64,000 bases of DNA from Hymenobacter yonginensis. Its GTDB lineage: Bacteria > Bacteroidota > Bacteroidia > Cytophagales > Hymenobacteraceae. The first letter of the stretch is position 1. Each line of letters begins with the position of its first letter. A model generated the notes under the pieces. The model had not been told where the DNA came from, did no database searches, and was given only the letters and a program-made list of their open reading frames with translations. Shown here in pieces: positions 1 through 64,000 of the stretch. A program made the position numbers and the translations under genes. The stretch covers positions 2,790,001 through 2,854,000 of the forward strand of contig NZ_CP115396.1 of the NCBI RefSeq assembly GCF_027625995.1. The letters are read 5' to 3'.

Positions 1-624
1 GCGGCCCCCACGGCCGGCCTGCACTTCTCCGAGGCCGTACTGGCCGAATTGGCCGAACGCGGCCACCAGCAGGCCCGCGTAACGCTGCACGTGGGCGCCG
101 GCACCTTCCAGCCTGTGAAAGCCGACCGCATGGACGGCCACGCCATGCACGGCGAACCCATCAGCGTGAGCCGGGTGGTGCTGGAGCAGCTGCTGCACCA
201 CGCCCCGCACCCGATTATTGCCGTGGGCACCACCAGCCTGCGCACGCTGGAAAGCCTATACTGGCTGGGCGTACAGGCCGCGCAGGGCCTGCTCCCGACC
301 GACAGCACGCCCCACGTAAGCCAGTGGCAGCCCTACGAGCCCGGCTCCGACCTGCCCACGGCCGCCGCCCTGCAGGCCCTGCTGCACCACCTTGACACGC
401 AGCAGCAGGACGCACTGCACGCCACCACCCAGCTGCTCATCGCGCCCGGCTACCGCTTCCGCCTGATTCAGGGGCTGGTTACCAACTTCCATCAGCCCGA
501 AAGCACGCTCCTGCTGCTAGTAGCCGCCCTGCTCGGCCCCGACTGGCGCCGCGTCTACGACCACGCGCTGGCCAACGGCTACCGTTTCCTGAGCTACGGC
601 GACAGTTCGTTGTTGCTGCCGTAG
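1..624 (+). CDS. queA: S-adenosylmethionine:tRNA ribosyltransferase-isomerase, 3' part
   Basis: This is the C-terminal part of QueA, which transfers and isomerises the ribosyl group of S-adenosylmethionine onto 7-aminomethyl-7-deazaguanine in tRNA to make epoxyqueuosine. The frame is open from base 1 and begins inside the family's AAPTAGLHF motif. It continues through HVGAGTFQPV, the TTSLRTLES block and the C-terminal VTNFHQPESTLLLLV block, all typical of QueA. The 5' part, about the first 150 residues, lies outside the window. The stop at 622-624 is clean, so the gene is cut only by the window edge. Family assignment is firm. Confidence 0.95.
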   Translation, partial: AAPTAGLHFSEAVLAELAERGHQQARVTLHVGAGTFQPVKADRMDGHAMHGEPISVSRVVLEQLLHHAPHPIIAVGTTSLRTLESLYWLGVQAAQGLLPTDSTPHVSQWQPYEPGSDLPTAAALQALLHHLDTQQQDALHATTQLLIAPGYRFRLIQGLVTNFHQPESTLLLLVAALLGPDWRRVYDHALANGYRFLSYGDSSLLLP

Positions 625-748
625 CCAAGGGAGGTAATTGTGCTTTTGCCGGGTTGAAAACCGCATTTGTAGCCGCATCAGCAACCTATTTCAGGAGCGC
701 CGTATAAGGGCTCAGGTTTACCTAAAACCTCTCCTAAAATCAGAAATC

Positions 749-1066
749 ATGAAAAAGATGCTCATGCTGCTTGCTGCAGCTACCTTTTCCACTGCCGCTT
801 TCGCCCAAGGCGACAAAGTAGTTGTGCGTGACGAAGCTACCGGTGCTAAAGCCGAAACCACTGTGCGCGACAACGGTACGGTGAAAACCGAAACCCGCAC
901 CGGCCGCACGGAAGCTGGCCAGAAGGCCTACAACACTAAAGAAGACGTAAAGTACGCTGGCAAGAAAACCGGCCGTACCGTAGAAAAAGGCGCTAAAAAA
1001 GCCGGCCGTGGCATCAAGAAAGGCGCCAAAGCCGTGAAAAACAAAGCCGAGGATATCGTTGACTAA
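749..1066 (+). CDS. small exported basic protein of unknown function
   Basis: A 105-residue protein starting at the ATG at 749. Residues 1-19 form a clear Sec signal peptide ending in AFAQ, which is why this start is preferred over the in-frame start 111 nt upstream, which would bury the signal. The mature part is very rich in Lys, Gly, Thr and Ala. It contains loosely repeated GKKTGRTVEKGAKKAGRGIK-like units, so it is strongly basic and probably extended or periplasmic. I do not recognise a family. It stands alone downstream of queA. A TTTG at 666-669 spaced 17 nt from TATTTCAG at 687 is a weak promoter candidate. Confidence 0.7.
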   Translation: MKKMLMLLAAATFSTAAFAQGDKVVVRDEATGAKAETTVRDNGTVKTETRTGRTEAGQKAYNTKEDVKYAGKKTGRTVEKGAKKAGRGIKKGAKAVKNKAEDIVD

Positions 1067-1127
1067 CTCCCGGATTCAGCCGGAAAGCCTGGGCTTTTCC
1101 AGACAATCCGGCTGAGGTAGATTACAG

Positions 1128-1160
1128 AAAAAGGGCTTGCCAGATGGCAAGCCCTTTTTG
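1128..1160. terminator. bidirectional intrinsic terminator
   Basis: A hairpin with arms AAAGGGCTTGCC and GGCAAGCCCTTT around a 4-nt loop, flanked by A and T runs on both sides. It lies between the small exported protein gene (+) and the end of the M14 peptidase gene (-) and can serve both. Confidence 0.8.
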
Positions 1161-1238
1161 TTGTCAAGCGGCAGCGAAATTCGCCCGCGCCGTCCACGAA
1201 ATCCGTGAACTCCGACTAATCCGCAAAAATCCGTGATG

Positions 1239-3836
1239 CTATTGGCCCACGAAGAACAGGGCGTTGCCGAACAGCAGCTTGCCGCCCTGCCAGAAGCCCC
1301 GGAACAGCGGGTTGTCGGCCATGTAGATGACCTGGCCGCGGCCCATGTCCTGGGCGCCGAACACGAACGTATCGGTGAGCTTGCGGCGGGCCTGGCGGCC
1401 GGCGAAACCGGCAGCATAGTTGTCGCGCTTGAGCACGCCCACGTTCCAGCCGCCTTCGCCGAGGAAGCGGTAGTTGAGCGTGTCGCGCACGAGGGCGAAG
1501 TAGGTGTCGCCGTAACCGAAGGCCAGCGGGTGCGTGTTGTCGAGCTGCACGCGGTAGACGCTGCCCTGCACGCGCTGCCCGATCTGCTCACGCTCGGCGT
1601 TAGCGTAGGGCTTGAGCAGGCGGTAGGGATTGGTTTTCTTGGTGGCCGAGCTATCGGCGGGCTTTGTGCGCAGCAGGAAGTCTTTTTTGCCAGCCAGAAA
1701 CGCCGAGGCGCCTTCCATAGCAATGAGGCGGCCACCGCCGCGCACCCACGTTTTGAGGGCTTCCAGCTGCCGCTCGCTGTAGATGTCGGAATAGTCGCCA
1801 TCGGGCAGAATCAGCACGTCGAACTTGGCCAACGGCACCGAGCGCAGATAGTCGGAGCCCAGCACCGTGACGGGGTAGCCAATCTGCTGCTCAAAGAAGT
1901 GCCACACCTCCCCAAACGCCGTCGACGACACGCCTTCGCCGGCCACTACGGCCACGTTGGGCCGCGCCACGTTGCGCACGTAGCCTGAGCCCAGGTCGGC
2001 CCCGGAGGTCGAGAAACCCGATTTCACGGCCTGCAACATCACGCCCGACGAATCGGCCTGGGCGCGCACCAGTTGGTCGAATTTCGCGCCCATGGTTTCG
2101 TTGCCAGTGCGGGTGATGACCAAGGTGCCGGGCTGGTACTTCTGGCCTTCTGCCTCAAAGGCCCGGCCCGCCACGCGCACTTTCACTTTCTGCTGCAACA
2201 GGCGGCTTAGGAAGCGCACGTCCTGCAGGTTGTTCCAGCGCGCCACGTAAGCGTAGGGCTGCCCGGTAGCAGCCGAGTTGTTGAGCGTGGCTTTGCTGGG
2301 GGCCTTGCCGTCGGTGGCAATCCGGTCTTTCAGGGCGTACGATTTCAGGCCGAACGAATACGGCAGCGCCCAGGCGGTGATGTCGTAGGTCAGGGAGTCT
2401 TCTAGGGCCGGGCGGGGCTCAAACAGCACTTTCACCAGCGTAGACTTCGGCTGGAACATGCTTACTACCACGTCCTGAGCTTCTACCTGCACGTTTTCCT
2501 CTTTGCCGCTGAAGTAGTTGAAGCCGCGGGTGCGCTGGCGGCGCGGCGCGTAGCCGTACTGAATCTGCTGGCGCTCCAGGTACTGCGTGAAGGCCTTGAG
2601 CTGGCCCGGGTCGCCGGCTCCGGCCACCACGAACGTCTTGTAGGTACCGCGCGGCTTGGTACGGGCATCATCGAAGTACTTCTTGAACTCCCGGATGAGT
2701 TCGGGCTGGCGCTCCGAGGCGGCCCGGATAGTAGCCAGGCTGGCCGCGTGGTGGTGGCTGATGCGCTGGGCCAGCGTGAGCGTGTCGCCGTCGGCCTTGG
2801 CGTAGCGCACGCCGGCGCGGCCCGAGCCGCCCTGCTCGTAGGTCATGCCGATGGCGCCGTTGAACGACGGGTAGGTGTCGCCGTAGCTGGGGTAGAACAG
2901 GTCGTAGGTTTCGCGGGTGAAGTAGAGCCAGTTGTTTTTGTCGAACACCGTGCGGTTGTAGTCCCCGATAATGCCCTGAAACTTGCGCTGGAAGTCGGTA
3001 ATATCCTCGTGGTAGGGCTTGGCGGCCGGCGAGAAGTAGTACGGGTCGTCGGGGCCCATTTCGTGGAAATCGGCGTGCACCTGGGGCAGCCACTGGTTGT
3101 AGAGCGTGACACGCTGGCGGCTCTCCTGCTGGGTCTGCCAGGCCCAGTCGCGGTTCAGGTCGAAGTAGTAGTGGTTGTAGCGGCCACCAGGCCAGGGCTC
3201 ATGGTGCTCCCAGGCGTAGGGCGAGGCATTCGGCGACTGGGCCCGCACGCGGTTGTACCACTGCGCATACCGCTCGTGGCCGTCGGGGTTCACGCAGGGG
3301 TCAATCAGCAGCACGGTATGCTGCAGGTACTCACGGGTCTGCTCGTTCTGGGGGTTGGCCAGGTCATACAGCACCTGCATCACGGCCTCCGACGACACAG
3401 CCTCGTTGCCGTGGATGTTGTAGCTGAGCCACACCACGGCCGGAGCTTCGGTACGGGCGGTGCCGGACTGCAGGCCGGCCAGGCGCAGGTTATTCTGGCG
3501 GATATCGTCGAGGCGGGCTAGGTTCTCGGGCGTTCCGACCTGCACCACTTCCAGCGGGCGGTTTTCGTAGGTGCTGCCGTAGGGCTGCACGCGCATACGG
3601 CCGGTGGAGTGGGCGGCCACGTGCTCTACGTAGCGCAGCAGCGTGGCGTGCGGCGTGAAGCGGGCACCCAGCTCATAGCCCAGAAACTGCGCGGGCGTGA
3701 GCAGCGCGCCGGTTTCGGAAGAGGTGGCGGGGGTGGTCTGGGCGTGGGCCGGCAGCGCGGCCGGGCCACCCAGCAGCGCCAGCCCACAGGCCAGCATAGC
3801 GGTAAGCCTACGGGGGAGGCAGTACACTTCTCTCAT
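1239..3836 (-). CDS. secreted M14-family zinc metallopeptidase with C-terminal GATase1-like domain
   Basis: An 865-residue exported protein. Residues 1-33 are a signal peptide ending ALPAHAQ. The M14 carboxypeptidase fold follows: H142 and E145 in HGNE are the first two zinc ligands, NPDG is at 183-186, DLNRD at 226-230, and the third ligand is H254 or H258 in VHADFHEMG. E334 in MTYEQGG is the likely catalytic glutamate. Around residues 610-720 there is an alpha/beta segment (VLILPDGDYSD, then WVRGGGRLIAMEG) resembling the class-I glutamine amidotransferase-like domains often fused to Bacteroidota M14 proteins. It probably cleaves peptides in the periplasm or outside the cell. No T9SS C-terminal sorting domain is apparent. 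It is a single-gene unit ending at a shared terminator. Confidence 0.9.
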   Translation of the reverse strand: MREVYCLPRRLTAMLACGLALLGGPAALPAHAQTTPATSSETGALLTPAQFLGYELGARFTPHATLLRYVEHVAAHSTGRMRVQPYGSTYENRPLEVVQVGTPENLARLDDIRQNNLRLAGLQSGTARTEAPAVVWLSYNIHGNEAVSSEAVMQVLYDLANPQNEQTREYLQHTVLLIDPCVNPDGHERYAQWYNRVRAQSPNASPYAWEHHEPWPGGRYNHYYFDLNRDWAWQTQQESRQRVTLYNQWLPQVHADFHEMGPDDPYYFSPAAKPYHEDITDFQRKFQGIIGDYNRTVFDKNNWLYFTRETYDLFYPSYGDTYPSFNGAIGMTYEQGGSGRAGVRYAKADGDTLTLAQRISHHHAASLATIRAASERQPELIREFKKYFDDARTKPRGTYKTFVVAGAGDPGQLKAFTQYLERQQIQYGYAPRRQRTRGFNYFSGKEENVQVEAQDVVVSMFQPKSTLVKVLFEPRPALEDSLTYDITAWALPYSFGLKSYALKDRIATDGKAPSKATLNNSAATGQPYAYVARWNNLQDVRFLSRLLQQKVKVRVAGRAFEAEGQKYQPGTLVITRTGNETMGAKFDQLVRAQADSSGVMLQAVKSGFSTSGADLGSGYVRNVARPNVAVVAGEGVSSTAFGEVWHFFEQQIGYPVTVLGSDYLRSVPLAKFDVLILPDGDYSDIYSERQLEALKTWVRGGGRLIAMEGASAFLAGKKDFLLRTKPADSSATKKTNPYRLLKPYANAEREQIGQRVQGSVYRVQLDNTHPLAFGYGDTYFALVRDTLNYRFLGEGGWNVGVLKRDNYAAGFAGRQARRKLTDTFVFGAQDMGRGQVIYMADNPLFRGFWQGGKLLFGNALFFVGQ

Positions 3837-4013
3837 CAGGTAGCGGAAAGGATTGAAGGCGGCAAGGTAAGCAGCGGGTGACAGATGCCGCGTACCGCGA
3901 AAGTTGGTTGCGCGGCACCCGGATTCGCTGAAAGTCCCGCCCGGCGCTGAAAAGTTGCGCAGCCTGTGGTAGTTTGGGGTGTCTGTTAGCCGTTCCTTTT
4001 CTCCCTACCCATC

Positions 4014-5933
4014 ATGACCCACACTTACCTCCGCTCGGCACTGCTGGCGGGAATCCTGCTGGCGGCGGCGGCCCCGGCCCGTGCCCAGCTCGTCACCCCT
4101 GCCGAAAAAGCCTACCAGGCCCAGCTGGCCGCCGACACGCTCTACATCCAGCAGCACTACACCAAAACGGAATACCAGATTCCGATGCGCGACGGCCGCA
4201 AGCTCTACACCGTGGTGTACGCGCCCAACGACGCCGATAAGGTGAAGTACCCGATTATGCTCAACCGCACGCCCTACGCCGTAGGGCCCTACGGCGCGGG
4301 CAAGTACAAGTACGCTCTCGGGCCCAGCAGCACCATGATGCGCGAGGGCTACATCTTCGCTTACCAGGACGTGCGCGGCCGCTACATGTCGGAGGGCGAG
4401 TTTGTGGACGTGCGGCCCGAGAAGGACACGCACAGCGGCAAAAATGACATCGACGAGGGCACCGACACCTTCGATACCATTGCCTGGCTACTGAAAAACG
4501 GCCCCAAAAACAACGGCCGCGTGGGCCAGTGGGGCATCAGCTACCCCGGCTTCTATACCGCCACTGGCCTGCTCAGCCGCCACCCGGCCCTGAAAGCCGC
4601 CTCGCCCCAGGCCCCCATTGCCGACTGGTTCTGGGATGACTTTCACCACAACGGCGCGTTTTTCCTGCCGCACGCCTTCAACTTCTACGCTAGCTTCGGG
4701 CTGCCGCGCCCCACGCCTACGCCCACCGGCAACCCCGGCTTCAAGCACGGCACCCCCGACGGCTACGACTTCTTCCTGAAGATGGGGCCGCTGAAAAACG
4801 CCGACGCCCGCTACTACAAAGGCCAGGTGGCGTTCTGGAAGGACATCGTGGCGCACCCCAACTACGACCAGTTCTGGCAGGAGCGCAACCTACGCCCGCA
4901 CCTCAAAAACCTCAACAAAGGCACCGCCATCCTCACCGTGGGCGGCTTCAACGATGCCGAAGACCTGTTTGGGGCGCTGGAAATCTACAAGAGCATCGAG
5001 CGGCAGAATCCCGGCCAGCGCAACGGCCTCGTGATGGGGCCGTGGGTGCACGGCGGCTGGGCCCGCGGCCTGGGCGAACTGGTCGGCAACGTCGATTACG
5101 GCCCGTCGCCGTCGCAGTATTATCAGAAGGAAATAGAGGCGCCCTTCTTCAAGGCCAACCTGAAAGACGGCAAGTCCGCCGCCACGCCCGAAGCTACCGT
5201 GTTTGAAAGCGGCACCAACCGCTGGCGCACCTTCGATGCCTGGCCGCCCAAAGAAGCCAAGGAAAAGGTGCTGTACTTCCAGCCCAACGGCATGATTTCG
5301 TTCGAGAAGCCCGCCAGCGGCGCCGAATTCGACCAGTACCTGAGCGACCCGGCCCACCCGGTGCCGTCCAACGAAGGCATGGCCACCGGCATGACCAAGG
5401 AGTACATGACCGATGACCAGCGCTTTGCCTCGCGCCGCCCCGACGTGCTGACCTACCAGACCGACGTGCTGACCGAGGACATGACGCTGGCCGGCCCCAT
5501 CCAGGCGCTGCTGCAGGTGGCCACCACCGGCACCGACGCCGACTGGGTGGTGAAAATCATCGACGTGTACCCCAACGACACGCCTGACAACCCGCGCCTG
5601 CTGCCCAACGTGCGCCTCGGTGGCTACCAGCAGATGGTGCGCTCGGAGGTGATGCGCGGCCGGTTCCGCAACAGCTTCGAGATGCCCGAGGCCTTCGTGC
5701 CGGGCCAGGTGACGGCCGTGCCCTTCACGGTGCAGGACCTGTGCCACACCTTCCGCAAGGGCCACCGCCTGATGGTGCAGGTGCAAAGCACCTGGTTCCC
5801 GATGGTGGACCGCAACCCGCAGACCTTCGTGCCCAACATCTTCGAGGCCGACGAGAAGGATTTCCAGACGGCCACGCACCGCCTCTACCACTCGCCGCAA
5901 CACGCCTCGCAGCTCACGCTGAAAGTGCTGTAG
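4014..5933 (+). CDS. secreted CocE/NonD (peptidase S15) family hydrolase
   Basis: A 639-residue hydrolase with a signal peptide at residues 1-25 (ARAQ cleavage). The N-terminal alpha/beta-hydrolase domain carries YQDVRGRYMSEGEF and the nucleophile S176 in GISYPG. GPWVHGGW probably carries the catalytic His, and GGFNDAED lies between. The C-terminal part matches the beta-sandwich PepX_C domain (DWVVKIIDVYPND, VQSTWFPMVDRN). Members cleave X-Pro dipeptides, glutaryl-7-ACA, cocaine or other esters and amides, so the substrate cannot be assigned. It is divergent from the M14 peptidase gene across a 177-bp gap, which suggests, without proving, a shared role in extracellular peptide use. Confidence 0.92.
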   Translation: MTHTYLRSALLAGILLAAAAPARAQLVTPAEKAYQAQLAADTLYIQQHYTKTEYQIPMRDGRKLYTVVYAPNDADKVKYPIMLNRTPYAVGPYGAGKYKYALGPSSTMMREGYIFAYQDVRGRYMSEGEFVDVRPEKDTHSGKNDIDEGTDTFDTIAWLLKNGPKNNGRVGQWGISYPGFYTATGLLSRHPALKAASPQAPIADWFWDDFHHNGAFFLPHAFNFYASFGLPRPTPTPTGNPGFKHGTPDGYDFFLKMGPLKNADARYYKGQVAFWKDIVAHPNYDQFWQERNLRPHLKNLNKGTAILTVGGFNDAEDLFGALEIYKSIERQNPGQRNGLVMGPWVHGGWARGLGELVGNVDYGPSPSQYYQKEIEAPFFKANLKDGKSAATPEATVFESGTNRWRTFDAWPPKEAKEKVLYFQPNGMISFEKPASGAEFDQYLSDPAHPVPSNEGMATGMTKEYMTDDQRFASRRPDVLTYQTDVLTEDMTLAGPIQALLQVATTGTDADWVVKIIDVYPNDTPDNPRLLPNVRLGGYQQMVRSEVMRGRFRNSFEMPEAFVPGQVTAVPFTVQDLCHTFRKGHRLMVQVQSTWFPMVDRNPQTFVPNIFEADEKDFQTATHRLYHSPQHASQLTLKVL

Positions 5934-5951
5934 GAGGTATTAAAGCGGCAC

Positions 5952-5989
5952 AAAAAAAGCTCCCCGGCCAGTGCCGGGGAGCTTTTTTT
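5952..5989. terminator. bidirectional intrinsic terminator
   Basis: An A7 run, then AGCTCCCCGGC / GCCGGGGAGCT arms, then a T7 run. It lies 18 nt after the CocE-family stop and 13 nt from the end of the opposing small membrane-protein gene. Confidence 0.9.
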
Positions 5990-6002
5990 GTGGATTCTGG
6001 CG

Positions 6003-6269
6003 CTAGAAGCGGGCCACGTTGTTGTAGTCGAAGCTTTCTTCCTGCTCTTTTTCTTCGAGCTCATATAGCACCCCTTCCGCCACACCTCGCCCAAACAGGC
6101 TGATGCCGGCGTTGAGTACGCCCAGGGCCAGGGTACCGGCTACTACCCATTCGCTGGCGGGAGCACCGTGCTGCTTTTTGCTGGCCGCCCACTGCACCAG
6201 GCAGGAACCCAAGCCGATTACCATGAGTCCACTGGGGGCAAACAGCAGCCATTTTTTCTTGTGCGTCAT
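6003..6269 (-). CDS. small two-helix membrane protein, unknown function
   Basis: An 88-residue protein read from the ATG at 6267-6269 (MTHKKKWLLF). The longer in-frame start at 6323 only adds a non-membrane-like leader. Positively charged KKK precedes a first hydrophobic helix at about residues 6-26, and a second at about 38-58 follows a KKQHG loop. The acidic C-terminus (LEEKEQEESFDYNN) is probably cytoplasmic. I do not recognise the family. It faces the CocE-family gene and uses the same terminator. Confidence 0.6.
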   Translation of the reverse strand: MTHKKKWLLFAPSGLMVIGLGSCLVQWAASKKQHGAPASEWVVAGTLALGVLNAGISLFGRGVAEGVLYELEEKEQEESFDYNNVARF

Positions 6270-6367
6270 CGGGAAACGGAAGTTAGAGGGCGGGAATTTG
6301 GAAGGGATGATGAAGGTAAGCACGAAACCACGGGAAAAGCCGTGCCGGCCTGCTTTATTTCCAATCG

Positions 6368-6375
6368 TACCTTTG
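6368..6375 (+). promoter_or_regulatory. candidate -7 promoter box TACCTTTG
   Basis: An exact match to the Bacteroidetes TAnnTTTG -7 element about 95 nt upstream of the gene at 6470. No good -33 TTTG is visible at 17-20 nt, so the call rests on the -7 box and its position. Confidence 0.4.
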
Positions 6376-6469
6376 CGGCGTAGGGTTACAAAATATCCTG
6401 CCTGCTTTTCCTTTTCCGTAACCGCCAGCGGCTTTTTTCAGGCAGCTGGCGCCAGGTTTCCCTGCTGCT

Positions 6470-6937
6470 ATGCCCGCATTCGAAGACTTACTGCACGAAG
6501 CGTTTCGCCGCGTGCCCAACCCGGCCCCTTTTCTTGCGCCAACCACCCTGGCCGCCTACAGCGAGCTGCAGCAGGCCCCGGCCCGCGACCTGTCGTTTCG
6601 GTTTGAGCGGGTGCGGCTGGCTACGGCCATGAGCATTCTGCAACTGCTCTCCGACCTCGGCGACAACGACGACAGCCGCAAGGTGGTAGAGGCCCTGAAC
6701 CGCGCCCTGCAGGCCCGCTCCATCGCCGAAATCGACAACGTGATGCATAAGGAGGCCAAGGCCTTCGAGCGCCTCTACACCAACCTATACGTCAACGACG
6801 AAGGCGAGCTGCTGCTGAACCTGTTCGAGCGCACCCTCGACGCCGATTCCCAGGCCCTGATGGACGACGTCCTCCGGGAGGCCACCGCCCTGGCCGCCAC
6901 CCTGGATTTCGAGCGCGACGAAGACGACTACGAGTAA
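6470..6937 (+). CDS. acidic helical protein, unknown function
   Basis: A 155-residue cytoplasmic protein without signal peptide or membrane segment. It looks all-helical, with a run of heptad-like segments at about 45-130 and a very acidic C-terminus (DFERDEDDYE). Codon use fits the neighbouring genes and the reading frame is bounded by a promoter-like box upstream and a terminator downstream, so it is probably a real gene. I recognise no domain or catalytic motif. It could be a lineage-specific conserved protein. Confidence 0.65.
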   Translation: MPAFEDLLHEAFRRVPNPAPFLAPTTLAAYSELQQAPARDLSFRFERVRLATAMSILQLLSDLGDNDDSRKVVEALNRALQARSIAEIDNVMHKEAKAFERLYTNLYVNDEGELLLNLFERTLDADSQALMDDVLREATALAATLDFERDEDDYE

Positions 6938-6979
6938 GCTACAGGCAGCGCACAACTGTGGCAGCCTGCTAAAAGACAC

Positions 6980-7017
6980 AAAAAAGCGCCCCTGCCAGCT
7001 GGCAGGGGCGCTTTTTT
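6980..7017. terminator. bidirectional intrinsic terminator
   Basis: Arms AAAAAAGCGCCCCTGCCAG and CTGGCAGGGGCGCTTTTTT are nearly perfect. It separates the 6470 gene (+) from the end of SusD pair A (-). Confidence 0.9.
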
Positions 7018-7036
7018 GGTTTAACAGAACCGAAGC

Positions 7037-8416
7037 TTAATTGTAGCCGGGGTTCTGCACGAGCGCCTTATTGAGGTTGGTATCGTGCAGCGGAATTGGG
7101 AACACCAGGCGGGGGCTGTTCCAGGGCAGCGTACCGGCCGACAGCTGACGGCGGCGCAGGTCGTGGATGCGGGCACCTTCGAAAGCCAGCTCCAGCTGCC
7201 GCTCCTTCAGGATATCGGCTACCGTTACGGCTGTCAGCGGCGTGGCCTGAGCCCGCTCGCGGATGGTATTCACATCTTCCAACGGCGTGGCGCCAATGCT
7301 GGTGCCCAGTTCGCGGTTGGCTTCGGCGCGGATCAGGTACATCTCAGCCAGCCGGATAACCGGGATATTCTGGCCGAAGTTGTTCCATTTGGTGCTGCGA
7401 ATCCGGCCGGCGCGGCCACCCTGATCTTCGATGAAGAGCAGCGTGAAGCGCGCATCGGTAGGCTCATACTTGGCCAGGAACGGCGCCAGTACAGCCACGT
7501 CGCCGCGGGCAAAATCTGAAGGAGCGAAGAACGTAGCCAGACCATCGTTGGCAGCGCCAGCATTGTACTGGTCGTTCTGCTGAATCTCAAACAGCGACTC
7601 GCTGGAGTTGCGCGTGCGGAACGGGCCGGTTACGGAGGGCGTAAGGAAGGCCGCGCTGTTCTCAATCACGTCGTTGGCCAGCGTGCGGGCCTGCGCGTAG
7701 TTGCTCTGCTGCAGGTAGAGGCGCGCCAGCATGGCTTTTGCCGTGAACTTGTTCACGCGGCCGCTGCCGCTGGCATTTTCCTCGGGCAGCAGCGTCTCGG
7801 CAGCCCGTAGGTCGGCAATGGCTTGGGCATACACCTCACCTACCGTGGCACGTGCCAGCTGCTGCGACGCCTGCTCGGCCGTTTTGTTGGCCGTCAGCGT
7901 CAGGGGCACACCGGGGTTGCTGGCTCCAGCCTGGAAGGGCAGACCATAGAGGCGCACCAGCTCGAAGAAGAGCGCGCCCCGGATAAAGCGGGCTTCGCCT
8001 TCGTACTGAGCTTTCAGGTCGGCATCCGTCACGACGGGCAGGGCCTCCAGAATGATGTTGGTGAAGTTGATGGTCTGATACGCCACCTGCCAGGTACGCG
8101 TAGCCTCGGCATTGTTGCTTTGCATCAGGCGCCGAAACACGTCGCGGTAGCTGGTAAACGTCCCCTGCCACAGCACGTAGTCTTCGGGGGCGAGCAGCTC
8201 AGGCAGCAGCGAGAAGTTGGTGCCATACAGGGCTCCGTTGTCGAGCTTGGCATAAGCGCCTACAATGGCGCTTTCCAGCTTATCAGCAGTATCGAGAGCA
8301 GTAGCGGCATCTACCTGCGTGGTAGGCGCCAGGTCCAGCTGCTTTTCGCACGCCGAGAGGCCCAGCGTCAGGAGCAGGCCCAGCGAAGCAGTCCGTCCGA
8401 AAGAAGATATCTTCAT
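7037..8416 (-). CDS. SusD/RagB-family nutrient-binding lipoprotein (pair A)
   Basis: A 459-residue outer-membrane lipoprotein. The signal ends in the lipobox LSAC with Cys at about residue 23. The mature N-terminus (EKQLDLAPTTQVD) and the C-terminus LVQNPGYN are typical of SusD. TPR-like helices lie in the middle, including YLIRAEANRELG and RQLELAFEGARIHDLRR. It acts as the substrate-capturing lid on the SusC transporter encoded 21 nt upstream in the same operon. The substrate cannot be told from sequence, and no glycan- or protein-degrading gene sits next to the pair. Confidence 0.93.
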   Translation of the reverse strand: MKISSFGRTASLGLLLTLGLSACEKQLDLAPTTQVDAATALDTADKLESAIVGAYAKLDNGALYGTNFSLLPELLAPEDYVLWQGTFTSYRDVFRRLMQSNNAEATRTWQVAYQTINFTNIILEALPVVTDADLKAQYEGEARFIRGALFFELVRLYGLPFQAGASNPGVPLTLTANKTAEQASQQLARATVGEVYAQAIADLRAAETLLPEENASGSGRVNKFTAKAMLARLYLQQSNYAQARTLANDVIENSAAFLTPSVTGPFRTRNSSESLFEIQQNDQYNAGAANDGLATFFAPSDFARGDVAVLAPFLAKYEPTDARFTLLFIEDQGGRAGRIRSTKWNNFGQNIPVIRLAEMYLIRAEANRELGTSIGATPLEDVNTIRERAQATPLTAVTVADILKERQLELAFEGARIHDLRRRQLSAGTLPWNSPRLVFPIPLHDTNLNKALVQNPGYN

Positions 8417-8437
8417 GATTGAAAAGTCGTTTGCAGA

Positions 8438-11400
8438 TTAAAAGCCGAAGTTCACACCCACCAGAATGGTGCGCGCCAGTGGGGGAGTGTAGAAGTCGTG
8501 GCCCAGAATGTAGTTGCCATTCTGTACCCCGGCCGTGGTGTTGCCGCCCACAAAACCGGTGTTTACTTCCGGGTCGTAGCCTTTGTAGTTGGTGATAGTG
8601 GCCAGGTTCTGGCCGGTTACGTACACGCGGGCCGACTGTAGCATCGCCTTCTTCGCCCATTCCGAGGGCAGGGTGTAGCCCAGTGTCACGGATTTGATGC
8701 GGAAGAACGAGCCATCCTCAATCCAGCGCGACGACGTCTGGGTACCGTTGCCTTCGCCGAAGCGGGCCTGCGGTACGTTGGTGTTGTCGCCGGGCTTCTG
8801 CCAGCGGTCCAGCTGGTCCAGCGTCTGGTTGTCGAAGAAGTCGCCGTTTACGGCCTGATATACCCCGGCAATGTTGTAGATATCGTTGCCGTAGGTGAAC
8901 TGCGTGAGGGCGCCCAGCTCGAAGCCTTTGTAAGAGAAGGTATTGTTGAAGCCGCCCGTGTACTGCGGGTTGGGGTCACCCAGCTTCTGCGTGGCCGCCT
9001 GGCTGTAAATAGGCGTTTTGCTGCCGTCAGCGGTGTAGAACAGGGCGTCGCCGTTGGCAGGATCCACACCAGCGTACTTCACGCCGTAGAACACACCAAT
9101 CGGCTCACCTACGCGCACGCGGCTCAGGTTGCGGCCACCCGAAATGATTTCCTGGCCGCTGAGGTCAGTTACCTCGTTGCGGTTGAAGGAGATGTTGAAG
9201 TTGGTGGTCCACTTGAACTTGCCGTCGAGGTTGCGCGTGTTCAGCGAGATTTCCAGACCCCGGTTACGCATCTTGCCCAGGTTCTCGTAAATGTCGTTGT
9301 AGCCGCCGGTGTAGGGCAGCTGACGGGCCAGCAGCAGGTCGCTGGTGTTTTTCTGGTAGATGTCTACTTCGCCGGAAATCCGGTTGTCGAGCACGCCGAA
9401 CTCCAGGCCCAGGTCGGCCTGTGCCGTGTTTTCCCAGGTCAGGATGCTGTTGCCGAGCTGCGTGGGCTGGATACCCGCCTGGTCAGCATACGGAATAGCG
9501 CCGTACAGGCCCAGCGAAGCATAGTTGCCGATGGAGGCGTTACCGGTCAGGCCGTAGGAGCCGCGCAGTTTCAGCAGGCTTACAATGCTGTTGTCCTTCA
9601 GGAAGTCCTCGTTGGAGATAACCCAGCCCAGCGAGCCGGCCGGGAATACGCCCGTGCGGTTATCTGCCCCGAAGCGCGACGACTTATCCACGCGCAGGCT
9701 ACCCGACACCAGGTACTTCTCGCGGAAGTTGTAGTTCACCCGGCCGAAGTACGACAGGAACACATACTCGTTCACGCGCGAGTCGCCGGCCGTGATTTTG
9801 GCGGCGCTGGCAATCTTGCGGAACTCGTCGTTGGGGAAAGTCTGGCCTTCCGAGCTCACCGACTTCTGGTTGTAGCGCTGGAACGAGAAACCAGCCAGTG
9901 CTTCTACCGAATGGTCTTCGTTGAAGGTTTTGGCGTAGGTGGCCGTGTTGTTGGTGGTGTAGTTCACCACGTTGCCCTGGCTTTCGAAAGCGTAGCCTTT
10001 GCGGGCGCGGCCGGTTTCGGTTTCGATGCCGCGGTACAGCTCCTCGTTGATGCTCAGGAAGTCACCACCTACTTCGGTGCGCAGCGTCAGGTTCTGGATG
10101 GGGCTATAAGACAGGAACGCCGAGCTGAACGAGCGGTAGTTGCCCGAGCGGTTGGTCGAGCCCAGCTCGGCCAGGTTGTTGTAGTAGAGCGTGCTCTGGT
10201 TCACCTTGCCGTTGGCCAGGTACTTGGCCTGCAGCGGTGGCAGGGCGTTCAGCTGCACGGGGTTGGCGAAGTCGTTGTCGTCGGCTACCCGGTCGTTTAC
10301 CGAGCGGATCAGCGACACGTTCACGCCCACCTTCATCTTGTCGCTGATGCTGTGGTCGAGGTTGGCGCGGAAGCTGCCCCGGCGGTAGCGGTTGCCGATG
10401 ATGATACCGGTCTGGTCGTTGTAGGTGCTGCTGATGTAGAAACGCGTCTTGGCGTCGCCACCGTTCACGTTGAAATCATACTGCGCCACCTTGCCCTTGC
10501 GGAAAGCCGCGCCGGCCCAGTCCGTGTCCAGCGTCGAGTTGTAGTCGATGCCACCTTCGCTGGCGAATACCTCGGCCAGGTCTGGGTTGGGGCCGTAGTT
10601 GCTGTTGATGTAGGAGTCGTCAATCAGCGAGGCGTTGGTGATGGCCTCCCCGAACAGCTCCTTGTACTGCGCCGAGTTCAGAAACTTGCGCAGCCGCGTA
10701 GCCTTGCTGGTGCCCCAGTAGGCGCCCACGTTCACGCGGGTTTGGCCTTGGCGGCCTTTCTTGGTGGTTACGAGGATAACGCCGTTGGAAGCGCGCGAAC
10801 CGTAGATGGCCGACGAAGCGGCATCCTTCAGAATCGAAATGCTTTCAATGTCGTTGGGGTTAAGGTCGGCCAGCGGGTTGGTGCTTTCGCCGAAGGCTAC
10901 GCCCGTATCGTTGGACGTGACGGGAATACCGTCGATAACGTACAGCGGCTGGTTGGAGGCCGTCACCGACGACGAACCGCGTACCCGGATGTTTACACCG
11001 GCGCCCAGCTTGCCCGAGCCCTGGTTGATCTGCACGCCAGGCGTGCGGCCCTGGATGGCCTGCTCAAAGCTCACGGTCGGTACGTTCTGCACGTCCTTGG
11101 CCGTCACCTGCGTCACGGAGCCGGTCAGCTCCGACTTGGACTGGCTGCCGTAGCCGATTACTACGGCTTCGCTCAAGGCCACCGAGTTTTCCTGCAGCGT
11201 GATGGCCACCGTGGTCCGGTCGCCTACCACTACGTTCTGGGTGTTGTAGCCGATGGAGCTAACTACCAGCGTAGCGCCGGGCTGCACGGTCAGCGAGAAG
11301 CTGCCGTCGGCGCTGGTGCTGGCGCCGTTGGTGGTGCCACGCTCCAGCACCGTCACACCGGGCAGGCCGGTGCCGTCGGCACCCGTGATGCGGCCGGTTA

Positions 11401-11482
11401 CGGCCCGCGTCTGCGCCATAGCGGGCACCGACGTAGCCGCTGCAACGGCACACAGTATAGGAATGAGTGAAGTTTGTTTCAT
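8438..11482 (-). CDS. SusC/RagA-family TonB-dependent outer-membrane transporter (pair A)
   Basis: A 1014-residue protein. The signal peptide is residues 1-23 (AMAQ). A carboxypeptidase-D-like regulatory domain covers about 27-105 (VTGRITGADGTGLPGVTV), a TonB box-like ALSEAVVIGYG lies near 105-115, a plug with VRGSSSV and PLYVIDGIPV follows, and then a long 22-strand barrel ends in the aromatic LVGVNFGF. It imports oligomers into the periplasm with energy from TonB-ExbBD, paired with the SusD gene 21 nt downstream. CAAATTTG at 11597-11604 is a weak -7 candidate (one mismatch) on the minus strand. Confidence 0.95.
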   Translation of the reverse strand: MKQTSLIPILCAVAAATSVPAMAQTRAVTGRITGADGTGLPGVTVLERGTTNGASTSADGSFSLTVQPGATLVVSSIGYNTQNVVVGDRTTVAITLQENSVALSEAVVIGYGSQSKSELTGSVTQVTAKDVQNVPTVSFEQAIQGRTPGVQINQGSGKLGAGVNIRVRGSSSVTASNQPLYVIDGIPVTSNDTGVAFGESTNPLADLNPNDIESISILKDAASSAIYGSRASNGVILVTTKKGRQGQTRVNVGAYWGTSKATRLRKFLNSAQYKELFGEAITNASLIDDSYINSNYGPNPDLAEVFASEGGIDYNSTLDTDWAGAAFRKGKVAQYDFNVNGGDAKTRFYISSTYNDQTGIIIGNRYRRGSFRANLDHSISDKMKVGVNVSLIRSVNDRVADDNDFANPVQLNALPPLQAKYLANGKVNQSTLYYNNLAELGSTNRSGNYRSFSSAFLSYSPIQNLTLRTEVGGDFLSINEELYRGIETETGRARKGYAFESQGNVVNYTTNNTATYAKTFNEDHSVEALAGFSFQRYNQKSVSSEGQTFPNDEFRKIASAAKITAGDSRVNEYVFLSYFGRVNYNFREKYLVSGSLRVDKSSRFGADNRTGVFPAGSLGWVISNEDFLKDNSIVSLLKLRGSYGLTGNASIGNYASLGLYGAIPYADQAGIQPTQLGNSILTWENTAQADLGLEFGVLDNRISGEVDIYQKNTSDLLLARQLPYTGGYNDIYENLGKMRNRGLEISLNTRNLDGKFKWTTNFNISFNRNEVTDLSGQEIISGGRNLSRVRVGEPIGVFYGVKYAGVDPANGDALFYTADGSKTPIYSQAATQKLGDPNPQYTGGFNNTFSYKGFELGALTQFTYGNDIYNIAGVYQAVNGDFFDNQTLDQLDRWQKPGDNTNVPQARFGEGNGTQTSSRWIEDGSFFRIKSVTLGYTLPSEWAKKAMLQSARVYVTGQNLATITNYKGYDPEVNTGFVGGNTTAGVQNGNYILGHDFYTPPLARTILVGVNFGF

Positions 11483-11767
11483 ACTACCTGACTCTTATCA
11501 GAGCCTATTAGAGTGAAAAATATCCGGCAAGACCGCCAGAAGGAAAAACGAATGCAACTAACGCCTGTCGCATCCTTCTTTAGATGCTTCAGGCCCCAAA
11601 TTTGCACGCAAAATCATCATATATTTCTTAACATGCTACTTACCGACTTTAACCGGCCTTTAATAGCCGGTTGGGTTTGCGGGTAGCGACTAGCTACCTT
11701 TACCGGAGTTGGCCCGGCCAGTACCCGGCGGCCGGCGTTGTCTGCCGCTCTCTTCCCTTGTTTGCGA

Positions 11768-12937
11768 ATGTCTGCCATTCAGTACCTTACCACCGCTGCA
11801 GAAGTGCAGCAAGCCGCCCTGGCACTCAGCACGGCCTCCCGCATTGCCATCGACCTGGAGTTTGACGACATGCGCCACCGCTACGGCCGCAATCTGGCGC
11901 TGATTCAGATTTTTGATGGACAGGCCATGCTGCTCATCGACCCGCTGCCGCTCACCAACCCCGCCCACGACCTGGAGCCGCTCTGGGCTATTCTGCGCGA
12001 CCCGGCCGTGGAAAAGGTGTTCCACTCCTGTAAGTCGGATATTCTGCTGCTCGACGAACTCTACGGCGTGCACGTGCGCAACATCACCGATACCAGCGTG
12101 CAATACACCCTGCTGGCCGAGTCGGACAACAACATCTCGCTGGGCCGCCTGATTCAGGCCGAGCTGGGGCTGGAGGTGGACAAGGGCGAGCAGAAGTCCA
12201 ACTGGCTGAAGCGCCCGCTCACGGAAGCGCAGAAGCTCTACGCCGCCAACGACGTGCTCTACCTGTTCGAGCTGGCCGACCGCCTGCGCGACAAGCTGGC
12301 CGCCCTGGGCCGCCTGCACTGGGCCGATGAGGAAAACGCGGCCCTGGAAGAAGTGCGCTACACCCGCGACGAGCGCCCGTACCTGCGCGTGGCCGGCAAA
12401 TACCGCATCCTGCCCCAGGAAATGCCCCTGTTCCGCGACCTGTACATGCTCCGCGACCAGGTAGCCCGCCAGATCGACCGGCCGCCGTACATGGTGTTTG
12501 CCAACGAGCGGCTGCCGGAGCTGGTGCGCGACACGCCCCGCAGCCTCAACGACTGGAAAAACGCCCGCGGCCTGCACCCTGAGCTGAAGCGCACCCCGTA
12601 TCTGGAGCAGCTCACGGCTCTGTCGCCCGACAATTTCGTGGCCGTGCCGGAGCCGGCCGCCACGGGCGAGCAGCGCCGCTTCCCGTTCCGCCGGCGCCTC
12701 AGCGGCGAGAAGGCCAACCGCGCCGACGCCCGCGAGCAGCTGCTGCTTCAGCTCAAAAACCACATCACCACCGACCTGAACGGCTACGTGGCCAACCTCG
12801 TGCTGTCCAACCGCCTAGTGGCCGACATCATCGAGCTGGGCGCCGACCAGGTGCTGCGCCCCTGGCAGAAAACCATCCTACAGGAAACCACCCAGCGCCA
12901 TGGCCTGGATTATGGTCAAATAGCGACGCCGTTTTAA
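11768..12937 (+). CDS. RNase D-like 3'-5' exonuclease with HRDC domain
   Basis: A 389-residue protein read from the ATG at 11768, because the exonuclease fold starts within 20 residues of it. The DEDDy motifs are visible: D29 and E31 in IDLEF, D91 in HSCKSDILLL, and Y158 with D162 in YAANDVLYL. An HRDC-like helical domain follows at about 210-290 (LFRDLYMLRDQVARQIDRPP). The enzyme trims RNA 3' ends such as tRNA precursors. It may equally be an uncharacterised DEDDy relative of RNase D, so no gene symbol is given. It stands alone, preceded by a 285-bp gap with no other gene. Confidence 0.88.
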   Translation: MSAIQYLTTAAEVQQAALALSTASRIAIDLEFDDMRHRYGRNLALIQIFDGQAMLLIDPLPLTNPAHDLEPLWAILRDPAVEKVFHSCKSDILLLDELYGVHVRNITDTSVQYTLLAESDNNISLGRLIQAELGLEVDKGEQKSNWLKRPLTEAQKLYAANDVLYLFELADRLRDKLAALGRLHWADEENAALEEVRYTRDERPYLRVAGKYRILPQEMPLFRDLYMLRDQVARQIDRPPYMVFANERLPELVRDTPRSLNDWKNARGLHPELKRTPYLEQLTALSPDNFVAVPEPAATGEQRRFPFRRRLSGEKANRADAREQLLLQLKNHITTDLNGYVANLVLSNRLVADIIELGADQVLRPWQKTILQETTQRHGLDYGQIATPF

Positions 12938-12980
12938 CTCTGTAATGATCTAGCGCGTTCCAGCGTACGAATGCGGGCTA

Positions 12981-13565
12981 TCAGCGAATATATCTAACGT
13001 CGAAGCGCCCGTTCCGAATTCTGACGTTCTTACCAGGCTTCAAGCCATCTTCTAAAACACCTTCGAACGTGCCAGAGACAATATGCTCCACGGTATCGAC
13101 CTTAGTCACCACGATTCGGGTGGCATTTTGGTAGTTACTCCGGTATGAGTATTTATTGAATCCATCACTCAAGGACAATCCGTCGCGAGCAGTGGCATAT
13201 GAGCCTGCGGGTAAGTTCTGCACGGGGCCACCTGAAGCATAAGTGCCCGGTCCATATAATGAGTCAATTGAGAAGTTGAAGGCTTCGTCGCGCTTTCCGG
13301 CTGTCATTCCGGCCGATACTGAAAAGATGCGGGCTCCTCTGTAAACACGGGAATATGCGCGTATCTGATTATCACTGCATCCGCCTCCAAACAGGAAGCA
13401 TCTGCGGCCATAATTAATCCAGACCCTATCATCTACTTCAAACCCTAGAGTGTTAGCACCTTTCTCTGATATGTCGGGCAATTTGAATTTTGGCTCTGAC
13501 TCAGTTGATTCACAACTTGATAAAAAAGAGACAGCAAACAGGGTGTAACGAAGAGGCTTGTACAC
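12981..13565 (-). CDS. putative lipoprotein, DUF6252-like
   Basis: The GTG at 13563-13565 is chosen as the start because it gives a short lipoprotein signal (YKPLRYTLFAVSFLSSC) with Cys at residue 18. Longer in-frame starts up to 13706 put 47 extra residues before it. The mature part begins with an acidic linker and then EKGANTLGFEVDDRVW. This resembles the opening of DUF6252 lipoproteins of Bacteroidota, in which a GANT/GxxV..W motif begins a small beta-rich domain. Cysteines in RRCFLFGGGCSDNQ may form a disulphide. The gene lies in a visibly AT-richer patch (about 12.94-13.79 kb), unlike its neighbours, suggesting later acquisition. Function unknown. Confidence 0.6.
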   Translation of the reverse strand: MYKPLRYTLFAVSFLSSCESTESEPKFKLPDISEKGANTLGFEVDDRVWINYGRRCFLFGGGCSDNQIRAYSRVYRGARIFSVSAGMTAGKRDEAFNFSIDSLYGPGTYASGGPVQNLPAGSYATARDGLSLSDGFNKYSYRSNYQNATRIVVTKVDTVEHIVSGTFEGVLEDGLKPGKNVRIRNGRFDVRYIR

Positions 13566-13727
13566 AGCAGATAGTATGGGCTTGAACGATTTACTCTCAC
13601 ATTCTAATCTTTCCAACCCAGCGGACCAATACAAAAGATGTAGAAAACAGACTTGCTTCAAAAGCCTTTTCTTGCATAATATTCTAAAAATTAGAGTAAT
13701 ACACATTTATCTTCCGACTTTACACGT

Positions 13728-13764
13728 CTTCGCCCGCACGATTCCGAAAATCATGCGGGCGAAG
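13728..13764. terminator. hairpin downstream of aceA, possible terminator
   Basis: Arms CTTCGCCCGCA (13728-13738) and TGCGGGCGAAG (13754-13764) are perfect, with a further GAT/ATC pairing inside. It lies 23 nt past the aceA stop but no T-run follows on the minus strand, so it may be a 3'-end stabiliser rather than an intrinsic terminator. Confidence 0.45.
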
Positions 13765-13787
13765 TCACTCAGATTCTACATAATTAT

Positions 13788-15080
13788 CTATGACCGCACA
13801 TGAAATTGTGCTTCTTCTGTTGAACCAACCAGAGCGGTTGTACTAGCTTTACCAGAACTTACCACGTTTTGCACGGCGTCGAAGTAGCCGGTGCCCACGA
13901 AGCTCTGGTGCTTCACGGCCTTGAAACCGTGCTTCTGCAGCGCAAACTCGCGCTCCTGCAGCTCCGAGTAGCCGGCCATGCCCCGCGCTTTGTAGGCCAG
14001 TGCCAACTCAAACATACTGGTGTTGAGGGCGTGGAAGCCAGCCAGCGTGATAAACTGAAACTTGTAGCCCATGGCGGCCAGCTCCTCGCGGTAGGTTTCC
14101 ATCTGCTCCACGCTGAGCTTGGCAGCCCAGTTGAACGAGGGCGAGCAGTTGTAGGCCAATAGCTTGCCGGGGAACTGCGCATGAATGGCATCGGCGAACT
14201 GACGGGCCTGCTCCAGGTCGGGGTGCGAGGTTTCCATCCAGATCAGGTCGGCGTAGGGGGCGTAGGCCAGGCCGCGGGCAATGCCGGCCTCCACGCCGCA
14301 ACGCACCCGGTAGAATCCCTCGGAGGTGCGCTCGGCTTCCTGTAGGATAAAGGGCAGGTCACGCGGGTCCACGTCGGCGGTGAGCAGGTCGGCGGCGTCG
14401 GCATCGGTGCGGGCCACTACCAGGGTGGGCACGCCCATCACGTCGGCGGCGAGGCGGGCTGCCACCAGCTTGTTGATGGCCTCCTGCGTGGGCACCAGCA
14501 CCTTGCCGCCCAAATGCCCGCACTTCTTCGCTGACGACAACTGGTCCTCGAAATGCACGCCGGCAGCGCCGGCCTCAATCATCATCTTCATCAGCTCGAA
14601 GGCGTTGAGGTTGCCCCCGAAACCAGCCTCGGCATCGGCCACAATCGGCACCATCCAGTGCACGTCGCCCTCGCCCGATACGCTCTGGATCTGGTCGGCG
14701 CGGAGCAGGGCGTTGTTGATGCGTTTCACCACGGCCGGCACGCTGTCGGCAGGATACAGGCTCTGGTCGGGGTACATCTGGCCGGCACCGTTGGCATCGG
14801 CCGCTACCTGCCAGCCTGAGAGGTAGATGGCGTTGAGGCCGGCCTGCACTTCCTGCACGGCCTGGTTGCCGGTGAGGGCCCCGAGGCCGGCCACGTACTG
14901 CTCGGTGTGCAGCAGGTGCCAGAGCCGCTCGGCACCCTGACGGGCCAGCGAGTACTCAATCTGCACCGAACCGCGCAGCTTCACTACTTCCTCGGCGGTG
15001 TAAGGCCGCTCGATTCCTTTCCAGCGCGGATTTGTGGCCCAGTCCTGCTTGATGGCGGCAATGCGTTCCTGCTTGTTCAT
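13788..15080 (-). CDS. aceA: isocitrate lyase
   Basis: A 430-residue enzyme that splits isocitrate into glyoxylate and succinate, the first step of the glyoxylate shunt. The active-site KKCGH motif is at 185-189, with metal-binding [10 protein letters not shown] at 147-156 and HFEDQ at 176-180. Length fits the short bacterial isocitrate lyases. It lies 152 nt downstream of aceB on the same strand, separated by a strong hairpin. The pair allows growth on acetate or fatty acids; the fadL-like gene a few kb away fits that, although it is not in the operon. Confidence 0.97.
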
Positions 15081-15179
15081 GGTAGTTGGAATGAAAGTGT
15101 GAAAGTGAAGGCAAAAGCGTAGCCGGCCGGCTCGCGGAGCGGCTTTTTTAAGTCAGAAAGTGTTGGGCAGGTGTGGGGC

Positions 15180-15226
15180 GGCTGTGGTGCTACGAGTTGC
15201 CCGAAGGGCCTCGTAGTACCACAGCC
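15180..15226. repeat. intercistronic inverted repeat between aceB and aceA
   Basis: Arms GGCTGTGGTGCTACGAG (15180-15196) and CTCGTAGTACCACAGCC (15210-15226) differ by one base and enclose a 13-nt loop that itself holds GCCC/GGGC. It lies 7 nt past the aceB stop without a T-run. Likely roles are partial termination or protection of the aceB transcript end. Confidence 0.65.
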
Positions 15227-15232
15227 TTCGTT

Positions 15233-16864
15233 CTAGGGCAGCTGCTCGTAAGCGGCTACGGTCAGGAATTCGATGAATTTCTCGCTCATCACCAGCTTAT
15301 CGAACAGGCGGGCGGCCTCGAGGTAGCGGCCGGTGGCGTAGCGCTCCTCCCCTACCAGCGCCCGGATTTTCTCCAGCTGGCCGGGCACCAGGCTGCGGTA
15401 GAGTTCCACCGTCAGCGGGCGGCCGTCGGCCAGCACCGTGCCGGGCGTGTGCAGCCATTGCCACACCTGCGCCCGGCTGATTTCGGCGGTGGCGGCGTCT
15501 TCCATCAGGTTATAAATCGGCACGCAGCCGTTGCCGCCCAGCCACGATTCCAGGTATTGCACCGCCACGTCGATGTTGAGCTTGACGCCATCCTCGGTAA
15601 TCTGGCCCTGCGGAGCCCGCACGAGGTCCTCGGCCGTTACCACCAGGTCCTCGCGCTTGTTGGCAATCTGGTTGGGCTCGGACATCAGCTCATCGAAAAC
15701 CGCCAGCGCCACCGGCACTAGGCCGGGGTGGGCCACCCAGGTGCCGTCGTGGCCGTTGCGGGCCTCGCGCACCTTGTCCAGCCGGACTTTCTCCAGGGCG
15801 GCTTCGTTGGCTTCAGGGTTGTTCTTGATGGGAATTTGGGCGGCCATGCCCCCGATGGCGTGCACGCCGCGGCGGTGGCAGGTCTGGATGACGAGCTGCG
15901 AGTAAGCGGCCATGAACGGCACGGCCATGGTCACGTCGGCGCGGTTGGGCAGGCGGAATTCGGGCTTCAGGCCCAGGCGCTTGATGTAGCTGAAAATGTA
16001 GTCCCAACGGCCGCAATTGAGGCCGGCGCTATGCTCGCGCAGCTCATATAGAATTTCGTTGAGCTCGAAGGCGGCCGGCAGCGTTTCAATCAGCACCGTG
16101 GCCTTGATGGTGCACTTCGGCTGCTTCAACGACCATTGCGCAAACCCAAATACGTCGTTCCAGAGGCGGGCCTCCAGGTGGCTCTCGATTTTGGGCAGGT
16201 AGAAATACGGCGCCGTGCCGCGGGCGCACAACTCGTGGGCGTTGTGGAAATAGTAGAGGCCAAAGTCGAAGAAGGCGGCGCTGACGGGCTCGCCATCCAC
16301 CAGCATATGCTTTTCCAGCAGGTGCCAGCCGCGGGGCCGCACCATCAGCACGGCGGTCTGCTCGTTCAGCTTGTACTCTTTGGTGGGCGTGCTCAGCGAG
16401 ATGGTGCGGCGTACGGCGTCGCGCAGGTTGCGCTGCCCTTCCACCACGTTGGTCCAGGTGGGCGAGTTGGAATCCTCCAGATCAGCCATAAACACCTTGG
16501 CACCCGAGTTCAGGGCATTGATGATCATCTTCCGCTCAACCGGCCCCGTGATTTCCACCCGGCGGTCCTGCAGGTCGGCCGGGATGGGAGCCACGGTCCA
16601 GGGCTTTTCGCGGATCAGGCGCGTTTCGGGCAGGAAGTCGGGAAGCTGGCCGGCCTCGAATGCCTGCTGCCGCTCCTCGCGGCGCTTGAGCAACGCCTGC
16701 CGCGTGTGGTCGAAGCGCCGGTGCAGCTCAGCCACAAACGCCAGCGCCGACGGCGTCAGGATTTCAGCAAACTCCGGCGAATACGCCCCGGTGATTTTCA
16801 CGCGCTCCGGCGTCAGGAAGGCGGGGGCGGCTACGGCAGGTTCGAGGTCGGCGAAGGGTGACAT
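15233..16864 (-). CDS. aceB: malate synthase A
   Basis: A 543-residue enzyme condensing glyoxylate with acetyl-CoA to malate. The ATG at 16862-16864 (MSPFADLEP) is chosen because it gives the usual family length and an in-frame start 54 nt upstream overlaps the promoter. Recognisable blocks are [46 protein letters not shown] with the catalytic-region Arg, and [12 protein letters not shown]. First gene of the aceB-aceA unit, divergent from the RamB/ScfR-type regulator. Confidence 0.96.
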
Positions 16865-16915
16865 AGGGAATCGGTTGAAAGTGAGAACAATCGGGGCCCT
16901 GCGCTGAGGACAGAA

Positions 16916-16923
16916 CAAACGTA
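16916..16923 (-). promoter_or_regulatory. -7 promoter box TACGTTTG for aceB
   Basis: Read on the minus strand, TACGTTTG matches TAnnTTTG exactly. A TTG lies 20 nt further upstream. The expected transcript starts about 46 nt before the aceB ATG. Confidence 0.55.
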
Positions 16924-16927
16924 GCTC

Positions 16928-16959
16928 AGCGAATTTTATTAAACAAGCGAATTTTCGCT
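16928..16959. promoter_or_regulatory. candidate operator: AGCGAATTTT direct repeat and palindrome
   Basis: AGCGAATTTT occurs at 16928-16937 and again at 16946-16955, 18 bp apart. The second copy extends to the near-perfect palindrome AGCGAATTTTCGCT (16946-16959). The array covers the stretch between the -7 and -33 regions of the aceB promoter, so a protein bound there should block or modulate aceBA. The divergent regulator gene is the obvious candidate. A further tandem pair, TTGAATTTGCG / TTGATTTGCG at 16975-16995, lies closer to the regulator. Confidence 0.5.
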
Positions 16960-17089
16960 AATTTTTATAACCCATTGAATTTGCGTTGATTTGCGCGGTT
17001 CCGAATGCCGCGCTGCCGCCATTTTTTGCTGGCATACGCTGCTCCCTGTCCGCTCTCCTCTCCCGCTTCTACCCATCTCTCCTATATAA

Positions 17090-18574
17090 ATGCTAAGCCA
17101 CGGTCAGGTTGTCCGACTCATTTTCGGGCTGAAACTGCGCGAGCTGCGCCAGGAGCGCGGCTTCACGCCCGCCGAGCTGGCCCGCGCCTGCGACGTGTCG
17201 GTATCCTACCTCAATGAGATTGAGAAAGGCAAGAAATACCCCAAGGCTGATAAGATCCTGGGGTTGAGCAAGGTACTGGGCGTCAGCTACGACCAGCTCA
17301 CGTCTCTGACGCTGAGCCGGCGGCTAGAGCCCATTTCCGAGCTGCTGCAGTCGGATTTGCTGAAGGAGTTTCCGCTGGAGATGTTCGGGCTGGACCCGCT
17401 GCGCATCGTGGAGCTGATTGCCGATGCGCCGGCCAAGATGAACGCCTTCATCAGCACCATCTTCGAAATAGCCCGCAACTACGAAATGCAGCAGGAAAGC
17501 TTCTTTCTGGCCGCGCTGCGCTCCTACCAGGAGATGCACGACAACTACTTCGAGGAGCTGGAGCAGGACGTGCGCACCTTCTGCGGCGAGCAGAACCTGA
17601 GCACTCGGGCCCCCTTCGACACCACTCAGCTGGAGCGGGTACTCAGCCAGAAATACGGCTACCGCCTCGACCGGGAGAAGCTGGCGGAGTACGCGGCGCT
17701 GGGCCGGCTGCGGTCGGTGTTTCAGCCCAAAACCCGCACGCTGCTGCTGCGGCCGGGTTTGAGCAAGGCGCAGGAGTCGTTTGTACTGGGCCGCGAGGTG
17801 GCCTTCAACTACCTTAATCTGAAGGAGCGGCCGTACGTGAATGCCACCTTCCCGGTGCATTCCTTCGACGAGGTGCTCAACAACTTCAAGGCGTCTTATT
17901 TCGCTGGGGCGCTGCTGATGGAGGAGGAAAGCCTGGTGCGCGACCTGCAGGACTTTTTCGGGCAGGCCACCTGGCAGCCGGAGCTGCTGCAGGCCATGCT
18001 CACGAAGTATGATGTGTCGCCGGAGATGTTCATGCAGCGCATCACCAACCTGCTGCCGCGCTACTTCGGTATTCAGAGCCTGTTTTTCCTGCGCTTCGAC
18101 CAAGCCGATGCCGACGCGGCCTACTTGCTGAGCAAGGAGCTGCATCTGTCGCGCCTGCACAACCCGCACGGCAACGAGCTACACGAAAAATACTGCCGCC
18201 GCTGGGTGTCCATCCGCCTGATCCGGGAGGCGCGCGAGCAGGCGGCCGGCCCGGCGCCGGCCTTTGTGCTGGGCACCCAACGCTCACGCTACCCCAACGA
18301 AGACGAATACCTGTGCCTCTCGCTGGCCCGCGCCGGCACGGCCAACGAGCCGGCCGTGAGCGTAACCGTGGGCTTGCTCTGCGACGACAACCTGCGCCAG
18401 AAAGTGCAGTTCCTCAACGACCCGGCCATCGTGCAGAAGCGCGTCAACGAAACCTGCGAGCGGTGCTCCATCCTCGACTGCGAAGTACGGGCCGCCCCGC
18501 CCGTGGAAATTGCGCGCCGCCAGAGCCAGCAGGAAGCCGCTGAAGCCATTGCGGCCCTGGTAAACGGCGAATAG
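17090..18574 (+). CDS. XRE-family regulator of the RamB/ScfR type, likely controls aceBA
   Basis: A 494-residue protein. An XRE helix-turn-helix is at about residues 10-65 (LRELRQERGFTPAELARACDVSVSYLNEIEKGKKYP). A central region at about 210-300 resembles the IrrE/ImmA-like (DUF955) domain, though an HExxH zinc site is not visible. The C-terminal half is the ScfR/DUF2083 type, ending in the Cys motif CERCSILDC. This architecture is that of RamB, which controls acetate and glyoxylate genes in Corynebacterium, and of ScfR short-chain fatty-acyl regulators. Divergence from aceB across 225 bp with repeats over the aceB promoter supports a regulatory role. Direct proof of target and effector is lacking. 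Confidence 0.88.
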   Translation: MLSHGQVVRLIFGLKLRELRQERGFTPAELARACDVSVSYLNEIEKGKKYPKADKILGLSKVLGVSYDQLTSLTLSRRLEPISELLQSDLLKEFPLEMFGLDPLRIVELIADAPAKMNAFISTIFEIARNYEMQQESFFLAALRSYQEMHDNYFEELEQDVRTFCGEQNLSTRAPFDTTQLERVLSQKYGYRLDREKLAEYAALGRLRSVFQPKTRTLLLRPGLSKAQESFVLGREVAFNYLNLKERPYVNATFPVHSFDEVLNNFKASYFAGALLMEEESLVRDLQDFFGQATWQPELLQAMLTKYDVSPEMFMQRITNLLPRYFGIQSLFFLRFDQADADAAYLLSKELHLSRLHNPHGNELHEKYCRRWVSIRLIREAREQAAGPAPAFVLGTQRSRYPNEDEYLCLSLARAGTANEPAVSVTVGLLCDDNLRQKVQFLNDPAIVQKRVNETCERCSILDCEVRAAPPVEIARRQSQQEAAEAIAALVNGE

Positions 18575-18943
18575 GTTTTTAGTTGCTCGTTGTTAGTTGT
18601 CCGTTGTTCGTAGTTGTGGCGATGACTGCGCTGGCGACGGTCTGCGCCGACAAAGTCGGCAAGACCATACGCCGCCCCGCCGGGCCGGTTTCCGAACCGG
18701 CCCGGCGGGGCGGCCATGCGGAACCGCGCCGCGTGGCTGAGGTCCGGACTTTAGTCCGGAGCCCGTGGCTACTAAGCAGCGCTATTACGCAACACCATCC
18801 CTTGAGCAGCGCGATTGGCAGTAGCGCTGCGTAGTTCGCGCCCCCGCGCCGTTCGAGCGGTTTCGGGCGCCGGACTGAAGTCCGGGCCACAGCCGTCCGG
18901 CGCGTTACCTTTGGGACTTTGGTTTCACTGTTCCCTGCTGCTT
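18575..18943. repeat. gene-free stretch with stacked palindromes
   Basis: Between the regulator and mltG there are: a perfect hairpin with 20-bp arms at 18671-18690 / 18695-18714 (GCCGCCCCGCCGGGCCGGTT); CCGGACT hairpins at 18743-18760 and 18870-18885 with the same stem; and a 21-bp segment at 18831-18851 (GTAGTTCGCG, CCCCCGCGCCG) repeated exactly at 25304-25324. The mltG promoter box lies at the right end. No coding region is convincing here. Confidence 0.75.
18906..18913 (+). promoter_or_regulatory. -7 promoter box TACCTTTG for mltG
   Basis: An exact TAnnTTTG match just downstream of the repeat cluster and upstream of the hydrophobic N-terminus of MltG. It implies the true start lies after about 18920. 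Confidence 0.45.
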
Positions 18944-19990
18944 TTGACTACTGCTGCCCGCTCTTGGCTTTGGTTTCTGCTTGTTGTGCTGCTGCTGACT
19001 GGCGGCGCAGCGCTGTATGGCGCGTGGCGCGTGCTGTGGCAGCCCAACGTGGCCGAGTCGCCGTACGGGGCCGCGTATCTGTACATCCGGACGGGCGCGG
19101 GCTGGCCGGCCGTGCGCGACTCGCTGCGGCGGCAGGATCTGCTGCGCGACCCCGGCACGTTTGAGTGGCTGGCCACGCAGCGCGACTATCCGGCCCATGT
19201 GCGCCCTGGGCGCTATCGATTGGAACCTGGCCTCGGCAACGCCGCGCTGCTGGATATGCTGCTGGCCGGCCGCCAGGACACAGTGGCCTTCACCCTCGAC
19301 GCCTTCAAGTACAAGCCCCAGCTCACGCGCCAGATCAGCCGGCAGCTGGAGGCCGACTCGCTGGATCTGCGCCGGCTGCTGCAGGATAACGCCTACCTGC
19401 GCCGCCGCTACCAGCTAGACACCACCACTATCCTGACGCTGTTTCTACCCGGCCCCTATCGGGCGTTCTGGAATACCTCGGCGCGCACGTTTCTGGATTC
19501 GGCCGCGGCCACGCACCGCCGGTTCTGGACTGCCCAGCGCCGCCAGCGGGCCGATTCGCTGCAGCTGACCGTGCCTGAGGTGCACGTGCTGGCCAGCATC
19601 GTGCAGCGCGAAACGGCCAAGAAAGAGGACAAGCCGGTTATTGCGGGCGTGTACCTCAACCGGCTGCGGCGCGGCATGCGCCTGCAGGCTGACCCCACGC
19701 TGCTGTGGGCCATCGGCAACTTTGGGGTGAAGCGGGTGCTCAACCGCGACAAGCTGGTGGATTCGCCCTACAACACCTACCGCCACAAAGGCCTACCGCC
19801 CGGCCCCATCACATCGGCCAACCGCCAGAGCCTAGATGCGGTACTGCGGCCGGCGGCGCACCGCTACCTGTTTTTCTGCGCCCGCGCCGACCTGAGCGGC
19901 TTTTCTGACTTCGCTGAAACCTACGCCGAGCACCGCCAGAACGCCCGCCGCTACCAGCACGCCCTGGACAGCCTCGGCGTGAAACGATAG
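18944..19990 (+). CDS. mltG: endolytic murein transglycosylase, MltG/YceG family
   Basis: MltG cleaves nascent glycan strands at the inner membrane. The frame reads on from an ATG at 18815, but that codon lies inside a repeat and upstream of the promoter box. I therefore favour the TTG at 18944, giving 348 residues that begin TTAARSWLWFLLVVLLL, a classic single membrane anchor; the start is uncertain. The YceG domain follows: VRPGRYRL, then the hallmark LASIVQRET with the catalytic Glu, IAGVYLNRL, MRLQADPTLLWAIG, SPYNTYRHKGLPPGPI and LFFCARAD. The first ATG in better context may be missing because of the low use of SD signals. Family call is firm, start is not. Confidence 0.9.
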   Translation: MTTAARSWLWFLLVVLLLTGGAALYGAWRVLWQPNVAESPYGAAYLYIRTGAGWPAVRDSLRRQDLLRDPGTFEWLATQRDYPAHVRPGRYRLEPGLGNAALLDMLLAGRQDTVAFTLDAFKYKPQLTRQISRQLEADSLDLRRLLQDNAYLRRRYQLDTTTILTLFLPGPYRAFWNTSARTFLDSAAATHRRFWTAQRRQRADSLQLTVPEVHVLASIVQRETAKKEDKPVIAGVYLNRLRRGMRLQADPTLLWAIGNFGVKRVLNRDKLVDSPYNTYRHKGLPPGPITSANRQSLDAVLRPAAHRYLFFCARADLSGFSDFAETYAEHRQNARRYQHALDSLGVKR

Positions 19991-20116
19991 CCGAAACCCT
20001 ATTTAGGCGAGCGTGCGTGGCAAAGCGTATCCGGGGCGCCGCTGGCAGCGAATGGGGCCGCCGGAATTTCCGGCGTAATCCCTTCGCCGCCTACTCACTT
20101 AATCACCTCAGTACGC

Positions 20117-20124
20117 TACCTTTG
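20117..20124 (+). promoter_or_regulatory. -7 promoter box TACCTTTG for the fadL-like gene
   Basis: An exact TAnnTTTG match 27 nt upstream of the ATG at 20152. It supports that start over the longer in-frame reading from 20017. Confidence 0.5.
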
Positions 20125-20151
20125 CGGCCTATTGTCCGAAACCCTGTCTGC

Positions 20152-21405
20152 ATGGCGCGTCATTACTTTCTTTCTGGTTTCCTGTTTCTTTCGCTTTCCG
20201 CCACCGCTGGCGGCTTTCAGTCGGCGCCGCAGAGTGCGCGCTTGCTAGGGCTGGGCGGAGCCGGCACAGCGTACGTGCGCGACATTGCCGTGCTCTACTA
20301 CAACCCCGGGGCGCTGGGCCACCTCGACTCGCTGACTCACGTGAGCGTGGGCGGCCTGGGCACGGCGCGGCTGTCCTCGTTTCTGGGCACCGACTCGCGG
20401 CGCCTGACGCGCCAGGAGCTACAGCCCCAGCCGGGCGGCTACTTTTACGCTGCCACGCGCCTCAACAGCAAATTCAGCGTGGGGTTGAGCGTTAATCAGC
20501 CCTTCGGCTACAACACCAAGTGGCCCTCGAACTGGGAAGGCCGCAGCGTGGTGCAGGAAGCCCGCTTCAGCAGCCTCTACGTGCAGCCCACCGTGGGCTA
20601 CCAGCTCAGCGAGAATTTCAGCGTGGGCGCTGGCGTGATTTATGCCTACGGCGACATGCGCCAGCAGCGCGCCCTGGGCCAGTACGACGACCCGACCGCG
20701 CAGGCCCTGTTTACGGGCAGCGGCAGCGGCTACGGCGCCAACGTGGGCCTGTACGGCCGCACCGCCGATAACCTGGCTTTTGGCATCAGCTACCGCACGC
20801 CCGTGACGCTGAAAGTGCGCAACGGTGAGGCCACCTACGCCAACATTCCGGAGCGGGATGCCGCGCAGTTCCCGGCCCGGGCCGGCTTCCGCACCGACCT
20901 GGAGCTGCCCTCCACCCTGGCCGTGGGCATGGCTGACCGCATGACCAAGAACCTGCTGGTGACGTTCGACTTTCACCTCACCAGCTGGAGCCGCTACGAT
21001 TCACTGAACTTCGAGCTGGATAACGCTTCCCGCGTGACGGCCGGACGCCGCTACGAAGACGCCATGGCCTTCCGCGTAGGCGCCGAGTACACCGTAACGC
21101 CCAACCTGAGCGTGCGCGGCGGCGTGAGCTACGATGAAACGCCCGTGCGCGACGAGTTCATCTCGCCCGACCTGCCCGACGCCAACCTGCTCGGTGGCTC
21201 TGTAGGCCTGAGCCTAGCGCTGAAATCCAACCTGCTGCTGGACCTGGCTTACAGCTACGCCCAGGGCGGCGAGCGGCGCGCCCGCGTGAACCCATCGCGC
21301 GACGTGGTAAGCAACATCGACGGCTCGTACCGCACGGCGGTGCAGACGGCGGCCGTGGGGCTTTCCTACTCGTTTGGGGGCCGTGCGGCCAGCCCGGTTA
21401 AGTAG
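20152..21405 (+). CDS. FadL/OmpP1-family outer-membrane transporter
   Basis: A 417-residue beta-barrel protein. The ATG at 20152 gives a signal peptide (ARHYFLSGFLFLSLSATAGG). The N-terminal part shows the family pattern: GLGGAGTAYVRDIAVLYYNPGAL matches the FadL GxGxAxxA...xNPAxL segment. Alternating strands follow and the C-terminus is SYSFGGRAA. FadL relatives move long-chain fatty acids and other hydrophobic molecules across the outer membrane. It is followed 46 nt later by a GDSL lipoprotein gene on the same strand, a pairing suggesting that released lipids are taken up by the barrel; this link is inference. Confidence 0.88.
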   Translation: MARHYFLSGFLFLSLSATAGGFQSAPQSARLLGLGGAGTAYVRDIAVLYYNPGALGHLDSLTHVSVGGLGTARLSSFLGTDSRRLTRQELQPQPGGYFYAATRLNSKFSVGLSVNQPFGYNTKWPSNWEGRSVVQEARFSSLYVQPTVGYQLSENFSVGAGVIYAYGDMRQQRALGQYDDPTAQALFTGSGSGYGANVGLYGRTADNLAFGISYRTPVTLKVRNGEATYANIPERDAAQFPARAGFRTDLELPSTLAVGMADRMTKNLLVTFDFHLTSWSRYDSLNFELDNASRVTAGRRYEDAMAFRVGAEYTVTPNLSVRGGVSYDETPVRDEFISPDLPDANLLGGSVGLSLALKSNLLLDLAYSYAQGGERRARVNPSRDVVSNIDGSYRTAVQTAAVGLSYSFGGRAASPVK

Positions 21406-21451
21406 TCGGCGGCTCGTGCCCGCTTCCCTTCTCATTTAAGGTCTGACTTTA

Positions 21452-22816
21452 GTGCATACTTTTTCTACTTCGATTCTGCGGGCGGCGCTGCCCGCTACGG
21501 CCGGCGTCCTGCTGCTGCTGGCGGGCTGCTCGCCCGACCAGCCCGTGCCCGCCCTGAGCAGCAACGGCCTCGACCTGACCCGCTACGTAGCCGTCGGCGA
21601 CTCCTACACGGCTGGTTTTGCCGATGGCGGCCTAACGAGCGCCAGCCAGTCGTACTCCTACGCCAACCTGATTGCCGGGCAGTTTGCCAAGGTGGATGCC
21701 AACGCCACCTTCACCCAGCCGCTGCTGGCCGACGGAGCCGGTACCGGCTATCTCACCCTGGCAGGCTTTGATGCCAACGGCCTGCCCCGCACGACCCGCG
21801 TGAAGCCGGCCGCCACGCTGGCCCGCTTCGTCAACACCACCGGCTGCAACGGCGCCGATACGCTGTACCTCTACCCCCGCGCGGGCGCCACGCTGCCGCA
21901 GAACCTGGGCGTACCCGGCCTGCGCCTCAGCCAGATCAGCATCGCGGGCCTCGGCAACACGGCCAACCTCACCCGCGTCGGCCTGTTCAACCCCTATTTT
22001 GAGCGGCTGCTGCCGGCCAACGACAACCGCACTTACCTGCAGGTGGTGACTACAGCCAGCGCCAACGCCTCGTTCTTCACGTTTTTCGCGGGCCTCGATG
22101 ACTTGCTGCCCTACGTGGTGAGCGGTGGCAACTGCGGCCCGCTGCCGGTGGCTTCCACGCTCACGTCCAATGCCCGGCTGCTGCTGACGCAGCTTTCGGC
22201 CGGTGGCCGGCCCGGCGTGGTGGCCCTGCCGCCCTCCCTGGCCACCTTGCCCATCCTGCGCCTGAGCCGCGGCCTCGATGTGCAGCAGCGCCTGCGCCAG
22301 AACACCGCGACGGCCAACGACACGTTGTTTGTGCGCGCGTTTACGGGGGCCGTTCAGGCCGTTTCGGGGGAAGACTACGTGCTGCCCAGCGGCCAGCGCC
22401 GCATCGGGCGGCTGGAATCGGTGACGGGCGCACCCCAGACCCGTCCCTACGGCAGCCGCCAGAACCCGGTAAGCGGGGCCGACGTGCTGGACTACCTGGA
22501 AGTGGCCCGCATCAGCCAAGTGGCCGAGGATTTCCGCTCGGGTATGCTGACGCTGGCCAACACCACGTTCAAGCTGCCGCTCATCGACACCAACGACGCG
22601 CTGTTTTCGCAGGTGGCCGGCAATATCAACGTGAACGGGGTGAACTACACGCCGGAACTGGTGCGCGGCAACTTCTATTCGCTGGACCGCATCACGCTGA
22701 CGCCCCGTGGCAATGCGCTGCTGGCTAACGTGTTTCTGCGCAAAATCAACGAAAGCTACAACACCAGCATTCCGCTGCTCAACGTGAACAGCCTGCCCAC
22801 GCAGGCCAATCCGTAA
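21452..22816 (+). CDS. SGNH/GDSL-like hydrolase lipoprotein
   Basis: A 454-residue lipoprotein starting at a GTG; the signal ends in LLAGC with Cys near residue 26. Block I is VAVGDSYTAGF, with the nucleophile Ser in the GDS motif. A later NTTFKLPLIDTNDALFS and a C-terminal segment around RNGNALLANVF-like residues fit a divergent SGNH fold. The block V Asp-x-x-His cannot be pinned down by eye, so catalysis is likely rather than certain. Outer-membrane location is expected. It sits 46 nt behind the fadL-like gene and ends at a clear terminator, forming a two-gene operon. Confidence 0.8.
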   Translation: MHTFSTSILRAALPATAGVLLLLAGCSPDQPVPALSSNGLDLTRYVAVGDSYTAGFADGGLTSASQSYSYANLIAGQFAKVDANATFTQPLLADGAGTGYLTLAGFDANGLPRTTRVKPAATLARFVNTTGCNGADTLYLYPRAGATLPQNLGVPGLRLSQISIAGLGNTANLTRVGLFNPYFERLLPANDNRTYLQVVTTASANASFFTFFAGLDDLLPYVVSGGNCGPLPVASTLTSNARLLLTQLSAGGRPGVVALPPSLATLPILRLSRGLDVQQRLRQNTATANDTLFVRAFTGAVQAVSGEDYVLPSGQRRIGRLESVTGAPQTRPYGSRQNPVSGADVLDYLEVARISQVAEDFRSGMLTLANTTFKLPLIDTNDALFSQVAGNINVNGVNYTPELVRGNFYSLDRITLTPRGNALLANVFLRKINESYNTSIPLLNVNSLPTQANP

Positions 22817-22842
22817 GCCGCCAGCTGGTGCTTGTTCTTTGT

Positions 22843-22870
22843 AAAAAAGCAGCCTTCGGGCTGCTTTTTT
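22843..22870 (+). terminator. intrinsic terminator after the GDSL lipoprotein
   Basis: AAAAAAGCAGCC, a TTCG tetraloop, then GGCTGCTTTTTT. The A and T runs make it usable from both strands; the facing gene ends at 23134. Confidence 0.9.
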
Positions 22871-22893
22871 GTTGCTACCCCAAATTGCGGAAG

Positions 22894-23058
22894 AGCCGCG
22901 TAGCGGCGACAGGGTTGTAGGAAGTCAGATGCTACCTGCAACAAGCCGCATAGCGGCGGCAGGTTTGCAGGACCATCTACTGACGAATCTGTCGCCGCCA
23001 CGCGGCTTTTGCTAGCTGTTGCTTGATAGACTACACACCTGCCGCCGCTACGCGGCTT
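22894..23058. repeat. four-copy GCCGCGTAGCGGC repeat cluster, two direct and two inverted
   Basis: A 20-bp word AGCCGCGTAGCGGCGACAGG at 22894-22913 recurs with small changes at 22944-22963 and, inverted, at 22989-23007 and 23038-23058. Each copy holds its own GCCGC/GCGGC palindrome. The 317-bp gap between the GDSL and GT genes is otherwise empty. Copy 1 can pair with copy 4 and copy 2 with copy 3 as nested stems. Confidence 0.75.
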
Positions 23059-23133
23059 CTCTGCAACTTGAATTTGCTAGGCTCAAATACAAATATGCCG
23101 GTCCGACGGATACTGCCGCCGGACTGGTCATCA

Positions 23134-24672
23134 TCAGGGCTGCAGACGGTAGAGGCGCAGCTGGGCGGAATCCTGAGCGGCCCGCTGCAGCTGCAGGGTT
23201 TCTTCGTAGCCGAGGCCGGTGTACTCGGAATGCTCCAGGAACAGCAGTGGCGCGGTGAGCAGCGGCTCGGGCCAGGCGGCCAGCGGCGGCTGGCGGCGCA
23301 ATGAGTCGAAGGCAGTAGCATTTACTACCCGCCAGGCAGCGTCGAGCAGCACGTACTGCATGCCCTGGCGGCGGGCCTGGGTGAGGTCGGCTTCCTTCAC
23401 GATAACCGAAACAGTGTCAGCGGCGGCCAGGAAGGGGGCCACTCCCAGGCTGAGGGTGCTGGCCACGCGCACCGGCCCCGGCTGCTGCTGCTGCTGCAGC
23501 CAGGCGGCCACCTGCCCATAGCGGGTAGGCGCGTAAGCGTAGATTTCGCGCTGAATCCGGAAGAGGTTGAACGCCACGGCCAGCAGCACCACGGCCGCCA
23601 GCAGCCCCGGCCCCACCGCAGGCCTCGCCCACCGGCGCAGCAGCTCCCGCAGCCCAAGAAACGCCAGCACGTACAGCAGAGGATACGCCAGCAGCAGCCC
23701 CCGCGGCGCTTTCAGCAACAGCGACATACCCACCAGAAAGCAGCCGGCCCACACCGCCAGATACAGCGCCAGCCCTGGCGCGGGCCACGGCCAGCGCGGT
23801 CCCGCCAGCTGCCCCAGTCGCCGCCTCAGCAGCCATAGCCCCGCCGCCATCCCCGGCCCCAGCACCGGCGACTCGAAGTCTCGCAGGAAGCGCAGGTAGT
23901 AGAGCCCGTCGAAGCGCAGGTGGCCGGTGCGGCCGGCGGCGTTCTGGGCGCCCGGAAAAACCAGGTTGTAGTACACGGCCGGCCAGCGGTACCACGGCAC
24001 CCCACCGGCGGCGCCCAGCGCGCCCAGCAGCACGTAGGGCGCGGCCAGCACCAGCAGCACCCGGCCCAGGTTGCGCCACTGCCAGAGCAGCCGGCCGCCA
24101 TACAGCAGTTCCAGCACCAGCAGAATAGGCAGCGTGAGCAGAAATTTGTAGTTGATGCTGAGCCCAGCCGCCAGCCAGACGGCCGCCCACAGCAGCGCCG
24201 CCGCACTGGGCTGTTGCAGCCGCCGGTAGTGCGCCCGCAGCAGCCCCACAAACATCAACAAACTCCACGAGCCCATAGTAAAGTCGCGGCCGGAGAAGGT
24301 GAGGAACACGGAGGTGCCGGTGAATAGCAGCAGGACGGCCGTTTCCGGCGCGGTAAGGCGCCATTCGCGAGCAACCCACTGCACCAGCCAGCCCAGCGCC
24401 GCCACGGCCACCAGCGCGTTCAGGCCTTGGAACACGTGATAGTCGGAAGTCAGCCAGGCCACCGGGGCGTAGAGCAGCGAGAAGCCGGGGCTGCCGTGGT
24501 GAAACAGGTTGCGCAGGTTACCGTGGGCCACTTCCTGCACAATCTGCCAGTTGCGCACCGAGTCGTAGTCGGGTAGCGCCACCTGGCCCAGGCCGTGCAG
24601 GCGCACCGCCACCACGGCCAGCAAGGCCAGCAGCGGCAACCAGAAAGCAGACAACCGAAACGACAGACGCAA
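23134..24672 (-). CDS. multi-pass membrane protein, likely GT-C (GT39/PMT-like) glycosyltransferase
   Basis: A 512-residue protein with about ten hydrophobic helices over residues 8-395 and a soluble C-terminal part. The first loop ([19 protein letters not shown]) carries acidic residues where GT-C glycosyltransferases have their catalytic Asp. A later loop has [14 protein letters not shown], resembling the ArnT/PMT_2 pattern. The product probably transfers a sugar from a lipid carrier on the periplasmic side. Sequence identity to characterised members cannot be judged here and the acceptor is unknown. Divergent from dtd, with its own -7 box 30 nt upstream. Confidence 0.65.
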
Positions 24673-24701
24673 GATGGTGGGTTGGTGGGTTGGTGGGTTG
24701 G

Positions 24702-24709
24702 CAAAGATA
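24702..24709 (-). promoter_or_regulatory. -7 promoter box TATCTTTG for the membrane glycosyltransferase gene
   Basis: Minus-strand TATCTTTG, 29 nt before the start codon at 24672. It is back to back with the dtd box at 24738, with 28 bp between the two. Confidence 0.5.
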
Positions 24710-24737
24710 CAGTCATCCCGGGCGGATCATGGAGCGC

Positions 24738-24745
24738 TATCTTTG
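24738..24745 (+). promoter_or_regulatory. -7 promoter box TATCTTTG for dtd
   Basis: An exact TAnnTTTG match 38 nt before the dtd ATG. It also argues against the longer in-frame reading that starts at 24595. Confidence 0.5.
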
Positions 24746-24783
24746 CCCCAATCCACCACTCCACCAACCTCACACTCCACCTT

Positions 24784-25236
24784 ATGCGCACCGTTATTCA
24801 GCGCGTCCGGCACGCCAGCGTTACCGTCGAAGGCCGCATTACGGGCCAGATTGGGCCGGGCCTGCTGGTGCTGGCCGGCTTCTCCCCTGCTGACACCGCT
24901 ACGTCGCTCGACTGGATGGCCCGCAAACTCACGCAGCTGCGCATCTTTTCCGATGAGGAAGGCAAGATGAACCGCTCGGTACAGGACGTGGGCGGTCAGG
25001 TGCTGGTGGTGAGCCAGTTTACGCTGCTGGCTGATGCCCGCAAAGGCAACCGCCCCAGCTACGCCGGCGCCGCCCCGCCGCCCATTGCCATTCCGCTCTA
25101 CGAGCAGTTTGTACGGCAACTGGAGCAGCTGCTGGGCCAGCCCGTGCCCACCGGCGAATTCGGGGCCGACATGCAGGTGGAACTGCTCAACGACGGCCCC
25201 GTCACCATCGTGCTGGACTCGCCTGAGAGTAACTGA
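24784..25236 (+). CDS. dtd: D-aminoacyl-tRNA deacylase
   Basis: A 150-residue proofreading enzyme that removes D-amino acids (and glycine from tRNA-Ala) mischarged on tRNA. It starts [17 protein letters not shown] as in the family, carries the SQFTLLAD motif at about 78-86, [11 protein letters not shown], and the cross-subunit Gly-cisPro in [13 protein letters not shown]. Length is canonical. The ATG at 24784 fits both the family start and the promoter box. A large palindrome follows 49 nt after the stop. Confidence 0.96.
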
Positions 25237-25285
25237 GCAATGGAGTAATTGAGTAGGCCTATTCCGGCTTGCGCAGAACGTTGAG

Positions 25286-25378
25286 GGCAGTAGCGCGAAC
25301 TTTGTAGTTCGCGCCCCCGCGCCGCTGGAATCGTTTGAACGGCGCGGAGACGCGAACTACAAAGTTCGCGCTACTGCC
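25286..25378. repeat. 93-bp nested palindromic element, type C
   Basis: Perfect 28-bp inverted arms at 25286-25313 and 25351-25378 (GGCAGTAGCGCGAAC...). Each arm is itself a GCGAACT/AGTTCGC palindrome, and an inner GCGCCG/CGGCGC stem closes the centre. It lies 49 bp after dtd and shares a 21-bp segment with 18831-18851. No gene is present in 25237-25457. Confidence 0.85.
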
Positions 25379-25457
25379 ACTACGCAACAGCAGTTACTCC
25401 CTTACCCAACCACTCAGCACTCTCTACTCAGTTACTCAACTACTCAGTTACTCTCCC

Positions 25458-25784
25458 ATGACCATCGAAGAAGCCCAGCAAACCGTCGACCACTGGATTC
25501 AGACCACCGGCGTCCGGTATTTCAACGAGCTGACCAATATGGCCATGCTCACCGAGGAAGTGGGCGAAGTGGCCCGCATCATTGCCCGGCAGTACGGCGA
25601 GCAGTCGTTCAAGGAATCCGACAAGGACAAGGTGTTGGCCGATGAGCTGGCCGACGTGCTGTTCGTGGTTATCTGCCTGGCCAACCAGACCGGCATCAAC
25701 CTCACCGACGCCCTGCAGCGCAACCTGGCCAAGAAAACCCTCCGCGACGCCGACCGCCACCGCAATAATGAGAAGTTGAATTAA
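25458..25784 (+). CDS. MazG-like nucleotide pyrophosphohydrolase
   Basis: A 108-residue all-helical protein starting at the ATG at 25458. It carries the MazG metal-binding pattern: EEVGEVARIIARQYGEQ supplies the first EExxE cluster, and the ADELADVLFVVICLANQTGI segment the ExxD cluster. Such single-domain enzymes hydrolyse NTPs or dCTP to monophosphates and pyrophosphate as house-cleaners. The exact nucleotide is not predictable. A palindromic element begins 26 bp past its stop, in the gap facing comB. Confidence 0.88.
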   Translation: MTIEEAQQTVDHWIQTTGVRYFNELTNMAMLTEEVGEVARIIARQYGEQSFKESDKDKVLADELADVLFVVICLANQTGINLTDALQRNLAKKTLRDADRHRNNEKLN

Positions 25785-25810
25785 GTGGTGGGGTGATGAG
25801 GTGAAAAGCA

Positions 25811-25911
25811 GAACGTCATTCCGAGCGGAGCGAGGAATCTCGCGTGCTGACGTTGAATTACTACTGCAACATCAGCACGCGAGATTCCTCGGTACACTCG
25901 GAATGACGTTC
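25811..25911. repeat. 101-bp nested palindromic element, type A
   Basis: Outer stem GAACGTCATTCCGAG / CTCGGAATGACGTTC, middle stem CGAGGAATCTCGCGTGCTGA / TCAGCACGCGAGATTCCTCG, short loop. It fills the convergent gap between the MazG-like gene and comB. Beyond it the flanks GTGGTGGGGTGATGAGGTGA (25785-25804) and the pyrimidine-rich CATCACCCCATCACC at about 25933 are also complementary. Confidence 0.85.
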
Positions 25912-25948
25912 TTACTTCATCCCTTCATTACTCCATCACCCCATCACC

Positions 25949-26662
25949 TCAAACCAACTCAATCTTCCCCTCCCGAAACAGCGGCACGAGGTTGTACACG
26001 TCGGGGCGGACGCAGAACTCCATGTCTTTGTGCAGTTCCAGGCTGTTAAGGCGGCGCACGTGTGATGACTTAAGCAGGTAGCCGGCCACATCTGCTTCGG
26101 CGGCTTGCCACAGGTCGAGGGCAGCCAGGGTAGCGTCGGAGGCGGTGGTGTCGAAGGCGTCGGCGAGGCGGGCGGCCAGGGCGCCGCCGAAGAGTGTGTC
26201 TTCGAGGCAGAACTGGCCCTTCCAGCCGGCGCAGACCACCACCACATCTTTCTGCTGCTGGCGCACGAAGTCGGCCACGGCCTGCAGGTTGAGGAACGCG
26301 CCCACTACTACGGCATCGGCCGTTTGGGCGAGGTGCAGGGCGCGGGTGCCGTTGGTAGTGGTGATGGCCACGGCCCGGCCGCGCACCGGCACCACGCCGT
26401 CGAGGTAGCCGAAAGGCGAGTTGCCGAGGTCCACGCCTTCAGCCTGGCGGCCGTCGCGCTCGGCGGCAGTGAGGTAGCCCTCGGCGGCCAGCGCGCGACA
26501 CTCGGCCAGCTCACTCACCGGCACCAGGTGCGTAACGCCCGACGCCAGCGCCGCCACAATGGAAGAGGTGGCGCGCAGCACGTCGACCACCACCGCCACG
26601 CGGCCCTGCAGGTTGAAAAGCGGCAACAGCTCCGGCGAGAAGCAGATATCAATCGTGGGCAT
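25949..26662 (-). CDS. comB: 2-phosphosulfolactate phosphatase family protein
   Basis: A 237-residue protein of the ComB family, Mg-dependent phosphatases that convert 2-phosphosulfolactate to sulfolactate. Family motifs are VVDVLRATSSIVAAL, ERDGRQAEGVDLGNSP, AITTTNGTRAL and VVCAGWKGQFCLEDTLFGG. In methanogens this is a coenzyme M step; Bacteroidota do not make coenzyme M, so here it may feed sulfolactate or another sulfonate. The other pathway genes (comA, comC) are not in the window. It lies downstream of gcvT on the same strand with a palindrome between, and faces the MazG-like gene. Confidence 0.9.
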   Translation of the reverse strand: MPTIDICFSPELLPLFNLQGRVAVVVDVLRATSSIVAALASGVTHLVPVSELAECRALAAEGYLTAAERDGRQAEGVDLGNSPFGYLDGVVPVRGRAVAITTTNGTRALHLAQTADAVVVGAFLNLQAVADFVRQQQKDVVVVCAGWKGQFCLEDTLFGGALAARLADAFDTTASDATLAALDLWQAAEADVAGYLLKSSHVRRLNSLELHKDMEFCVRPDVYNLVPLFREGKIELV

Positions 26663-26690
26663 AAGGTCAATCAGGAATGCTACAAAAAAG

Positions 26691-26796
26691 CTGTCATCCT
26701 GAGGCGGTAGCCGAAGGACCTTAGTACGCCTGCAATACAGCTGGACTACTCGTCCTGACGCAATAAAGTCCTTCGGCTGCCGCCTCAGGATGACAG
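26691..26796. repeat. 106-bp palindromic element, type B
   Basis: 29-bp arms with a single mismatch: 26691-26719 (CTGTCATCCTGAGGCGG...) and 26768-26796 (...CAGGATGACAG). It lies 16 bp past the gcvT stop, in the gap before comB, and shares the CTGTCATCCTGAG and CGAAGGACCTT words with the element at 32355. Confidence 0.85.
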
Positions 26797-26812
26797 TTAT
26801 TTACTATTCAGC

Positions 26813-27919
26813 TTACGCTTCTTCCGTGCCGGGCACGAAGGGCAGCTTCACCACCGTGGCCGGCTGGTTTTTGCCCCGGATCTGCACGAACACCTTGCTG
26901 CCGGGCTTGCTGAACTCGGTTTGCACGTAGCCCAGGCCAATGCCCTTGCTCAAACTCGGCGACTGGGTGCCGCTGGTCACGTCCCCGATTTTCTCGCCGG
27001 CTTCGTTTACCAGCTCGTAGTGGCCGCGCGGGATGCCGGGACCGTCCATCAGGAAGCCTACCAGCTTGCGCGCCACGCCCGCTTCTTTCTGCTGCTTCAG
27101 GCTTTCGGCGTTGGTGAAGTCTTTGGTGAACTTTGTTACCCAGCCCAGGCCGGCTTCCAGCGGCGAAGTGGTGTCGTCGATGTCGTTGCCGTAGAGGCAG
27201 TAGCCCATTTCCAGCCGCAGCGTGTCGCGGGCGCCGAGGCCGATGGGCTTCAGGCCGTAGGGCTGGCCGGCTTCCATCACCTTGTCCCACACGATTTTGG
27301 CGTGCTCGTTGGGCACGTACAGCTCGAAGCCGCCCGCGCCGGTGTAGCCCGTGGCCGAGATAATCACGTCCTCAACGCCGGCAAACGTGCCCTGCACGAA
27401 CGAGTAGTACGGAATGGCGCTCAGGTCAACGTCGGTGAGAGACTGTAGGGCCTGGCTGGTTTTGGGGCCCTGCACTGCAAACAGGCTCATCTGGTCCGAC
27501 ACGTTTTCCAGGTCGGCGCCCTGGGTGTTGTGCTTACTGATCCAGTTCCAGTCTTTGTCGATGTTGGAGGCATTCACCACCAGCATGTAGTCTTCGTCGG
27601 CCAGCTTGTACACCAGCAAATCGTCCACGATGCCGCCGTCGGCGTTGGGCAGGCACGAGTACTGGGCCTTGCCGTCGGTGAGCTTGCTGGCGTCGTTGCT
27701 GGTTACGCGCTGGATCAGGTCGAGGGCCTGCGGGCCGCGCACCCGGAACTCGCCCATGTGCGACACGTCGAAGATGCCCACGGCCCGGCGCACGGTGTGG
27801 TGCTCGTCGAGGTCGGAGGAGTAGCGCACGGGCATGTTGTAGCCGGCAAAGGGCACCATCTTGGCACCCAGCTGCTGGTGCACATCATTCAGGACAACGG
27901 TTTTGAGGGTTTCGCTCAT
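26813..27919 (-). CDS. gcvT: glycine cleavage system aminomethyltransferase (T protein)
   Basis: A 368-residue enzyme that moves the aminomethyl carbon from the H protein to tetrahydrofolate and releases ammonia. The ATG at 27917-27919 ([18 protein letters not shown]) is the canonical family start; the reading frame extends 60 nt further upstream without homology. Motifs include [13 protein letters not shown], the catalytic Asp region [45 protein letters not shown] and GYVQ. The other gcv genes are not adjacent. It is divergent from a histidine kinase gene. TAATTTCG on the minus strand at 27967-27974 is a one-mismatch -7 box. Confidence 0.96.
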
Positions 27920-28138
27920 GGAAGAGGAGGTGGGTGGGAAGGTGAGGGTGCCGCCCGGCGGCGGGGCGAAATTAGCCATTTCCGCGCGTCAGTTTGCATG
28001 CGGTATCTTGCGCACTCTGCCCGGCCACGAAGGCCGTCCCGTCAGGCGCGGCTACTCCGGCCGGCCTTCATTGCCAACTATGCCCGTGCACCTGCGTACC
28101 GGACAGCAGGTTTTCGGCTTTCCTTTTTCCTGTTTCGC

Positions 28139-29680
28139 ATGAAACTCAAGCTTTCGACTAAGCTCTTCACCGGTTTCCTGGTTATTCTGCTGCTGTTCGT
28201 GGGCGTGGTGTTCGTCAACTACCAGCTCTCGCGTAAGGTGCTGCGCAACGCCCGGCGCGTGCAGCTCTCGCAGCGCACTTCCTCGGAGGCCTCCACCCTG
28301 CTGCGCAGCATCGTGGACATGGAAAACGGCTTTCGGGGCTTTCTGCTGATTGGCAAGGAGGAAACCCTGCAGCCCTATCACGAAGGCGAGCGGTACCTGG
28401 TGCGGCATTTCGAGCAGTTGCTGACGGAGCTGGAAGACAGCTCGGCCCAGCACGCCCGGATTCTGCGGGCCCGCTCGGTCTTTCGCGAGTGGCTCGACTA
28501 TTCGCACATGCTCATCCAGGAAAAGCGCGAGGCCCGGCGCCGCACGCCGGAACAGGCTGGCCTGCAGGGCATGCCTCACCGCGACCAAGCCGAAGGCCTG
28601 GCCGGTAAGCGCCTCACCGACCAGATCCGGATTTTGTTTGCGGCCTTTGCGCGCGAGGAAATGGCTTTGCGCGAAAAACAGGGCCTCAAGCTTCAGGAAG
28701 GTATCCGCGAAACCCGCCTGATTTCGGTGGGCACTACGCTGCTGGCCATCGTGCTGGGGCTGGCCGGGGCCCTCTACCTCACCCGCCTCATCGGGCAGCG
28801 GATTCAGACGATGGTGTCGATGTCGTCGCAGATTGCGGCCGGCGAGTACCACACGCAGCTTACCGACACGGCCGGCGACGAGCTCAGCGCCCTGTCGGTG
28901 TCGCTGAACCAGATGGCGGCCACTATCAACAGCAACATCACGCAGCTGGAGCGCCGCAATCAGGAACTCGACCAGTTTGCCTACGTGGTATCACACGATT
29001 TGAAAGCGCCGCTGCGGGGCATCGAGAGTGCCTCGCGCTGGATTGAGGAAGACATGGGCCAGGACACGCCGCCTCACATTCAGGAGTTTCTGCTGCTGAT
29101 GCGCACCCGGGTGCGCCGCATGGAGCACCTCATCACGGGCATCCTGGATCTGGCGCGGGTGGGCCGCACTGCCCAGGCCGACGAGCCCGTGTTTGTGCGG
29201 CAGCTGCTGCGCGAAATCACCGACTCACTGGAGCTGCCCGACGGCTTCGAGGTGGAGCTACCCTTCTACCTGCCCACGCTGGTCACGAACCGGGTGCAGC
29301 TGCAGCAGGTGTTCACCAACCTGATCAGCAACGCCGTGAAGTACCACCCGCACCCCGAAACCGGCGTCGTACGCATCGGCTGCACCGAAGACAAGAGCTT
29401 CTTCACCTTCTCGGTAGCCGACAACGGCCCCGGCATTGCCTCCGAATACCACGAGCGGATTTTCGTCATTTTCCAGACCCTGACCGAGCGCGACACCTTG
29501 GAAAGCACGGGCGTAGGCCTGGCCATCGTCAGGAAAATAGTGGAGCGGCAGGGCGGCACCATCCGCATCGAGTCGGCCGAGGGCGAGGGTGCCACGTTCT
29601 ATTTCACCTGGCCACGCCAGCCGCCCGCCAGCCGGCCCGGGCTCGGCAGTTCAGCCCCCAAACCCCTGATTACCGTATAG
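28139..29680 (+). CDS. CHASE3-type sensor histidine kinase
   Basis: A 513-residue inner-membrane kinase. The first membrane helix is at about residues 9-27, a CHASE3-like periplasmic helical domain at 35-190 (MENGFRGFLLIGKEETLQPYHEG is diagnostic), the second helix at about 200-220, and HAMP follows. The HisKA box VSHDLKAPLRGIES holds the phospho-acceptor His, and the ATPase domain shows N (LISNAVKYH), G1 (VADNGPGI) and G2 (ESTGVGLAIV) boxes. This layout resembles bacteriophytochrome-like partners of Rcp1-type regulators. The gene 57 nt downstream encodes just such a receiver, probably its partner. The signal is unknown. Confidence 0.92.
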   Translation: MKLKLSTKLFTGFLVILLLFVGVVFVNYQLSRKVLRNARRVQLSQRTSSEASTLLRSIVDMENGFRGFLLIGKEETLQPYHEGERYLVRHFEQLLTELEDSSAQHARILRARSVFREWLDYSHMLIQEKREARRRTPEQAGLQGMPHRDQAEGLAGKRLTDQIRILFAAFAREEMALREKQGLKLQEGIRETRLISVGTTLLAIVLGLAGALYLTRLIGQRIQTMVSMSSQIAAGEYHTQLTDTAGDELSALSVSLNQMAATINSNITQLERRNQELDQFAYVVSHDLKAPLRGIESASRWIEEDMGQDTPPHIQEFLLLMRTRVRRMEHLITGILDLARVGRTAQADEPVFVRQLLREITDSLELPDGFEVELPFYLPTLVTNRVQLQQVFTNLISNAVKYHPHPETGVVRIGCTEDKSFFTFSVADNGPGIASEYHERIFVIFQTLTERDTLESTGVGLAIVRKIVERQGGTIRIESAEGEGATFYFTWPRQPPASRPGLGSSAPKPLITV

Positions 29681-29737
29681 CCCCTGGCCGTATGGCTTTT
29701 GTTTTACGTTTTCCGCCCCTACCAACCAACACCCGCT

Positions 29738-30163
29738 ATGCCTAGTATCCTTCTAGTCGAAGACGACCAAATGGACATCATGAATGTGCAGCGTGAGCTC
29801 CGGAAGAATAACATTACCGTTCCGCTACACATTGCCCGCAACGGCCGCGAAGCCCTGAACATGCTGCGCGGCGAAGCCGACCAGACCAAGATTGAGCATC
29901 CCAGCGTGGTAATGCTCGACATCAACATGCCCCGCATGAACGGCTTGGAGCTGCTGGAGCAGCTGCGCTCCGACCCGGAGTTCGTTAACCTGAACGTGTT
30001 CATCACCACCACCTCCGACCTGGAGTCGGAGCGACTGAAGGCCCAGAACCTGGCCGTCAGCGGCTACATCATCAAGCCCCTGAGCTTCGACAGCTTCGGC
30101 GAAGGCGGCACGACCGTCGACGGCTTCAGCCTGTTTCTGGATCTGCTGAAGATGAAAGAGTAG
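29738..30163 (+). CDS. stand-alone response regulator (Rcp1-like receiver domain)
   Basis: A 141-residue single receiver domain with no output domain. It has the acidic pair in LLVEDDQMDIM, phospho-acceptor D61 in MLDINMPRMNG, switch Thr in ITTTSD, and the conserved Lys in IIKPLSF. The acidic pocket followed by QxDI and the long alpha4 insert resemble Rcp1/CheY-like partners of CHASE3 or phytochrome kinases. It is in an operon with the kinase (57-nt gap) and probably relays its phosphate to a downstream protein outside this window. Confidence 0.92.
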   Translation: MPSILLVEDDQMDIMNVQRELRKNNITVPLHIARNGREALNMLRGEADQTKIEHPSVVMLDINMPRMNGLELLEQLRSDPEFVNLNVFITTTSDLESERLKAQNLAVSGYIIKPLSFDSFGEGGTTVDGFSLFLDLLKMKE

Positions 30164-30204
30164 TGAGGTGATGGAGGAATGAGGAGATGGAGTGAAGAAG
30201 TAAG

Positions 30205-30296
30205 AACGTCATTCCGAGCGGAGTGAGGAATCTCGCTAGTGTGGTAGAATCAGTTACTACACTAGCGAGATTCCTTGCTCCGCTCGGAATGACGTT
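30205..30296. repeat. 92-bp nested palindromic element, type A
   Basis: Arms AACGTCATTCCGAGCGGAG / CTCCGCTCGGAATGACGTT plus an inner AGGAATCTCGCTAGTGT / ACACTAGCGAGATTCCT stem. It fills the convergent gap between the response regulator and rnhB. The flanks GTGAGGTGATGGAGG (from 30164) and CATCACCCCATCACCTCC (30311-30333) are also complementary, so the whole gap can fold. Confidence 0.85.
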
Positions 30297-30330
30297 TTTT
30301 TTATTTCTTCCTCATCACCCCATCACCTCC

Positions 30331-30906
30331 TCACAGCAACCGGAAACCCATGCGGTGGTGCTCGGTGGGGCCGTGCTGGCGGATGGCGGCGCGGTGTGCG
30401 GGCGTGGGGTAGCCGGCATTCTGCTCCCAGCCGTAGCCTGGAAACTGCTCGGCCAGCTCGGCCATCCGCTCGTCGCGGAAGGTTTTGGCCAGGATGGAGG
30501 CTGCCGCAATGTGCCGGAAACGGGTGTCGCCCTTGATCAGGCAGGTATGCTCGATGCCCGCGTACGGTTTGAACCGGTTGCCATCAACGGCCAGGTGGGC
30601 GGGCACTACGCCCAGCGCCGCCACGGCGCGGTGCATGGCCAAGTAGCTGGCCTGGGCAATATTGACGGTGGCAATTTCGGCGGGTGAGGCCTCGGCTACG
30701 GCCCAGGCCACGGCGTGCTCACAGATTTCAGCCCGCAGTGCCGTGCGGCGGCGGGCGCTTAGCTGCTTGGAATCGTTGAGGTAGGCGGGCGCAAAATCGG
30801 GTGGCAGAATCACGGCCGCCGCGAAGACCGGCCCGGCCAGGCAGCCGCGCCCGGCTTCGTCGAGGCCCGCTTCGAGCGGGTGTTCAGTGTAGGAAGCAAG
30901 CAACAT
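30331..30906 (-). CDS. rnhB: ribonuclease HII
   Basis: A 191-residue enzyme that cuts RNA in RNA-DNA hybrids and removes misincorporated ribonucleotides. The catalytic motif GLDEAGRGCLAGPVFAAAVIL is followed by LNDSKQLSARRR, AVDGNRFKP and the IAAASILAKTFRD block. The start at 30904-30906 (MLLASYTEHP) is chosen over an ATG 24 nt upstream because a TACCTTTG box ends only 5 nt before it. That implies a leaderless message. It faces the response regulator across a palindromic element. Confidence 0.95.
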   Translation of the reverse strand: MLLASYTEHPLEAGLDEAGRGCLAGPVFAAAVILPPDFAPAYLNDSKQLSARRRTALRAEICEHAVAWAVAEASPAEIATVNIAQASYLAMHRAVAALGVVPAHLAVDGNRFKPYAGIEHTCLIKGDTRFRHIAAASILAKTFRDERMAELAEQFPGYGWEQNAGYPTPAHRAAIRQHGPTEHHRMGFRLL

Positions 30907-30911
30907 AGCCC

Positions 30912-30919
30912 CAAAGGTA
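30912..30919 (-). promoter_or_regulatory. -7 promoter box TACCTTTG, 5 nt before the rnhB start
   Basis: Minus-strand TACCTTTG followed by GGGCT and ATG. Transcription starting 4-7 nt past the box would begin at or next to the start codon. Confidence 0.5.
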
Positions 30920-30942
30920 AGGCCACCCACGGCGCAGCGCCC

Positions 30943-30985
30943 AAAAAAAAGGCCTCCCCGGCGGCTGACGCACCCGGAGAGGCCC
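30943..30985 (-). terminator. intrinsic terminator for the 31101-31346 gene
   Basis: On the minus strand, GGCCTCTCCGG pairs with CCGGGGAGGCC (one wobble) and is followed by T8. It separates the small disordered-protein gene from the rnhB promoter. Confidence 0.75.
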
Positions 30986-31100
30986 TTTCTGGTAATGAGT
31001 ATCTGGTAGAGAGTGTGGAGTAGTTAGGAGAGGTTACTCGGTAATGCACACCAACTACTCAATACTCATTACTCCATACTAAGCACTCAATACTCGCTGC

Positions 31101-31346
31101 TTATTTGTGGCTGCCGGCGGCAGAACCTTCACTGGGTGGGGTTTCGCCGCGGCGCAGCCCTTGCTTGTCGCGCGGGCCTTCGTCGAGCTCCGCGTCTTCG
31201 TCGGTGCTGGTGTAGACGTTGGTGGTGGGGCCGAGGCCGCCGGTCTGGGCGGTCAGCTCCGATTCGGCCTGCGCGTGCTTCAGGTTGAAGAGCGGGTCGC
31301 CGGGTTGAGCATTCTGGTTGGGCTGGTTTTTGGGCTGGTTGGCCAT
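31101..31346 (-). CDS. small disordered protein, unknown function
   Basis: An 81-residue protein starting MANQPKNQPNQNAQPGDPLF at the ATG at 31344-31346. It has no hydrophobic segment and is rich in Gln, Asn, Pro, Glu, Asp and Gly, so it is probably disordered. The central FNLKHAQAESELTAQTGGLG looks like a short amphipathic helix. A terminator on the same strand lies about 115 nt downstream after a gene-free stretch of short ACTC-type words. No family is recognised; a real gene is likely but not certain. Confidence 0.5.
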   Translation of the reverse strand: MANQPKNQPNQNAQPGDPLFNLKHAQAESELTAQTGGLGPTTNVYTSTDEDAELDEGPRDKQGLRRGETPPSEGSAAGSHK

Positions 31347-31476
31347 ACACATGCAACGCCGACCGGAATGTGAGCAGCCGGCGTAGTACTGGTACGGCAG
31401 CATCAGAACGCAGGTTGAAACAGAATCTTGGCCGCCGCCCCGGCGCCGACTTGCCGCGGCCGGGCAAACGCCAAAC

Positions 31477-31509
31477 AAAAAGACCGTTGCGGGGCGGCAA
31501 CGGTCTTTT
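31477..31509 (-). terminator. intrinsic terminator of a short minus-strand transcript
   Basis: Arms GACCGTTGC / GCAACGGTC with A-run and T-run flanks. On the minus strand it lies 20 nt beyond the stop codon at 31530, and no plus-strand gene ends upstream of it. It therefore points to a short minus-strand transcription unit. Confidence 0.75.
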
Positions 31510-31529
31510 GCATTCGGCGCCGGACGACT

Positions 31530-31637
31530 TTAGTAATCATCCACCCTACTCTTAGCGTTCATCCGGCTCGGTACGGGAGAGGCCTTCCTTTCCACAAAAC
31601 TCCCCCGCGCCTTATTGAATGATCCAAAATTACTCAC
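31530..31637 (-). CDS. candidate 35-residue small protein gene
   Basis: A short frame from a GTG at 31635-31637 encoding SNFGSFNKARGSFVERKASP and ending NAKSRVDDY, stop at 31530. The product is basic, without signal or membrane segment. The frame could extend upstream to 31769 but that part is less protein-like and overlaps the NUDIX start. Support comes from position: a strong terminator follows its stop by 20 nt and belongs to no other gene. Alternatively the transcript is a small RNA and the frame is chance. Confidence 0.4.
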   Translation of the reverse strand: MSNFGSFNKARGSFVERKASPVPSRMNAKSRVDDY

Positions 31638-31731
31638 CTTCAGCAGCTTGACCCAACTTATTTGGCCAACGCCCTGATTTCCCCGACCAAGCCGCCCGCT
31701 CGCCCGACGGATGCCAATTGCGCCCCGCCCG

Positions 31732-31739
31732 TACCTTTG
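31732..31739 (+). promoter_or_regulatory. -7 promoter box TACCTTTG for the NUDIX gene
   Basis: An exact TAnnTTTG match 28 nt before the NUDIX ATG at 31768, supporting that start over an in-frame ATG at 31711. Confidence 0.5.
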
Positions 31740-31767
31740 CCGCCTACCGTTTATCAGGCTGCCGCTC

Positions 31768-32346
31768 ATGCACTACCCCGATCCGTCGCTCGACGAAAAC
31801 CACAACCCCTGGCAGGTGCTCAGCACCGAAGTGAAATACCACAACCCCTGGATTTCGGTGCGCGAAGACCAGGTGCTCAACCCCGGCGGCGGGCGCGGCA
31901 TCTACGGCGTGGTCACCATGAAAAATAAGGCCCTAGGCATTGTGCCGGTGGATGACGAGGGCAATACCTGGCTGGTGGGCCAGTACCGTTACCCGCTCAG
32001 CGAGTACAGCTGGGAAATTCCGATGGGCGGCGGCCCCGTGGAGCTGGATGTGCTGGAATCGGCGCAGCGGGAGCTGCGCGAGGAAACCGGCCTCACGGCC
32101 CGCCGCTGGACCAACATTGCCCGCCTGCACACCTCCAACTCCGTCACCGACGAGGAAGGCTTCGTGTTTCTGGCCGAAGATCTCACGCCCGGCGAGCTGG
32201 AGCCCGAAGAAACCGAAGACCTACGCCTCTGGAAGCTGCCCCTCACCGAAGCCGTGCAGATGGTGATGGACAACCGCATCACCGACGCCGTAAGCGTAGC
32301 CGGCCTGCTGAAAGCGGAAAAGGTGCTGGCGGGAAGGAAGGCTTAG
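31768..32346 (+). CDS. NUDIX hydrolase, ADP-sugar pyrophosphatase-like
   Basis: A 192-residue protein starting MHYPDPSLDENHNPW. The Nudix region reads WEIPMGGGPVELDVLESAQ followed by RELREETGL. This has the REx2EExGx core, with one extra residue between the first Glu and RE relative to the textbook spacing. The N-terminal strand pattern (ISVREDQVLNPGG, YGVVTMKNKALGIVPVD) is that of ADP-ribose or GDP-mannose pyrophosphatases. It probably clears nucleoside-diphosphate sugars. A palindromic element begins 8 bp after the stop. Confidence 0.9.
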   Translation: MHYPDPSLDENHNPWQVLSTEVKYHNPWISVREDQVLNPGGGRGIYGVVTMKNKALGIVPVDDEGNTWLVGQYRYPLSEYSWEIPMGGGPVELDVLESAQRELREETGLTARRWTNIARLHTSNSVTDEEGFVFLAEDLTPGELEPEETEDLRLWKLPLTEAVQMVMDNRITDAVSVAGLLKAEKVLAGRKA

Positions 32347-32354
32347 CAAATGGC

Positions 32355-32458
32355 CTGTCATCCTGAGTGAAGCGAAGGACCTTGTCACGCCAGCACAAAG
32401 CGTAGTAACGAGGACTACTCCGGCGTGATAAGGTCCTTCGATCTGCTTAGGATGACAG
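32355..32458. repeat. 104-bp palindromic element, type B
   Basis: CTGTCATCCTGAG...GCGAAGGACCTT...CACGCC on the left and GGCGTG...AAGGTCCTTCG...CTTAGGATGACAG on the right, with a few mismatches. It lies between the NUDIX gene and plsC, whose promoter box starts 16 bp further on. Confidence 0.85.
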
Positions 32459-32474
32459 AACCTACCCAAGTTCC

Positions 32475-32482
32475 TACCTTTG
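32475..32482 (+). promoter_or_regulatory. -7 promoter box TACCTTTG, 5 nt before the plsC start
   Basis: TACCTTTG, then CAGAT, then ATG at 32488: the same geometry as at rnhB, implying a leaderless or nearly leaderless message. Confidence 0.5.
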
Positions 32483-32487
32483 CAGAT

Positions 32488-33345
32488 ATGCGGCACTTTC
32501 TGCGCTATCTTGGTCATCGGCTGTACACCACCTGGGCGACGTTCTGGTTTGTGATGCCGTTTGTGGTTACCTACCCGCTGCAGTGGGCCCTGAGCCGGCG
32601 ACCAAGCGGGCACCGCCACCTGCATAGCCTCAACCGCGCCTGGAGCCGGCTGTTCATCCGGATGTGGGGCATGCCGGTGGAAGTGGTGCGCCATAGCCCG
32701 CTGCCCGCCGGCATGCCCTGCGTGTACGTGGCCAACCACAGCTCCTACATCGATATTCCGCTGCTGTTCCGCACCATTCCGGGCTGGCTCAACATCATGG
32801 GCAAAATCTCGCTGGCCCGCGTACCGGTGTGGGGTCCCATTTTCGGGCGCGCCTACATCACCGTCGACCGCGACAATGCCATGAGCCGGGGCCGGGCCAT
32901 GGTGCAGGCGCGCCGCTCGCTGGAAGCCGGCCGCTCGGTGGTTATCTTTCCGGAAGGCTCGATTTCCAAGAAGCCGGGCGAGGAGATGGGCGAGTTCAAA
33001 GACGGCGCGTTTCAGCTGGCCATTGCGGCCGGCGTGCCGCTGGTGCCCGTCACGATGCCACTGAACCACCGCTTCATGCCCGACGTTGGAGGCTTGCGGG
33101 TGCGCTACTCGCCGCTGGCCATTACGCTGCACACGCCTATCTTCACCACCGGCCTCACCGCCGCCGACGCCCCCCGGCTCCGGCAGCAAGCCTACGACAC
33201 CATCGCCAGCGGCTTCCGCCCCGACGCCCGGGGCATTCCGGAGCCCAGCACCTGGCGCCGGCTTCCGACGGCACCTTCCGGCCCGGCTCCTAAATCAGCG
33301 CCGCAGGCGCCTCAAAACCAGGAATTGGCGTCCACCAATTCTTAA
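32488..33345 (+). CDS. plsC: 1-acyl-sn-glycerol-3-phosphate acyltransferase
   Basis: A 285-residue membrane-associated enzyme that makes phosphatidic acid from lysophosphatidic acid. The start at 32488 (MRHFLRYLGHRLYTTWATFW) gives an N-terminal membrane anchor. Acyltransferase blocks are the catalytic NHSSYID (His-x4-Asp), GRAYITVDRDNAMSRGR, the substrate-binding FPEGSISK, and VPLVPVTM. The C-terminal 35 residues are Pro/Ala/Ser-rich and probably disordered. A 28-nt gap separates it from gatC, with which it may be co-transcribed. Confidence 0.93.
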   Translation: MRHFLRYLGHRLYTTWATFWFVMPFVVTYPLQWALSRRPSGHRHLHSLNRAWSRLFIRMWGMPVEVVRHSPLPAGMPCVYVANHSSYIDIPLLFRTIPGWLNIMGKISLARVPVWGPIFGRAYITVDRDNAMSRGRAMVQARRSLEAGRSVVIFPEGSISKKPGEEMGEFKDGAFQLAIAAGVPLVPVTMPLNHRFMPDVGGLRVRYSPLAITLHTPIFTTGLTAADAPRLRQQAYDTIASGFRPDARGIPEPSTWRRLPTAPSGPAPKSAPQAPQNQELASTNS

Positions 33346-33373
33346 TTTTTACTTTCTAATTTTTAATTCCCTC

Positions 33374-33661
33374 GTGAGCACCGACTTAGCCACCCTGCGC
33401 CAACTGGCCCACCTTTCCCGCCTCGAACTCGACGAAACCAAGGAGGAGCAGATGCTCGGCGACCTGAACAAGATCCTGAACTGGGTGGACCAGCTCCGCC
33501 AGCTCGACACCACTGACGTGGAGCCGCTGGTGCATCTGTCGCACGAAATCAACGTGCTGCGGCCCGATGAGGCACACAACTCCGTGAGCCATCAGGACGG
33601 CCTGCGCAACGCCCCGCGCAAGGACTCCGATTATTTCCGCGTACCGAAAGTTCTGGAATAG
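33374..33661 (+). CDS. gatC: Asp/Glu-tRNA amidotransferase subunit C
   Basis: A 95-residue subunit that stabilises GatA in the GatCAB complex, which converts Asp-tRNA(Asn) or Glu-tRNA(Gln) to the amide form. It begins at a GTG (STDLATLRQLAHLSRLELDE) and carries DLNKILNWVDQLRQLDT, EPLVHL and the C-terminal YFRVPKVLE, all standard for GatC. gatA and gatB are not in the window. The gene for a membrane TPR protein starts 6 nt after its stop, also with a GTG, so the two are probably translated from one message. Confidence 0.93.
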   Translation: MSTDLATLRQLAHLSRLELDETKEEQMLGDLNKILNWVDQLRQLDTTDVEPLVHLSHEINVLRPDEAHNSVSHQDGLRNAPRKDSDYFRVPKVLE

Positions 33662-33667
33662 CGTCTG

Positions 33668-36600
33668 GTGTCGGCCTCTTCTTCTGCTGCCCACCCCACT
33701 TCGGGGCGCGGCGCCCTCTGGCTGCCACTGGCGGTCCTGGCAGCCGTAGCGGTGCTGCTGGCAGTCTACCACTATTTCACCGGCGACGACCTGGCTCTGC
33801 CCGTGCAGGCCGTGGCCCAGCTCAAGCCCGTGCCCACCGTGCTGTCCTATGTGTCAGCGGGCTTGGCTGGGCTGCCGGTGCGCGTCAACGGCTACCTGCT
33901 CACCCAAACCCACGACCTTGTGGGCCCCTACGTGCGCCCAGAAGCCGCTTACGGCCTGCTGCTGCTGCTGCTGGGCGCACTGGTGTACTTTCTGGCGGCG
34001 GCCAGCGCGCTGCCGCGCCCCACGTTTGTGGCGGCCATGGCGGGGCTGATTTTCCTGCTGATGTCGCTGAATGCCGACTTGCTGGGCATCTTCGATTCGC
34101 AGGAGCAGTATTTTCTGGTGCTGATGCTGGCGGCTTTCGTGCTGCCGGCCTACGCCTTTCACGCTTTCTGGCCGGAAGTGCCGCTGGGTCGCCGGCTGCT
34201 GCTGTTTGCCGGGCTGGTGCTGGCCGTGAGTCTGCTGCTTTTGCAGCGCTCCGAGCTGCCGCTGGATGCCACGGCGCTGCATCTGGCCAGCTTCTTCACC
34301 AACGGCGGCGCCATTCTGATGGCCTTGCTGGTGGTGTGGGTGGCGTTTGAGAATATCAACGGCCTGCTGTGGTTCAACACCCAGGCCGAAAATCCCGCCA
34401 GCCGCTTCGGGCTGCTGCCCTTTGTGGCGGCCAGCGTGCTGTACGTGGGCATGCTGGGCCTGTACATCTGGAACGATGGCGACCTGCTGCTGCTGCCCGG
34501 CCTGCACCTCGATCCGCTGGTGCTGCTGCTGCCGGCCGTAGTTATCGGCTGGCTGGGCCTGCCGCGCCGCGCCGCCGCCTCTTCCGACTGGCTGCCATAC
34601 CGGGAAGGCGCCCTCTACCTGTATCCGGTGCTGGTGCTGCTGGCGGCTGCGGCCCTGGGCTACGCCTTTGCCACCGCCAACGACCCGCTGCTGCTGGCCG
34701 CGCGCCACTTCACGGCGCTGGTGCTGTTTGTGGGCGGCGCGGCCTATCTGCTGTATGTGCTCGTGAACTTCGGGCCGCTGATCCGGCAGCGGCTGCGCGT
34801 GTACCGGGTGGTATATGAGCCGCGCCGCTTGCCGCTGTTTGCCGTGTACGTGCTGCTGATCGGGGGCGTGGGCGCCGTGGAGTTCCGCAACAACTTCGCC
34901 ACGCTCTACCAGGTGCAAGCCGGCTACTACAACAACCTCGGCGACCTGACCCGCCTGCAAAGTGAGCAGGAGCCCAACCGCGACGCCCTGGCGTTGCTGG
35001 CCGAGCGCTACTACGCCGAGAGCGACATTCTGGACGAGCACAACCACAAGGCCAGCCTGGGCCGCGCGGCCCTCTACCGGTTCCGGCTGCAGCGCCAGAA
35101 CGAAATCAACATCCTGCGCCGGGCCCTTAGCCGCCGGCCGTCCGAAAAGATTTCCCTGCGCCTGGCCGCCCTCTACAACGAGCCCAACGACTTCTTCGAC
35201 CGGCTGGCCGTGCTGCGCGAGGGCCTGAAAAACGCCCCCACCAGCCCGCGCCTCAACAACGACCTCGCCCACCTCTACTCCCGCTCCACCCTCTCCGACT
35301 CGGTGAACTGGTACCTCAACCGGGCCGAAGCCGCCGACCCGGGCAGCCCGGTAGTGAGTACCAACCGCCTGGCCTTCCTACTGCAGAACGCCCAGTTTGC
35401 GGATGCTTGGCGGGTAGTACGCACCGAGTCGGCCAACGAAGACGCAGGCTGGCAGAGCAATGTATTGCTTTTGCAACGGCTGAACCGTGACAGTTCGGAA
35501 GAGCTGCCCACGGTAGTCCCGAGCCCAACCGCCAACCTAACGGTGGCTGAGTTTGCGCGCCTCTACCACGCCACCTTATGGCAAGTGCAACAGGCCGATA
35601 CCAGCTACCTGCCAGCCCTCACGCAGCTGGTGCAGCGCCCCAGCAACGCCGACTACTTCGAGCAGCTGACGTTTTTACGGGGCCTCACGCAGCACTATGG
35701 CGGCCAGCCGATACCGGCCCGCACCACGCTGGCCCCGCTGCTGGCCGGCAACACGCCCAGCGCCGCCTACTACCAGAACCTGCAGGCCCTGTGGCTGCTG
35801 GAGCAGCGCACCTACGGCTCGGCGGCTGCCAGTTTTGCCGACGCCAGCCGCAACGGCTACCCCGAAGCCCAGCTGAACCGCGCCTACGCCCTGGCCCTCA
35901 ACCAACAGCCGGACTCGGCGCGGGCCGCAACGGCCGCCGCCTTGGCCGCTCCTGATACCGCCCTGCACCGCCCGGCCCGGCAGTTGCAGCAGGTGCTGGC
36001 CCTCTCCTATCCGCAAACCTACGCCGCGGCTCCGGCGGCCGTGCAGGCGCAGTATCTGGCTTTGCTCGGCTATACCTTGCCCCCGGCCGACCTGCTGGCT
36101 GCCGCCGAACGGCTGCCCGAAGGCCAGTTGCGCGAAACCGCCCTGCTGGCGCAGCTGCCCCGTGCGTTGCAGGCCGGCCAGCTGGCCGCAGCCGTGCAGG
36201 CAGTAGCCCGTTTTGCCCCGGCTTCAACCCAGCAAACCTCGGAAGCTTCTGCCTGGAACGTGCTGCGCGGCGACCTGCTTTTGCGCCAGCAGAACATGGC
36301 CGGCCTGCGCCAGCTCATAGCCAATGGGCATTTCACGCCGGCACATCAGCCCTACCGCCTCGCCTACCAGGCAGCCCTGGCCGACCAGGCCGGGCAGACC
36401 AAACAGGCCACGCAGCTTTACCGCCGCTTGCTGCAGGAAGCGCCCTTTGTGGAGCCGGGCGTGCTGGCGGCAGCGGCGTTTTATGACCGGCAGAAAGATT
36501 ATTTGGGCGCTTACGGTGCGCTGCAGGCAGCCCTGGAGGTAAACCCGGAGTCTGTACCGTTGTTGAAGGCGTATGCGCTGGCTGCCATTCCGGCGGGGCT

Positions 36601-36730
36601 GGCCGAATACGCCGCTACTTCGCTCGCCAAACTGCGGTCGTTGCTTTCCCCCGCCGAATATGCTACCTTTCGTATACTGTACGACGCCCGCCTTGCCGCT
36701 CAGGCAGCGGCGGCCGCTCCCTGGAACTAA
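33668..36730 (+). CDS. large membrane protein with C-terminal TPR-like repeats
   Basis: A 1020-residue protein starting at a GTG 6 nt after gatC. Residues 18-400 hold roughly nine to ten membrane helices, several rich in Leu. A linker with ALLAERYYAESDILDEHNHKAS follows, then about 600 residues of helical repeats (NEINILRRALSRRPSEKISLRLAALYNEP, LNNDLAHLYSRS, AATAAALAAPDTALHRPARQ). These resemble tetratricopeptide units and probably face the periplasm as a protein-binding scaffold. No catalytic motif is seen. I do not recognise an ortholog; envelope assembly is a guess. It precedes the LolD-like ATPase gene by 12 nt, so the two may work together. Confidence 0.75.
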   Translation: MSASSSAAHPTSGRGALWLPLAVLAAVAVLLAVYHYFTGDDLALPVQAVAQLKPVPTVLSYVSAGLAGLPVRVNGYLLTQTHDLVGPYVRPEAAYGLLLLLLGALVYFLAAASALPRPTFVAAMAGLIFLLMSLNADLLGIFDSQEQYFLVLMLAAFVLPAYAFHAFWPEVPLGRRLLLFAGLVLAVSLLLLQRSELPLDATALHLASFFTNGGAILMALLVVWVAFENINGLLWFNTQAENPASRFGLLPFVAASVLYVGMLGLYIWNDGDLLLLPGLHLDPLVLLLPAVVIGWLGLPRRAAASSDWLPYREGALYLYPVLVLLAAAALGYAFATANDPLLLAARHFTALVLFVGGAAYLLYVLVNFGPLIRQRLRVYRVVYEPRRLPLFAVYVLLIGGVGAVEFRNNFATLYQVQAGYYNNLGDLTRLQSEQEPNRDALALLAERYYAESDILDEHNHKASLGRAALYRFRLQRQNEINILRRALSRRPSEKISLRLAALYNEPNDFFDRLAVLREGLKNAPTSPRLNNDLAHLYSRSTLSDSVNWYLNRAEAADPGSPVVSTNRLAFLLQNAQFADAWRVVRTESANEDAGWQSNVLLLQRLNRDSSEELPTVVPSPTANLTVAEFARLYHATLWQVQQADTSYLPALTQLVQRPSNADYFEQLTFLRGLTQHYGGQPIPARTTLAPLLAGNTPSAAYYQNLQALWLLEQRTYGSAAASFADASRNGYPEAQLNRAYALALNQQPDSARAATAAALAAPDTALHRPARQLQQVLALSYPQTYAAAPAAVQAQYLALLGYTLPPADLLAAAERLPEGQLRETALLAQLPRALQAGQLAAAVQAVARFAPASTQQTSEASAWNVLRGDLLLRQQNMAGLRQLIANGHFTPAHQPYRLAYQAALADQAGQTKQATQLYRRLLQEAPFVEPGVLAAAAFYDRQKDYLGAYGALQAALEVNPESVPLLKAYALAAIPAGLAEYAATSLAKLRSLLSPAEYATFRILYDARLAAQAAAAAPWN

Positions 36731-36742
36731 CCCGGCCCGGCT

Positions 36743-37465
36743 ATGCTGAACCCCGTTATCGACACCCACGACATCTCGAAGATGTATCGGATGGGCACCG
36801 AGGAAATCCATGCCCTGCGCTCGGTTACCATCACCATTCAGCGCGGTGAGTATGTCGCCTTCATGGGGCCTTCCGGTTCCGGCAAGTCCACGCTCATGAA
36901 CATCGTCGGCTGCCTCGACACACCCACGGGCGGGCAGTATATCCTCAACGGCAAGGACGTGAGCCGCATGAGCGACAACCAGCTGGCCGACGTGCGCAAC
37001 AAGGAAATCGGCTTCGTTTTCCAGACCTTCAACCTGCTGCCCCGCGCCACCTCGCTCGATAACGTGGCGTTGCCGCTCATCTACGCCGGCTACAGCAAGT
37101 CCGACCGTGAGGAAAAGGCTATGGCCGCGCTCCGCAGCGTGGGCCTAGCCGAGCGCGCCAAGCACCGCCCCAACGAGCTGAGCGGCGGCCAGCGCCAGCG
37201 CGTGGCCATTGCCCGGGCCCTCGTCAACGACCCCAGCATCATCCTGGCCGACGAACCCACCGGCAACCTCGACACCAAAACCAGCCACGAAATCATGGAC
37301 CTGTTTGAGGCCCTCTACGTGAAAGGCAACACCATCATCATGGTGACTCACGAAGAGGACATTGCCCGCTACGCCCACCGCATCGTGCGCCTGCGCGACG
37401 GGCTGGTGGAGTCGGACCTGGAGAACCTCGACGTGGCCACCCACCACGCGCAGATTGCCAAGTAA
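36743..37465 (+). CDS. ABC transporter ATP-binding protein, LolD/MacB type
   Basis: A 240-residue ATPase. Walker A GPSGSGKS at residues 42-49, Q-loop in [15 protein letters not shown], signature [15 protein letters not shown] near 145, Walker [13 protein letters not shown], and switch His in [12 protein letters not shown]. The NLLP segment and the short length place it with LolD/MacB/FtsE-like ATPases, which power lipoprotein release or efflux through MacB-type permeases. No permease is adjacent. It follows the TPR membrane protein gene by 12 nt, which may be its partner in the membrane. Confidence 0.9.
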
Positions 37466-37472
37466 AACCTAG

Positions 37473-37480
37473 TATTTTTG
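37473..37480 (+). promoter_or_regulatory. candidate -7 promoter box TATTTTTG
   Basis: A TAnnTTTG match 8 nt after the ATPase stop, about 125 nt before the cobalamin adenosyltransferase start, leaving a long leader. The leader shows no cobalamin-riboswitch pattern that I can recognise. Confidence 0.3.
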
Positions 37481-37606
37481 TCGAGAGCAAGGCCTTTTTG
37501 CTGGTTGCCTGTTATCCCTTCACCCGGAACAAGCGCCGCTGAAAGGCCTTCTTTCTTTCGACAAACCCCGCGCTGGCCTGCCGGTGCGCTTCCTTAAGTG
37601 AGCTTC

Positions 37607-38155
37607 ATGAAAATATATACCAAGACCGGCGACCAGGGCCTGACCTCCCTTATCGGCGGTACCCGGGTGCCCAAGTCCAGCCTCCGCATCGACTGCTACG
37701 GCACCGTCGACGAGCTGAATTCCTACATCGGCCTGCTCCGCGACCAAGACGTGAATGCCGCCCGCCGCGACCTGCTCAAGGAAATCCAGGACCGCCTGTT
37801 CACCATCGGCTCGTCGCTGGCTTCTGACCCCGAGAAGTCGAAGATGAAGATTCCGGACCTGCACGATGCCGACGTGACGCTGCTGGAAGCCGAAATGGAC
37901 GCCATGAACGCCCACCTGCCTGAGCTGCGGGTGTTCATTCTGCCCGGAGGGCACCAGTCGGTGTCGTTTGCACACGTAGCCCGCTGCGTGTGCCGCCGCG
38001 CCGAGCGGCTGGTGATTCATTTGCGCGAAGACTCGTTCGTGGCCGACTTGGTGGTGATGTACCTCAACCGCCTCTCCGATTATCTATTCGTGCTCAGCCG
38101 CCAGATGAGCCACGACCTTGGCGCCGAAGAAGTTAGCTGGAAGCCGCGCATGTAG
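37607..38155 (+). CDS. cob(I)alamin adenosyltransferase, PduO type
   Basis: A 182-residue enzyme that transfers the adenosyl group from ATP to reduced cobalamin. The ATG at 37607 (MKIYTKTGDQGLTSLIGGTRVPK) is the canonical start; a GTG 9 nt upstream is less likely. PduO-type markers are TKTGDxG, YGTVDELNSYIGLLR, ILPGGHQSVSFAHVARCVCRRAER and LNRLSDYLFVLSRQ. It implies use of adenosylcobalamin enzymes; none is in the window. It stands between the ATPase gene and ilvE. Confidence 0.94.
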   Translation: MKIYTKTGDQGLTSLIGGTRVPKSSLRIDCYGTVDELNSYIGLLRDQDVNAARRDLLKEIQDRLFTIGSSLASDPEKSKMKIPDLHDADVTLLEAEMDAMNAHLPELRVFILPGGHQSVSFAHVARCVCRRAERLVIHLREDSFVADLVVMYLNRLSDYLFVLSRQMSHDLGAEEVSWKPRM

Positions 38156-38311
38156 CTGCGGTGAGTTGCGCCTTTCCCCCATCTTTGGTGCAACTTCCGG
38201 CCATACTGCCCGTCTTGGCAACTACTCCCGTACCGCTTGCGTTTTTCAAATACCACGCTCCGCTTACCTGCCCAAATTCCCCCATCCCCTTCCCTTTACC
38301 CTCCCTTTTCC

Positions 38312-39376
38312 ATGCTCGAAACCCTCACCATCCGGACCCAGCGTACCACGGCCTCGCGCCTCGAACACCTGGACCCCGAACATATTGAGTTCGGCAAAAT
38401 CTTCTCCGACCATATGTTCGTGGTGGATTACCGCGACGGCGAATGGCAGGAACCCCAGCTGCTGCCCTACGGCGACATGACGGTGAGCCCCGCCAACTCG
38501 GCCCTGCACTACGGACAGGCCATTTTCGAGGGCATGAAAGCATACAAGAATGCCAGCGGCGACATTGCCCTGTTCCGCCCGCTCGACAACCTGCACCGTC
38601 TCAATGCCTCCGCTGAGCGTATGTGCATGCCCCAGCTGCCCGAGGAGCTGTTCATGCAGGGCCTCACCCAGCTTATCCGCCTCGATTCCGAGTGGGTACC
38701 CAATTCGCCCGGCAGCGCCCTCTACATCCGCCCCTTTATGTACGCCACCGATGGCTTCATCGGTGTGCGCCCCTCCGAGTCGTACCGTTTCGTCATCTTC
38801 ACCTGCCCGGTCGGCCTCTACTACAACAAGCCGCTGCGCGTGCGATTTGAGGAGAAATACGTGCGCTCTGCCGAAGGCGGCGCGGGCTTCGCCAAGAACG
38901 CCGGCAACTACGGCGCCGCCATGTACCCCACCAAGCTTGCTCAACAGGAAGGCTACAACCAGCTCATCTGGACCGATGCTTCCGAGCACCGCTACGTAGA
39001 GGAATCAGGCACCATGAACGCCATCTTCGTCATCGATGGCAAGGTGGTGACCCCGGCCCTGAGCAGCTCCATCCTCGACGGCATCACGCGCCGCAGCGTA
39101 CTGCAGCTGGCCCGCGACTGGGGCATGCAGGTGGAAGAGCGCAAAGTATCTGCCGTAGAGGTGATGCAGGCCTTGGCCGACGGCAAGCTGGAAGAAGCCT
39201 TCGGCGTGGGCACTGCCGCCACCATTGCCCCCATTGCCGTCATCGGCTACCAAGGCCACGACCACGAGCTGCCTAAGCCCGCCGCCGACGCCTTCTCCCT
39301 ACGCGTCAGCGAGGCCCTGCAAGCCATCCGTACCGGCCAGGCAGCTGATGGCCACGGCTGGATGGTAACGGTGTAG
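38312..39376 (+). CDS. ilvE: branched-chain amino acid aminotransferase
   Basis: A 354-residue PLP fold-type IV enzyme for the last step of Leu, Ile and Val synthesis. The start at 38312 (MLETLTIRTQRTTASRL) fits the long, eukaryote-like BCAT subgroup common in Bacteroidota. Motifs are ALHYGQAIFEGMKAYK, LFRPLDNLHRLNASAERM, YIRPFMYAT, the PLP Lys in AGFAKNAGNYGAA, EESGTMNAIFV and EEAFGVGTAATIAPI. Single gene, ending at a hairpin before prfB. Confidence 0.95.
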   Translation: MLETLTIRTQRTTASRLEHLDPEHIEFGKIFSDHMFVVDYRDGEWQEPQLLPYGDMTVSPANSALHYGQAIFEGMKAYKNASGDIALFRPLDNLHRLNASAERMCMPQLPEELFMQGLTQLIRLDSEWVPNSPGSALYIRPFMYATDGFIGVRPSESYRFVIFTCPVGLYYNKPLRVRFEEKYVRSAEGGAGFAKNAGNYGAAMYPTKLAQQEGYNQLIWTDASEHRYVEESGTMNAIFVIDGKVVTPALSSSILDGITRRSVLQLARDWGMQVEERKVSAVEVMQALADGKLEEAFGVGTAATIAPIAVIGYQGHDHELPKPAADAFSLRVSEALQAIRTGQAADGHGWMVTV

Positions 39377-39408
39377 CACAGCGGCTGCCTTACCGGTTTT
39401 TCCGTTTC

Positions 39409-39444
39409 AAACGGCCAGCTTCATACCAGAGGCTGGCCGTTTTA
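39409..39444 (+). terminator. intrinsic terminator after ilvE
   Basis: Arms AAACGGCCAGC / GCTGGCCGTTT with a 12-nt loop, followed by T4 ATTTT. It lies 33 nt past the ilvE stop. Confidence 0.75.
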
Positions 39445-39490
39445 TTTTCCTGACCTTTGTGCATTCAACTCTCACCATTTAACCTTTCCA

Positions 39491-40568
39491 ATGACCCACG
39501 ACCAGGTAAAGGAATTGAAGGGCCGCGCCGAGGCCCTGAGGAGGTATCTTTGACTACGATAACCGCAAAGAACAGGTCCTAGCCACTGAGGCACTGGCCG
39601 CCGCCCCCGACTTCTGGGAAGACTCCAAGAAAGCTGAATCCATCCTGCGCGACATTAAGTCAGTGAAAGTCTGGACCGACGATTATGAAGCCGTGGAGCA
39701 ATCCGTCAGCAACGTGGAGGTGCTCTACGACTTCTACCGCGAAGGCGAGGCCACCGAGGCAGAAATGACCCAGGAGTTCACCGCCGCGCAGCAGGCCGTG
39801 GAGCAACTGGAGTTCAAGCGCATGCTCTCCGATGAAGAAGACCAGCTTTCCGCCGTAATCGACATCAACCCCGGCGCCGGTGGTACCGAGAGCCAGGACT
39901 GGGCCGAGATGCTTATGCGCATGTACATCATGTGGGGCGAAAAGCACGGTTTCACGGTGCGCCAGCTCAGCTATCAGCCCGGCGAGGGCGCCGGCATCAA
40001 GTCGGCCTCGCTGGAAATCGACGGCCCTTTCGCCTACGGCTACCTCAAGAGCGAGATTGGCGTCCACCGCCTAGTGCGCATGTCGCCATTCGACAGCAGC
40101 GGTCGGCGCCACACTTCCTTTGCCTCCATCTTCGCCTACCCGGTGATTGATGACACCATCAAGATCGAAATCAACCCCGCCGATATCAGCTGGGACACGT
40201 TTCGGGCCGGTGGTGCGGGCGGGCAGAACGTAAACAAGGTGGAAACCGCCGTACGCCTCACGCACGCCCCGTCCGGCATCATCATCGCCGTGCAGATCGA
40301 GCGCAGCCAGCTCATGAATAAGGAGCATGCTCTACGTATGCTCAAGTCGCGCCTCTACCAGATTGAGATGGACAAGCGCAACGCCGCCCGCGACGCCGTG
40401 GAGGCCGGCAAGAAGCGCATCGACTTCGGCTCCCAGATCCGCAACTACGTGCTGCATCCCTACAAGCTCATCAAGGACCTACGCACCGGCATCGAGCGCA
40501 CCGACGTGCAGAACGTGCTCGACGGCGACCTGGACGAGTATATCCGGGGCTACCTAATGGCCAACTAA
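39491..40568 (+). CDS. prfB: peptide chain release factor 2, made by programmed +1 frameshift
   Basis: RF2 terminates translation at UGA and UAA. The frame starts at the ATG at 39491 and reads 20 codons to an in-frame TGA at 39551-39553. It continues in the +1 frame from 39552 to the stop at 40568, giving 358 residues. Key motifs are the RF2-type SPF anticodon tripeptide in [14 protein letters not shown], and the catalytic GGQ in [19 protein letters not shown]. The join [14 protein letters not shown] matches the usual RF2 sequence. When RF2 is scarce, the ribosome pauses at UGA and shifts, so the gene regulates itself. No separate start could express the second part alone. Confidence 0.97.
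39539..39554 (+). promoter_or_regulatory. prfB +1 frameshift site
   Basis: AGGAGG TAT CTT TGA C: an SD-like hexamer three nucleotides before the slippery CTT, then TGA followed by C. It differs from the Escherichia coli site by one base in the SD part. Confidence 0.93.
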
Positions 40569-40619
40569 GGCCGTTGCTAGGGCGCTGCCCAATCAGGCCG
40601 CTGCCTGTGGTATTCACAC

Positions 40620-40656
40620 AAAAAAAGGGTCCTGCGTAGTACGCAGGACCCTTTTT
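40620..40656. terminator. bidirectional intrinsic terminator
   Basis: AAAAAAGGGTCCTGCGT / ACGCAGGACCCTTTTT arms with T and A runs. Shared by prfB (+) and the end of SusD pair B (-). Confidence 0.9.
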
Positions 40657-40678
40657 ACTTGCTGAAATCAGCTCCGGA

Positions 40679-42094
40679 TTACGGGTTCACGCTGTCCCAG
40701 GCTTTCTCAGCAGCCGGACGCGGCATGGCCGCAATCAGACGGTAGGCGTTGGTGCCAATCGTAGTGCTGAAGGCCAGCGTGTACGGGAATGTGGTAGCAG
40801 CGGAAGCCACCACATTCGGCCGCAGACGGCCCGTGCGACGCAGGTCCACGAAGGCGTGGCCTTCATAGAACAGCGAGTAGCGGCGCTGACGCAGGATTTC
40901 GTCGGTAGCCTCATCAACACTTACGAAGGCGCGGGTCCGAGCTGGCAGGCTGCCGGCACGCGTGCGAATGATGTTCACGTCGGCCAGTGCGCCGGGCAGG
41001 TCGTTAGTGTTGGCCTTGGCTTCAGCCGAAATCAGAATCAGCTCCTCGTTGCGCATAATATCCAGCGGGCTGGTATTGGTAGCGAATACGCGGGCTTCAT
41101 TGATCTGCGAGATACCACCCGTTACACGGGCAGCCGTCCGGCGGCCAATTTTAGCCAGACGGGCATCGCCCGTTTCAGCTTCCGCCACTACGTTGTCCGG
41201 TACACCAATTACAGTCGAACCGGTATTGCTTGGTACTTGGAAGTAAGGGTTACCGGCATCGCCGGCAATGGCGGGGTTGAACGTCAGCTTAGGACCAACG
41301 GTCAGGCTGCCAGCCGCGTCCAAGAAGGAGGCTGCCAGCGCCGTCTTGGCACCAGCATAGTCTTTCTGGTAGAGTGCTACCCGGGCCGCTAGGCCGCGGT
41401 TGAAGCGCTTGAACGTAGCAGGCGTGTTGAAGCCGGCGTAGCCCGACGACAATGGGAAGCCAAAAGTGGCACCAGCGGCATCCAGTTCTGGAACGGCCTG
41501 GTCGAGGAGCTGACGAATATTGGCCAGCGCATCAGCCTGCGACACGAACTTACCGGGTTTCAACGGATCATCCAAGTCGATGCGGATGCCGTTTTCGCCC
41601 TGCATGTTGAGCATCATCAGCTTAGCCAATGCCTCGTAGGTGTGCGTGAAACCGTCCACGCCTTTCTTCTGCTCAGCCGTGTACGCCTGGCTGTTGTTGC
41701 TCGACAGGCGGAACACCTGAGCAGCCCGACGCATCTGAGCGAACGGAACGTAGTAACCGTTGTAGTAAGCCGCGTCGTCAAGCGTGGTGCGCGTGCCCTG
41801 CAACTCCGCATACCAGCGCGACTCGGTGGAAGCAAGCACCGTTACTTCGCGGCCCAATACGCCGGCTACCCAGTTGAAGGGGGCGTTGCCGGTATGGCCG
41901 TTTCGGTATGAAGCCTCTACGCCTACGGCCAGAGCGTCCAGCTGCGCCTTATCGGCGTTGGCCAGTACAGCATTCAGGCTGGGGTTATTGGGGTCGATTA
42001 CGGTTTCGGTTTCAAAGAAACCGCAGGAAGAAGTCCCCAGCAGCATGACGAGCGCGGCGGCCGTCAGCGTACGCTTATGGGAGAAAGTATACAT
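40679..42094 (-). CDS. SusD/RagB-family lipoprotein (pair B)
   Basis: A 471-residue outer-membrane lipoprotein with lipobox GTSSC at about residue 24. The mature N-terminus (ETVIDPNNPSLNAVLANADKAQ) and the SusD C-terminal helices (ELILISAEAKANTNDLPGALADVNIIRTRAG, then RRYSLFYEGHAFVDLRRTGRL) are typical. The C-terminus (AAEKAWDSVNP) lacks the usual NPGYN end. Encoded 36 nt downstream of its SusC partner. The ligand is unknown. Confidence 0.92.
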   Translation of the reverse strand: MYTFSHKRTLTAAALVMLLGTSSCGFFETETVIDPNNPSLNAVLANADKAQLDALAVGVEASYRNGHTGNAPFNWVAGVLGREVTVLASTESRWYAELQGTRTTLDDAAYYNGYYVPFAQMRRAAQVFRLSSNNSQAYTAEQKKGVDGFTHTYEALAKLMMLNMQGENGIRIDLDDPLKPGKFVSQADALANIRQLLDQAVPELDAAGATFGFPLSSGYAGFNTPATFKRFNRGLAARVALYQKDYAGAKTALAASFLDAAGSLTVGPKLTFNPAIAGDAGNPYFQVPSNTGSTVIGVPDNVVAEAETGDARLAKIGRRTAARVTGGISQINEARVFATNTSPLDIMRNEELILISAEAKANTNDLPGALADVNIIRTRAGSLPARTRAFVSVDEATDEILRQRRYSLFYEGHAFVDLRRTGRLRPNVVASAATTFPYTLAFSTTIGTNAYRLIAAMPRPAAEKAWDSVNP

Positions 42095-42130
42095 ATGGTT
42101 GAAAGAATCAGAAGGTGAGAAAGTCAGGAC

Positions 42131-45100
42131 TTAGAAGTCGATACCCAGGTGGAAGAATACCCGGCGGGTGCTGGGGTAGCCAGCTACGTCAACCTGCGCG
42201 AAGTTGGACGTAGCGCCGAAGTTGGAAACTTCCGGATCGTAGCCTACATAATCCGTCCAGGTAATCAGATTGTTCCCCGACACACCAATTCTAATGTTCG
42301 ACACATATTCCTTGAACAAGCTGGTCCGCAGGGCGGTGGGCAGCGAGTAGTACAGAGAGGCTTCGCGCAGACGCACATAGCCCGAGTTCTGAATGAACTG
42401 ACGAGCACTCAAGCCTTCAGTTGAGAAACCTTGGCGGGCCTCACCCTTAGTAACTGGGTTACCATCGGCGTCAAACAAGCCGCTGTTCTCGCTCCAGTCT
42501 TTCGACGTACCGCCTTCGTCCTTCAGCAGTTCGCTCAGGTTGCTGTTATACCCATCCTTTTTCCAGTGGAAGAGGAACGACAACTCGAAGTTTTTGGCAA
42601 TCGTGAAGGAGTTCAGGAACGACATCTGGAACGTCGGCTGTGCATCCTCGTAACGCGTCAGGCCGCTGAAGTTCGGGCTGTTCGGGTCGTTTGGCGTACC
42701 GTACCAGCGCGAAGGCGATTCACCCACCACGAATACGTTGCGGCCGAAAGTGGCACCGAAGCCAGAGCCCGTGTTAAAGGGCGCCACCCGCAGCGGCGTT
42801 TCGTAGAGCTTGGTTACTTCCGTGCGGTTCAGCCAGAACTGCGTCGATGAGTTCCAGTTCAGGAAGGCCTTACGTACAGGGTTCAGGTTCAGGGCCAGTT
42901 CCAGACCACGGTTGCGCAGGTCGCCGATGTTGTAGGCACGGATAGACGTCAGACCGGTAGCGGGAGCCAGCGAGTAGGTGTTGACCAGGTCAAACACTTC
43001 TTTGTTGTAGACCGTAGCTTCCAGACCAATGCGGTTTTCCAGGAAACCCAGGTCGATACCCGCTTCCAGTTCGGTTGCGCGTTCTGGCTTGATATCTGGA
43101 TTGCCCAGCAACGTGGATGGCAACAGGCCGGCGCGGCCGCCCGTGGACGTAGCCGCCAGCGGCGAGTAGAGGGCGCCGAAGAAGGCTGGTCCGCCGGTAG
43201 CACCGTAGGCAACCCGCAGCTTCACCAGGTTCACTGGTTCAACTGTCCAGAAGCCGAACTTTGCCAGGTTGACAGCCAGCGAGGCCTTTGGGAAAGAATA
43301 GTACTTGCCTGGGTCGCCGTTGCGGTTAGATTTGTCGAAACGAATACCAGCCGTGGCGATGATCTGGTCACGAAAGTTTGCTTCTTGCTGTGCTACGAAG
43401 CCTACGTCAGCTTCGTTGGTGAGCACTGTTTCCTGCGTGGTTACAGTACCGCGGTTAGGCGTGTAAGGAGCGCCGGGCGACAGGTTCTGGCCTTGGTTGA
43501 AGCTCAGGTTCTGGCGCTGCGACAGGCGTACGGTACCTACCTGCGAAGTCAGGCTCACGGCCTCACCCAGTTTCCAGTCATAGATCAGGAAGCCCTGCAG
43601 GTTGGTGTTGAAGAAGTTGTTTTTCGAAACGCGGGCAACGCCGGGCAGCGGACGGGCGCGCTGCGACTGCATGTCGCCGGGCAGCGCGAGCAGGGCTTCG
43701 CTGGCCGAATAATCGACACCACCCTGCGCAGCAAAGCGCAGCGAGGAGGTTTCGTTGTCAATCAGGCGCAACGTGAAGTTGGCCGTCTGCACGAAACGGT
43801 TGGTGGTTTCTTCGTTGATGGCACGGCCAACTACTGCCAGCGGGTTGTCGCCGGTGTAGTCAGAATCCGGATACTGGCCGGCTTCGTTCGGGAACAGCTG
43901 CGCGTAGCTTGGCGTGTAGGCCAGGTTGTAGCCCAGCGAAATGCCGTTATTATCGTTGCCAGTGTAGCCACGACGGTTAGACGAATTGATATAGTTGCCG
44001 CTCAGGCCGATATCAATCCGCTGACCAATTTTCTGGTCGATGTTGGCCCGCACCGAGTGGCGCTCAAAACCCGTACGCTTCACAATACCATCTTCCTTGG
44101 CGGTAGAACCTGCCACGTAGAAGCGGGTGCGCTCGTTGCCGCCCGAAACGCTCAGGCCGGTGTTGCGCAGGAAAGCCGTGTTACCGTAGATTTCTTTTTC
44201 GTAATCGTAGATTTTACCCGACGACGTTGCGGCAGCCAGTTTAGCCTTCTCATCAGCCAGACGGGCGCCTGCATAGAATTTCTCCAGCTTGGCATCGGTC
44301 CAGTCTTCTTTGCCGAGCAGGCGCCAGGCTTCGGCGAAGCCCAGGTCTTGGTTGAAGCTGATGCGGGTTTTGCCGGCAGCGCCACGCTTAGTTCTGATTA
44401 CGATTACACCGGCGTTAGCACGGGTACCGTAAATAGCCGCCGCGCTGGGGCCTTTCAGTACCTCAATCGACTCAATGTCGTTGGGGTTAAGGTCAGCCAG
44501 ACGGTTGATGCCGTTATCCTGGCTGGTACGGCCGGTACCGGCCGCAGCGCCCGAGAAGGCCGCCGAACCGGCGCCGTTGCCAACTTCAGCGTTGATGGCG
44601 TATACACCATCGATAACGTACAGAGGCTGCGACGAACCGTTGATAGTAGAAATACCTCGCAGCTGCACCGACATGCCGCCACCGGGAGCACCGCTGGTCT
44701 GGGCAATGTTGGCGCCCACAATTTTACCGCTCAAGGCAGCATCCACCGATACCGGACGGGTGCTACCCGTCAGGTCTTTGGCAGAAATCGTGGTGATGGC
44801 ATTCGCCAGGTTAGCGCGCTTGATGTTAGTGGCGAGGCCCGTTACTACTACTTCATCCAGGTTGCGGGTAGAAGAAGCGAGTGCTACGTTTACGGCTGAG
44901 CCGTCGCCGATTGGGCGGTCTACGGAGCCGTAACCGATAAAGCTAAAAGTCAGCGTAGTGGCCGTAGCAGGTACACTCAGCGTATACGAGCCATCAGCGT
45001 TGGTAGAAGCTCCTACCGTGGTTCCCTTCACGAGAACGGTTACACCAGGCAGACCTTGCCCAGTGGCCGTGTCGGTAACACGGCCGGAAATGCTGCGATT

Positions 45101-45166
45101 CTGGGCCGCTGCCTGCTGCATCAGGACTGGCGACACCATCAGCGCACTTAGGAGAAGTTTACGCAT
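42131..45166 (-). CDS. SusC/RagA-family TonB-dependent transporter (pair B)
   Basis: A 1011-residue protein with signal peptide (LMQQAAAQ), regulatory domain opening NRSISGRVTDTATGQGLPGVTV, TonB box-like LDEVVVTGL near residue 105, plug motifs VQLRGISTI and PLYVIDGVYAI, and a barrel ending VFFHLGIDF. The AAAQNRSISGRVTD opening is shared with pairs C and D. It is divergent from pair C across an 898-bp gap and preceded by a consensus -7 box at 45219. Confidence 0.95.
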   Translation of the reverse strand: MRKLLLSALMVSPVLMQQAAAQNRSISGRVTDTATGQGLPGVTVLVKGTTVGASTNADGSYTLSVPATATTLTFSFIGYGSVDRPIGDGSAVNVALASSTRNLDEVVVTGLATNIKRANLANAITTISAKDLTGSTRPVSVDAALSGKIVGANIAQTSGAPGGGMSVQLRGISTINGSSQPLYVIDGVYAINAEVGNGAGSAAFSGAAAGTGRTSQDNGINRLADLNPNDIESIEVLKGPSAAAIYGTRANAGVIVIRTKRGAAGKTRISFNQDLGFAEAWRLLGKEDWTDAKLEKFYAGARLADEKAKLAAATSSGKIYDYEKEIYGNTAFLRNTGLSVSGGNERTRFYVAGSTAKEDGIVKRTGFERHSVRANIDQKIGQRIDIGLSGNYINSSNRRGYTGNDNNGISLGYNLAYTPSYAQLFPNEAGQYPDSDYTGDNPLAVVGRAINEETTNRFVQTANFTLRLIDNETSSLRFAAQGGVDYSASEALLALPGDMQSQRARPLPGVARVSKNNFFNTNLQGFLIYDWKLGEAVSLTSQVGTVRLSQRQNLSFNQGQNLSPGAPYTPNRGTVTTQETVLTNEADVGFVAQQEANFRDQIIATAGIRFDKSNRNGDPGKYYSFPKASLAVNLAKFGFWTVEPVNLVKLRVAYGATGGPAFFGALYSPLAATSTGGRAGLLPSTLLGNPDIKPERATELEAGIDLGFLENRIGLEATVYNKEVFDLVNTYSLAPATGLTSIRAYNIGDLRNRGLELALNLNPVRKAFLNWNSSTQFWLNRTEVTKLYETPLRVAPFNTGSGFGATFGRNVFVVGESPSRWYGTPNDPNSPNFSGLTRYEDAQPTFQMSFLNSFTIAKNFELSFLFHWKKDGYNSNLSELLKDEGGTSKDWSENSGLFDADGNPVTKGEARQGFSTEGLSARQFIQNSGYVRLREASLYYSLPTALRTSLFKEYVSNIRIGVSGNNLITWTDYVGYDPEVSNFGATSNFAQVDVAGYPSTRRVFFHLGIDF

Positions 45167-45218
45167 GTAGGTGAGTGAGTTTGGTGAGTGAAATTTGATG
45201 GATGTAAAAGGTTTGGGC

Positions 45219-45226
45219 CAAACGTA
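45219..45226 (-). promoter_or_regulatory. -7 promoter box TACGTTTG for SusCD pair B
   Basis: Exact TAnnTTTG on the minus strand about 53 nt upstream of the SusC start codon. Confidence 0.5.
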
Positions 45227-45968
45227 GCGAAAAAACTCAATGAAATGACGCCAAGCCCAGTAAAATTTGCATTTACCGAACTAACGGCGACAAGCATACT
45301 TATATAAACAATCCCGTATGCTCCTGCTACTTTAAACCTGTCTAAACCGATTCGACTACGCCATTTATTGTGTTTTTTCAAGCCTACCTTTACTAGCTGT
45401 GGGACGCCGATAGCATCTTGGCTCCTATGCATCAGATCAGTATATTATCCTGGCAGGCAGGCTCCATAACCTAGCCGAAATACACCCGCAATTTGGCCCA
45501 TGCTAATGAGGCAGCTTTCTACTCCATCGGCGCAACTTAACAATAGGAGTTGTCGGCCGTGGCCATCTGCCCCTATTCTGTGCCTGCTTTGCTTAAGTGG
45601 TGGCCGCTTATAGCCTGCTGGCATTTGGCACTACCCGGATTGGCTGGCAGGTCAGACCGGGTTTCCCTCTGCTCTCAACTTGCGCTAGAATGCTAAGCTG
45701 TCTGCGACTTCTGTATCGTAGAATGGGTGCAGTAGCCGGAAAACAGTGGCGGCCCTTGACATGCCCCCTGCGACGAGAGCAGGCTAGGGTTGACCACCCA
45801 ATTGTACTGCGGCGGCTTCTGTGCTATCTACGCTACTACACTATGAAGAGCTCTTTTACTAACAATCTAGATAATTGAATAATGCACCATTGCTTTTCGG
45901 TTACCCCTGCTTTACTATCCGGTTATCAAATATTATTGGCTTTATTGCCGGAAGTCTTGGCAAGGTTG
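45227..45968. other. gene-free divergent spacer between SusCD pairs B and C
   Basis: Together with the two promoters the gap spans 45167-46064 (898 bp). It is visibly poorer in G+C than its surroundings, especially after 45830. Short frames exist, for example at 45597-45878, but their composition and hydrophobic/Cys pattern do not look like a protein. No ECF sigma or anti-sigma gene is present. I see no strong repeat or hairpin in it. Confidence 0.6.
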
Positions 45969-45976
45969 TAAGTTTA
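45969..45976 (+). promoter_or_regulatory. candidate -7 box TAAGTTTA for SusCD pair C
   Basis: One mismatch to TAnnTTTG. The local sequence GGTTGTAAGTT is matched upstream of pair D (GGTTGTAAATT at 51056), at the same roughly 90-nt distance from the SusC start. Confidence 0.4.
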
Positions 45977-46064
45977 GCTTCCTAACGCTCGGACTCTGTA
46001 GATTATACCGGGTTTCTCGTTTTGCTTATCAGCCCTTTTTTCACTCACCCATTTTTCACCCTTT

Positions 46065-49000
46065 ATGCAAAAAGCTTTACTCATGAGCACTTTGCTCATG
46101 GCCTCCGCATTCCAGGAGGTAGCGGCGCAGAACCGCAGTATTTCCGGCCGGGTAACTGACCGCCAGACTGGCGAGGGTCTGCCAGGTGTAACGGTACTTT
46201 TGAAAGGCACGTCCAATGGCGTGTCTACCAACTCAGACGGTACCTTCGCGTTGTCTAACGTGCCCGCAACCGGCGGCACGCTGGTTATCAGCTCGATTGG
46301 CTTCATTAGCATTGAGCGCCCGATTGGCACCGACAGCCAGATCAACGTGGGCCTAGCTACTGACTCCAAGCAGCTGAGCGAAGTAGTGGTAACGGCCTTC
46401 GGTATCGAGCGTCAGACCAAAGAGCTTACCTACAGTGTACAGCAGGTAGAAGGCAAAAACCTGGTACAAGCCGGCCAGCCTAACGTTACCAACGCCTTGC
46501 AGGGCCGGGTAGCAGGTGTAACCGTGCGTCAGTCGAGTGGGATGCCTGGCTCGTCGTCGCAGATTACCATCCGTGGCAGCCGCTTCCTGACCGGCAACAA
46601 CCAGCCGCTGTACGTAGTGGACGGTTTGCCTATTGAAAGCAATGCCGACTTTGGCGGGGGTGTTTCCGGTACCGACGCTTCGAGCCGGGCCCTCGACATC
46701 AACCCCAACGACATCGAGAGCATCTCGGTGCTGAAAGGCGGGGCTGCTTCGGCCCTTTATGGTAACCGCGCCAATAACGGCGTAGTGGTTATCACCACCA
46801 AGCGTGGCAAAGGCCTCGATAAGCCGGCTCAACTGAGCTACAGCACCGACTATTCCTGGGATACCCCTTCCGTGCTGCCGGAGCTGCAAAGCAAGTATGC
46901 ACAGGGCAGCGCCGGTACTTTCAGCCCCAATACGTCCCTCTCCTGGGGCCCACTGCTGACGGACCTCAATCCTGCTGTGCTCGACAACGGCGGCAAGCCG
47001 CTGGTACCGGGCAAAGTGTATGACAACGTAGAACCCTTCTTCCGGACCGGCCACACGGCCAACCACTCGGTGGGCCTGGCAGGCAATGGCAGCTACGGCA
47101 ACTACGCCGTAGGCCTGGGCTATACCAACCAGGAAGGTATTGTGCCCACCACGGGCATGAAGCGCTACACTGGCAAAATCAGCGGTGACTTCAAGGTTAC
47201 GCCTAAGCTGACCGTTGGTGCTTCGCTGAACTACTCCAACATCGACATCGACAAAATTGCTGGTGGCTCGAACACGTCGAACCCCCTGTTCACCACGTAC
47301 TTCGCACCGCGCAGCTACGACCTGTGGGGCATTCCGTTCGAAAACGCCAGCAATCCGTTCCTGCAGATTCACTACCGGGCTGCTATTGATAACCCACGCT
47401 GGTCGCTGAAGCACAACTACTTCAACGAGCGCACCAACCGGGTATTCGGTAACGTCAACTCGGCGTACAAATTCACCGACTGGCTGTCGCTCAACTACCG
47501 TATTGGCGTTGACCAGTACACCACCGACGGCAAGGAAGTATACGACCTGGGATCGGGCTTCACCGGCGGCCGCACGGCTATTCCAAGCGGGGGCCAGGTA
47601 AACGACTATTCCGTTATCCAGAGCCAGGTTAACTCCAACGTCAACCTGTCGTTCAACAAGAACCTGACGGAAGACATCAACCTGAACCTGCTGGTTGGTA
47701 ACGAATTCTACAACATCAGCAACCGGTTCCAGAGCATGCTGGGCCAGGGCATCACCATCGGTGGCCTGCGCAACATCGGCTCTACCATCACGCAGACGAC
47801 CAGCGAAACTCTCGACCGTAAGCGCACGGTCGGCTTCTACGGCAACATGATTGCGTCGTGGAAGGACATGATTTTCCTGAATGCCTCCGGCCGCCAGGAT
47901 TATATCTCCAACCTGGAGCGTGACAACCGCAAAATCTTCTATCCTTCGGCTGGTCTCGGCTTCGTGATTACGGAAGCCATTTCGGTTCCACAGAACATTC
48001 TGAGCTTTGCTAAGGTGCGCGCTTCGTACGCCGAAACCGCGCAGGCTCCTGGCGACGCTTATGCGACTCGCACGGTGTTCAACCGCGGTGGCGCCGGTAG
48101 TGGCTTCCTCAGCGACGGTATCAACTTCCCCTTCAATGGGCAGGGTGGTCTCACGCAGAGCGACATTCTGCGCTCCCCGGATCTGCGCCCGATCAACATC
48201 AAGGTTTCAGAAGTGGGCGCTGATCTGCGCTTCCTCAACAACCGTCTGACCTTCGACTACACCTACTTCAAATCGGTGGCATCGGATCAGATCTTCTCCG
48301 TACCGATGGCTCCATCGGCCGGCTACACTTCGCGCTTCATCAATGCCGGCGACCTGCAGACTACCGGCAACGAGTTGACCGTAGGCGTAACGCCCTTCCA
48401 GAGCACGGATGGCTTCAACTGGAACATTACGGCTAACTACACCTCGTACCGGAACCGGGTGAAAGAGTTGTCGGATGGTGTAGACAACATCTTCATTGGG
48501 GGCTTCGTGACGCCAAACGTGCGCGCGCAGGCCAACAACCTCTACCCCGTGCTGTTCGGGTCGCGCTACAAGCGTAGCCCCAGCGGCGACATCGTGGTGG
48601 ACGACGACGGCTACCCCGTTGCTGACGAGGAAAACGGCGTAATCGGCCAGGTTCAGCCAAAGTATGAGCTGGGCGTTACCAACAATTTCAGCTTTAAGGG
48701 CCTCGCCCTGCTGGTACAGGTTGACATGCGTCGGGGAGCTCAGATGTACGGTGGCAATACGCGCCTGGCCAAGCTGTATGGCATGGACAAGGAAACCGAG
48801 GACCGCGAGTCGGACTACGTTTTCTCGGGTGTGAAGGAAGTGCGCGATGCCAACAACAACGTGACTGGCTATACGCCTAACACGACGGCTATCAAGCGCG
48901 ACCAAGTATACTGGTCGCAGGTACTGGACGGTATTTCGGAGTCGAACGTGTACAGCACCGACTTTGTGCGTCTGCGCGAAGTATCGCTGTCATATACACT

Positions 49001-49202
49001 GCCCACTTCGCTGGTTAGCAAGACCGGCGTATTCAGCAACATTGCCATTTCGGCAATCGGCCGCAACCTGTTCCTGATTACGGACTACCCCAACTTCGAC
49101 CCGGAAACCAGTGTGGGCGGTGCCTCCAACTTCCAGGGTCTGGAATATGTATCGCTGCCGCAACTGCGCTCCTATGGCGCATCGCTGCGTGTTACGTTCT
49201 AA
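46065..49202 (+). CDS. SusC/RagA-family TonB-dependent transporter (pair C)
   Basis: A 1045-residue transporter. The signal peptide ends EVAAQ, the regulatory domain covers about 22-105, the TonB box-like LSEVVVTAF follows, and the plug has ITIRGSRF and QPLYVVDGLPI. The barrel ends LRSYGASLRVTF. Its first 105 or so residues are about 80% identical to those of pair D, then similarity falls sharply. Followed 33 nt later by a SusD of the SusD-like_2 type. Confidence 0.95.
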   Translation: MQKALLMSTLLMASAFQEVAAQNRSISGRVTDRQTGEGLPGVTVLLKGTSNGVSTNSDGTFALSNVPATGGTLVISSIGFISIERPIGTDSQINVGLATDSKQLSEVVVTAFGIERQTKELTYSVQQVEGKNLVQAGQPNVTNALQGRVAGVTVRQSSGMPGSSSQITIRGSRFLTGNNQPLYVVDGLPIESNADFGGGVSGTDASSRALDINPNDIESISVLKGGAASALYGNRANNGVVVITTKRGKGLDKPAQLSYSTDYSWDTPSVLPELQSKYAQGSAGTFSPNTSLSWGPLLTDLNPAVLDNGGKPLVPGKVYDNVEPFFRTGHTANHSVGLAGNGSYGNYAVGLGYTNQEGIVPTTGMKRYTGKISGDFKVTPKLTVGASLNYSNIDIDKIAGGSNTSNPLFTTYFAPRSYDLWGIPFENASNPFLQIHYRAAIDNPRWSLKHNYFNERTNRVFGNVNSAYKFTDWLSLNYRIGVDQYTTDGKEVYDLGSGFTGGRTAIPSGGQVNDYSVIQSQVNSNVNLSFNKNLTEDINLNLLVGNEFYNISNRFQSMLGQGITIGGLRNIGSTITQTTSETLDRKRTVGFYGNMIASWKDMIFLNASGRQDYISNLERDNRKIFYPSAGLGFVITEAISVPQNILSFAKVRASYAETAQAPGDAYATRTVFNRGGAGSGFLSDGINFPFNGQGGLTQSDILRSPDLRPINIKVSEVGADLRFLNNRLTFDYTYFKSVASDQIFSVPMAPSAGYTSRFINAGDLQTTGNELTVGVTPFQSTDGFNWNITANYTSYRNRVKELSDGVDNIFIGGFVTPNVRAQANNLYPVLFGSRYKRSPSGDIVVDDDGYPVADEENGVIGQVQPKYELGVTNNFSFKGLALLVQVDMRRGAQMYGGNTRLAKLYGMDKETEDRESDYVFSGVKEVRDANNNVTGYTPNTTAIKRDQVYWSQVLDGISESNVYSTDFVRLREVSLSYTLPTSLVSKTGVFSNIAISAIGRNLFLITDYPNFDPETSVGGASNFQGLEYVSLPQLRSYGASLRVTF

Positions 49203-49235
49203 TTTCCTTCACTCTACTTGCGCATTTCCTGTCAT

Positions 49236-50729
49236 ATGAGACATTCTAAACTGACTCCTTATCTGATGATGATGGGCCTGGTTTTCGGAACCAACGCCTG
49301 CTCCGACGATAAGCTGGACGAAATAAATACCAACCCCAACAGCCCAGTGGATGCTCCGCTGGCGCTGCTCATGCCCCAGGTAGCGGTTGATGCTGCCTTC
49401 GGCATCTCGGGCACCGACTTAGCCTGGTACTCTTCTATCTTCGTAGAGCATACAGCTGGGGTTCATGCCCAGTTCGAGTCGGCTGATAAGCGCGCCAATG
49501 CTTCTTTCAATGCAACGGCCACGTCCAATAACTGGGACGACATCTATGCCACCGAGCTGCAGGATCTGGATCTGATGATTTCGCGGGGTTCTACTGGTGG
49601 TGCCGAAGCCGATTCGTGGCGTTATGTGGGCATTGCCAAAGTGCTCAAGGCTTACGTGATGAGCGTGACCACGGACCTGTTTGGCCGGGTGCCTTACTCG
49701 GAGGCCAACAAAGGTGCTGCCAACCTGAAGCCCACCTACGACACGCAGCAAAGCATTTACACCAGCCTGAATGCGCTGCTCGATGAGGCCATTGTGGATC
49801 TGGACAAGCCTTCGGCAAAAACGCCAGGCTCTGCCGACTTCTACTACAACGGCGACGCAGCTAAGTGGAAAAAGGCAGCATATGCACTGAAAGTGCGGCT
49901 GGCCAACCACTTGAGCAAGCGCGACCCTGCCGGGTCGGCGGCTGCGGTGCTGGCAGCCCTGCCAAACGCCTTTGCCTCTTCGGCCGACAACCTGTCGTTC
50001 ACGAAGTACACCTCGACGGCTATCGGGGAAAACCCCTGGTTCCAGGAAGAGAATGACCGTAGCCACTTCGCCGTGAGCACGACGTTCTTCAACATCCTGC
50101 GCAACACCACAGCCGCCACCGACGCCAACCCAGCCGACAACGATCCACGCATCCCGTTTCTCATTGATCCGGTAGGCCGCGTGGCTACGGCCGCCCGGGT
50201 AGGTGCCCCCAACGGCACCGCCATCAACGACCAGGGCCGCACCCGTTATTCGCGCGCCTCGGTTAACCTGGTTAACGCCACGGCCGTGCAGCCGATGCTG
50301 ACGTACTCGGAGCTGAAGTTCATTGAGGCCGAAGCCCGTCTGCGCACCGGCGACCGGACCGGCGCCTATGCGGCCTATGTGACGGCAGTCAATGCTGATC
50401 TGAGCATCAAGGGGGGTACTGATTTCCTTAGCACCAGCACCAGCGCTACTTCGCTGGAGTTCCGCAACCGGGTGTTCGTAGGAGCTACTAACCTGACCCT
50501 GCGCGACATTATCACCCAGAAGTACATCTCCTTCTTCGTGTATCAGTCGATCGAGGCCTACAACGACTATCGTCGTACGGGTTTCCCAACGCTCAACAAT
50601 CCCCGCAACTCGGTATTCTTCCCTCGTCGGTTCCCGTATCCACAGAGCGAGCTGGATACGAATGCCGAAAACGTACCTACTACTGCCATCGGCAATGGGG
50701 TATGGTGGGATGATGGTTCGGAAGACTAA
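49236..50729 (+). CDS. SusD-like lipoprotein, SusD_2 type (pair C)
   Basis: A 497-residue lipoprotein. The ATG at 49236 (MRHSKLTPYLMMMGLVFGTNAC) gives a signal with Cys at residue 22. A TTG 18 nt upstream is possible but unnecessary. Features of the SusD_2 (PF12771-like) branch are the DKLDEINTNPNSP opening, ADSWRYVGIAKVLKAYVMSVTTDLFGRVPYSEA, and the C-terminal PRRFPYPQSELDTNAENV. This branch is often linked to peptide- or small-ligand uptake rather than classical glycans, an association and not proof. It ends at a terminator before the pair D promoter region. Confidence 0.92.
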   Translation: MRHSKLTPYLMMMGLVFGTNACSDDKLDEINTNPNSPVDAPLALLMPQVAVDAAFGISGTDLAWYSSIFVEHTAGVHAQFESADKRANASFNATATSNNWDDIYATELQDLDLMISRGSTGGAEADSWRYVGIAKVLKAYVMSVTTDLFGRVPYSEANKGAANLKPTYDTQQSIYTSLNALLDEAIVDLDKPSAKTPGSADFYYNGDAAKWKKAAYALKVRLANHLSKRDPAGSAAAVLAALPNAFASSADNLSFTKYTSTAIGENPWFQEENDRSHFAVSTTFFNILRNTTAATDANPADNDPRIPFLIDPVGRVATAARVGAPNGTAINDQGRTRYSRASVNLVNATAVQPMLTYSELKFIEAEARLRTGDRTGAYAAYVTAVNADLSIKGGTDFLSTSTSATSLEFRNRVFVGATNLTLRDIITQKYISFFVYQSIEAYNDYRRTGFPTLNNPRNSVFFPRRFPYPQSELDTNAENVPTTAIGNGVWWDDGSED

Positions 50730-50752
50730 TCCATTCCTGCTGTGCTAACAGC

Positions 50753-50787
50753 AAAGGGGGCCAGATACATTCTGACCCCCTTTTTTT
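50753..50787 (+). terminator. intrinsic terminator after SusCD pair C
   Basis: AAAGGGGGCCAGA / TCTGACCCCCTTT with one mismatch, then T7. It lies 24 nt past the SusD stop. Confidence 0.85.
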
Positions 50788-51155
50788 GTACTAAGCCAAC
50801 TAGCCCGATCAAATATTATCAGTTTCACAAATAAGTCTTAAAAAACGATTAAAATATTAATATAAAGCGCATATACGCCCAATATCCTTTATATAACCCC
50901 CAAATATGTAGTTACACACATCTCAACATTACATATTACAAACTACCAAATATGACTTTTCTTTGGTCGACAACAAAAGTATTGTGGGACATAGCCGATT
51001 CGTGGTTGCTTCACTACCAGCGAATATTCTCTCATTATTTTGGAATTGACAATCCGGTTGTAAATTCGGACTTCGGAGGTTGGCAATGTGGTTGTAATAC
51101 GCATTTCTTACCTACTTTTTCATAGGCTCACATTCTCACTTTTTCAACACACCTC
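50788..51155 (+). promoter_or_regulatory. AT-rich upstream region of SusCD pair D
   Basis: This 368-bp stretch is strongly AT-rich up to about 50,970, unlike the rest of the window. It holds no plausible gene. Its distal half carries the pair D promoter at 51040-51068. An AT-rich tract this size upstream of a promoter could be a target for nucleoid proteins or an UP-type element; that is inference. Confidence 0.55.
51040..51068 (+). promoter_or_regulatory. promoter of SusCD pair D: TTG, 18 nt, TAAATTCG
   Basis: TTG at 51040-51042 followed by an 18-nt spacer and TAAATTCG at 51061-51068, close to the Bacteroidetes -33/-7 consensus. This is the only site in the window where both elements are well spaced. 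It leaves a leader of about 80 nt. Confidence 0.5.
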
Positions 51156-54100
51156 ATGCAAAAAACCTTACTCGTGGGCACCTTGCTCATGGCCTCCGCT
51201 TTTCAGGAGGTAGCTGCCCAGAACCGGAGTATCTCCGGTCGGGTGACTGATCGTCAGACTGGCGAAGGACTGCCAGGCGTGACCGTACTGCTCAAAGGCA
51301 CAACCAATGGTGTGTCTACCAATTCAGATGGCACCTTCTCGCTGAACAACGTGCCCGCTACTGGCGGCACGCTGGTTATCAGCTCCGTTGGCTTCGTGGG
51401 CCTTGAGCGTACGATCGGCACCGATAACACCATCAACATCGGGCTTGCTACCGACACCAAAGCACTGAGCGAGGTAGTAGTAGTAGGCTACGGCGAGCAG
51501 TCTAAAACCCTGGTAACCGGCTCTGTATCGCAGGTGCAGGCCAAAGAATTTGCCAGCCAACCGATATCCAGCGTTGAGCAGGTACTGCAAGGCCGGGCAT
51601 CCGGTGTGCAGGTGACGTCCAACTCCGGTACGCCCGGCGGTGGTATCAGCGTGCGGATCCGGGGCAACAACTCCATTTCGGCCAGCAGCGACCCGCTGTA
51701 TGTAGTGGATGGTGTACCCGTGAACAGCGGCAACTACTCCAACGTGGGCGTAGGTAACCAGCAGCTCAATGCGCTGGCAGACCTTAACCCCAACGATATT
51801 GCTTCTATCGAGGTGCTGAAAGATGCCTCCGCAGCGGCTATCTACGGCTCGCGCGGTGCCAACGGCGTAGTACTCGTAACGACGAAGCGTGGGCAGAGCG
51901 GCAAAACCAAAATCACGCTCGACGCCTACGCTGGCGTGCAGCAGACCTGGAACCGTCTGGATGTGCTTGACGGCCAGCAAGCGCAGGATCTGATTAACGA
52001 GTCGCGCGTGAACGTGGGGGGTGCTCCACGCTACGTTACGGCCAACCCGAACCCTGCTTCTCAGCAGCTCTTCACAGGCGCTAGCACCAACTGGCAGGAC
52101 GAAATTTTCCGGGATGCCCGCATCCAGAACTATACGCTCTCGGCTTCGGGCGGCGATACGAAGACCCGCTTCCTCATCTCAGGCACCTACTTCGATCAGG
52201 AAGGCATCATTCTGGGCTCGGGTTATACTCGGGGCAGCGGCCGCTTCAACCTCGACCACCAAGTGTCGGATAAGTTCAAAGTAGGACTGAGCCTTACCGG
52301 CAGCCGCTCGTTGAGCAACCGCATCAACAACGACAACAATATCTACGGGGTATTGAGCACGGCGCTGCTTCTGGGCTCGCAGTTTCCGGTGCGCAACGCC
52401 GATGGCACTTTTGGCCGCGACCCATTCAACTCAGTTGAAAACCCAGTTGCTGCTGCTACCCTCCCCACGTTCCTGGCCCGCAACAACCGGGCTATTGGTT
52501 CGCTGTACGGTGACTACCAACTGGCTAAAGGCCTGCGTCTGCGCTCCTCCATCGGTGGTGACTACCTCAACTTGAAAGAGGATGTGTACATTCCGAGCAC
52601 CGCTCTGCAGGCTGTTGGCAGCAATGGTTCCGGCCAGGCAAACAGCCGCTACGATGTGGGCTGGATCAACGAGAACACGTTGAGCTATGACAAGCAGTTT
52701 GGCGACCACTCTCTGACGCTGCTGTTGGGCCAAAGCGCGCAGCGCTCCGTGCAGCAGGGTATCATCACGCAGGTATCGGGCTTCGCGACCAACAAAATCA
52801 CCCAGCTTTCGGCTGGCTCAGTGAAAACTGAAGCGGCTTCGGATGAAACCCTCTGGACGCTGCTTTCCTTCTTCGGCCGCGTTAACTACAACTACCAGGG
52901 CAAGTACATCTTCTCGGGCTCGTTGCGCCGTGATGGATCGTCGCGCTTCGGTGTAGACAACAAATACGGTTATTTCCCGGCTGCCTCGGTGGGATGGCGT
53001 GTTTCGGAAGAATCCTTCCTGAAAGACAATAATGTAGTTAGCGAGCTGAAACTGCGTGCTGGCTACGGTGTGGTAGGCAACTTTGAAATCGGCAACTTCG
53101 CTTCCCGTAACCTGTTTGGCGTTGGTGCCACCAACTTCGCTAACTACAACGCCGTGGCAGGCTTTGCCCCCACTCAGTTGGGTGTAAATGACCTCGGATG
53201 GGAGCAGTCCTCGGAATTCACCGTCGGAGCTGACTTGGGCTTGCTAGAGAATCGGATTCTGGTGTCTGCCAACGCATTCAAGCGCAAAGCAAACGACCTG
53301 CTGCTAAACCGTCAGCTGCCACTCACCTCGGGCTTCGGCACTGTAACCCAGAACATTGGTGACCTGGAAAACAAAGGTCTGGAATTTGACTTAACTACCC
53401 AGAACGTGAAGAATGAGTCGTTCAGCTGGTCGACCAACCTGAACGTGTCCATCATTCGCAACGAGGTGACGCGTCTGGTAAACAACGCGCCTTTCCTGGC
53501 CGGCTTCGCCAGCCGTGTTGAGGTAGGCCAGCCGCTGGGTAGCTTCTATGGCTACGTGGTAGACCGCATCTACCAGACTCAGGAAGAAATTAACACCGAC
53601 ATCGCCAACGCCCGGACCAAGACCGGTAACCCTGCCGCCCTGTACCAAGGCACGAGCGCGGCTACTACGCCTCGCCCCGGCGACATTCGCTTCGTTGACC
53701 TGAACGGTGACGGCTTGGTTACTGCGCTGGACCAGAAAATCATCGGCTCGGCACAACCAAAGTTCTTCGGCGGTATCACCAACACGCTGAACTTTAAAGG
53801 CATTGACCTGAGCTTCTTCTTCCAGTTCACCAAAGGCAACAAAATTTATAACAACACCCGCGCCTTCGGTGAGGGTATGAATGGTCAGTTTGGCCAGCTT
53901 GCCTCTACCCTGGACCGCTGGACGCCAACAAACCCCAGCACTACCATGCCACGTGCAGCTGCTGGCGACCCCAACAACAACCGTCGGACTTCGGACCGTT
54001 GGCTGGAAGATGGCTCTTACCTGCGCCTGAAAACGGCTACGCTGGGCTACAATCTGCCTACCACCTGGATTGCTCCTCTGCGTCTGCAGTCGGCTCGCAT

Positions 54101-54257
54101 CTACGTAGCTGGCCAGAACCTGCTCACGTTCACGAAATATTCAGGCCTGGAGCCTGAGGTAAACACCTTCAGCGGTTCCAACACCTCGCTGGGTACCGAC
54201 TTCCTGACGTTCCCACAGGCTCGGGTATATCAGGTAGGTGTTAACATCGGCCTGTAA
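51156..54257 (+). CDS. SusC/RagA-family TonB-dependent transporter (pair D)
   Basis: A 1033-residue transporter. The signal peptide ends EVAAQ, the regulatory domain follows, then TonB box-like LSEVVVVGYGEQ and plug motifs VRIRGNNSI and PLYVVDGVPV. The barrel has the family-typical SLRRDGSSRFGVDNKYGYFP and ends VYQVGVNIGL. Its opening is nearly the same as that of pair C but the plug and barrel are much closer to the type seen in pair A. Partner SusD starts 27 nt downstream. Confidence 0.95.
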   Translation: MQKTLLVGTLLMASAFQEVAAQNRSISGRVTDRQTGEGLPGVTVLLKGTTNGVSTNSDGTFSLNNVPATGGTLVISSVGFVGLERTIGTDNTINIGLATDTKALSEVVVVGYGEQSKTLVTGSVSQVQAKEFASQPISSVEQVLQGRASGVQVTSNSGTPGGGISVRIRGNNSISASSDPLYVVDGVPVNSGNYSNVGVGNQQLNALADLNPNDIASIEVLKDASAAAIYGSRGANGVVLVTTKRGQSGKTKITLDAYAGVQQTWNRLDVLDGQQAQDLINESRVNVGGAPRYVTANPNPASQQLFTGASTNWQDEIFRDARIQNYTLSASGGDTKTRFLISGTYFDQEGIILGSGYTRGSGRFNLDHQVSDKFKVGLSLTGSRSLSNRINNDNNIYGVLSTALLLGSQFPVRNADGTFGRDPFNSVENPVAAATLPTFLARNNRAIGSLYGDYQLAKGLRLRSSIGGDYLNLKEDVYIPSTALQAVGSNGSGQANSRYDVGWINENTLSYDKQFGDHSLTLLLGQSAQRSVQQGIITQVSGFATNKITQLSAGSVKTEAASDETLWTLLSFFGRVNYNYQGKYIFSGSLRRDGSSRFGVDNKYGYFPAASVGWRVSEESFLKDNNVVSELKLRAGYGVVGNFEIGNFASRNLFGVGATNFANYNAVAGFAPTQLGVNDLGWEQSSEFTVGADLGLLENRILVSANAFKRKANDLLLNRQLPLTSGFGTVTQNIGDLENKGLEFDLTTQNVKNESFSWSTNLNVSIIRNEVTRLVNNAPFLAGFASRVEVGQPLGSFYGYVVDRIYQTQEEINTDIANARTKTGNPAALYQGTSAATTPRPGDIRFVDLNGDGLVTALDQKIIGSAQPKFFGGITNTLNFKGIDLSFFFQFTKGNKIYNNTRAFGEGMNGQFGQLASTLDRWTPTNPSTTMPRAAAGDPNNNRRTSDRWLEDGSYLRLKTATLGYNLPTTWIAPLRLQSARIYVAGQNLLTFTKYSGLEPEVNTFSGSNTSLGTDFLTFPQARVYQVGVNIGL

Positions 54258-54284
54258 TTTCCACTTCGCAACAGCTTCACTTTC

Positions 54285-55652
54285 ATGAATATTCGTTCTA
54301 AATTTTCTACGCTGGCAGTTCTGGGGCTGCTGAGTCTGGGAGCCAGCAGCTGCTCCGACTTCCTGACCCCGGAGCCACGTAACTCGGTAGACCGCACGCA
54401 GGTATTCACCGACCTCGAAGGTGCGCGTGCTGCCCTGAACGGCACTTACGGCAACCTGCTGAGCGCAAACAACGCTGGTCTGCGCGTGCCCATTTTCGCG
54501 GACCTGCTGGCTGATAACTTGGCGCACATTGGTACCTTCCCTACGTTTGCCCAACTTAAGAACCGCGCTATTCTGCCTGACAACACGGAGGTGACCAACA
54601 TGTGGTCGTCACTGTATTCGACGGTAAACCGCGCCAACAACGTTATTGCCTATACGCCGGCCGTCACGGGTACCACCGACGCAGTGAAAAGCCAGATCGT
54701 AGGCGAAGCTTTGTTTGTGCGAGCTTTGGCCTACTTCTATCTGGTAAACTACTGGGGAGATGTGCCGCTGGTTGTAACGCCAACTACTACGCCGGATAAC
54801 ACGCTGTTTGTAGCGCGCAACCCTAAAGCTGCTGTCTACGACCAGATGGTAGCCGATTTGACGGCTGCCGAGGCGGCACTCCCGACCACGGGTGGTCCGG
54901 CCCGCGCTACGCGCTTGGCTGCTACGGCTCTCAAGGCCCGTATCGCCCTGTACCGCCAGCAGTATTCTGAGGCTTCCCGCCTGTCTGATCTGGTACTGGC
55001 CGGCAGCTACACGCTCAACCCAAGCTACCGTACGGCAGTAGCCTCCGAAAACCCCGCTGAGTCGATCTTCGAGGTACAGTTCGACGCGCAAAACCAGAGC
55101 TCTTATGCTTTCTTTATGCTGCCTACCGCCAATGGTGGCCGCAATGAGATGAGCCCTACCGGTACTGGTTCCACGCTGCCCACTTCCTACGAAACCGGTG
55201 ACCAGCGTCGGGATGCTACTATTTCCAATGGTACTTTCACTCTTAATGGGCGAGCCGTACCAACCGGCAACCAAGTTAAGTACACGGATCCAGGCACGGG
55301 CACGGACAACTTCAAAACCATTCGTCTGGCGGAAATTATCCTGATCAGCGCCGAGGCTAAAGCTCGTCTGAACGATGTTCCAGGCGCCATTACGGCCCTG
55401 AACCGTATTCGTACGCGGGCTGGCCTGACGGCCGTTGCTACTACCCTCACCCAAACGCAGGTACTGGACCAGATCGAGCGCGACCGTCGCTCAGAGCTGG
55501 CCCTGGAAGGCCACCGCTGGTTTGACCTGATCCGTACGGGCCGGGCGCAGGCAGTGCTCGGCATCACCGACGTAAACCGTCTGTTGTTGCCGATTCCGTT
55601 CCGCGAAACGGTGAACAACCCCAACATCACGCAAAACCCTGGCTACAACTAA
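54285..55652 (+). CDS. SusD/RagB-family lipoprotein (pair D)
   Basis: A 455-residue lipoprotein with lipobox ASSC at about residue 23, the opening DFLTPEPRNSVDRTQVFTD, and the classical SusD middle (GEALFVRALAYFYLVNYWGDVPLV). The C-terminal RRSELALEGHRWFDLIRTGRA and NITQNPGYN follow. It is the most canonical SusD of the four. The motif YWGDVPLV is typical of proteins capturing sugars, though the ligand cannot be named. Confidence 0.94.
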   Translation: MNIRSKFSTLAVLGLLSLGASSCSDFLTPEPRNSVDRTQVFTDLEGARAALNGTYGNLLSANNAGLRVPIFADLLADNLAHIGTFPTFAQLKNRAILPDNTEVTNMWSSLYSTVNRANNVIAYTPAVTGTTDAVKSQIVGEALFVRALAYFYLVNYWGDVPLVVTPTTTPDNTLFVARNPKAAVYDQMVADLTAAEAALPTTGGPARATRLAATALKARIALYRQQYSEASRLSDLVLAGSYTLNPSYRTAVASENPAESIFEVQFDAQNQSSYAFFMLPTANGGRNEMSPTGTGSTLPTSYETGDQRRDATISNGTFTLNGRAVPTGNQVKYTDPGTGTDNFKTIRLAEIILISAEAKARLNDVPGAITALNRIRTRAGLTAVATTLTQTQVLDQIERDRRSELALEGHRWFDLIRTGRAQAVLGITDVNRLLLPIPFRETVNNPNITQNPGYN

Positions 55653-55669
55653 GCTCATCTGGTTTGCTT

Positions 55670-55707
55670 AAAAAAATACCCCGGCCAATAGGTCGGGGTA
55701 TTTTTTT
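55670..55707. terminator. bidirectional intrinsic terminator
   Basis: A7, TACCCCGGCC / GGTCGGGGTA arms, T7. Shared by SusD pair D (+) and the SDR gene (-). Confidence 0.9.
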
Positions 55708-55728
55708 GATATTCAATGCTAGTGGCTG

Positions 55729-56466
55729 CTACTGTGGCAACTCCGAAATACGCAGTACCACCGGCTCCTGTGGCCGGGCTGGTTGTTGCAGCCAGTGCAC
55801 AATCGTTGCGGCTGCATCTTTCGGGTTTACCAGTTCGCCCTGCAAGTGTAACCCGGCAAACCGTTCGGCTTCACTGAACTGCTCATGGGCAGCGGCACGG
55901 ATGTGCTCCTGCATGGCAGTGTCCAGCACACCGGGCGCCAGGCTGCGGATGCGGATGCCGGAGCCGCGCAGGTCCTGCTCCTTTTGCGCCACGGACGACA
56001 GGGAGTCGAGGGCAGCTTTGGAGGCGCAGTAGGCTCCCCATCCATCTACCGGGCGCTGCGCCGCACCGCTGCTGATGTTGAGGATGGTACGGGCAATGCC
56101 GGTGTGCTGCTGGTAGGTAGCCAGAAACGTGTTCATGAGCATGGCGGGAGCAATGACGTTTACATCGAACACGAATTCGAAGTGCTCGTTCGGCAGCTCG
56201 CCCATGTACTTCACCTCGCCCAGCACGCCCGCGTTGTTGATAAGCGTGATGCTGGCCGCGCCGGGGCATGGCGTGAATACTTTGAACAGGTTGTTCTGCA
56301 CAGCCAGCATATCCGACAGATCCAGGGGCTGGTGGCGGTACCGCTCGTGCTGGATAGTAGCATGCCTGCATACGCCTAGCACCCGGTTGTCAGGATGCTG
56401 CAGCAATTCTTCCGCAAGTGCCTTGCCCAGGCCGCGGCTGGCGCCAGTGATGATGTAGTAGTGCAT
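55729..56466 (-). CDS. short-chain dehydrogenase/reductase, sepiapterin/benzil reductase-like
   Basis: A 245-residue NAD(P)-dependent oxidoreductase starting MHYYIITGASRGLG at 56466; longer in-frame starts lie upstream of the fold. It shows the TGASRGLG cofactor loop, LINNAGVLG, catalytic Ser in ILNISSGAA, and Tyr-x3-Lys in AYCASKAALD. The overall shape, with a Q-H-P-D-N insert after the first helix, is that of the sepiapterin/benzil reductase-like branch. The substrate is unknown. It follows hslU by 137 nt with a terminator between. Confidence 0.9.
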   Translation of the reverse strand: MHYYIITGASRGLGKALAEELLQHPDNRVLGVCRHATIQHERYRHQPLDLSDMLAVQNNLFKVFTPCPGAASITLINNAGVLGEVKYMGELPNEHFEFVFDVNVIAPAMLMNTFLATYQQHTGIARTILNISSGAAQRPVDGWGAYCASKAALDSLSSVAQKEQDLRGSGIRIRSLAPGVLDTAMQEHIRAAAHEQFSEAERFAGLHLQGELVNPKDAAATIVHWLQQPARPQEPVVLRISELPQ

Positions 56467-56512
56467 GCTGGTGATGAGGTGATGAGGTGACAGGTAAAGA
56501 AAATACGGCTGT

Positions 56513-56551
56513 AAACAAAAAGAAGCGGCCATGGGCCGCTTCTTTTTGTTT
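56513..56551. terminator. intrinsic terminator after hslU
   Basis: Nearly perfect 18-bp arms AAACAAAAAGAAGCGGCC / GGCCGCTTCTTTTTGTTT with a 3-nt loop. It lies 53 nt beyond the hslU stop and upstream of the SDR gene start. Confidence 0.85.
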
Positions 56552-56603
56552 GGGAACCCTGCACTCTGCCACCGAAGTACATCAGCAGACAGGCGTCGCT
56601 TCC

Positions 56604-58013
56604 TCACAGAATATACTGGCTCAGGTCGCGGTTGCCGACCATATCCTGCAGCCGCTCGTTTACTAGGTCGCGGGTGATGAGGATGCGGGCGTTGGGACCG
56701 ATGCGGTCCGGTACGTCGAACAGGATGTCGTTGAGCAGGCGGCTCATCACCGTATGCAGGCGGCGCGCCCCAATATTCTCCACCTCGGCGTTGACGTTGA
56801 AGGCAATTTCGGCGAGCTGCTCCAGGGCCTCGTCCTCGAAGGTCAGCACTACGTCCTCGGCCTGCAGCAGGGCTTCGTACTGCTTGGTGAGGGCGTTTTT
56901 GGGATCCTTCAGAATCCGGAAGAAGTCGTCTTTGGTGAGGCTTTGCAGTTCTACGCGGATGGGGAAGCGGCCCTGCAGCTCCGGAATCAGGTCAGAGGGC
57001 TTGGCGACGTGGAAGGCGCCGGCGGCAATGAACAGGATGTGGTCGGTGTTGATGATGCCATACTTGGTGCTCACGGCCGAGCCTTCCACGATGGGCAGCA
57101 GGTCGCGCTGCACACCTTCGCGGCTCACGTCGGGGCCACCGCCGCCTTTGCCGCTGCGGCTGGCTACTTTGTCAATTTCGTCGATGAAGATGATGCCGGC
57201 GTTTTCGGCGTTGCGGATAGCCTCGTCCTTCACCTCATCCATGTCTATGAGCTTGGCAGCTTCTTCATCCAGCAGAATCTTACGGGCCTCGGCAATCGTG
57301 ACTTTGCGCTTGCGGGTTTTCTTGGGCATCATCGAGCCCAGCATGTCCTGCAGACCGGCCATGGAAGCCTCGTCCATGCCTGGAGCGCCGCCCAGCACGC
57401 CGATGCCGGGAGCGCCACCCTGCTGCACCTTGATGTCGATTTTACGGTCGTCCAGCTCGCCGCTGCGGATTTTCTCGCGGAACTTGTCGCGGGTGCGCTC
57501 ATTCAGCTCGTAGTCCGACTCGGGCATAGCGCTGCCGTCGTGGCTACCGCCAAAGCCCACCGACGACTTGCTGCTGCCGCCACTCACGGACGGAATCAGG
57601 GCGTCCAGAATCAGGTCTTCCACAGCTTGGGCAGCCTGCACCTTCACTTCTTCCTTGCGGCGCTGCTTCACCTGGTTCACCGACTGCTCTACCAGGTCGC
57701 GCACCATGCTTTCCACGTCGCGGCCCACGTAGCCTACCTCCGTAAACTTGCTGGCTTCCACTTTGGTGAAGGGCGCATCGGCAATGGCGGCCAGGCGGCG
57801 GGCAATTTCAGTTTTGCCGACGCCCGTCGAGCCGATCATGAGGATGTTGTTGGGCACGATTTCGCGCTGCATGTCCAGCGGGGCGTGCAGGCGGCGCCAG
57901 CGGTTGCGCAGCGCAATGGCCACATGCCGCTTGGCCTCGTGCTGGCCGATGATGTACTTATCCAGCTCGGCAACTATCTGCGAAGGGGTAAGAAAAGTCT
58001 GGGAATCGAGCAT
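56604..58013 (-). CDS. hslU: HslU, ATPase subunit of the HslUV protease
   Basis: A 469-residue AAA+ unfoldase that feeds substrates to the HslV peptidase. It starts MLDSQTFLTPSQIVAELDKYIIGQ. Walker A is GSTGVGKTE, Walker B IIFIDEIDKVA, the I domain lies at about 110-240 with a Gly-rich insert (QQGGAPGIGVLGGAPGMDEA), and the sensor 2/C-terminal tail is NRDLSQYIL, which docks into HslV. HslV is not adjacent. TACGTTTA at 58030-58037 on the minus strand is a one-mismatch -7 box just upstream. Confidence 0.96.
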   Translation of the reverse strand: MLDSQTFLTPSQIVAELDKYIIGQHEAKRHVAIALRNRWRRLHAPLDMQREIVPNNILMIGSTGVGKTEIARRLAAIADAPFTKVEASKFTEVGYVGRDVESMVRDLVEQSVNQVKQRRKEEVKVQAAQAVEDLILDALIPSVSGGSSKSSVGFGGSHDGSAMPESDYELNERTRDKFREKIRSGELDDRKIDIKVQQGGAPGIGVLGGAPGMDEASMAGLQDMLGSMMPKKTRKRKVTIAEARKILLDEEAAKLIDMDEVKDEAIRNAENAGIIFIDEIDKVASRSGKGGGGPDVSREGVQRDLLPIVEGSAVSTKYGIINTDHILFIAAGAFHVAKPSDLIPELQGRFPIRVELQSLTKDDFFRILKDPKNALTKQYEALLQAEDVVLTFEDEALEQLAEIAFNVNAEVENIGARRLHTVMSRLLNDILFDVPDRIGPNARILITRDLVNERLQDMVGNRDLSQYIL

Positions 58014-58123
58014 AAAAGGTGTGGGGAAATAAACGTAGCGGAAATACCGTAGCGCCGCCGGAAATGTTTGCCGCGGCAGTTTCCGGAGTTCCGGCTTTGT
58101 CGTGTACCGTAGTGCGCTGGCCG

Positions 58124-59191
58124 CTATTGAGTTTTAACGAACAGCGAGTTCAGATTGCGGGCAACGGTGAAATAGTTGGCCGCGCCGCTGGCGTGCAGGC
58201 CGGCACGGGTGTAGTCGAGCTGAAACTGGCTGATGCGCAGCATCACGCCAAAGGAAATACCGGCGCCCCCGGCCGCGTTGTCGAGCCGCAGCTCGCGGCG
58301 CTGCAGGTGGTTGTAGCCGAGGCGCACGTTCAGGCTTTTGCCCAGCAGCAGCTCGCCACCCACGGCAAAATGCCGGGCGACTTTGTCGCCGAGCGTTTTC
58401 TTCTTTTTGACTTGCTCGCCGTTTTCGTCCAACTGGCCGCGCTGGTTGGGGTCGAGGTACACAATGTCGAGGCGCTGCAGATTGTGAGCCGTGATAGAGA
58501 ACCGCAGCGGCATGTGCTCGGGCTTGATGGTGGCCCCCAGCTGCACGTCCAGCGGCATCGGCTCGCGGCCGGCCCCAGCGTAAGGCTTGAGCTGGTAGCC
58601 AGCATTCTTCACAGCCAACCCCACCGTAAAGTCCTGCTCAGGGTGCTTGAACACGGCGCCCACGTCAGCCAGCAGCCCCACTGAGTGGTTGCCACTGATG
58701 CCCGACACGGCCAGCTTGCCGGTGCCGGCCAGCGTGAACGGGCCTTGCACGTAGGCATACGTGAGGCCGGCCGCGTACTCGTTCACCGAAAATGTTCCCA
58801 ATACGTTGTTGGCCGGGTCGCGCATGATCAACTCGCCGTAGTTGAGGTAGCTCAGAGTCGCGCCCCACCGCCGCCCGGCATCCACTTCTTTGGGCTTGAA
58901 AGCGTAAGCCAGGGTGCTTTGCTTGATGTCGGCCAGATAATCAACAAACGACAGGGCCAAGCGGCCATCCATTTCGGCGTTCAGCAGCGCGGGGTTGCTG
59001 AGCAGCATGGTGGGGTCGGCGTCGCGCACAGATACGTTGACGCCGCCCAGAGCGGCCGTTTTGGCGCCCGGCGGCAGGTTCAGAAACGAGAAGGTCTGCT
59101 GCCCGCCAATCTGGGCCATGGCAGGAGAAACGCCCAGCCCCAGGGCAACGGATACGGGCACTAGAATACGGCGGTGTAGCAGTCCAATCAT
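58124..59191 (-). CDS. porQ: type IX secretion system protein PorQ
   Basis: A 355-residue outer-membrane protein. The ATG at 59189-59191 (MIGLLHRRILVPVSVALGLG) gives a signal peptide ending AMAQ. The mature start IGGQQTFSFLNLPPGAKTAALGGVNVSVRD is the hallmark of PorQ. Beta-strands follow and the protein ends YFTVARNLNSLFVKTQ. PorQ works with PorU, PorV and PorZ on the cell surface to remove the T9SS C-terminal signal and attach cargo to A-LPS in well-studied species. TATCTTGG at 59198-59205 lies 6 nt before the start. Confidence 0.85.
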   Translation of the reverse strand: MIGLLHRRILVPVSVALGLGVSPAMAQIGGQQTFSFLNLPPGAKTAALGGVNVSVRDADPTMLLSNPALLNAEMDGRLALSFVDYLADIKQSTLAYAFKPKEVDAGRRWGATLSYLNYGELIMRDPANNVLGTFSVNEYAAGLTYAYVQGPFTLAGTGKLAVSGISGNHSVGLLADVGAVFKHPEQDFTVGLAVKNAGYQLKPYAGAGREPMPLDVQLGATIKPEHMPLRFSITAHNLQRLDIVYLDPNQRGQLDENGEQVKKKKTLGDKVARHFAVGGELLLGKSLNVRLGYNHLQRRELRLDNAAGGAGISFGVMLRISQFQLDYTRAGLHASGAANYFTVARNLNSLFVKTQ

Positions 59192-59197
59192 CGGGTA

Positions 59198-59205
59198 CCA
59201 AGATA
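59198..59205 (-). promoter_or_regulatory. candidate -7 box TATCTTGG, 6 nt before porQ
   Basis: One mismatch from TAnnTTTG on the minus strand. Its distance to the ATG repeats the rnhB and plsC geometry. Confidence 0.35.
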
Positions 59206-59318
59206 CGGCGTTTGGCAGGTAGTTGCAGGAGATAAGACGGCCAGGCCAGCGCATTTATTGTGCGCCGCAACCGGAGTTTACCGGCATCAATGCCTGTAAG
59301 CAGCGAGCCAAAGGAACG

Positions 59319-59409
59319 TCATGCAGAGCATAGCGAAGCAACTCGCGTGCTGACGTTGAAATAGCAATCAGACGTCAGCACGCGAGATGCTTCGCTGCGC
59401 TCTGCATGA
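59319..59409. repeat. 91-bp nested palindromic element, type A'
   Basis: Outer stem TCATGCAGAGC / GCTCTGCATGA, then AGCGAAGCA / TGCTTCGCT, then CTCGCGTGCTGACGT / ACGTCAGCACGCGAG. The inner CTCGCGTGCTGACGTTGAA is identical to that in the element at 25811, while the outer arms differ. It lies 33 bp after the lon stop. Confidence 0.85.
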
Positions 59410-59442
59410 TGGCCAAGAGTCAACCAACCACCACTCCTACCC

Positions 59443-61902
<2,460 letters not shown>

Positions 61903-62206
61903 CAGCAGGAAGGGCGAAGAGAAAGCAGCAGGAATAGAAGGCATATACGCGAATCGAAACAAAAGCGGCAGGCGGTGCCAGAATGACAGCACCACGGCAA
62001 TCAGCCCGGGCATAAAGGCGCCTGCTACCGAAGATAGGGGTTTGACAAGCGCCGTGCCACCCCGCGGCAGACTCGCCGGGCACGCCGCGCTGGCACTTAG
62101 CCCGGCCACTCCGGCAGGCCCACCGGCCGATAGCGGGGTGTACCTGAAAATTCCTATTTTTGACGACCCGCGCCGCCCCCGGCCGGCACCGGTGTTTTAT
62201 CCTGCT
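61903..62206. other. 304-bp divergent region between lon and the OmpA/PD40 gene
   Basis: It includes possible upstream in-frame lon starts up to 62109. The TATTTTTG box at 62155 serves the OmpA-family gene. No repeat, RNA gene or other coding sequence is seen. Confidence 0.6.
62155..62162 (+). promoter_or_regulatory. -7 promoter box TATTTTTG for the OmpA/PD40 gene
   Basis: Exact TAnnTTTG match 44 nt before the ATG at 62207. Confidence 0.5.
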
Positions 62207-64000
62207 ATGTTCCGCTCGTACCGTTCTTTTTTATTGCTGCTGTGGCTGGTAGTACTGCCGCTGGCTTCACAGGGCCAGAAGATTGCCAATGCCCGCACCC
62301 GGGTGGTCTGGTCGCGCCCCGACCCCAACCCCACGTTTCCGAACATCAACCGGATAGCGTTCTACGAAAATAAAAAAGAGCTGAAGGCTATTCAGAAAGC
62401 TGAAAAGCGCCGCCAATGGGGCCGCACCCGCGTGCTACTGGGCGAATACATCGGCAAGTTTGGCATTGAGAATTTCTACAAAAACACCCCGATGCTGTGG
62501 CGAATGGCCCAGCTTCTGGAAAAAGAAGGCGAAAAGGAGCGCGCCAAGGCCTATTACCGCCTGGCCCTCAAGCACCACCGCCAGGATGTGAAGAAGATCC
62601 AGCTCTACTACGACTCGCTGGAACAGAAGACGGCCGATTTCTACGTGCCGCTGAAGGTGTACTACGAGCTGGTGGAATACCGCAAGAACATCGTGGCCTT
62701 CCGTCCGCCCAAAGGCGTGCTCACCACCATGGGCGACGCCGTAAACTCGCCGGTGGAAGACTACGGCCCTACCCTGAACCCAGACGCCAGCATGCTGCTG
62801 TTTTCGTCGAAGCGCAAGGTGCGCGGTGGCATCAAGCAGGTGATTGATGAAGACTTGTACGTGTCGCGCAAGGACGGCGACCTGTGGACCGATGCCGAGC
62901 CACTGCCCAAGCCCATCAACTCGCCTTACAACGAGGGCTCGGCCTGCTTCACCAAAGACGGCAAAACCATCTACTTCGCCCGCTGCGAGTGCCCCAACTG
63001 CCACGGCAACTGCGACCTGTTCACGTCTACGTTTCAGGATGGGCAGTGGAGCGTGCCCAAGAGCCTGGGCTCCCAGGTGAACTCCGGCGCTTGGGACTCG
63101 CAGCCCACCCTTTCACGCGGCGAGGACACGCTGTATTTCGCCTCCGACCGGCTGGGCGGTTTCGGGCTGTCGGACATCTGGTACACCTACAAAACCAAGA
63201 ACGGGCAGTGGGCTAAGGCCATGAACATGGGTCCGATTGTGAACACGCGGGAAAGCGAGGTGAGTCCTTTTTTCCACCCGCTCTACAACGTGCTGTACTT
63301 CAGCTCGCGCGGGCAGCTGCTCAACTACGGCGACTTCGACATCTACAAAACCTACCGGGTGCAGGGCCGCTGGCAGGAGCCCCGCAACATTGGGCCGCTC
63401 GTGAACGGCAAGGGTTCGGAGTACTACTTCACCATCGACAGCGAGTCGAAGAACCTGTATTACGCCCGCTCCGAGGAAAAGGAAATGAAAAACCTGGACC
63501 TCTTCTCGTTTCCGCTCCCGATGGAGGCGCAGCCGCTGGCCACCACGCACGTGGAGGGCACGCTCATGGACTCCGTCAGCCGGAAGCCGCTGGGGGGCAT
63601 CGTCACGATTGTGGATACCGACAACGGAATTGAGGTAGCCGCCAAGTACCTGCGACCCGACGGCTCGTTTGACTTCGACCTGATTGACGGCTCGCACTAC
63701 GTGATGATCATCCAGAGCCCCGATTTCTTCAGCTTGGAGAAGAAGTTTGAGCTGCGTGGCGACACGGTGATGAAGCTAATGACCAACTCGATTGACTACG
63801 GCCTGCCGCTGATTTTCCAGAACATCGAGTTCGACCAGGACAAGTCGCACATCCGGGCATCCATGCAGCCCATTCTGGACCGCATTGCGCTGTTCATGGT
63901 TGACCACCCGACGTTCCGCCTCAGCATCACGGGCCACACCGATTCCAAGGGCGACCCGGATTTCAACGAGCGACTCTCGCAGGAGCGGGCTGAGTCTATC
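62207..64000 (+). CDS. PorE-like OmpA-family protein with TPR, PD40 propeller and CRD (3' end missing)
   Basis: The first 598 residues; the frame runs off the window. A signal peptide (LLLLWLVVLPLASQGQ) is followed by a short TPR-like helical part (residues about 40-150). PD40 beta-propeller repeats come next (YGPTLNPDASMLLFSSKR, GSACFTKDGKTIYFARC, SQPTLSRGEDTLYFASDRLGGFG), then a carboxypeptidase regulatory-type domain (EGTLMDSVSRKPLGG), and the start of an OmpA domain (NIEFDQDKSHIRASMQ, LSITGHTDSKGDPDFNERLS). This order is that of PorE, a T9SS protein that anchors the machine to peptidoglycan. Other Bacteroidota OmpA/PD40 proteins share the layout, so PorE is likely but not proven. porQ, about 3 kb away, adds some weight. 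Confidence 0.8.
   Translation, partial: MFRSYRSFLLLLWLVVLPLASQGQKIANARTRVVWSRPDPNPTFPNINRIAFYENKKELKAIQKAEKRRQWGRTRVLLGEYIGKFGIENFYKNTPMLWRMAQLLEKEGEKERAKAYYRLALKHHRQDVKKIQLYYDSLEQKTADFYVPLKVYYELVEYRKNIVAFRPPKGVLTTMGDAVNSPVEDYGPTLNPDASMLLFSSKRKVRGGIKQVIDEDLYVSRKDGDLWTDAEPLPKPINSPYNEGSACFTKDGKTIYFARCECPNCHGNCDLFTSTFQDGQWSVPKSLGSQVNSGAWDSQPTLSRGEDTLYFASDRLGGFGLSDIWYTYKTKNGQWAKAMNMGPIVNTRESEVSPFFHPLYNVLYFSSRGQLLNYGDFDIYKTYRVQGRWQEPRNIGPLVNGKGSEYYFTIDSESKNLYYARSEEKEMKNLDLFSFPLPMEAQPLATTHVEGTLMDSVSRKPLGGIVTIVDTDNGIEVAAKYLRPDGSFDFDLIDGSHYVMIIQSPDFFSLEKKFELRGDTVMKLMTNSIDYGLPLIFQNIEFDQDKSHIRASMQPILDRIALFMVDHPTFRLSITGHTDSKGDPDFNERLSQERAESI

Follow-up and report, generated by a model that had tools for sequence, protein, structure and literature searches.

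Two kinds of REP pairs at gene 3' ends in Hymenobacter yonginensis, and the association of CGTC REPs with stand-alone GIY-YIG nuclease genes

Introduction

Six inverted repeats lie close to stop codons in the 64,000 nucleotides of Hymenobacter yonginensis DNA analyzed here (the whole stretch, hereafter the window). A preliminary description took them for one family of bidirectional terminators or mRNA 3'-end protectors, perhaps spread by an unseen mobilizing enzyme. What are these elements, and what spreads them? Two sets of tagged hairpins invite comparison: the GTAG REPs, which form REPINs and go with the Y1 transposase RAYT (TnpA-REP), and the CGTC REPs. The sections of Di Nocera et al. (2013; PMC3733652) that deal with the latter describe them without associated transposase genes and list Bacteroidetes among the phyla that carry them.

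Results and Discussion

The six elements of the window

Checking of the sequence confirmed inverted repeats at all six places (Table 1). By our own gene calls all are intergenic, with a stop codon 8–49 nt away, as had been described. They are two kinds of REP, one GTAG pair (at 25286) and five CGTC pairs of three stem types (ATTCC, ATCCT and ATGCA), so that the single family originally proposed is ruled out.

Apart from small departures, the CGTC units read (C/T)GTC-AT-NNN-GA-GC-NNN-GC-GA-NNN-AT, and each element is made up of two such units facing outward. The hairpin consists of five outer pairs, a tandem G-A mismatch, two further pairs and a loop usually of three bases, and the tails of the halves read CTCGC, CTCTA or CTTAT. 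Members of the CGTC REP superfamily carry an unpaired CGTC, TGTC or CCTC motif at one end of the palindromic unit, and their stem opens with a complementary A and T. Nine of the ten halves bear a CGTC or TGTC tag, the exception being the right half of 59314–59409; our genome-wide finders demand TCAT and therefore offer no independent test of the tag. Every window half starts with AT, a feature that the finders also demand. The complement of this AT is found in halves of the ATTCC and ATGCT types and in most of the ATGCA type; those of the ATCCT type mostly have AC at the end, giving an A-C first pair.

Table 1. Palindromic elements of the window
Feature	Position	Strand	Arms (complementarity)	Distance to stop codon	Remarks
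GTAG-tagged REP pair	25286..25378		25286-25324/25340-25378 (95%)	49 nt (stop codon at 25236, before the element)	GTAG + CGCGAACT-TTGT-AGTTCGCG hairpin at each end, units outward-facing
CGTC-tagged REP pair	25811..25911		25810-25860/25862-25912 (88%)	26 nt	stem ATTCC/GGAAT, spacer type cgcgtgctgacg; convergent gap
CGTC-type REP pair, TGTC tag	26691..26796		26685-26728/26759-26802 (86%)	16 nt (stop codon 26813 of - strand gene)	stem ATCCT/AGGAC
CGTC-tagged REP pair	30205..30298		30202-30246/30255-30299 (91%)	32 nt	stem ATTCC, spacer type cgctagtgtggta; convergent gap; T run comes next on + strand
CGTC-type REP pair, TGTC tag	32355..32458		halves 32356-32380/32433-32457	8 nt (stop codon 32346, before the element)	stem ATCCT
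CGTC-type REP pair	59314..59409		59319-59356/59372-59409 (92%)	33 nt (stop codon 59443 of - strand gene)	stem ATGCA/AGCAT; left tag CGTC, right tag CATC
Unrelated palindrome (GGCTGTGGTGCTACGAG...CTCGTAGTACCACAGCC)	15160..15235				gene 3' end; CGTC REP pair at this place in G001

In their CGTC/TGTC tag, a palindrome starting with AT, mostly paired inverted units and a position near gene 3' ends, these elements resemble the CGTC REPs as characterized in the pertinent part of PMC3733652. They differ from that account in the tandem G-A mismatch, the 3-base loop and tails other than CCA. Families 1–4, for which the same source gives an 8–9 bp stem, a 4–5 base loop and a tail mostly CCA, do not accommodate them, and on their sequence we would file the window elements in the CGTC REP superfamily only, outside these families.

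Several other repeats were seen in the window. Arrays of degenerate GAGTAAT-like or GTGATGAGG-like units (25225–25256 / 25424–25455, 25785–25810, 30164–30200 and 31000–31100) surround three of the elements as an outer inverted layer and are isolated at 31 kb; the window and the related genomes G001 and G003 differ in the length of these arrays. Positions 18831–18863 resemble part of the 25286 element (85% over 33 nt) and are perhaps a partial GTAG REP. Nested inverted repeats round GCCGCGTAGCGGC occupy 22881–23070, within the convergent gap 22817–23133. Direct repeats of 300 nt, 80% identical, lie at the starts of two long genes (46044–46343 and 51135–51434) which are probably paralogues.

Copy number, placement and distribution

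Genome-wide counts were made in G001, the nearest genome compared, to which 25% of the window's sampled 31-mers are common. It holds 112 ATTCC-type CGTC halves at three mismatches or fewer and 123 GTAG halves at two or fewer, the reversed-pattern controls giving none. Among 145 CGTC halves with at least four of five pairs found in 1.6 Mb (one half in the reversed control), the principal outer stems are ATGCT/AGCAT (48), ATTCC/GGAAT (44), ATGCA/AGCAT (30) and ATCCT/AGGAC (14). The stem type is equal on both sides in 47 of 54 CGTC pairs. Two pairs (L037 11363–11503 and L073 10348–10489) have longer spacers, for a total of 141–142 bp, as if another repeat had inserted.

Out of 113 CGTC elements in the G001 stretches, 104 lie in gaps, 8 inside called genes and one in neither count. 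The association with stop codons noted in the preliminary description survived comparison with random placement in this genome: the nearest stop codon is 50 nt away or less for 67 of the 104 intergenic copies, where chance gives 20.2 (s.d. 4.1), and 100 nt or less for 85, where chance gives 34.7. By gap type the copies number 7 in divergent, 21 in convergent and 76 in tandem gaps, where gap length predicts 20.9, 17.1 and 66.0. Placement at gene 3' ends is supported statistically, and it is the pattern given for REPs in the relevant part of PMC3733652.

Across 59 relatives the CGTC pattern GTCATNNNGAGNNNNNCGANNNAYCT found halves in all 37 genomes of the genus (26–591 each) and one match in total in the 22 genomes from other genera of the order. 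The GTAG pattern is patchier (26 of the 59 genomes, all of the same genus). Y1 model PF01797 matches in 41 of the 59 and RAYT model NF047646 in 48, including 33 of the 37. Three same-genus genomes, G016, G024 and G033, have no match to either model; they hold 40, 161 and 45 CGTC halves, with 11 pairs in G016 and 63 in G024. Divergent or broken Y1 genes could escape both models, PF01797 having missed the broken RAYT gene of G001.

GTAG REPs and RAYT genes

The Y1/RAYT search suggested earlier was run on the 59 relatives, and at some loci RAYT genes stand, by positional comparison, between GTAG REPs. One is in G001 itself (851.5–852.5 kb; L113 3519–4479), where a RAYT gene with a broken frame lies between three and four GTAG REPs; both its pieces match NF047646 under its cut-off (E 6.7e-6 and 2.1e-8), and the locus is apparently the GTAG partner decaying in this genome. 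Intact RAYT genes have GTAG REPs on both sides in G005 (L344) and G025 (L345). The 25286 element thus combines the tag and hairpin, the inverted pair, the many copies and the REP-flanked RAYT locus characteristic of GTAG REPs and REPINs. Used as a positive control, GTAG REPs were detected near 4 of 20 RAYT loci, on both sides at two; the other 16 same-genus loci, with no GTAG REP of 25286's type within 400 nt, may serve other repeats.

CGTC REPs stood on both sides of none of 18 Y1 loci (on either side of one with the wider of two half finders, of none with the strict one) and of none of the 20 RAYT loci (either side, four), some genes belonging to both sets. In G001 no CGTC REP adjoins the IS200-like gene (L001) or a 220-aa Y1 gene (L002). 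The absence of linkage to Y1/RAYT genes reported for CGTC REPs holds here. With positional linkage missing, RAYT is not favoured as their mover. An unseen mobilizing enzyme is supported by these loci, one RAYT for all six elements is not: GTAG REPs have a RAYT gene between them, while CGTC REPs are linked by position to a GIY-YIG gene.

Linkage of CGTC REPs to a GIY-YIG gene within the genus

Genes with CGTC halves close on both sides number 13 of 1374 in the G001 sample plus the window and are mostly ordinary. One of them is a 110-codon GIY-YIG gene between ATGCT halves (G001, L217), and a linkage test was therefore begun. The family search returned 30 loci, 26 of them from the genus, one each from 26 of the 37 genomes; the REP-linked genes encode stand-alone GIY-YIG nucleases of about 95 aa. 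With the strict finder a CGTC half occurs on either side at 13 of the 26 loci and on both at 5, against 179 and 15 of 1149 genes in G001. The wider finder, which also detects stems such as ATTGC and ATGCC, gives 21 and 11, against 338 and 40 of 1155. Because it found 11 matches in reversed sequence (63 in the true one), some of its matches are doubtful, among them one side of L221 and that of L224. The stem type is equal on both sides at 10 of the 11 two-sided loci, the exception being L221 with its doubtful match, as against 8 of 40 ordinary genes.

Single REPs as well as pairs occur beside the nuclease gene, in mixed orientation and flanking it on one side or on both; five of the 26 loci have none. 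Of the window's stem types only ATCCT and ATGCA have a flanked nuclease among the labelled genus loci, none of which has ATTCC REPs (the type of 25811 and 30205) around it. Two GIY-YIG matches were obtained in G028, which has 271 halves, and two in G007, which has 178; the one listed for each genome is UvrC-sized.

Linkage in other phyla

For a sample from plasmids, 35 records were found by tblastn with one REP-linked nuclease and 15 were picked for organism diversity before their flanks were seen. A CGTC REP lies at most 203 nt from the match in 11 of the 15 (Rhizobium, Neorhizobium, two of Shinella, S. meliloti, Sinorhizobium, A. lipoferum, R. tumorigenes, Photobacterium, Planktothrix and Spirosoma), on one side only in S. 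meliloti, R. tumorigenes and Photobacterium. The records from two Sphingobium, one Sphingomonas and N. aromaticivorans have no CGTC REP near the match. The reversed control gave one REP against 40. In the Planktothrix agardhii plasmid (L226) the GIY-YIG gene with its CGTC-type REPs lies between an annotated type IIL restriction enzyme MmeI and DISARM drmA.

Genome contigs were scanned with six query proteins, all from REP-bearing loci, and the best 80 of at least 578 GIY-YIG loci were analyzed. Within 200 nt of the nuclease gene a REP is present on either side at 55 and on both sides at 28, while 25 have none beside it. Random placements in the same loci (n=1022) give 7.8% and 0.6%; for other genes at a distance above 400 nt the counts are 25 and 5 of 145. 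The 53 more distant loci (L267 on) taken alone give 32 and 17. By record title 60 of the 80 loci are alphaproteobacterial, 22 of these being two-sided; the remaining two-sided loci belong to two Gammaproteobacteria, one Cloacimonadota, one Nomurabacteria and two Proteobacteria filed under Epsilonproteobacteria and Myxococcia. The six-base stem is identical on both sides at 24 of the 28, where random pairing gives a mean of 7.3 and at most 13. Nearest REPs mostly face outward (upstream 30 + and 12 -; downstream 31 - and 10 +), and certain spacings recur, 22–24 nt for an upstream + REP and 12–16 nt for a downstream - REP (11 cases each, many in related Rhizobiaceae).

Might the nuclease be a host or restriction-type gene that happens to reside in REP-rich places, a passenger of the REPs and not their mover? 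REPs do flank other genes, as the either-side figure of the wider finder for G001 shows; in the 80 loci, 75 of the 250 genes other than the nuclease (its neighbours included) are REP-flanked. Linkage on both sides is far above such background (Fisher P 1.5e-9 and 3.8e-10), and the recurrent short spacing at the nuclease and the concordance of stem types with the nuclease tree, described below, also speak against a passenger. We think this explanation quite unlikely.

Whole units were also found present in one genome and absent from another. In A. lipoferum 4B the sufB–sufC gap contains a REP pair, the nuclease gene and a second REP pair, the degenerate inner half of the left pair having been identified by eye; sufB and sufC are present without this unit in A. 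ramasamyi, A. oryzae, Azospirillum sp. B510 and A. thermophilum. G001 has a 484-bp ATTGC unit (178153–178636 of the 3.0–3.2 Mb stretch) where G003 has a single ATTGC half. Those 200 kb of G001 contain three more ATTGC halves, two of them paired at 24.2 kb and the third single at 62.8 kb. In all three, the eight bases TTCCTCTC outside the hairpin are the ones found at both unit ends, as would be expected of non-autonomous copies.

The nuclease and its phylogeny

All four nucleases scanned match PF01541 (E 6e-19 to 1.5e-16). Y6, Y17, G19, R27, H31, E64 and N83 are invariant in the 24 sequences aligned, and these include the catalytic Tyr, Tyr, Arg, Glu and Asn of the GIY-YIG family. Although a sequence search of solved structures with one nuclease protein gave nothing at E 0.01, the predicted fold (pLDDT 95.4) has Slx1, UPF0213 (1zg2), UvrC and I-TevI as its nearest solved chains. 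The protein is like stand-alone GIY-YIG proteins (PF01541; UPF0213, PDB 1zg2) and Slx1, UvrC and I-TevI in catalytic domain, conserved residues and predicted fold. None of the literature matches listed (open-licence PubMed Central papers) gives such stand-alone proteins a REP-linked role.

Trees were built with treekit in its 'quick' mode and have few strongly supported branches. Of the 125 GIY-YIG loci L208, L211, L222, L230, L235, L237, L243 and L306 were left out, and four more, none labelled, from the tree of all loci; the proteins of L203 and L204 are identical. Each row was labelled with the five stem bases of the nearest REP, a noisy procedure: L196 is labelled ATACT though ATGCT stands 27 nt away on its other side, and the label of Spirosoma (ATGAT) differs from its main REP. 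The genus tree (23 rows, 18 labelled) requires 5 stem-type changes for 6 labels, which is the minimum, where 500 shuffles average 8.65 with a lowest value of 7. Adding other Bacteroidota and one cyanobacterium (29 rows) gives 7 changes for 8 labels, again the minimum (shuffles: mean 11.6, lowest 9). For the full set of 83 labelled rows the count is 23 against a minimum of 13 (mean 45.9, lowest 41). Host kinship contributes to the wider figures because related hosts share both nuclease and REPs. Within the genus several stem types coexist, yet sort by nuclease clade. The tiny GIY-YIG nuclease is, on this comparative evidence, the likely dedicated partner of CGTC REPs.

Copy numbers do not discriminate between the two enzymes. 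Over the 37 genomes, kinship ignored, CGTC counts rise with those of GIY-YIG (rho 0.41, p 0.011; UvrC counted in), of RAYT (NF047646; rho 0.50, p 0.0017) and of GTAG (rho 0.45, p 0.005); GTAG counts rise with RAYT (0.72) but not with GIY-YIG (0.26, p 0.13). The partial rho, kinship again ignored, is 0.25 for CGTC with GIY-YIG given RAYT and 0.39 for CGTC with RAYT given GIY-YIG. PF01797 alone gave a misleading 0.20 for Y1 against CGTC, and NF047646, which matches three (G007, G011 and G036) of the five same-genus genomes that PF01797 does not, erases that separation. With RAYT counts fitting CGTC at least as well, we dropped copy number as support for GIY-YIG alone, and because CGTC counts also follow RAYT our confidence in the GIY-YIG reading was lowered.

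The same correlation, together with RAYT matches in nearly all genomes of the genus and a structure resembling GTAG REPs, is what speaks for CGTC REPs being moved by a Y1 transposase of the RAYT or IS200 type, acting in trans or since lost. We nevertheless regard this as unlikely. Two-sided CGTC REPs are missing from all 18 Y1 and all 20 RAYT loci, though GTAG REPs were found near 4 of the 20; the three genomes in which neither model matches keep their halves; CGTC and GTAG rise together, and shared genome habits could produce the RAYT correlation; and the part of PMC3733652 on this subject reports no such linkage.

Orthologous sites

Five of the six window sites are occupied by an element or its remnant in both G001 and G003, the 25286 site by an element in each; the gap of the 59314–59409 element is without it in both. 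At the 25811 site the window and G003 have common heads and different spacers; in G001 the palindrome has collapsed, its right flank being a copy of the left. A comparison of 204 orthologous gaps between G001 and G003, rows L083–L085 left out, showed named elements of the same type shared in 11, of differing type in 3 (two of these through one degenerate copy) and on one side only in 11. At 6 of these 11 presence/absence sites the other species has a different palindrome (score >=18); where no named element is present the rate is 51 of 358 gaps (P 0.0026). The six include AB77, the 25811 copy in its collapsed form, and leaving it out gives 5 of 10. AB85, the palindrome at 15160–15235, does not reach this score in G003 and is excluded from the six; by eye it is common to the window and G003 and replaced in G001 by a CGTC pair. 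The 59319 element, L077_4 and AB40 were gained or lost with no hairpin of that score taking their place. In L082 gap 11 of G001 there is a GTAG REP pair where the same gene end in G003 has a different palindrome (GTAGAGACGCAATATTTTGCGTCTC).

These replacements, as if a hairpin were wanted at the site, raise the question of whether the hairpins have been selected as bidirectional terminators or mRNA 3'-end protectors, the GIY-YIG gene being only a frequent neighbour. Their proximity to stop codons would agree with this. In the convergent gaps of 25811 and 30205 (25785–25948 and 30164–30330) a search for the best hairpin returned the element itself, while the convergent gaps at 1.1, 6.0, 7.0, 40.6 and 55.7 kb each contain a compact A-stem-T hairpin; both observations bear out the preliminary description. 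Its suggestion of a terminator role is weakly supported: the 30205 element ends in a T run and 25811 does not, and for 36 elements in tandem gaps the ten nucleotides past the element hold on average 4.08 T on the transcript-exit side against 3.53 on the other. With so slight a T-tract asymmetry a dedicated terminator is not favoured. Selection as RNA elements would leave the three gains or losses without replacement, the stem matching round GIY-YIG genes and the tree concordance unexplained, and we give it a low probability as an account of the CGTC REPs.

A purely replicative process, in which strand switching templated by hairpins both creates and rewrites palindromes that lack a dedicated enzyme, would account for the rewritten flank of 25811 in G001. 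It would also suit the arms within an element being more alike than those of other elements of the type, which applies to three of four stem types (ATTCC 0.952 vs 0.902, ATCCT 0.978 vs 0.914, ATGCA 0.996 vs 0.978; for ATGCT the excess is not significant, P 0.087). The same sequence at hundreds of unlinked places and the insertion of whole units are left unexplained by it, making it very improbable as the sole cause. Strand switching may well act alongside an enzyme.

A proposed mechanism

We put at roughly two in three the probability that GIY-YIG nucleases spread the CGTC REPs; from the association described above we infer recognition, cutting and copying by repair. Short mobile palindromes such as REP pairs would persist where their insertion harms least, right after stop codons. 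For the GTAG pair the enzyme would be the Y1 transposase RAYT. A GIY-YIG gene with CGTC REPs to its left and right, either single outward-facing ones or pairs, would make up the complete unit, and CGTC REPs by themselves would be its non-autonomous form. The nuclease of about 95 residues, with a Slx1/UvrC-like fold, would recognize a CGTC-tagged hairpin that has its stem type and is extruded or exposed in single-stranded DNA, and would cut near the tag. Host repair would then insert a copy of the pair, or of the entire unit, elsewhere. Insertions inside genes would be lost and those just behind stop codons would remain. Palindromes already in place may be favoured as targets or be exchanged, leading to swaps, and some copies, for example 30205 with its T run, may have been turned into terminators.

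The CGTC units share with the GTAG/RAYT system a lay-out in which the enzyme gene lies between REPs. Unlike that system, the linked enzyme is a GIY-YIG nuclease of a different fold. GIY-YIG nucleases act by hydrolysis, whereas Y1 enzymes including RAYT form a tyrosine link to DNA. As with the MITEs of insertion sequences, a short non-autonomous form shares its ends with a longer enzyme-coding unit; unlike MITEs, the CGTC system has no classical transposase, its ends are hairpin REPs and a target duplication is not established. The GIY-YIG gene also sets our units apart from CGTC REPs as published, which in the account of PMC3733652 that concerns their genes have no transposase gene.

Whether such units amount to a mobile class of their own, CGTC hairpins with a stand-alone structure-specific GIY-YIG nuclease, one stem type per clade and copying by cutting of the extruded hairpin and repair, seems to us an even question. 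Such a class would range over Hymenobacter-like Bacteroidota, Alphaproteobacteria, Cyanobacteria, Campylobacterota and Patescibacteria.

Conclusions

CGTC REPs are present in several phyla, and the paper that named them (PMC3733652) left their mover open. A nuclease tied to them by position, stem type and phylogeny reduces the matter to a single gene that can be deleted and a single protein that can be assayed. If the proposal is true, REP-mobilizing enzymes would include a class with no relation to the Y1 transposases, and a role would be assigned to a common gene whose only annotation is 'GIY-YIG nuclease family protein'. Cutting and repair would then also explain how unrelated palindrome families come to replace one another at the same gene ends.
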